From positions 1 through 5,243 of the forward strand of contig JAFZBT010000074.1 of NCBI GenBank assembly GCA_017561615.1: DNA of 5,243 bases. Reading direction: 5' to 3'. Position numbers and translations under genes: made by a program. The DNA comes from Erysipelotrichaceae bacterium (GTDB lineage Bacteria; Bacillota_I; Bacilli_A; Erysipelotrichales; Erysipelotrichaceae). A model generated the notes under the pieces. That model was given only the letters and a program-made list of their open reading frames with translations, searched no databases and had not been told where the DNA came from. Below, piece after piece: positions 1-5,243 of the stretch; position 1 is the first letter of the stretch, and the number at the start of each line of letters is the position of its first letter.

Positions 1-982
1 CGTTCCAGACGACGGTCTTGGCGTTCTTGACTTCCTCAGCGAACAGTTCGGCAGTCTTCGGACCGATGTCCAGACCCTGCATGTCAGCCGGGATCTCGTC
101 AACGGAAACGACCTTGGTCTCGATCTCCGCATCAATCGGATCCGGGAAGCTGTCAGCGATCACGGTATCAACCGGTAACAGCAGCTTCTTGCCCAGATCA
201 GCAGCCTTCTTGATCATCTCGCCGCAGTATTCGATCTGTTCGGGGTCGACCAGTGATTCGCCGACTTCCTTGCCCTGAGCCTTCAGGAAGGTGTAGGCCA
301 TGCCGCCGCCGATGATCAGGGTATCGCATTTCTCCAGCAGATTGTTGATGACCTTCAGCTTGTCAGCGATCTTGGCGCCGCCTAAGATACCGACAAACGG
401 ACGGACCGGGTTCTCCACGGCATCGCCCAGGAACTTGAGTTCCTTTTCGACCAGGAAGCCGACAGCGCTGGGCAGGTAGTCTGCCAGACCGACGGTTGAG
501 GCGTGGGCTCTGTGAACGGAACCGAAGGCATCGGAGACGAACAGGTCGCCCAATGATGCCCAGTACTTGGCCAGGTCGGGATCGTTCTTGGATTCGCCCT
601 TTTCATAACGGGTGTTCTGAACCAGCACGATGGAACCGACTTCCATGTTCTTAACGGCTTCCTCAAGCTCTTCGCCTCTGGTTACCGGGACGAAGTCCAC
701 CGGGCAGTTGACCAGTTCAGCCAGCCTGGCGGCTACGGGAGCCATGTTGTTCTTCTTCTTGCCTTCTTCGCACTTGACAGGATCCTTGTGGTCGATCTTG
801 CCCAGGTGTGAGAACAGGACTACCTTGGCGTTGTGATCAACCAGGTAGTTGATGGTCGGCAGAGCCTTAACGATGCGGGTGTCGTCGGTGATCTCACCGG
901 ACTTGATCGGTACGTTGAAATCTACTCTGACCAATACGGTTTTCTGATTTACATCTAAATCTCTTACAGTACGTTTAGACAT
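1..982 (-). CDS. pgk: Phosphoglycerate kinase (partial, C-terminal end off the left edge)
   Basis: Cytosolic glycolytic enzyme that transfers phosphate from 1,3-bisphosphoglycerate to ADP, giving ATP and 3-phosphoglycerate. Translating the minus strand from the ATG at 980-982 gives 327 open codons before the window ends, against about 395-400 in the family. Visible motifs are RVDFNVP (residues 19-25) and DDTRI (33-37) of the substrate-binding N-domain, SHLGK (58-62), [23 protein letters not shown], the LGGAKIADK segment opening the nucleotide-binding domain, [18 protein letters not shown] and LDIGPKT. The reading ends in VVWN, just before the usual GPMG. The start is supported by AGGAGGA at 989-995. 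A lysine-rich insert after SHLGK and the YWASLGD string resemble Erysipelotrichia/Mollicutes enzymes. The gene is divergent from the folate operon and has its own promoter. The frame is intact throughout. Confidence 0.97.
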
Positions 983-988
983 GATTTG

Positions 989-995
989 TCCTCCT
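989..995 (-). promoter_or_regulatory. Ribosome binding site of pgk
   Basis: On the minus strand the sequence AGGAGGA lies 6 bases before the ATG of pgk. It is a near-perfect Shine-Dalgarno match and fixes the start codon. Confidence 0.85.
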
Positions 996-1009
996 GATAT
1001 TCCAAGAGA

Positions 1010-1039
1010 ATTATACCACTTTTATTCTCTTTAAATGAA
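1010..1039 (-). promoter_or_regulatory. Predicted sigma-A promoter of pgk (extended -10)
   Basis: On the minus strand a perfect TATAAT (1010-1015) is preceded by TGG, making an extended -10 element. A weak -35 (TTCATT, 1034-1039) lies 18 bp upstream. Transcription should start near 1003, giving a short leader of about 20 bases with room for the ribosome binding site but no riboswitch. The surrounding DNA is AT-rich compared with the genes on either side. This is a prediction from consensus only. Confidence 0.65.
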
Positions 1040-1089
1040 TATACTTGCACGAAATAATCGCATTTGCCGGCTCCTGCCTTCTTTATCCT

Positions 1090-1118
1090 TTGGCGTTTGG
1101 TCCGGGATGCTTTATAAT
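1090..1118 (+). promoter_or_regulatory. Predicted sigma-A promoter of the fhs-fchA-folD-folT operon
   Basis: TTGGCG (1090-1095) matches four of six -35 consensus bases and is followed after exactly 17 bp by a perfect TATAAT (1113-1118). Transcription would begin near 1125, leaving a leader of about 47 bases before the fhs ATG. It is the only good plus-strand promoter seen ahead of the cluster, and the tight spacing downstream suggests that all four genes depend on it. No operator-like inverted repeat is obvious around it. Confidence 0.65.
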
Positions 1119-1159
1119 TAAGGAAAAGTGAAAACCCGCAGACAGAATCATCGCATCAT

Positions 1160-1166
1160 GGAGGTG
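1160..1166 (+). promoter_or_regulatory. Ribosome binding site of fhs
   Basis: GGAGGTG lies 5 bases before the ATG at 1172. This strong site, together with the family-typical N-terminus that follows (TDIEIAQ), shows that the true start of fhs is here, upstream of the in-frame TAG. The GTG at 1340 has no such site. Confidence 0.85.
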
Positions 1167-1171
1167 AGGGC

Positions 1172-2842
1172 ATGTTGACTGATATTGAGATCGCCCAGGC
1201 ATGTGAAAAGAAGAAGATCACCGAGATCGCCGCTGATCTTGGCATCCCCGAAGAAAGTGTCGAGCTTTACGGCAATTACAAGGCCTAGATCGACTATAAG
1301 CTGCTGAAGCAGCTGGCAGACAGGCCCAACGGCAAGCTGGTGCTGGTCACCGCCATCAACCCCACCCCGGCCGGCGAAGGCAAGACGACCACGACGGTCG
1401 GTCTGGCTGACGCCTTAAGACAGCTGGGAAAGAAGTCCGTCGTCGCCCTCAGAGAGCCTTCTCTGGGCCCGGTGTTCGGCATCAAGGGCGGCGCTGCCGG
1501 CGGCGGCTATGCCCAGGTCGTGCCGATGGAAGACATCAACCTGCACTTCACCGGTGACTTCCATGCCATCGGCGCCGCCAACAACCTGCTGGCTGCCATG
1601 CTGGACAACCATATCCAGCAGGGCAACGCCCTCAACATCGACCCCAGACGGATAACCTGGCGGCGGGCAGTAGACATGAACGACCGCCAGCTGCGCAACA
1701 TCGTCGACGGCTTAGGCGCCCGCACCGACGGCACCCCGCGGCAGGACGGCTTTGACATTACCGTCGCCTCGGAAGTCATGGCGGTGCTCTGCCTGGCTGA
1801 CGGGATTACTGATCTGAAGGAAAGGCTGGCCCGCATCGTGGTCGGCTACACATATGACAACCAGCCGGTGACAGCCGGCGACCTGAAGGCCCAGGGCGCC
1901 ATGGCGGCGCTGCTCAAGGATGCCCTGAAGCCCAATCTGGTTCAGACCCTTGAACATACTCCGGCCTTCATTCACGGCGGACCGTTTGCCAACATCGCCC
2001 ATGGATGCAACTCCGTGACCGCCACCCGCATGGCTTTGAAGCTGGGTGAATACGCCGTTACCGAAGCCGGCTTTGGCGCCGACCTGGGTGCCGAACAATT
2101 CCTGGACATCAAGTGCCGCATGGCTGACTTGAAACCCGACGCCGTGGTCATCGTGGCCACCGTCCGGGCTCTCAAGCATCACGGCGGTCTGGCCAAGAGC
2201 GAACTGGCCAATGAGGACCTGCAGGCTTTGGAAAGAGGCCTGCCGAATCTGCTTCAGCACGTCGACAACATCACCAACGTCTTCCATCTGCCCTGCGTGG
2301 TCGCCATCAACCGCTTCCCGACGGACAGCGAAGCCGAACTGAAGCTGATCGAAGACAGATGCCGCAAGCTCGGCGTCAACGTCGCCCTGAGCGAAGTCTG
2401 GGCCAAAGGCGGCAACGGCGGCAAAGCCCTGGCTGAGGAAGTCATCAGACTGTGCGGGCAGAAAAACAGCTTTACATATTCCTATGATCTGGATCTTTCC
2501 ATCATGGACAAGCTTAATGCCATTGCGGCCAGGATCTATCACGCCGACGGCGTTGACCTGGTCGGCTCAGCTGTAAAGCAGCTGAAGCAGCTTGAGGAAC
2601 TTGGCTACGGCGGCTTGCCCATCTGCATGGCCAAGACCCAGTACTCCTTCACCGATGATCCCGCCAAGCTGGGCGCTCCCAAGGATTTCCGGATCACGGT
2701 GCGCAATCTCAAGGTTTCCGCCGGCGCCGGCTTCATTGTCGCGCTGACCGGCGAGATCATGACCATGCCGGGCCTGCCCAAGGTGCCGGCGGCCGAAAAG
2801 ATCGACGTCGATGAAAACGGCGTGATCACCGGACTGTTCTGA
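1172..2842 (+). CDS. fhs: Formate-tetrahydrofolate ligase, interrupted by an in-frame TAG at codon 39
   Basis: Catalyses formate + ATP + tetrahydrofolate to 10-formyl-THF + ADP + phosphate in the cytosol. Read from the ATG at 1172 the frame has 556 codons plus TGA, the family's normal length. The N-terminus (TDIEIAQ, then LYGNYKA) is typical. The P-loop [11 protein letters not shown] is at residues 64-74 with Lys71, and LREPSLGP is at 93-100 with Arg94; these match Lys74 and Arg97 of the Moorella enzyme as I recall it, with a constant offset of three. Further family blocks are [62 protein letters not shown] and the C-terminal ITGLF. Codon 39 (1286-1288) is TAG where the family has lysine. Unless TAG is read through, translation yields a 38-residue peptide, or a 500-residue protein if it restarts at the GTG at 1340, which lacks a ribosome binding site. 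The absence of any other damage argues for a very recent mutation, a sequence error or functional readthrough. It could equally be catalogued as a pseudogene. Confidence 0.9.
1286..1288 (+). other. In-frame amber codon within fhs
   Basis: The reading is GCC TAG ATC, giving Tyr-Lys-Ala-stop-Ile-Asp where the family has Tyr-Lys-Ala-Lys-Ile. One base, T1286 in place of A, would restore AAG lysine. No other gene that ends in this window uses TAG: the stops are TGA (fhs, fchA, folT) and TAA (folD and the right-edge gene). The codon itself is plain in the sequence; its cause is not. Confidence 0.9.
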
Positions 2843-2845
2843 AAT

Positions 2846-2853
2846 GAGATGAT
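2846..2853 (+). promoter_or_regulatory. Probable ribosome binding site deciding the fchA start
   Basis: GAGATGAT differs by one base from GAGGTGAT, the anti-16S complement. It lies 4 bases before the ATG at 2858, with the GAG core 9 bases away. Because it overlaps the in-frame ATGs at 2849 and 2852, it favours 2858 as the true start. Confidence 0.5.
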
Positions 2854-3466
2854 GAAAATGCTGGACAACAATCTGAGAGAATTCACCGAAGCGCTGGCTT
2901 CCAGCCAGCCGGTTCCCGGCGGCGGCGGGGCTTCTTCCCTGGCCGGTTGCCTGGCCGCTGCCCTGGCCTGCATGGTCGGCAATCTGACCGTCGGCAAGAA
3001 GAAATACGAAGACAGCGAAGAAGAAATGAAGCAGCTGATCGCCCGCGCTGACCAGCTGCGTCTTGACCTGCTGGAAGGCATCGAGAAGGATGCCGAAGCC
3101 TTTTATCCGCTTTCCCAGGCCTATCGCATGAATAAGGACGACATCCGCCGCAACGACATCCTGGAGACCTGCCTGGCCAACGCCGCACACGCTCCGGCCG
3201 AGATCCTGAGCAAGGTCTCGGAAGTAATTGACGTTCTGGAAGCCATGCTTCCCATTTCCAGCAGGCTGGCCATTTCCGACATTGCCACGGCAGCTGTGCT
3301 GGCTGAAGCCTCTCTGAAGGGCGCCGCCGTCAATGTGCGCGTCAATACCGCCCTGATGCAGAACCGCCAGATCGCGGAAAGCCTCGATCAGGCGGTTGAG
3401 GAGCTGGTTTCCGTCTACAGCGTAAAGGCGGAAAACCTCTTCCGTCAGGTAATGGAAAGGATGTGA
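2849..3466 (+). CDS. fchA: Methenyltetrahydrofolate cyclohydrolase (cyclodeaminase/cyclohydrolase family, FchA type)
   Basis: A stand-alone protein of the family that also forms the C-terminal half of formiminotransferase-cyclodeaminase. In this context it should interconvert 10-formyl-THF and 5,10-methenyl-THF. The 205 residues are almost entirely helical in character. The family signature PGGGG (23-27) is followed by an alanine-rich helix, then NLTVGKKKY (45-53), and DAEAF (81-85) follows in the next helix. The length is normal (about 200-210) and no formiminotransferase domain is attached. Three in-frame ATGs (2849, 2852, 2858) compete; the last is best placed for the ribosome binding site and starts MLDNNLREF, as relatives do. 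The gene begins 6 bp after fhs and ends 4 bp before folD, so it is co-transcribed. Cyclodeaminase activity in histidine breakdown is the alternative, but no histidine-utilisation genes are present and the neighbours are one-carbon enzymes. Confidence 0.88.
   Translation: MMKMLDNNLREFTEALASSQPVPGGGGASSLAGCLAAALACMVGNLTVGKKKYEDSEEEMKQLIARADQLRLDLLEGIEKDAEAFYPLSQAYRMNKDDIRRNDILETCLANAAHAPAEILSKVSEVIDVLEAMLPISSRLAISDIATAAVLAEASLKGAAVNVRVNTALMQNRQIAESLDQAVEELVSVYSVKAENLFRQVMERM
3458..3466 (+). promoter_or_regulatory. Ribosome binding site of folD, embedded in the fchA stop
   Basis: AGGATGTGA matches the extended Shine-Dalgarno AGGAGGTGA at eight of nine bases and contains the fchA TGA. The folD ATG follows 4 bases later. 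This arrangement suggests translational coupling of the two genes. Confidence 0.7.
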
Positions 3467-3470
3467 CCGG

Positions 3471-4331
3471 ATGGCTAACATTCTCTATGGCGCTCCTGTT
3501 GCTCAGGCAATCAATGAAAGAACGGCTGGCATCGTAAGGAAACTGGCCGCCGTGAACATCGTTCCGACGCTGGCCATCGTCAGGCTGGGCGAAAACGCCG
3601 ATGACATCGCCTATGAAAAAGGCGCAATAAAGCGCTGCGAATCTCTGGGCATGAAGGTCATTACCGTTACCATGAAGGATGATGTCAGCGCTGAGGAATT
3701 CTGCGAAAGGCTGAAGACCCTCAATGACGATCCGGCGATCCACGGCATCCTGCTGTTCCGCCCGCTGCCCTGGCACATCAATGAAGACACCGCCCGCAAT
3801 CTCATTTCCCCGCAGAAGGATCTGGACGGCTGCTGCGACCTGTCCCTGGCCGCTCTGCTTACCGGCAAGGGCGACGGCTTCGCTCCCGCTACCGCGCAGG
3901 CGGTCGTGGAAATGCTGGAATATTACCAAATTCCCGTAAAGGGAGCCCGGACTGCCGTCCTGGGGCGTTCCCTGGTCATCGGCAAGCCGGTCGCGCTGCT
4001 GCTGCTAAACCGCCACGCCACGGTCACCATCTGCCACACCAGAACGGCAAACCTGCAGGAGATCTGCCGGGAAAGCGACATCATCGTCGCCGCCACCGGG
4101 CAGATGGAATCGCTGAACCGCCGCTACTTCCGCGCCGGGCAGACCGTCATCGACGTGGGCATCAGCTATAACGAGAAGAAACAGAAACTCTGCGGAGATG
4201 TCCTCTATGAGGAAGTTGAACCGCTGGTCGATAACATCACCCCCGTGCCCAAGGGCGTGGGCAGCGTAACCACCGCCGTGCTGGCCAATCATCTGGCCCT
4301 GGCGGCTGAAAGGACAATCAGCCATGAATAA
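3471..4331 (+). CDS. folD: Methylenetetrahydrofolate dehydrogenase, FolD family, with an altered cyclohydrolase site
   Basis: Oxidises 5,10-methylene-THF to 5,10-methenyl-THF (reversibly) with NAD(P). It has 286 residues, the normal size. The N-terminal catalytic domain carries Tyr48, and KDLDG holds Asp119. These align without gaps, offset by two, to Tyr50 and Asp121 of E. coli FolD as I recall it. On the same alignment the catalytic lysine (E. coli Lys54) is Ala52, in YEKGAIK, and Gln98 is Phe96, in LLFRPLP rather than LVQLPLP. The Rossmann domain is standard: GRSLVIGKP (165-173), TVTICHTRT, VIDVGIS and ITPVPKGVGSVTTAVL. Known lysine substitutions at this site in the human enzyme abolish cyclohydrolase but not dehydrogenase activity, so this protein is probably dehydrogenase-only, with FchA doing the hydrolysis. 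I recall a clostridial FolD subfamily with the same LLFRPLP motif, so this is probably a lineage trait. NAD versus NADP preference cannot be judged here. Confidence 0.92.
   Translation: MANILYGAPVAQAINERTAGIVRKLAAVNIVPTLAIVRLGENADDIAYEKGAIKRCESLGMKVITVTMKDDVSAEEFCERLKTLNDDPAIHGILLFRPLPWHINEDTARNLISPQKDLDGCCDLSLAALLTGKGDGFAPATAQAVVEMLEYYQIPVKGARTAVLGRSLVIGKPVALLLLNRHATVTICHTRTANLQEICRESDIIVAATGQMESLNRRYFRAGQTVIDVGISYNEKKQKLCGDVLYEEVEPLVDNITPVPKGVGSVTTAVLANHLALAAERTISHE
4309..4314 (+). promoter_or_regulatory. Ribosome binding site of folT inside folD
   Basis: AAAGGA lies 9 bases before the ATG at 4324, within the last codons of folD. Together with the 8-bp overlap of the two genes it supports coupled translation. 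Confidence 0.5.
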
Positions 4332-4842
4332 GACCAAAAGACTGACAACGACAGCCATGCTCATCGCTCTCTATGTGGTGCTGAGCATACTGACCCCGAT
4401 AAAGCTGCAGAACTTCAAGTTCACCTTTGAGGCTCTGCCGATCCTCATTGGCGCTCTCTTGGGCGGACCGACCGATGGCCTGATCATCGGCGCCCTCGGC
4501 AGCTTCATCTACCAGCTGTTCTTCTCCGGTTATGGAATTACCGTGACCACGCCGCTGTGGATCCTGCCCCACGCCGCCAGCGGACTGCTGGTCGGCTTAT
4601 ACGCAAAAAAGACCGATTACAATTACAGCATGACCTCGGTAGTCATCATCGCCATTCTCAGCGCCCTGCTGGTAACGGCGCTGAACACCCTGGCGCTGTA
4701 CATTGACTCCAGGGTCTTCGGCTACTACAGCAGGCAGCTGGTCTTTGCGGCTATTCCGCTCAAGATCCTGACCGGCGTCATCCTGGCCGTGCTGTTCTCC
4801 CTGATCCTGCCTCAGCTGCTGAGAACGATCAGGAAAATGTGA
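4324..4842 (+). CDS. folT: ECF transporter S component, FolT-like (probable folate uptake)
   Basis: A small integral membrane substrate-binding subunit (172 residues) that would pair with a shared energising module (EcfA, EcfA', EcfT) to import a vitamin. There is a short basic N-terminus (KTKR), then hydrophobic segments at roughly 9-27, 37-57, 58-70, 78-94, 104-128 and 140-166, consistent with the six-helix S-component fold. Helix 1 holds A11-x-x-x-A15, the motif S components use to dock on EcfT. The strings FTFEALPILIGALLGGP and TTPLWILPHAASGLLVGLY fit the folate-family S components as I remember them. Substrate assignment rests on this and on being the last gene of a folate-enzyme operon, overlapping folD by 8 bp; another vitamin cannot be excluded. 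No ecfA or ecfT gene lies here, so the energising module must be encoded elsewhere (group II arrangement). Confidence 0.82.
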   Translation: MNKTKRLTTTAMLIALYVVLSILTPIKLQNFKFTFEALPILIGALLGGPTDGLIIGALGSFIYQLFFSGYGITVTTPLWILPHAASGLLVGLYAKKTDYNYSMTSVVIIAILSALLVTALNTLALYIDSRVFGYYSRQLVFAAIPLKILTGVILAVLFSLILPQLLRTIRKM

Positions 4843-4863
4843 CCGTCGATAATCGGACATTTT

Positions 4864-4873
4864 CCCAATTGGG
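4864..4873 (+). repeat. Short perfect palindrome in the operon tail
   Basis: CCCAATTGGG is a perfect 10-base palindrome 21 bases after the folT stop. It could be a weak hairpin with an AATT loop, a protein site or chance. No function can be assigned. The stretch 4843-4921 around it contains no gene I can support. Confidence 0.35.
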
Positions 4874-4921
4874 GGATGGACTCAAGTAAATGATTTGACG
4901 CATCTATATCAAAACCAACTA

Positions 4922-4954
4922 AAAAGGACGTTTTCAGTGTTTGAACGTCCTTTT
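4922..4954 (+). terminator. Rho-independent terminator, probably bidirectional
   Basis: An 11-bp perfect stem (4922-4932 with 4944-4954; core AAGGACGTT) encloses an 11-base loop. On the plus strand it ends in a T-rich run (TTTTCCTT) and would stop the fhs-folT transcript 80 bases after folT. On the minus strand the stem is followed by TTTTT, so it should also terminate the converging gene ending at 4998. The symmetric A/T flanks are typical of a shared terminator between convergent genes. Confidence 0.85.
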
Positions 4955-4978
4955 CCTTATGGTTTAATCTTGATCTGA

Positions 4979-4993
4979 TATCACAAGGTGATA
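4979..4993. repeat. Small inverted repeat beside the stop of the right-edge gene
   Basis: TATCAC, a 3-base spacer, then GTGATA forms a perfect 6-bp inverted repeat just beyond the stop of the minus-strand gene. It has no T-run and is weaker than the nearby terminator. It may be a 3' stem that protects the transcript, or chance. Confidence 0.35.
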
Positions 4994-4997
4994 ATAA

Positions 4998-5243
4998 TTA
5001 TTTGTTCAGAGAAACAACGTCGTGAGTTTTAACCCAATCATCGCAAGCAACTTCTAGTTTTCTAAAATCGCAACACACCTTACGATACATCGGCACCCCA
5101 GCAATTACTTTGTTGTATACATCTAATGATCTACTTTGTATTTCCGAAGCATGGATTGAACAATACTTCTCCTCCATATCAACTAGGTTGATATAATTGT
5201 TTGGTTTTCCGCTTAGAGACAGACGGATTGCGATTGTTTCATC
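4998..5243 (-). CDS. Unrecognised protein, C-terminal part (5' end off the right edge)
   Basis: The minus strand is open from the right edge to the TAA at 4998-5000, giving the last 81 residues of a longer protein; no start is visible. The translation looks like natural protein: it includes GKPNNYINLVDMEEKYC, an amphipathic stretch around EIQSRSLDVYNKVIAG, and a C-terminus with two vicinal cysteines (VCCDF), then ACDDWVKTHD and SLNK. There is no signal peptide or membrane segment in the visible part. I do not recognise the family and assign no function. Base and codon use differ sharply from the neighbours, with many A/T-ending codons (ACA, TTA, ATA, AAA), suggesting a different history such as acquired accessory DNA. 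It converges on folT and shares the terminator at 4922-4954. The main doubt is that only 81 codons are visible. Confidence 0.6.
   Translation of the reverse strand, partial: DETIAIRLSLSGKPNNYINLVDMEEKYCSIHASEIQSRSLDVYNKVIAGVPMYRKVCCDFRKLEVACDDWVKTHDVVSLNK

What the first reader, a model, noticed from the sequence alone, without database searches (positions are those of the whole stretch)
1172..1342. In-frame amber codon at a conserved lysine in an otherwise intact fhs
The fhs frame opens with a strong ribosome binding site and a family-typical N-terminus, meets TAG at codon 39 (where relatives have Lys, equivalent to Lys42 in Moorella as I recall it), and then continues for 517 more sense codons with no other lesion and exactly normal length. 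A decayed gene would be expected to show more damage, and the two genes behind it look fully maintained. Possible explanations are (a) a sequencing or assembly error, (b) a very recent nonsense mutation, (c) amber suppression or recoding, for which an AAG-to-TAG site is a one-base change, and (d) restart at the GTG at 1340, giving a protein that lacks 56 residues but keeps the P-loop. No other gene that ends in this window stops with TAG, which is compatible with (c) but is a tiny sample.
Basis: partly seen in the sequence, partly recalled or inferred. Interest (0 to 1): 0.75.

Follow-up and report, generated by a model that had tools for sequence, protein, structure and literature searches.

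The report
One-off stop codon in fhs
A common folate-metabolism gene in an assembled DNA fragment from an uncultured bacterium carries a stray stop codon that its near-identical relatives do not have, which points to a sequencing error or a very recent breakage and not to a new way of reading the genetic code.

Summary
In detail: the fhs frame (1172-2842; formate--tetrahydrofolate ligase, Erysipelotrichaceae-like) has TAG at codon 39 (1286-1288) and is otherwise open and full length. Recoding does not hold up. The three closest protein records (99-100% identical) have Lys there, as do all 120 homologs listed; the 30 closest genome loci read have AAA or AAG. TAG is the real end of fhs in 5 of those 30. 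Release factor 1 is over cut-off in 9 of 10 close genomes (the tenth is cut by a contig end), PylS in 0 of 10, and the closest genome held has 48 tRNAs, none with anticodon CUA. A second private change, Lys309Gln, hits another residue invariant in 120 of 120; the closest sister protein differs at these two places only. A relative has an otherwise intact fhs with one in-frame TAA. I read this as an isolated substitution in one 5.2-kb contig: most likely an error or minority variant, otherwise a very recent null mutation. Reads would decide; none are held.

The parts
1172..2842 (+). fhs (formate--tetrahydrofolate ligase) frame, interrupted by one TAG
   Evidence: NCBIfam NF010030 866.9 bits for the part after the stop, Pfam PF01268 908 bits read with X at the stop
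1286..1288 (+). in-frame TAG, codon 39; Lys in 120 of 120 listed homologs and AAA/AAG in 30 of 30 close loci
2096..2098 (+). codon 309 CAA (Gln); Lys in 120 of 120 listed homologs and AAA/AAG in 30 of 30 close loci; second private change in the same gene
1340..1342 (+). GTG (codon 57), the first possible in-frame restart; no Shine-Dalgarno match of 4 bases or more in the 20 bases before it
1090..1118 (+). promoter-like TTGGCG-17-TATAAT upstream of fhs (10 of 12 matches; 2 such sites found in 960-1400, 0.4 expected)
   Evidence: a consensus match only
1160..1166 (+). Shine-Dalgarno GGAGGTG before the fhs start
2849..3466 (+). fchA-like cyclodeaminase/cyclohydrolase, intact; identical protein occurs on a 5110-bp contig
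3471..4331 (+). folD, intact; one residue (C121) differs from the closest sister record P0124
4324..4842 (+). folT-like ECF transporter S component, intact

Best explanation
The TAG is an isolated A-to-T substitution in one metagenomic contig, most likely a base error or a minority variant frozen into the assembled consensus, in a gene whose normal form encodes Lys at codon 39. In the living population fhs is then intact and the enzyme works normally in the fhs-fchA-folD-folT one-carbon operon. Shown: the stop, its absence from the closest records, the second private change at codon 309, ordinary TAG use in relatives. Inferred: that the base is wrong in the record, and not a real new mutation in the cells sampled.
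For: The three closest protein records, P0003-P0005 (99-100% identical, 556 aa), all have Lys39 and Lys309; P0003 differs from the window at those two places only. In the alignment with 120 homologs these are the only two of 556 positions where the window residue is seen in 0 of 120 and the column is over 90% conserved. Both are transversions at the first base of a Lys codon (codon comparison). Private changes at otherwise invariant columns are common in this metagenome-derived set: 36 of 118 sequences (117 homologs plus the window; 3 length outliers dropped) carry at least one, 13 carry two or more, so errors or transient variants are part of the background. If those were unselected, about 0.03 nonsense changes per gene copy would be expected. 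A second family genome (G592) shows the same picture with TAA at a Gln position.
Against: No reads, coverage or quality data are available. FchA is identical to a database protein and FolD differs from its sister record by one residue that is common in the family (C in 102 of 119), so the rest of the contig does not look error-rich. pgk has one private residue against 27 of 27 relatives, the conservative D49. A real, very recent null mutation predicts the same pattern. That both private changes fall on invariant columns is weak: 300 of 556 columns are invariant, so chance is 0.29.
Confidence: 0.58

Rival explanations
1. A real, very recent nonsense mutation: the sampled strain has lost fhs function (38-residue peptide), with Lys309Gln as a second hit under relaxed selection; the operon behind it is still intact because too little time has passed.
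For: Two private changes at invariant residues in one gene and none elsewhere in it against the closest sister. Before that the gene was under purifying selection: against L150 (93% protein identity) 124 synonymous-change codons and 39 nonsynonymous ones of 556, two of them being codons 39 and 309. fhs is absent or unmatched in 24 of 272 family genomes (incomplete assemblies not excluded), so it may be dispensable.
Against: No decay beyond these two changes; no second record with the TAG among the 120 listed homologs, though a protein database lists no frame through a stop.
Confidence: 0.35
2. Amber recoding or suppression: TAG at codon 39 is read as Lys, pyrrolysine or another residue in this strain.
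For: The frame is otherwise complete with its promoter-like site and ribosome binding site. The window's own genome is not held, so a strain-specific suppressor tRNA is not excluded.
Against: Lys codons in the three closest records and in 30 of 30 close loci; TAG is the real stop of fhs in 5 of 30, folD in 2 of 28 and folT in 5 of 17 relatives read; RF1 matches in 10 of 10 close genomes, 9 over cut-off, the tenth cut by a contig end; PylS 0 of 10 over cut-off, sub-threshold matches of 18.9-23.9 bits in 9 of 10 against a cut-off of 178, probably other class II synthetases (inference); 48 of 48 tRNAs of G596 have other anticodons; 0 of 150 listed fhs matches carry an inner TAG.
Confidence: 0.02
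3. Restart at GTG 1340 gives a 500-residue working or partly working enzyme.
For: The GTG is in frame and the P-loop lies after it; the 500 residues score 866.9 bits against NF010030, over its cut-off of 652.
Against: No Shine-Dalgarno match of 4 bases or more before it (the fchA start shows none either, so the test is not absolute); codon 57 is GTG in 3 of 30 relatives and ATC or ATT in 15 of 30; the missing part is in the Pfam profile and in the solved chains; Lys309Gln would remain in the product.
Confidence: 0.05

Closest known systems
Formate--tetrahydrofolate ligase (FTHFS/Fhs, PF01268, NF010030; solved chains 5a4j, 5a5g, 7xzn, 4ioj, 1fp7)
   Same: Full-length match, 556 residues, in an operon with fchA, folD and a folate transporter
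   Different: One in-frame TAG at codon 39 and Gln for Lys at codon 309 in this record only
Isolated in-frame stop in an otherwise intact gene of a metagenome-assembled genome (error or recent nonsense mutation); example G592 fhs with TAA
   Same: Single stop, rest of the frame intact, relatives have a sense codon one base away
   Different: TAG at a Lys codon here, TAA at a Gln position in G592
Pyrrolysine or other amber recoding (recalled: TAG inside a frame, pylS/pylT, conserved across relatives)
   Same: Only the presence of an in-frame TAG
   Different: TAG not conserved in relatives, no PylS over cut-off, no CUA tRNA in the closest genome

Membership tests
FTHFS (gene identity) | Match to the curated family model over its cut-off | tested here: met
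   NF010030: 866.9 bits against cut-off 652 for the part after the stop; PF01268 over profile 2-556 of 556 with X at the stop
FTHFS (gene identity) | Invariant residues of the family kept | tested here: not met
   Codons 39 and 309, Lys in 120 of 120 homologs, are TAG and Gln; as recorded it cannot be called an intact FTHFS gene
Amber recoding / pyrrolysine | TAG conserved at the site in relatives | tested here: not met
   Lys in 120 of 120 homologs; AAA 16, AAG 14 of 30 close loci
Amber recoding / pyrrolysine | tRNA with anticodon CUA | tested here: inconclusive
   None among 48 tRNAs of the closest genome G596; in G595 only a pattern search, whose one tRNA hit was tRNA-Leu; the window's genome is not held
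Amber recoding / pyrrolysine | PylS (for pyrrolysine) | tested here: inconclusive
   0 of 10 close genomes over cut-off, control over cut-off in 1 of 14 named genomes; the window's genome is not held
Amber recoding / reassigned code | TAG rare or absent as a stop, RF1 lost | tested here: not met
   TAG ends fhs in 5 of 30, folD in 2 of 28, folT in 5 of 17 relatives; RF1 matches in 10 of 10, 9 over cut-off
Nonsense mutation (pseudogene) | Stop supported by reads or by a second record of the strain | not testable with these tools
   No reads held; protein records do not show frames with stops
Sequencing or assembly error | Reads or close records disagree with the base | tested here: inconclusive
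   The three closest records disagree, but they may be other strains; no reads held

The most novel reading that the evidence does not exclude
A strain-specific suppressor tRNA (or near-cognate misreading by tRNA-Lys) in this otherwise unseen strain reads the codon-39 TAG as Lys, so that fhs is still made, perhaps at a reduced level.
Probability: 0.02. Interest if true: 0.5.

Novelty: not a real feature. Interest (0 to 1): 0.07.

Why it matters
It is a useful negative: an isolated in-frame stop in an otherwise perfect gene of a short metagenomic contig is not a sign of recoding when near-identical records have the sense codon and relatives end the same gene with that stop. If the stop were real, it would mark a strain that has just lost formate activation onto tetrahydrofolate while keeping the rest of the operon.

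Tried and rejected
The viral scan gave at most 65% identity and was not used.

Second-change check: FolD C121 looked like a third private change against its sister record, but Cys is found in 102 of 119 homologs, so I dropped it as a sign of error. FchA has four residues seen in 0 of 119 homologs at columns over 90% conserved, but the identical protein is on another contig, so these belong to the species. RF2 (prfB) matches in the RF1 search were listed with an inner TAG or TAA in G580 and G476; translation shows they are the terminal stops. In the same script my reading of the G596 prfB stretch was out of frame and was not used.

Pattern search for CUA tRNAs: 3 hits in 2 genomes, one of them a tRNA-Leu with anticodon TAG, the other two not tRNAs; the pattern was not tested on a known suppressor. 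DNA search with the window's 3' end in G596 and G595 found nothing and had no positive control.

Papers: seven text searches or passages (as listings; passages of PMC10696740 and PMC13156950). None gave a role for the codon-39 lysine; one search returned no paper. I make no claim about what is or is not in print beyond those searches.

Full report
What is there. The window holds pgk (minus strand, cut by the end), then fhs-fchA-folD-folT on the plus strand, then the end of a ToxN/AbiQ-like gene on the minus strand. fhs opens at ATG 1172 behind GGAGGTG, meets TAG at 1286-1288 (codon 39) and then runs 517 sense codons to TGA at 2840-2842. Read with X at the stop it matches Pfam FTHFS over positions 2-556 of 556. 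Codon 39 aligns with residue 42 of chain 1fp7.

What relatives show. A search of the protein database listed 120 homologs (of 7999 scored). All 120 have Lys at codon 39. The three closest, P0003 (100% in the listing), P0004 and P0005 (99%), are 556 residues long and have Lys there. P0003 differs from the window at codon 39 and codon 309 only; P0004 at one more place; P0005 at four more. These are the only two positions of 556 where the window residue occurs in none of the homologs and the column is more than 90% conserved. In the 30 closest genome loci (L150-L179, the top of 150 listed matches from 272 family genomes) codon 39 is AAA in 16 and AAG in 14, and codon 309 AAA in 18 and AAG in 12.

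Is TAG recoded in this lineage? Nothing says so. In those 30 loci the first stop at the homologous end of fhs is TAG in 5 (L156, L157, L158, L166, L168); TAG also ends folD in 2 of 28 and folT in 5 of 17 where it could be read, and fchA in 0 of 30. RF1 (TIGR00019) matches in 10 of 10 close genomes, over the cut-off in 9; the tenth match, in G482, starts at the edge of its contig. PylS (TIGR02367) is over its cut-off in 0 of 10; nine have weak matches of 18.9-23.9 bits against a cut-off of 178.15, while the control is over the cut-off in 1 of 14 named genomes. The closest genome, G596 (93% protein identity), has 48 tRNA matches; ARAGORN on them gives anticodons for all 48, none of them CUA. All of this is about relatives: the window's own genome is not held.

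How unusual is an isolated stop? Of the 150 fhs matches listed one has an inner stop: G592, TAA at a position where the window has Gln. No listed match has an inner TAG. In the alignment of 117 homologs of normal length plus the window (three length outliers dropped), 60 columns have exactly one dissenter; 36 of 118 sequences hold at least one such private residue and 13 hold two or more. Scaling by the codons of this gene, about 0.03 nonsense changes per copy would accompany that level if none were selected against. This is a rough guide, since some private residues are natural variants. It shows that one stop in a gene picked out from many windows needs no special mechanism.

Error or real mutation? 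For an error: the stop and the Gln are both single-base transversions, absent from the closest records, in a short contig (5243 bp, the contig length listed for the window's FolD; that the window is the whole contig is inference). For a real mutation: the rest of the contig looks clean. FchA is identical to a database protein found on a 5110-bp contig, probably the contig of P0003, which has the same length (inference); FolD differs from P0124 at C121 only, a residue found in 102 of 119 homologs; pgk has one conservative private residue, D49, against 27 of 27 relatives. Against L150 the gene shows 124 synonymous-change codons and 39 nonsynonymous ones of 556, so it was under purifying selection until very recently. 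The two readings cannot be separated without reads. I favour error or a minority variant in the consensus (0.58) over a real recent nonsense mutation (0.35), mainly on base rates.

Restart. GTG 1340 is the first possible restart; it has no Shine-Dalgarno match of four bases or more in the 20 bases before it. The start of fchA shows none either, so this is not decisive. Codon 57 is GTG in 3 of 30 relatives. A 500-residue product would lack a part that belongs to the family profile and would keep Gln309.

Verdict. The sequence feature exists in the record, but it is most likely not a biological feature; at most it is a fresh loss of function. Recoding is very unlikely (0.02).

Noticed in passing
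window 2096-2098: Codon 309 of fhs is CAA (Gln) where 120 of 120 listed homologs have Lys: a second private change in the same gene.
   Followed up: yes
window 4998-5243, minus strand: C-terminal part (81 aa) of a ToxN/AbiQ-like protein (Pfam PF13958, E 5.7e-8; PADLOC AbiQ, E 2.7e-9), the toxin kind of type III toxin-antitoxin systems; its start and any antitoxin repeats lie beyond the window. A DNA search of two close genomes found nothing but had no positive control.
   Followed up: partly
L266 (G592:C26), fhs: An otherwise intact fhs with one in-frame TAA at a position where the window has Gln: the same kind of isolated stop in another genome of the family.
   Followed up: partly
window 2-982 and L150, L151: pgk lies beside the fhs-fchA-folD group within the fetched stretch in the window and in the two closest loci only (2 of 30); in 16 of the other 28 loci a folT-like gene (plus one more without pgk, 17 in all) is read near fhs instead, so the neighbourhood of fhs differs between sub-lineages.
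   Followed up: no
window 3831-3833: FolD codon 121 is TGC (Cys) where the closest sister record has Gly; Cys is common in the wider family (102 of 119).
   Followed up: yes
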